Positions 1 through 20,130 of a stretch of DNA of 20,130 nt are shown in pieces (position 1 is the stretch's first letter; each line of letters opens with the position of its first letter). Source of the DNA: Ectocarpus siliculosus (Eukaryota; Sar; Phaeophyceae; Ectocarpales; Ectocarpaceae); assembly GCA_000310025.1 (NCBI GenBank), contig FN648471.1, positions 185,459 to 205,588 on the forward strand. Reading direction: 5' to 3'. The position numbers and the translations under genes are program-made. The notes beneath the pieces are model-generated. The model ran no database searches, had not been told where the DNA came from, and saw only the letters and a list, made by a program, of their open reading frames with translations.

Positions 1-1400
1 CTCACTCAACGCGTCTATGTGTCCGTATCTCCAATACAAATCAACCAGTGAGGTTTCAGTATGCAGCTATCCTCACTCAATGCGTCTGTGTGTCCGGCAA
101 TCGCAAACATCACTCAACCCGTGAGGTTTCAGTATGCAGCTATCCTCACTCAATGCGTCTATGTATCCGGCAATCTCAAATATCACTCAACCAGTGAGGT
201 TCTAGTATGCAGTTATCCTCACTCAACGCGTCTATGTGTTTGGCAATCTCAAAAACCAATCCATCTGTGAAGTTTCAGTATGCATCTTTCCTCACTCAAC
301 ACGTCTATGTGTCCGGCAATCTCCAATACAAATCATCTGTGAGGTTTCAGTATGCAGCTATCCTCACTCAATGCGTCTATGTGTCCGATAATCTCCAATA
401 CAAATCATCTGTGAAGTTTCAGTATGCAGCTATCCTTACTCAATGCGTCTATGTATCCGGCAATCTCAAATATCACTCAACCAGTGAGGTTTTAGTATGC
501 AGTTATCCTCACTCAACGCGTCTATGTAACCGGCAGTCTCAAATATCACTCAACCTGTGAGGTTTCAGTATGCAGCTATCCTCACTCAACGCGTCTATGT
601 ATCCGGCAATCTCAAATATCACTCAACCAGTGAGGTTTTAGTATGCAGTTATCCTCACTCAACGCGTCTATGTAACCGGCAGTCTCAAATATCACTCAAC
701 CTGTGAGGTTTCAGTATGCAGCTATCCTCACTCAATGCGTCTGTGTGTCCGGCAATCGCAAACATCACTCAACCCGTGAGGTTTCAGTATGCAGCTATCC
801 TCACTCAATGCGTCTGTGTGTCCGGCGATCGCAAACATCACTCAACCCGTGGGGTTTCAGTATGCAGCTATCCCCACTCAACGCGTCTATGTGTCTGGCA
901 ATCTCAAAAACCAATCCATCTGTGAGGTTTCAGTATGCAGCTTTCCTCACTCAACACGTCTATGTGTCCGGCAATCTCCAATACAAATCATCTGTGAGGT
1001 TTCGGTATGCAGCTATCCTTACTCAATGCGTCTATGTGTCCGGCAATCGCAAGCATCACTCAACGCATGAGGTTTCAGCATGCAGCTTTCCTCACTCAAC
1101 GCGTCTATGTGCCCGGCAAGCTCAAAAACCAATCCATCTGTGAGGTTTCAGTATGCAGCTATCCTCACTCGTCTATGTGTCCGGCAATCTCCAATACCAA
1201 TCAGTCTGTGAGGTTTCAGTATGCAGCTTTCCTCACTTAACGCGTCTATGTGTCCGGCAATATCAAACCTCACTCAACCCTTGAGGTTTCAGTATACAGC
1301 TATCCTCACTCAACACGTCTTTGTGTCCGGCAATCTCATACATCACTCAACTCGTGAGGTTTCGGTAAACAGCTATCCTCACTCCACTCGTCCATGCGTC
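1..1400. repeat. 73-bp minisatellite, about 19 copies
   Basis: The marker GAGGTTTCAGTATGCAGC recurs (with small changes) at about 50, 123, 196, 269, 341, 413, 486, 559, 632, 705, 778, 851, 924, 996, 1069, 1142, 1210, 1283 and 1356. Spacing is 73 bp, with some 72-bp units and one 68-bp unit (1142-1210) that has lost five bases. The unit also contains CCTCACTCAACGCGTCTATG and a TCCGGCAATCTC segment. Copies around 413-705 show a two-unit (146-bp) higher-order pattern: variants with TTTTAGTATGCAGTT and TGTAACCGGCAGTC alternate with the common form. The array continues off the left edge and decays near 1400. Because 73 is 3n+1, each copy shifts the frame, so the repetitive open frames here are by-products and not genes. 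Confidence 0.97.
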
Positions 1401-1960
1401 ACGCGTTTTTGGTAGCGCATACTATGGGGGCTATATTTGGGGTGGCGTGTTTTACATCGCTTTGCCAACAGCGCCAACCCACTTATGTCTAGATTGAGGG
1501 GGGGTTAGAAAAAGTCGGGGGGGGGGGGGTCTATTTTTGCAAGAGGGTCACGAAGGACGACGGTGTGACGCTTTGATGTGTAGCCCCGAATAACGTGCAA
1601 GTAATAGTTGCAGAATGTCGGAAGTACAAGAAGGAGGGGGAACTAACTGTACATGGCTGAGCTGGGAAAAGTAGAAGGGAGATACAGAGAGATGTTTGAG
1701 GCATGGAATAGCTATGTAGCAGAAGACGGTAGCTGTACTATGACACAGGAAGCGGGTTGAAAAGGCGGGGCGTGATATCGAGAGGACAGATAAACTAGGT
1801 AGGGAAGACATTTTTGAGCCACCTTTGACAAAGTATGAAGAAAAAATTGACCATCGGTGATCGGTCCTGTGGGAACAATGCTCTGTCCTCTCGTGGACGC
1901 GTGGTCAATGGTCTAACTTTAGCTAAGGCATGAAAAACATAAGAGTACCCCCCCGTTCCC
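1401..1960. other. No recognisable gene; G-run
   Basis: No product is recognised on either strand. A run of 13 G lies at 1517-1529. A minus-strand open frame of 87 codons (1548-1811) has no recognisable domain and is probably chance. Confidence 0.6.
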
Positions 1961-2161
1961 CCCCCCCGGTGTTTGCCATCGGGGTTGGGTTTTCGTCGCT
2001 TGGCAACGACGTTGTAAAACAAGCCGCCCCCCCCGGTGTTTGCCATCGGGGTTTGGGTTTTCGTCGCTTGGCAACGACGTTGTAAGACAAGCCCCCCACT
2101 CGGTGTTTGCCATCGGGATTGGGTTTTCGTCGCTTGGCAACGACGTTGTAAAACAAGCCAA
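1961..2161. repeat. 67-bp tandem repeat, three copies
   Basis: The segment GGTGTTTGCCATCGGG starts at 1968, 2035 and 2102, a 67-bp period. Each copy continues with a GGGTTTTCGTCGCTTGGC segment and AACGACGTTGTAAAACAAGC and begins with a C-rich tract. Sequence identity between copies is high, so the array is probably young. The 67-bp period again breaks the reading frame, so overlapping open frames on both strands are not credible proteins. Confidence 0.93.
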
Positions 2162-3036
2162 TTCACTTCGTGAACTCGGCAACCAGGTTACCGTTTCTTT
2201 TTTTTACCTCGGTTTTTTTTTTGGCGGTAACCATAATGGTGGTCGAGTAGACCATGTTGTGCGGGGTCGAGAAACCTCACTCCGCGCAACGGGGGATGAT
2301 CGCACCACGTTGTGTTAAAATGGTCAAGCTTCCTCGAGGCAGTTACACAGTGCTTACAACTGTCTCTGGAAGTGAAAGCACCAGAAAATAAATTAAGTCA
2401 TACGTAGCTGTCATCCGTACGCAAGGAAGTAAGCACAAGATGCCGAACACCCTTAGCAGGATGCAGCTCACCCTTCATGCGACTCGCCAAATACCTCACG
2501 GCGCTTCGCGCTTGGTGATGTGAGAGCCTGGTCCGGTGAGAACCCGGCGTGCTCCGTCCCGGCTTTGTAGGGATGCGAGGTCAATGGTCAAACGACTACG
2601 GCATGCACGACTATGAGTACACCCCCCCCCCCCCCCCCTCCCCTGGATTGGCCGTTTGGGGCTGTGCAGTCCTGGCTTTTCTCAGCTGTGCCCCGCTTGC
2701 TCGTCCCACAACCCGCAGCTCACTCAGCTGGGCATTGACCCGAACGGGCTGCTACCCAGCGGTAGGGCGTTTTCAAACAAGAGTCGATCCTCGCCAGGTT
2801 CAATTCTTAGCTTCATCCCTTCGTGTTTCTGTCTAAAAAACAAAATGCCACGCAAGAAGGACCTTTCACGCGTCCGCGCGGGGGGTGGCTGGGTTATTGC
2901 TATTGCTTCAATCAAGTGGGGTTGCTACAAAACAACACCGGATATAAGGCAGAGAAAGCTGTTCCCAGCCTACCTGTATATCTATCCCAAAACAATAAAA
3001 CAAATAACACCGTCTTGGCAAAAACCTCTTCACTAC
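2162..3036. other. No recognisable gene; simple tracts
   Basis: No product is recognised. An inverted pair GGTTACCG / CGGTAACC (about 2187-2231) encloses T-rich runs. A run of 17 C lies at 2622-2638. The stretch 2700-2910 is open on both strands, but I recognise no domain in either reading; it may be part of an unidentified repeat. Confidence 0.55.
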
Positions 3037-3058
3037 ATGCTGTAGTCGACTACAGCAT
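3037..3058. repeat. Perfect 22-bp palindrome
   Basis: ATGCTGTAGTC is followed directly by its exact reverse complement, giving 11-bp arms with no spacer. The flanking bases (C before, A after) do not extend the symmetry. It lies about 0.4 to 0.75 kb upstream of the first HSF coding signal. It could be a dimeric protein-binding site or chance; no function is shown. Confidence 0.9.
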
Positions 3059-3436
3059 AGCAACCGGCCATTAGCCTAGACTTTGTCAACCATTCTTGGA
3101 CAAATTGGTACCCACCCCACTCATGATTCTATGTCGCCGCGGTGTACTTGCGCGTGTGCACACGATGTCGAAGGAAATGCAATGAAGAGCGTGCTGGACG
3201 TGTCGTTGAACAGGAGTTATTGGCCGGTGCCACGCGTCACGTACAATTGTTTTATCTGTCTGTATTTCTCAATCCGTTACTTTAGAATGCTGCATTTTCA
3301 TGCGCCTATGCACACACCGCGTGTAACAGATGCGAAAGAAGCGCGGTTCAAAAGTCTAGGCATTACCTCGCTACCTGTAGGTTCGGTTCACGTTGACGGT
3401 TTTTTCGGGGGTGATGCAATGCCATGATGACGGTAG
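3059..3436. other. Upstream flank of the HSF gene, no gene seen
   Basis: No exon can be supported here. The promoter and first exon of the heat shock factor gene may lie in or near this stretch. I did not find a convincing tandem array of GAA/TTC units that would mark a heat shock element. Confidence 0.4.
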
Positions 3437-3567
3437 GGTGTTGGTGTTGATGTTGGTGTTGGTGACGCCGGAGCGTCGCAGGTTAAGAGAGATGAGGACG
3501 GAGCGACAAAAATTGTGCCTACAATTGAATCACCTTGGCACGAAGACACAATATGTTGGTTGAGCAA
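3437..3567 (+). other. Candidate upstream HSF exon (start of DNA-binding domain)
   Basis: After a stop at 3434-3436, one frame reads through a Gly/Val-rich stretch (GTT/GGT microsatellite, about 3439-3463) and then gives ATKIVPTIESPWHEDTICWL. The spacing and the ICWL signature resemble helix 1 and the following strand of HSF DNA-binding domains, where a K-[IL] helix is followed by an I-x-W motif. A possible donor GT lies at 3568-3569. Joining this in phase to the next certain exon would still leave about ten residues (the G-x-[SA]-F-x-V-x-D stretch) unplaced. A possible source is around 3715-3752, where one frame reads HSVVVDTA. The start codon is not identified. Confidence 0.4.
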
Positions 3568-3784
3568 GTGTTTTAATCGTCTATGGAGCCAATGGAGACA
3601 ACGGGTGTTGCAGAGAGAGCACACGGGTCGAGTGTGGGAAGAATATGGAGACAGTTGGCGGTGTTGGTCGATGGGTGCCTACAGATCCAAACACAACAAC
3701 CACCGATGTTTTTGCAACACTCCATGCACTCAGTTGTCGTTGATACTGCTGTTCCCTCTCGGCTAATCTCCACTATTTCATCAG

Positions 3785-3866
3785 GTTCTGGCATTCGAGG
3801 GGCTCCTGCCGTCATACTACAACCACAAGAAGTTCTTGTCCTTCGTGCGTCAGCTCAACTTCTACG
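3785..3866 (+). CDS. HSF: HSF exon: recognition helix
   Basis: The acceptor is CTCCACTATTTCATCAG, with a possible branch point CTAAT upstream. The exon codes VLAFEGLLPSYYNH, then KKFLSFVRQLNFY and the first base of a Gly codon. The donor GTGAGC follows. This is the most conserved HSF segment and includes the helix that reads the GAA half-site. Confidence 0.92.
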
Positions 3867-6862
3867 GTGAGCGTGCGTCCCCGCGAGCAATTCGGGATAT
3901 TTGGAAGGACAACAAGGGAACAACAATGTTGGGCTTCTTTCATTGATAGAAGCAAATCGGTTGGCGCTTGTCAAATGGACGCTCGCAGGCAGAGTGCAAG
4001 ACGTTGCTGTTGTGACCCTCTTCGGAGTGTGTCTACCGCAGTCTAGGTATGCCCCCAAGAAAATCCCCCAACATCGCACTCTACTCTATGAGCAAACCCG
4101 ACACACGACGCTATTGCCCCACGAAAAATGTTGCCCGCTCTCCTCTCCCCTGTTGTCTTCTTTTCCCTCGCCCCAGGCTTCAAGAAGGTCAAGGGAGATC
4201 CTGCCTCACGTATGAGTTCTGCTTCCTCCGTCCACCCCCCGCCGAGCGCGGTGGCGGCAGACGAGTCGGATTCGTGGCAGGAGTTCAGGCACCCTGAGTT
4301 TCGCCGGGGCCGGAGGGATCTCCTGGCGGGCATCAAGCGGCAGAAGGACGGGGGACGCGTAAAGCGTAAACAAGGTGTGACTCTTACTATCATGGCACCG
4401 GTTATTTGTCGGATTCGCGGGGTGGAGTTTCCCGGCAGCGGGTGGAAGCAACGCCTAACGCCCGAGGGAGGCGTCAGCGCCCCAAAACATGTAGTCCATG
4501 GAAGTTGTTTATGGTGTTGAAAAGGCGCTTGTTGTGACCAACGGATACTTGGTGGTTGATAGGTTGGCAGGAAACGGACTTTGAAGAGGAAAATAACCAC
4601 AAACTCCTCAAAGCTTACGTTCTTCGTTGACATACGGTGCGTGTTCTTGACAAGACATACACGTAGCTCGAGAAAACTCCAGACGTATCCAGGACGATAT
4701 CCTGACAGAGTGATGCCTGGCGCCGGGTATGCCTTGACTGATAATCTTCCTAAATAGGGAATGGTGAACGTATGTAGAACACCAGACCCAGAGTTTTGAA
4801 CCTAATCCTTTCAGGTTTTTATCGTACATTAAAATTTGAAGGTTGATTTTCAATTTTCGGTTCAAAATGTCATATGGTTTTAGCCTGAACCCCGTGTTGC
4901 TGTTGGTTGCGACGAAAAAAATGAACCACTTTCGTTGCATAAGCACCGCAGCGCCCGACTGTACTATGTACCGCATTGCAGTTCTTCCTTCGGTTTACTC
5001 GAAGCTGCACACGCCAAGTAATCGTTACAGGTTGAGAAACGTACCACACGCAACTGCAATCGACTGGTGCACTCTTCACCGTCTATGTTCTTTGCGGGCC
5101 GGTGGTCCTCGGCTTGAACAATTCTCTCGCACGTGTGTGTACTCTCTACCCGACGACGGCCCGTCCTACTCCTGGTCAGCCGAATTGGAGAAGCTGGGCA
5201 CCCTCAGCACCCTCACGACCGACGTGGACATGATGAGCGTCGACTTGAGGGCGGCGAACGGCAAGCTCGACGACATCATGTTGATGTTATCCGGCATGGC
5301 GGGCGGCAACCTGCACTCCTCCATGATCCCGCCCGTGCAACGGGGAAACATGGGCAGAGGTGGTGACGGAAGTTTCGGGTTTGGCATCGGCGGAAGCTCT
5401 AGCGACCAAAACTCGTACAACACAGCAGAAACCGCGGGCGCCGCTGCCGCTGCGTTTGGCGGGGACCGGCAGCAGGTGGTGGGGGCGGGGTCGAGGGATG
5501 GCAGCACCGACCAGGAAGGCCACGACCCTAGTGTGTATGGAGCACCGCTCGACCAACGTCATACGCCATGTCTCCCTGTTGGCCATCAGCAACAGGGTTG
5601 GCAGGGCCATGGACCTTACCCGCAGCCCCACCAGCCCTCCTTTTCAACAGAGCGATGCCTGGTGGCCCCCAACCAGGTGAAGGAAAGAGTGAACCGTATA
5701 TGTGTGCTTTTCACCCGTAAAAAATCGGCAAAGGAGGATTCCGAGGTGTGTGTGCATTCACCAAAAGCCGTGTTTCCGGGATGAGTAGACACATGCAAGG
5801 ACAACGACCTTTTTCCCGATAGATCTACATGCATGTAGGAGAAGCACTCAATCAAGAGGGCGATGTATGGAACGGAACGACCCAAGCGGGAATGCGTGCC
5901 TGTCCCTATCCGAAATCTTCGGTGCGGCGCACGACTAACCCGTGAAGCCCGGGATGAGCGCGGAGTGTAAGAGAGATTTCGCTATGAGCTACTGCTGTAG
6001 CCTAGTGCTGCTATCGAGTATTGCGGACGGCCCTGTGTTGTGCACCATGCGTGAGGCTCAGCGGCCCTCCTTGTTCGCTTCACCCTTCTCCGGAGACGCC
6101 CGCGTTGAAATCAGTCGGTTGTTGAGAACAACGTGGGATTTGGGGTTATTCTGTTGAATCTTGACGAAAGATGGCATCGTCCTATTCCTCGTCCTGATTG
6201 TGACATACGAAGCACCCCACGAAAAAACAAAATGATTCGCTTTTCTATGTGTGCGTGTCTTTGTCCAGGTGAGGTACCAGGCGGCGCAGTCGCATCCAGC
6301 ACTACCGTCACTACCTCTTGCAGTAGCGGCGCATGCTTCACACGTTTCCGCTGCTGAGCCGCGGCGTCAGCAGCTACCCCCCCTATGCTACCCGCCGAGG
6401 GGGGACGGCAACAACCTCGCTTCTTCCGGGCACGAGCAAGTAGGCGGTGTGTACGAGAGCCTGTCCAATAAGGCAAGCCCCTCGGGAAGTGGAGGCGGGG
6501 GCGATGGCGGCGATGGCGGCGGCGGCGGCCGGCGTGGGGATTTTCACTCCGTTTCTTCTTGGGCCAACACCAACCCGCGCGTAATACAGGGGCAGCAGCA
6601 ACCTCAACTTGCCTGGTCTTACCGTCTGCAACACCAGCAGAACGGCGGTGCTGCTCAAGTTGTCAGTCCACCTAGGGGAGGTTACGATGGTGACGTTGGT
6701 ACGATGGGCCGACTGGAACAGGCGTTGTCGCATGGAGCGATGTCCGGACTCCGTGTGCTATCGCACTCCGCAGCAAGCATCTCCCAGACAGACAAGGAAC
6801 AGCAAGAGAACTTCAACGCAGGCAGCACAAGCAGCAGCATGAGCAGCATGGGCAGCACATAA
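3785..6862 (+). CDS. HSF: Heat shock transcription factor, four-exon gene (5' end missing)
   Basis: Four exons join in phase: 3785-3866, 4177-4374, 5180-5676 and 6269-6862, together 1371 nt, 456 codons plus a stop. Introns of 310, 805 and 592 bp all start GT and end AG. HSFs are nuclear proteins that trimerise and bind inverted nGAAn repeats to activate chaperone genes. Residues 1-93 of the partial product match the HSF DNA-binding domain: LLPSYYNHKKF, the recognition-helix signature SFVRQLNFYGF, then WQEFRHPEFRRG and a basic KRQKDGGRVKRKQ that may be a nuclear signal. Residues 94-134 (ELEKLGTLSTLTTDV onward) look like the coiled-coil oligomerisation region. The rest is Gly/Ser/Gln/Pro-rich and probably disordered or activating. 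Unusual: 24 residues separate KVKGDP from WQEF. The N-terminal third of the DNA-binding domain must come from upstream exon(s). Family assignment is very strong; exact splice sites of the third exon are less certain. Confidence 0.88.
4177..4374 (+). CDS. HSF: HSF exon: wing and end of DNA-binding domain
   Basis: The acceptor follows the pyrimidine tract CTTTTCCCTCGCCCCAG. The first two bases complete the Gly of NFYG, giving FKKVKGDP. A Ser/Pro/Ala-rich stretch follows, then SWQEFRHPEFRRGRRDLL and a basic run ending KRKQ. The chosen donor is AAG|GTGTGA, leaving phase 1, which fits the next exon. Confidence 0.88.
5180..5676 (+). CDS. HSF: HSF exon: coiled-coil region and Gly/Ala/Gln-rich linker
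   Basis: The acceptor CCTACTCCTGGTCAG supplies CC to complete an Ala codon, followed by ELEKLGTLSTLTTDV and further hydrophobic positions at heptad-like spacing to about LMLSGMAG. Next come Gly-rich (GRGGDGSFGFGIGGSSS) and Ala-rich segments and a Gln/His/Pro-rich end. The donor is CAG|GTGAAG, phase 0. The open frame continues past it to 5784, so an alternative end by intron retention is possible. Confidence 0.78.
6269..6862 (+). CDS. HSF: HSF last exon: low-complexity C-terminal tail
   Basis: The acceptor GTGTCTTTGTCCAG is followed by VRYQAAQSHPAL in phase 0. The exon has a run of Gly and Asp (GSGGGGDGGDGGGGG), Gln-rich segments, and a Ser/Met-rich end SSSMSSMGST before the stop TAA at 6860-6862. 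No domain is recognised; composition is typical of an activation or disordered region. Confidence 0.75.
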   Translation: MRYQAAQSHPALPSLPLAVAAHASHVSAAEPRRQQLPPLCYPPRGDGNNLASSGHEQVGGVYESLSNKASPSGSGGGGDGGDGGGGGRRGDFHSVSSWANTNPRVIQGQQQPQLAWSYRLQHQQNGGAAQVVSPPRGGYDGDVGTMGRLEQALSHGAMSGLRVLSHSAASISQTDKEQQENFNAGSTSSSMSSMGST

Positions 6863-7300
6863 GCCTCTGTCGCTTTCTCGTCAAGCCTCAAGACAGTTGG
6901 GTGGGGGCAGATGAACCCCACATGCACCGAACCTCCCCTTGGCATGCGTCGAACACCCTGTACTTGAAGTTCCGACGAAGAGGTGTACTTGTCCCCCGTT
7001 CTGAAAACCATCGATATTCAAGAGTGGTGGTTCATGGTGTTGTCCTACTTTTTGTAGCACTAGATTGTTCATGCCCCGACGAACACGTCCTCCCCTTTGC
7101 ACCCATATCGATGCGTGACTGTCACACGCGCCTGTTTTCTGCTTTTATCCCGAGTGTTCGTAAGAACATCGGGTATATTTATCCTCCTGTAATTTCCCCG
7201 GTGAGAACTGTGTGCGATGTTGTCGTCTCTGATGGTGTGCGTGTAGATGATTTTACTTGTTTCAAGGGGGGCGATGCCAGAGAAAAATAAACCGGTTCTG
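6863..7300 (+). other. Probable 3' UTR of the HSF gene
   Basis: This stretch follows the HSF stop codon and holds no supported gene. AATAAA at 7286-7291 is a candidate poly(A) signal, which would give a 3' UTR of about 0.43 kb. Algal poly(A) signals are often degenerate, so this is only a suggestion. Confidence 0.35.
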
Positions 7301-8750
7301 AATCGATTGATGGGCACGACCGATATGTGGAGAAAACGTCGGTTGACTATGTAAATCGTTTTATATCTGTAAAAGGAGGTTGGGGAATCACGTGGGACTA
7401 CACCCGGGGAAGGAGGGCTTGTACGGGCAGTCGTGGGGCGGGGGGTACACTGAGGGGCTCACGCATCTCCGACAATTGTCGAAGGGGTGGTTTGGCTAAA
7501 ATACGTCTATAGCATGAGGGGATTCGTGGGGAGGCGTGGCGCTACGGGCGGAGGGCGATTGCTTCTACCAAACGTCGGCTTCTAGCCGCTGTGAGGCAGA
7601 CTCTAGTAATTCCTATTGCCGTATTGGGAAGCAAAGTCTTTGGGAATGAGGAATGCATGAACAACGCAGGGTAAGCAGCCGTCTGCCGCTGTTGTGGGTA
7701 TGAGTGAAGTTGTTTGAGTATAGAATTGTAACGAAGCGTCAGTAAGGTTCCGAGACGGTGACGGTCTAGGTGTGTGGGCTCACCAATGAAGCATGTACAG
7801 CAGTGCAATAGGGTTCCCAACATCTCGGGAATAACAGGGATCAAATCATTTTCGGTTGTTGAGAAAAAAATTGGGGCATCGTGTCGAACGTGAGCACCAC
7901 GGGCGGATAAGGCAGTAGAAATCCTCACGAGGACCGGTTGTCATTTCATTGGTGGTGGGCCCCGGGCGGTGTGAACATTTTCGCTACGATGGTATGCAGT
8001 AGCAAGAGCATCGGGGGAGGTCCGAATATTGAGATTTCGCAATTGGAAGCGGACATGTCACCCGCGCTCATGGATGTTTGGGACCTGTTTTATTCGCCCT
8101 CTGGGTGTAGTCTAGAGAACCGAGTGATAAGCTGCCGGATCTTCCAAGCGGCTTCGTGAAGCCTTTTCAGTTAAGATAGGTTTCACGAGAGCAGTTCCTC
8201 TTTTGTTTTTCGGGTGTATGTTGTTCTTGTTGTTGGCATCGTTGCGCGGTCGTTGGATTTGGCGTTGAACATGGCTAGGTGGAAATAGGACCGGTTTTGC
8301 GCGGTGAAACCTCCGAGTAGTTCTCGCTCCGCCCTTGTGCACTTGCTGTATCGACTGTCTCGTTGTTGTGGTTAAGATCAGAGCACCGCGTAGAAGTGGT
8401 GTTGTTTGTCGTTGTTACAAATCATGGCGAGGAAAGCCATGGAGTTGTCGGGAAGTTCAAATTATAACCAGTGATTTTGGAGGGCTCCCTCGAAAAACTT
8501 GTTGTCATTTTCTTCTTTCTTGTTGTCGTTTTCTTTCACAGGCAAACGTGGGTCCAGTGTTCTACATCTTTGTGGGGGAGTCATGCATGTTGTTCTTGTT
8601 TTCACTTTTTAACCACGACCACTGCAGCGCCATTCTCACACCTCCAGGGCGTGGAGTGCAGTTGACCTGGACTGAAGGAAAACCGACGATGACCTCTCCC
8701 GGTCTTCGAGAGTGTTCCAAGGTAGCATCTTCAGATTTAGTTTAATGTGC
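7301..8750. other. No recognisable gene
   Basis: The longest open frame is 128 codons on the minus strand (7542-7928), without a recognisable domain or supporting splice context. A pyrimidine-rich tract ending in CAG near 8540 resembles a splice acceptor, but no exon can be identified around it. Confidence 0.45.
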
Positions 8751-9363
8751 AGTGGTTACGTGCAGTTTTTTTTATTTTATGTTCGGGTTCGAGCAACGAA
8801 CCCTACTTTGTTTTTTGGCGGACTTTTCCTACCTCTCGATGTGTTCTGCCTTTCTTGGTGGACTTACGTGTTACGGTGGGAATATTAATATGTTCGCGAT
8901 CCTTACTGAAGTTAGCATGCCGTATTGGCACAGCTTGCGGTGCCGGAATTTCTATGCTTTGGAGAGTACGGAAGAGGTGCTGGAGGTCAGAGCATTTTTT
9001 TTTCATACAAGAAAACCGGTGTGCGCTGAAGTAGATTATTTCATTTCTCACCGGTACAACCGTAAGCAGTACGCTTTGAAAGCGCATGGTGGCGAGAGCA
9101 ACTTGATCAACGTGGTTCGCCGGATTGCATCATCGTCTCCGTGCAGTCTCCACGTGTCTGTGAGCGTTGTATACTCCACTGCGCCCATTTATCGGATTCG
9201 GGGAGAATTGGACAGGCAACCAACGTGGCGGGCCCAAACCGAGCTGGAGGAAACGTTTCGAAGGAAACACAAGCTAGGCATGCTTGCGCCGCCAGTCTCG
9301 ACATGCATGATTGTTTTTTTTATGGGGGGGGGCGGTGTGTTTTTTCTGGTGAAAGAGCCTTGA
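8751..9363 (+). other. Uncharacterised open frame, doubtful
   Basis: An open frame of about 200 codons begins without a normal ATG (first codon GTG at 8752) and ends at 9363. The start is aromatic-rich (FFYFMFGFEQ) and there is no recognisable domain. T- and G-runs inside it (8765-8778, 8996-9003, 9310-9330) suggest noncoding DNA. A 7-bp stem GGGTTCG / CGAACCC lies at 8785-8803. It is listed only because it is the longest frame in this gene-free interval. Confidence 0.2.
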
Positions 9364-10984
9364 GTTCGTTCGAGAAGTGGTGTGGGGATTCACTTAGCTC
9401 GGCCCTGGTTAGCATCCGATGCTAGGTTTCGTTAGGATTACTGAAAGTAAGTGTAATTTTCTTTGTAGTTGTCAAAGAGGGTGGCTATGCGTGTCGATGT
9501 ACTTTCGCTGGAACAGGATTTGGTTGGTTGAGTCCTGGTGCGCGCGTCGAATCATACAGACGAAGTATATCTCAACGTACAAGTTTGTTGTCTCTGACTG
9601 TCAGCCGCTTTTCCCGAATTGTAATGGCCTACAACTTTCTTTTCGTTTTCTGGTCCTCTGACAGACTGGAGAGCATATCATTTTCCAGAGTGTGGCTCAT
9701 CCCACCCCTTGTGATCAAGCTTGCTGTGCAACTCGTATGGTGTCGAAACATTTGCACCCGTCTCAGTATTCTCGCTTGGTTGTGTTTGGAGTACTGGTCA
9801 TATCGGTGGAATCAGCCCAAAGGCGACACAAAAAAACACATCGATCGACAACGCACTAGTTTTTCCTCGGGGTAACACGCTGAGATTCCGGTGTGATTGC
9901 TATTGTCGCTGCTGAACCTCTTTTTAGTGGGCGTGCCCATGCGAGTGTTCAATGCGTTGGTGTGTCGTGCACCGGGTTTAGCATAGATGTCCATATGTTC
10001 TGATCTGATTGGAAGTGTCCATCACATCGTCCGAATTACGTAGACTAATGTCAAATCACCGAGTTTACCCACCACGTCGATTGCAACGTGTAGATAAGGC
10101 TTTGCAATTCACCGACACGAGACAGAGAGGTGAAAACCTAAAGAACAGAATCAATTTCCTATGTATTGGATTTTGGACAAGGCAACAAACAGTTGTAGAC
10201 TTCCTACGTGTGAAGCAAGTCATAAGAGAAAAAAGGTCGTTGCTTGTTCATGCGACACGCCTGACCAATCATTCCTGTTCGAAACCGCATGTAACTCAGG
10301 GTTTACTGATTCAGTATTGCACTTCGTGCACTATCCTAGGTTTGCGCCGAAACGAGAACGTTCCTCTGCCAGGTAAGACGTCGTACCTACGACGCCCCCC
10401 CCCCCCCTTGGGCATATCACGGGCGACATATAGTACATTTTATGCCGTTTGCCACGGCGGCTCGACGGCCAACCTCACACCTACAAGGTAGGCACGAGGT
10501 TTTCGGTGGAAGAGGCTTCCGTGTACACACTGCCTGTAAACCTACCGTGGAACACCAAGAGGTCAGAGCCAGGGTGGCATTGTTCCTTCGGCGTCATACT
10601 CTGTTGGCGTTAGAATACTTCGCCACGACAGCCGTGTGGTTCCGACTTGCCGCGCGGGGGGTTGTTCTGTCGTGGTTTTGGAGTCTTCGATTATTTGTCT
10701 GTGTTTGTATTTGGTACAATCTCAGCGATGTGGGCGCTGTTGTGTTTGCCTTCATAAATTATACTAGAAGGTGTCAAGGTCAATAGATGGCCGAAAAAGG
10801 TACAGCTTCCTAACAACATGAGAAAACGAGCCAGACACAGAATATACTTTTCCGCTCTCGCAAGCACAGAACCAAAGAAAATATGAAAACATGTAGCATG
10901 GTGCGAACCAGGAGACCGAGCGAGATCTGGACTCCATCTCTACGGCTCACAGTCTGAACATTAAAACCTGAACGGAGAGCCTAC
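9364..10984. other. No recognisable gene
   Basis: Nothing recognisable was found on either strand. A short inverted repeat TAGCATC-C-GATGCTA spans 9410-9424, and a C-run lies near 10396-10408. A plus-strand frame of 160 codons at 10009-10491 has no domain. Confidence 0.45.
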
Positions 10985-11300
10985 CATACAAAAGATATGG
11001 CGCTGGCGGCGCGGAGACCACGCCATGCATCCGTAGAGTAGCGGCATCCATCGCCTCCGCATTCGGTAGTCCAACCTTGATTAAGCCTCCACGATACTGT
11101 CTGACGGTTGAAGAGCTGCTGTGAGGCCCGTATTGTGCACGCCCTCGCTGCAATGCTCCAGCGGTTGATCCCCTGCATAAGCTCGCCACATTTGATGCGG
11201 CCTCCCAAGTATCCGAACTCGGCGGTCTGAGCGTACTTTGCTCCGGTGCTGCTTCGATGACCAGTGGTGGTGGGGAGGTTCGTGGTTGCACGTATGCCGC
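10985..11300 (-). pseudogene. LINE reverse transcriptase fragment (C-terminal side)
   Basis: On the minus strand one frame reads KYAQTAEFGYLGGRI, then SIAARACTIRASQQLFNRQT. After a frameshift it gives LLYGCMAWSPRRQ. These correspond to the region after the catalytic core in non-LTR retrotransposon ORF2 proteins (EF-x-YLGG followed by LLYGC-x-TW). Just upstream in a third frame, PPPLVIEAA also fits this family. The same segments recur, diverged, in the neighbouring copy at 11760-13390. The piece has frameshifts, lacks the rest of ORF2 and cannot make a working protein. Confidence 0.75.
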
Positions 11301-11759
11301 CTCTCCGGTTCGACTGCCGAATGTGGGGGATAGCCCATGCTACTGTAGGTCCTCGCCGGCCAGGCTCACCCGCGCTGTTCGCAGACACGCATGCAAATCG
11401 GAAAACCACAACCAGCCATAAACAACAAATACAAAACACATCACACCGGGAGGGGTCGATAGGAACAAGGGTGTTTGCAACTACATTTTAAGATGGTGTT
11501 CCTGCTCCATCACATTCAAAGCGGCACATACCTCGCTATTCGTTCTGCCATCTCCATTCTGCCCTCGTCAGTTGTTGTCGTGTCCTCGAATTGGATCTTT
11601 GTACGCTCTTCCCCTCTCACCCCCCACTCCCCCCTCGTTGGCTGTCGTTTTGGTCTGGCTCCTTTTCTGTTCCGCTTATGCGCACAGAGTCGACTGGCGC
11701 TCTCTTCGCCCTTCGGCCAGGCGACGAAGAATCTCCTCAGCACCCCGAAGAACCCGCCG
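11301..11759. other. Interval between LINE remnants
   Basis: No independent gene is recognised. The right part (about 11516-11759), read on the minus strand, gives basic sequence (CAHKRNRKGARPKRQP) and may be the C-terminal end or 3' UTR of the LINE remnant that starts at 11760. Plus-strand open frames here are shadows. Confidence 0.4.
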
Positions 11760-13390
11760 CCTACCATGGTATCCCCCTTTCCACCTCCGCGGCGAGAGTC
11801 CGGATGGCACGAGGGACCCCGAACGTTCTCCCGTCGCCGTCGGGGGATTCGTCTATGGCGCCGAATGCTTGGAAGCCGTCCTTCAGGCCTTTCAGACAAT
11901 TCTGCTCTGGCACCCCTTGCTGCCTAAATCCTCCCCTCCCCACGAGTTTCTCACACATCATTCGCGTCGGGAGTCGCCCGTCCGGTTGTCTGGCCAAGGC
12001 TCCTGCAATCAGCCGTTTCCATTGTCGGCGACCATTATAAGGGTTGCACATAGGAGCGCTGCCGATATTTCCCCGCGTGCGGCGGTACCCGACAGCCCGT
12101 ACAAGGACCCGGGGGGGTATCTCCTCAGAAGTTGGTAGTGGTCACGGCACGGGGCCCACGTCACGCATCCGTACCAGTAGGATCTTCATCGCCCCCACGA
12201 CTTCGAGAAGCCAGACCTAAAATCCCCACGGTGCTGCATGCCTGTGGAAGAGCTCCGCCGGGGAGTACCTCCGGATGAACACCCACGCGGCTTTGCTCCG
12301 GTAGCTGATGACCCGTCCGAGCTCACCACCTTCTCCGACACGGCCACCCTGGTATCGGAACTCGGTGGTTGGGCGTATTCAAAAAACCTATCACTTGAAA
12401 TCGGCATCCTCTTCGTCGTGGAGAAACCGAGCTTTGAAAATCGGTCCCAGGGGGTGCGGTATCTATGCAACCTACGGTGACCCTAACGCCAAGCCCACAC
12501 GAAACGTACGTGCTAGGTTGGCGCTGGGTGGCTAAGTTCTAGGTTGATGTGCCGGTGGCGAAGTTCTTGGTTGAAGTGCCCACGGTGGGTACTTCGTGTG
12601 CTGTTCATGGGCTGCCCAGGGGCCCACCCACGGGCAGCTCAGCTCATGGGCAGCCCATGCCTATGGGTGCCCCATGGGTGGCTTAGCAGAACAGCCAGTA
12701 GTGTGGGAGACTGGGAGTGGCGCGCTGCTGCTTCTCCGGCGCCCGCATCAGGAGAGTACCTCTGTCTTCTTCTCCGACGCTGTCAGGCCAAAGGCTCCAA
12801 CGCCTTCGACGATGATGATGGCCATCATCATCACCAGCCCTTCGGATGATCTCGATACAAAGCCACCGTCGTCGGCACACAGTGTTCCCCAAACCGCCCT
12901 GTACTTGTCCCAGCGGTGTCGCTACCCTCGCTCTCGTCCCAGGCTATTTCTCGAGGTATGCGAGGTCCATGACGATGGTGTTGTCCTCGTCGAATCGCAC
13001 AGAGCGATCTTGATCACCGCCCCGCACAAAACGTTAGACAGTAGCGGAGACAAACACATCCTTGTTTGACCTCGAACCAGTCCACGAACGAGCTTCCGGC
13101 TACCCACGCGTAGTACATGCCATCGAGGAATTGGCGGATATGTACATAACTGTGACTATTTCCTCCGGGACCCTAGCTCGAGCCAGTGCTTGCTCTTGGT
13201 CGGCCGAGTCGAAGGTCTTCTTCTGGAAATCGACGAAGCCCATGTACTACGGCTTTAACAAGTGGATCGGCCCGACTTGTTGTAGATAAAGCACCTTGCT
13301 TGATGGTGGTGTCTTTCCAAACCTGTGGGACCTCCCCTCCGTTCCACACGTAGACGAGGATGGCACGAAAGCGCTTCATGAAAATAGACC
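11760..13390 (-). pseudogene. LINE (non-LTR retrotransposon) ORF2 remnant, reverse transcriptase
   Basis: Read on the minus strand from right to left, fragments in several frames follow the usual order of a LINE reverse transcriptase. WNGGEVPQVWKDTTIK lies near 13340. VDFQKKTFDSADQE and the partner segment LVRGQTRMCLSPLLSNV lie near 13230-13010. The catalytic CADD (for YADD) has its two Asp codons at 12868-12873, followed by GAFGLTASEKKTEV. TTEFRYQGGRVGEGGEL lies near 12360, YGCVTWAP near 12140, and the C-terminal block DGRLPTRMMCEKLVG near 11970. The finger region between TTIK and VDFQ is mostly missing (about 60 residues expected). Stops and frameshifts are scattered throughout. No endonuclease domain was recognised to the right. 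The enzyme would copy its RNA at a nicked chromosomal site; this copy is dead. Confidence 0.85.
12383..12694. other. Insertion inside the LINE remnant, hairpin-rich
   Basis: In the second LINE copy (11000-11300) the segment before KYAQT follows PPPLVIEAA directly. In this copy about 310 bp separate the equivalent points. The extra DNA has an imperfect tandem (AGTTCTAGGTTGATGTG then AGTTCTTGGTTGAAGTG, 12535-12580). It also has a GC-rich part with arms such as GGGCAGCCCAT and ATGGGTGCCC (12648-12672). No target duplication or coding sequence is clear. It could be a small non-autonomous element or a filler insertion. Edges are approximate. Confidence 0.5.
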
Positions 13391-14036
13391 AGTCTGCGCT
13401 GTCGATGCGAAGTGTTTCTCTCTACAGGAAGGTTGTCATGGTCAAGCACTTTTCTTTCAGCTGTGCATCCCTCGTGCCTCCCTTCTACTGCGTCTCCTCC
13501 GCGTTGGTACCGACCCCAGGTGCACCGAACCTCCGGTGAATCTTGCCGTCGGTCGTCGTTTCGCCACCTCGACAATGGATGATGGGTTTTCGCAGTACCT
13601 CTTCTGAAAAATCCAGGAAACGCCTGCATATCTCAGTTTTCCAAAGTCTAACTCCAGTACGAAACTACCATCGCATTTAACCGTCCACCGTGGTCGCTTT
13701 GTGTACAATGTTAGTGTCTGGGATTGTAGCCCTTGTGGTACACAGCAGACTAGCGGTCCGCGATTTCCAAACGATCCTTCTATCATCGAGATCGGTGAGC
13801 TGCAAGCAGCATTTTGTAAGGTGCTGTGCGATCCGATATTGAAACGATTCAAGCACACAGTAAATAAATAAATGCGAAACAGCGCCTACGTGAGTGTGTG
13901 AGTTGCATCGAGATGAACATGTCCAACGTGTGGCAACCCTGACACGGCCGCAAGCTTCGGCGTAGCTCTTCCCTGACATGTCATACTCGTCGCCGTAGTC
14001 GATTTGAATGCCTGGGGTCATGCATACAGCCGTGGG
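13391..14036. other. No recognisable gene
   Basis: Minus-strand frames are open for over 100 codons (13457-13858, 13677-14021) but no domain is recognised. Part of 13391-13640 may be the worn linker upstream of the LINE reverse transcriptase. Confidence 0.4.
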
Positions 14037-14166
14037 CCCGGTTTAGTGGTCCATAGTGTCACGAAACTTTATAACCGCTAGTCAGGGCATCGCCGCTAAA
14101 TCTCTTTAACGGTTATGAACAGCTAAACCGGGAGGCTCAATAGCGGTGATGAACCGCTAAACCGGG
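14037..14166. mobile_element. 130-bp MITE-like element with 14-bp inverted ends
   Basis: CCCGGTTTAGTGGT (14037-14050) and ACCGCTAAACCGGG (14153-14166) are inverted repeats matching at 13 of 14 positions. A further CTAAACCGGG lies at about 14123-14132, and several short AACCGCTA / TAGCGGT variants lie inside. There is no coding capacity. The pattern suits a miniature inverted-repeat element mobilised in trans, or a folded repeat. No clear target-site duplication was seen. Confidence 0.6.
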
Positions 14167-14369
14167 AAAAGCCCATTTTTGCCCAACAAGAGCAGCGTCG
14201 AAAGTTAATTATGATTAGGGCCTGCATGTGTCTCATTACAGCAGTCATACGAAGGTGCAGGTGAAGAAGTATCGACCATTTTGATGACAACACAGCAAGC
14301 ATATTATTAGTGCATTATGGATATTTTGTAATACCCTGGCACGGTGGTGTAGATGCTGTGTCGTCGACG

Positions 14370-14969
14370 TTAGTCGAGGTGATGACACGTGCGAGAGGGT
14401 AGCCTGGGAGATGAGAGTCCTTCCACGAAGTGAAGGAGGTGTTGAGATATTGGAACACTGGCGGTTAGGTGGCCAACACAATCCAGAAGGATCACACGAG
14501 AGAGTGAGCTACTCAAAATCGTCAGTGTACGTTGGTCACGGCCCCTCTTGATTTCCATGCCCAAGACGAGCGTCACCTCGCCCATGTCTGTCATCTTGAA
14601 TGTTTGTTTTAACTTGTTCTTGATCATCAAGATGACGTTGGAGTTGTTTCCGGCTAAAAGAAGATCGTCGACGTAGAGCGTCAAGTAGACTTGAACATCG
14701 TCGTGGTCGTACAGGTAGACGCAAGTGTCAGACTTGAGCGGAACGAAACCCATCTCAACAAGGAAAGGGGGTTTGGGCCAGCCCGTAGAGTCTCTTCTGT
14801 AGCTGCATCACTAGATCACCTCCATCCTTGTCCTTGACCTCGAAGCCAAGTGGCTGTTCGACGAACACGTTCTCCAGGATATCTGCGTAAAGGAAGGCGG
14901 TGGACACGTCCATTTGATTCAACTCCAGGTTGAATTGCACCGCTATATATGCACGCTAACATCCGAATG
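14370..14969 (-). pseudogene. Copia reverse transcriptase, C-terminal part
   Basis: NLELNQMDVSTAFLYAD, ENVFVEQPLGFEV and QKRLYGLAQTP give the middle of the copia reverse transcriptase. About 20 expected residues are then missing and the frame changes to GFVPLKSDTCVYLYDHDD, followed by the catalytic YVDDLLLAG (around 14650-14675) and MTDMGEVTLVLGMEIKRG. Beyond about 14500 the family resemblance fades across frameshifts. RNase H is not found. Confidence 0.9.
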
Positions 14970-14977
14970 CTCTGTGT

Positions 14978-15807
14978 TGAATTTGAGTGTTCAGGACACC
15001 ACTGTAAAAATCACGAACTGTTCTGACTCTGCATTTCTATTGCGATTTCGTAGCGCAGTAATTTACCTTTTCCCGATTTCTACACTTCGCTCAAGTAGTA
15101 GAAATGCGGCATACTTCGGTATTACTGATAGTACTTGCACACACCACAAGACTGGTTGTCATAAGGAGCGTTCACAACCGTCTACCATGCATGTTTCAGA
15201 CCGCATAACGGTTCTTTGCGTGTTCTTCAAAGCATGCGGGGTTTTTTTGTACGAAGGCAAATTTCCCGAAAATTCTAGGAACGTAGGAACGGTTCCCGCA
15301 ATGGTTCCGGAGTAGTGCAGTACGGAGAATGGTACAGGTACCAGGAATGGTATTTAAGTTGCTGGAACGTTTCCGGACTAGTCTTTGAGTTCTTTTTGCA
15401 TCTACGTCCCGGAGATATTAGATGATGGCAGACAGAGCGCGCACCCGCCTACCGGGTTGACTCTGTTTCCTGCCCCAACAACCAAAATATTAAAATAAAT
15501 TATACCATATTTTTCTCAACCTGACTGACACATCAAGTCGGTCACGCAGACTAGCCGCTGCAGTGCTCACTCTGCACACTCGTCACACTACGGTGACATT
15601 GTTATTTTTCTTGTTCGTGTACGCATCTCTTGTTTTTCTGATCGCTGACTGTGGTGAACAGCAGCAGCAGCAGTACACCTGCTACCAGACAGACTAGTTT
15701 TCAGCGTGCGGAGACAACACAATTTTGCATTGTAGTGCTTGGGAATTGTCCACGACCGTCGCGTCTCGACAGACCCTTGACCTCTGATATCATATCAGAT
15801 TCGCACA
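14978..15807. mobile_element. 830-bp insertion flanked by an 8-bp direct repeat
   Basis: CTCTGTGT occurs at 14970-14977 and again at 15808-15815. With one copy plus the intervening 830 bp left out, the interrupted copia frame reads on across the join (QSIRML on one side, NLELNQMDV shortly after), so this is a true insertion with an 8-bp target duplication. The insert begins TG and ends CA, as LTRs do, but LTR duplications are usually 4-6 bp, and 8 bp is typical of hAT or P-type DNA transposons. No clear terminal inverted repeat and no coding sequence were seen. Inside are AT-rich parts (about 15480-15515) and repeated GGAAC/GGTTCC motifs (15280-15375). Confidence 0.8.
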
Positions 15808-15815
15808 CTCTGTGT

Positions 15816-16110
15816 AACCTGCACACTGGAGCGTAGGTGCTGCCGCAGTCCAGTCCAGGCACTTGGGTTCTAGCCTTGCGCCACTAGACGCCCCTTGAAG
15901 GAGCCGTGTGCCTTACGCTTAAACACCCATTTGGACTTAATCCGCTCCCTCCCTGGGGGAACTGCCGTGCGTGGGACGAGCTTGTAAACTTGACATTCCT
16001 TGAGACTCGCGATCAATCGTTCTGCAGCTGCGTTCCACTGCGCTCCGTCAGACATTGCCCTTGCCTCTTGGATCGTTCGTGGAACATCCGGTTGGGATGC
16101 CCCCACAGCG
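15816..16110 (-). pseudogene. Copia reverse transcriptase, N-terminal part
   Basis: ASQPDVPRTIQEARAMSDG, QWNAAAERLIASL and RIKSKWVFKRKAHGSFKG, then RLVAQG, match the start of the copia reverse transcriptase (RVT_2). After a stop and small frame changes, QVPGLDCG, TYAPVCRL and the start of a QSIR motif follow. The sequence is then cut by the insertion and resumes at 14969. Confidence 0.88.
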
Positions 16111-16657
16111 GACGCGTATTCCGTGAAACCAAAGGAGCCGTCCCTATGGGCGACGTCAGGGAACTCCCTTTCGCGGTAAATGTGTAGGAGATACGACGGA
16201 GCTCGCGGATGGTCTTTGCGTTAGGCATGCGCGAACTCGACCCCATGACAGCAGGTGCCGACGTGGACCCTCGTCCACCACGAGGACCACTTCCACTCGC
16301 CGAGCCGCGACCTCCACGCGGCGTGATGCCTCCCCGCGCAGATCCTCCTCGCGAAGATCCACCACGAGCACCTCGGCCACCACGAGACAAACCGCGCCCA
16401 CGCGCAGATCCACCCGCGGCACAGCGCTAGACGGAGCAGGACCAGAAGGCGATGAACCTAGCGGCGCAGGACCAGGTGACGAACCGGGAGGAGACTCACC
16501 GTCATCCGTTTCAGGGGGGCTTACTCCCCCAGGAGAGGCAGGGCTACCTCCCGCAGGTGTACCACCAGAAGTTTTAGGCGTGTCGTCGGTGGGAGGAGGT
16601 CCTGCAGGACTAACCCCAAGGTCACGGTTGGTTGTCTCACGGATTTGCTCGAGAAGC
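16111..16657 (-). pseudogene. Copia linker, Pro/Ser and RGG-rich
   Basis: Between integrase and reverse transcriptase, one frame is rich in Pro, Ser, Gly and Asp (SPAGPPPTDDTPKTSGG). After a frameshift near 16420 the next is an RGG-repeat region (RGGRGARGGSSRGGSARGG), leading into a block with RELRRISYTFTAKG. A frameshift near 16180 is needed to reach PDVAHRDGSFGFTEYAS. RGG repeats can bind RNA; in copia elements this linker is highly variable. Confidence 0.75.
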
Positions 16658-17560
16658 TCAATCACAGGTACCAGTATGTCCCAACGTCATGATCAGGAGA
16701 GAGCGAACCAACTGAGTGGTTGAAAGTGCAGTTTCGCACGTCTCTCTTACCATGTCGTCGTGGTTGTCGTACGTGAACTCCCCGTCGTCGAAGCCACCCT
16801 CATCCAACGCAGGCGCAACAAGATTGACAACATTTCGACTCACCCGTACACGTCGCGTCTCAGAGTTGTTTATCCCGTACGCCTTGCTGTCCATGCTCTA
16901 TCCGACAAGGCGTCCTTCCCAAGCACGGTGCTCCAGCTTCCTGCTGTGGGTCTCTTCGTGCACGAACGCCCTTGATCCTATCACCCGAAGGTGACCAAGG
17001 CAGGCATCCTTACCGTAGAGCGCCTTGTACGGCATCCCGTTTTGCAGGGCTGCATGAGGAACCCGGTTGCTCAGGTAGACTGCCGTCCGGATCAGCTCCC
17101 CCCGAAGGAAGTTCGGTAGAGTTGAGCCAGCGAGCAGACAGCGCACGATGTTCAAAATCGTCCGACCCGCACGCTCGTTCGCTCCGATCTGCTGAGGGGT
17201 GTTTGGAGAGGCGAACTCCAGCTTGATGCCGATGTCTTGACAGTACTGACGGAATTCCACACTCGTGAATTATGTGCCCTGATCCCCGCGGAGGCGATGA
17301 ATGCGTTCGCCGGTAGGACCCACTGTTCCTTTGTTGAACAATGCGAGGGAGTCTACAGAACAGGTCTTGTCCTTCATGAGTACTATCTCCGCTCACTTGG
17401 TCTGCTGGTCCACGAACTTGGTGGCGTACTTGAATCCGCCCAACGCTGTAGGTGTCAAGGGGCCAAGGGTGTCGACGGAAACGTCCTGGAAGGGGCGCAA
17501 GACGCCGTAGGTGGCCTGCTTTGGGTGAGGTTGTTGTGCGCTCTTTCCGAGCGGGCAGAC
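16658..17560 (-). pseudogene. Copia integrase core, three premature stops
   Basis: All pieces are in one frame: VSVDTLGPLTP (first Asp), LRGDQGT (second Asp), then SPNTPQQIGANERAGRT (Glu), with exactly 35 residues between the second Asp and the Glu. The TGA at 17393 stands where Trp is usual (TK-W-AEI), the TAA at 17270 lies inside the DQGT-x-F motif, and the TAG at 16898 lies in the G-x-SMDSKAYGI motif where Tyr is usual. The tail ends with NNSETRRVRVSRNV, as in other copia integrases. Each stop is a simple base change, pointing to slow decay. Confidence 0.9.
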
Positions 17561-17579
17561 ACTACAGTTCTTCACGTCT

Positions 17580-18124
17580 CCAGTATAGTCGACGCCGTTG
17601 ACCGGTTCTTTCCTTAGAACGTCCAAGCTCTTGCCGTTGATGTGCCCCATGCACCGGTGCCAGAGACCAGCGGACTCCACCTTCAAGGCGAGGGCATCAG
17701 GGTCGTCTCCGAGGACCGTCGGGCCCCCAGGTTCACCCCCTAGCTTCACCTCGATGGAGTAGGCGCATTTTCCGGTCGTGGCGTCCACCCCGAGGGTGTG
17801 CAACGGGAAAACCACGTCCCCCGACTCCAACCTGGGGTTGTCCTTCCGGAAGATGATGCGAAAGGAGACGTGCCAGTGGTTCCCATTGTCGTCGGTGACG
17901 GCGCCGAAGATAGTCCCCGTCGCAACGCCTTTGAGGACATGCTGGCCCGCGGCGACGATCGTGTGTTGGACCCGAACGTGCTCAACGTCGCGCATGTGAA
18001 CCCACAATCCTGGTGTAAGCGCAGGGTCGAGGTAGTTGTCTGTCGTTCCACTGTCCACAACCATCCGGATGGACGATCCGTCGGAGCGAAAAGGAGCAAG
18101 CGACAACTCTGCATGAGTCGCCAT
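17580..18124 (-). pseudogene. Copia protease and GAG-pre-integrase region
   Basis: The frame runs open from the Met codon at 18124 (MATHAELSLAPF) through VVDSGTTDNYLDP, with the aspartic protease motif DSG (codons within 18041-18055). It then continues to LWHRCMGHINGKSL and NCSVCPLGKS. The H-x4-H and C-x2-C pairs form the zinc-binding N-terminal domain of the integrase. The frame stays open back to 18274 but shows no gag features there. Protease cleaves the polyprotein in copia elements. Confidence 0.85.
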
Positions 18125-18135
18125 GAGCGCACCGA

Positions 18136-19214
18136 AGAAACATACTATAATACAATGCGATGCAAGCATCCGTTCGTGTGTCGTGCGGCTGCCACATGTG
18201 TCGACGACAGGTACACGCAGAGCTCTCGCGATGTTGTCGTTACCGCGCAGGAGGACCCCTCGGAGACCTTCCACATGGTGCTACGACGACAGCACTACTG
18301 TACATACATGTCGTAGGAGAGTGGAGTTGTGCTGTCACGGCATCTTCCACGCACTCTCCTACCGGTGCTTGCGTCGATTGGAGTCTTCTAGGCCGAAAGA
18401 CAAGAGTGGGTTGCGTTCCCAGATTGGTTGTGGAAGCAAACCTGCCTGCAACAACAGAGGACGCGGCGTTCTGTATTTATTACATGGTCTCCCTTCGGGA
18501 AGTGGGTGTCTACCCTCCCTCAGGTGACGCAAGACCACATGAGCATTGCCCGAAGAAGGACTGTGTGTCTAACAACGCTTGGATTTCCGCACAAAACATC
18601 GCGCACGTTGTAATTCTACATTGGAGCCAGCTCGAGCGGACAATATTTTGGCAGCGAAAAGTCAGACTTCCTGTTCTGGACGGCCGTGTGCACCGGTTCT
18701 AAATAGTGCGATGATGGACACTTGTGACCGCGAGGCCAAGTGATCGGAGTACAATAGGGCGATGATGGACTCTTGTGGCGCAAGGCACGAGAGTCCGGAG
18801 CACATGTATCCCGATGATAGCCACTTGGGCATTTAAGCACAAGCGTCTGGAGGGGGGTTTGCGAAGGATAGATATGACCGTCCTTCGCAGTAATCATGGA
18901 ATCAACGGCGCAATTGCCATTGGCCAACCAATCCCGCGCAATGATGAAATGGTTCCTCCGATGAGGGCTAGCGCCTAGCTCTCAGTGACCTTTGTGTCCG
19001 GAAACTGAGCACGAAATATTTGTGAACGAACCCGACCTGAACGCTATTGACCTGATATCACAACTGTGAGTCATGACCACGCCTGCATGAATGCATGCCT
19101 GACCGGATGATGGAGTATCGCTGCTTGCTCGCTTGTGTTGATGATGGAACTGTTGGAGTAATTGCGGTACAAGAACGACTCTATTCTACTGCATGGGTTT
19201 ATGCGGTATTGTGA
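18136..19214. other. No recognisable gene between the two copia elements
   Basis: No product is recognised. Plus-strand frames of up to 180 codons (18160-18702) lack any domain. No LTR-like or gag sequence was recognised, though both neighbouring copia elements should have had gag and an LTR on this side. Confidence 0.5.
18703..18835. repeat. 51-bp tandem repeat, about 2.5 copies
   Basis: GCGATGATGGAC recurs at 18708 and 18760, and a third partial copy starts CCGATGATAGCCACTTG near 18811. Spacing is 51-52 bp. The copies share GGACACTTGTG/GGACTCTTGTG and a CGGAGTAC/CGGAGCAC segment. Divergence is moderate. Confidence 0.7.
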
Positions 19215-20130
19215 AGGCGTTGCCAAGTCTGTAACCGTCAGGTGAAGACAGCTTGGGCGTCTGTGTGGATAATAATATCACTCGACCTGCCTAGTTCTCC
19301 GCTGGTTTTCCGTGCCGATACCGATGCCGGTGTCTGGCACCGGAGGATGGGACATTGCAATGCGCGCGCCCTGAAGCAGCTCTCGGATAAGGAAGGCACC
19401 GGCATCAAGTTCATCACCAACATTCAACCAGGTGACTGCGAAGTGTGCGATGTATCTAAAAGCAAGAAGGCGAGTCACCCCCCGGTTGGCCGCGCCCGTT
19501 CACTGACGCGAATGATGCTTATGCATCTCGACCTGTGGGGGAAACATGGTGTGCCATCGTATAGCGGATGTCAGCATATCGCAATGTTCACCGACGATAA
19601 ATCTCGCATGCGGTGGGGCATTCCCCTGAAGACAAAGGATGAAGTGACTGACGCGCTCGAAACACTGATTAAAGAAGTCGCCGATCCCGAGGGCATCTTC
19701 ATCGGGAAAATCCATTGCGATGGCGCAGCCGACTTCAAGGGTAGGTTCTTAGCAATGTGTAGGTCCTTCGGGATCGCTGTGGAGACAAGCCCCCCGTACG
19801 TCCCTCAAGGGAATGCTGTCGCCGAACGCGGTTTCGGGACCGTCATCGGTGCAGCACGTAGTCTCATGCTTGGAGCTCCGCACCTACCGCGTCAACTGTG
19901 GGCGGAAGCCGCGAAGGCCGCCATTTACATCAAGAACCGCACACCTACTGACGTCCTGGACGGCAAAGCACCACTTGAGGTTTGGGAGGACAAACCACTC
20001 GGCAGCTTGAAGCACATGCATGAGTGGGGGTCTGTAGCGTTTAAACACGTAGAAGCTCGCTCGCGAAACGATAAGTTTTCTGCCAGGGCCAATAAGTATT
20101 ACATGGTGGGATACAATACAACCAGCAAGA
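19215..20130 (+). CDS. Ty1/copia integrase, open to the window end (partial)
   Basis: One frame is open from 19215 (after a TGA at 19212-19214) to the last base, over 300 codons without a stop. Family resemblance starts at about 19320: WHRRMGHCNARALKQL (His codons 19338 and 19353) and CEVCD (Cys codons 19437 and 19446) give the zinc-binding H-x4-H / C-x2-C. The core follows: MHLDLWG (Asp at 19530), IHCDGAADFKG (Asp at 19719) and GNAVAERGFG (Glu at 19824). The spacing is 62 residues between the Asps and 34 between Asp and Glu when counted exclusively, the DD35E type. LPRQLWAEAAKAAIYIKNR and the C-terminal GYNTTSK follow. The sequence differs clearly from the minus-strand copia. No protease was found upstream, so it is 5'-truncated or rearranged near 19215-19320. 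No ATG start is implied; this is part of a polyprotein. Confidence 0.92.

Follow-up and report, generated by a model that had tools for sequence, protein, structure and literature searches.

Which kind of element lies inside the reverse transcriptase of a decayed copia retrotransposon in Ectocarpus siliculosus, where a piece of about 830 bases is flanked by an exact 8-bp repeat and ends in TG...CA, two features that appear to conflict? The window, that is, the whole stretch of DNA analysed here (20,130 nucleotides), contains the remains of the copia element on its minus strand, with the piece in question lodged between two parts of the reverse transcriptase domain (Table 1). The insertion itself is real, because copia reverse transcriptase pieces lie in the right order on both sides, the distance between them agrees with the profile only once about 838 nt are left out, and CTCTGTGT stands at both edges. 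The initial annotation, which had placed an insertion into a dead copia element at this point, was right in this respect. Specifically, positions 3-42 of the RVT_2 profile (PF07727) match 15873-15989 on the minus strand (E = 0.0051; 16.9 bits, below the Pfam cut-off of 31.6), whereas positions 70-127 match 14767-14946 (E = 1.8e-13) and positions 146-219 match 14517-14738 (E = 4.4e-11) on the same strand. Profile positions 42 and 70 are 926 nt apart; once the 830 bases and a single 8-bp repeat (838 nt) are subtracted, 88 nt remain, against 81 nt expected for 27 positions, and the point of interruption falls between STYAPVCR and SIRMLAC. The possibility that a copia element naturally contains the insert sequence was rejected, since the RVT_2 profile crosses this point without it. 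The claim that omission of the insert and one repeat returns the reverse transcriptase frame to its motif order stood in part: the motifs come back into order, but not into frame, the adjoining TYAPVCR and SIRML pieces being mutually out of frame across the empty site. A stop codon and a frame change are found within about 60 nt to the right of the insert, with another frame change within about 30 nt to its left, and the copia element may have been dead before the insertion. Further upstream in the element, the gag-pre-integrase piece (PF13976) was recognized with E = 1.1e-6 and 28.8 bits (cut-off, 28.4), and the integrase tail (PF25597) with E = 7.3e-8. The insert has a G+C content of 45.9%, compared with 60.2% for the right-hand and 48.9% for the left-hand flank of 1000 bases. 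A second copia element lies at 19302-20129 on the plus strand and runs to the end of the window with an uninterrupted frame of 276 residues, comprising gag-pre-integrase (E = 2.5e-7) and SH3-like tail (E = 7.3e-9) domains as well as an integrase core (rve), whose match at E = 2.3e-7 falls slightly short of the Pfam cut-off.

Table 1 Features of the insert and of the interrupted copia element (positions in the window)
Feature	Position	Strand	Basis and remarks
Decayed copia retrotransposon	~14370-18274	-	Pfam domains
Gag-pre-integrase and integrase-tail (SH3-like) pieces, upstream in copia	16898-18274	-	PF13976, PF25597
N-terminal part of reverse transcriptase	15816-15989	-	RVT_2; to KGRLVAQG, then stop and frame change, then STYAPVCR adjoining the insert
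Remaining reverse transcriptase	14370-14971	-	RVT_2; SIRMLAC from 14971, inside the repeat, then NQMDVSTAF...KRLYGLAQTP and YVDDLLLAG..., each after a frame change
Insert in the preferred parse, probable solo LTR	14975-15807		833 bp, TGTTGAATTTGA...TTCGCACA
Left duplication copy, CTCTG	14970-14974	+	Identity runs to 14977, CTCTGTGT
Right duplication copy, CTCTG	15808-15812	+	Identity runs to 15815
Near-perfect palindrome TCTGATATCATATCAGA	15783-15799		Self-comparison (94% over 17 nt, E = 0.008), lying 8 nt short of the insert's right edge
TATA-like TATTTAA, candidate U3 promoter element, provided that the LTR runs along +	15351-15357	+	Pattern scan; suggestive
AATAAA, candidate polyadenylation signal, likewise provided that the LTR runs along +	15494-15499	+	Pattern scan; suggestive

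The exact direct repeat described at first is indeed present at both edges of the insert, with the two 8-bp copies of CTCTGTGT located at 14970-14977 and 15808-15815. No other copy is found on the plus strand of the window, and its reverse complement is absent from the entire window. The 830 bases between the two copies start with TGAATTT and end with CGCACA. To gauge how often such a repeat arises by chance, we drew random breakpoint pairs from this window with a spacing of 638-1037 nt, excluding the first 1,500 bases and counting the few draws past the right end as misses: an exact repeat of at least 8 bp was encountered within ±8 nt in 0.125% of 200,000 pairs and within ±12 nt in 0.42% of 200,000 pairs. 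The natural reading is that the flanking CTCTGTGT pair is a duplication made at insertion.

A duplication length read off a single copy is an upper bound, and chance matches at the first bases of an element can turn 5 bp into an apparent 8 bp. In the present case, the left edge of the insert can slide within CTCTGTGT, and the TG...CA-type ends reported initially are obtained if 3, 5 or 8 bp are assigned to the left duplication; at random boundary pairs, such ends turned up in 0.5% of 20,000 draws. With the duplication taken as 8 bp, the insert measures 830 bp and reads TGAATT...CGCACA. With 5 bp, the duplication is CTCTG and the insert has 833 bp, TGTTGAATTTGA...TTCGCACA, with TGT...ACA ends, and the 3-bp parse gives CTC and TGTGTTGAATTTGA. 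The 5-bp parse requires the TGT that follows to match by chance, with a probability of 1/64, while the 8-bp parse requires no such match. We nevertheless prefer the former, because of the three lengths 5 bp alone falls in the usual range of LTR elements, 4-6 bp. The case for it is that ends and length together fit a well-known class at the cost of the 1/64 match, with a weak addition from the inverted similarity of the ends. With the left edge free to slide inside CTCTGTGT, the 8-bp duplication and the TG...CA ends are for the most part no longer at odds.

The inverted similarity was scored over the 30-nt termini. In the 5-bp parse these form an imperfect inverted pair (TGTTGAATTTGA versus TGTGCGAATCTGA) with a score of 6; of 3,000 boundary pairs placed at random, 0.6% scored at least as high, a value uncorrected for the comparison of nine parses. 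For the 3-bp parse the score is 7 (0.3%, equally uncorrected), slightly above that of the 5-bp parse, whereas the 8-bp parse scores 2 (18.9% of random boundary pairs), its ends having only TG/CA in common. Among random boundary pairs of the TGT...ACA type, 8.9% attain the score of the 5-bp parse, and in an unanchored comparison the two 60-nt ends, taken with the repeat, did not stand out from shuffled sequences, 174 of 500 of which did equally well. The inverted similarity of the ends thus lends weak support to the 5-bp parse and, taken alone, is without preference for 5 bp over 3 bp. The earlier statement that no terminal inverted repeat is visible holds for the 8-bp parse, but in the 5-bp (or 3-bp) parse there is this weak, imperfect inverted pair.

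Collectively, we infer from the sequence, with a probability of about 70%, that the insert is a solo LTR of another retrotransposon, and this estimate covers the LTR identity, the 5-bp length of the duplication and the recombination between LTRs. An LTR retrotransposon would have inserted into the copia element on the minus strand, its integrase making a 5-bp staggered cut that would have left CTCTG on both sides. Recombination between the two LTRs would subsequently have removed the internal part along with one LTR, leaving a single 833-bp LTR (TGT...ACA), a length within the usual size range of LTRs. The apparent 8 bp would then consist of the 5 bp and a chance match between the first three bases of the LTR (TGT) and the target bases past the cut (TGT). 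Nested solo LTRs are common and mainly of use for following genome turnover; a solo LTR is an ordinary kind of genome scar, and on present evidence the finding is an ordinary one. As in a solo LTR, the termini are TG...CA or TGT...ACA, and neither a Pfam domain at its cut-off nor an internal pair of direct repeats longer than 15 nt was detected. One difference from solo LTRs of the Ty1/copia or Ty3/gypsy type is that the exact flanking repeat here is 8 bp, not 4-6 bp, although 5 bp plus a 3-bp chance match is compatible with it. Duplications of LTR elements are described as usually 4-6 bp long and their ends as often tg...ca (PMC2253517). A close parallel in structure is FRetro129, reported to combine TGT...ACA with a 5-bp duplication and to occur as solo LTRs with 5-bp duplications (PMC3281118): the insert resembles these solo LTRs in being a single block without coding domain, in its TGT...ACA ends in the 5-bp parse and in an exact repeat of at least 5 bp, but those of FRetro129, at 79-87 bp, have only a fraction of its length. 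In the Ectocarpus genome, LTR elements account for about 6.25% (the sum of three table rows), compared with 0.05% for hAT elements (PMC12477816). The initial view that the insert fits no known class was not borne out, as the 5-bp parse gives TGT...ACA ends and the solo-LTR reading, itself mentioned at first, fits.

The foremost alternative, which we regard as unlikely, is a non-autonomous DNA transposon (hAT-like or P-like) mobilized by a transposase from elsewhere, with the full CTCTGTGT as its duplication. Such an element would explain the exact repeat of 8 bp without a chance match, and a length of 830 bp without coding capacity would suit it. P elements, too, have terminal inverted repeats, yet the ends of the 8-bp parse, with their score of 2, share nothing beyond TG/CA, and the TG...CA ends themselves would have to be a product of chance (~0.5%). 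The hAT MITEs Vege (884 bp) and Mar (610 bp), both with 8-bp duplications, are comparable to the insert in the exact 8-bp flanking repeat, the size of 600-900 bp and the lack of a coding domain (PMC3517528). According to that study, hAT terminal inverted repeats measure 5-27 bp, the one of Mar being CAG(G/A)GGTAGGC (PMC3517528), whereas the insert, parsed with 8 bp, lacks a terminal inverted repeat, carries TG...CA instead of a CAG...-type end, and resembles the Mar terminus at neither end. The hAT or P-type origin suggested at first is accordingly disfavoured, there being no terminal inverted repeats beside the 8-bp duplication.

The contents of the insert bear on a further alternative, namely, that it is a truncated or processed retroposon (LINE, SINE or reverse-transcribed host transcript) with a duplication that happens to be 8 bp long. 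Retroposon duplications vary in length, so this one would be admissible, and the TATA-like and AATAAA words within the insert (Table 1) could be accommodated as well. Both words are suggestive at best: the relaxed TATTTAA pattern occurs six times on the plus and three times on the minus strand of the window, including a second match in the insert at 15488, and the counts for AATAAA in the whole window are likewise six and three. Against a retroposon, there is no poly-A or poly-T tail in the first or last 30 bases of the insert, none of its nine stop-free stretches of at least 40 aa reaches a Pfam cut-off (the best match, from one stretch, has E = 0.098 and 13.3 bits against a cut-off of 31.1, and the other eight yield none), and the window contains neither a tRNA gene nor an Rfam family at gathering score. 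We consider this origin improbable, more so than a DNA transposon. A TRIM, in which an internal pair of short LTRs would be present, was also considered and rejected, as the insert contains no internal direct repeat longer than 15 nt. The folding of the right-end DNA is unremarkable (z = -1.28).

An undescribed non-autonomous family, as initially envisaged, would combine a true 8-bp duplication, TG...CA ends and no terminal inverted repeat, and its movement would depend on an integrase or transposase with which this kind of footprint has yet to be associated. If true over many copies, an 8-bp duplication with TG...CA ends would, to our knowledge, be new. We found nothing positive in favour of such a family and no second copy in the viral, phage and prokaryote collections, and we rate it as very improbable. 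Still less credible is an introner-like intron, i.e., a transposon carrying or recruiting splice sites and spliced from the copia transcript: some introners are reported to make duplications, the transcript being lengthened by 8 bp of duplicated sequence in the case of Aureococcus (PMC9860276), and GT and AG dinucleotides are seen by eye near the edges on the copia strand, but such splice words are expected by chance, the host frame is already broken near both insert edges, and no copy was detected in viral_contigs, genome_contigs or phages.

The search for further copies covered these three collections, which consist of viral, phage and prokaryote DNA, so that a failure to match there carries little weight for a eukaryote host. 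Comparison of 14970-15815 with phages by distant blastn gave no match at E = 0.01. Two open frames, of 111 residues in the left part of the insert and of 73 residues on the other strand, served as probes for similar DNA and are not considered genes. The former produced 5 pattern matches in viral_contigs and 71 in genome_contigs, and the latter 14 in viral_contigs, none of which was confirmed. The left-end 18-mer had no match in viral_contigs, whereas the right-end 17-mer had a single one (L001), which was taken as chance, the next piece being 13 bases long and its spacing a misfit. Within the window, blastn of the insert returned, besides itself, matches of at most 17 nt among the matches listed. 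Since a second copy, a full-length element and an internal region were all absent from viral_contigs, genome_contigs and phages, it is the ends that point to the solo LTR proposed here. For the copia pieces, no relative was confirmed in viral_contigs or genome_contigs, and at E = 0.001 nothing in the PDB matched the reverse transcriptase piece.

Several other repeats are present in the window. A short element-like block at 14037-14166, possibly a MITE, has an 18-nt inverted repeat at its ends (CCCGGTTTAGTGGTCCAT / ATGAACCGCTAAACCGGG, 89% complementary) and a further CTAAACCGGG inside at 14123; inspection by eye showed no clear flanking duplication. A tandem array at 1-1400 (73-bp unit, 19.3 copies) extends to the left edge of the window, and shorter arrays are found at 1958-2159 (66-bp unit, 3.0 copies) and 18702-18804 (51-bp unit, 2.0 copies). 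Finally, perfect 22-nt palindromes are located at 3037-3058 and 12811-12832.
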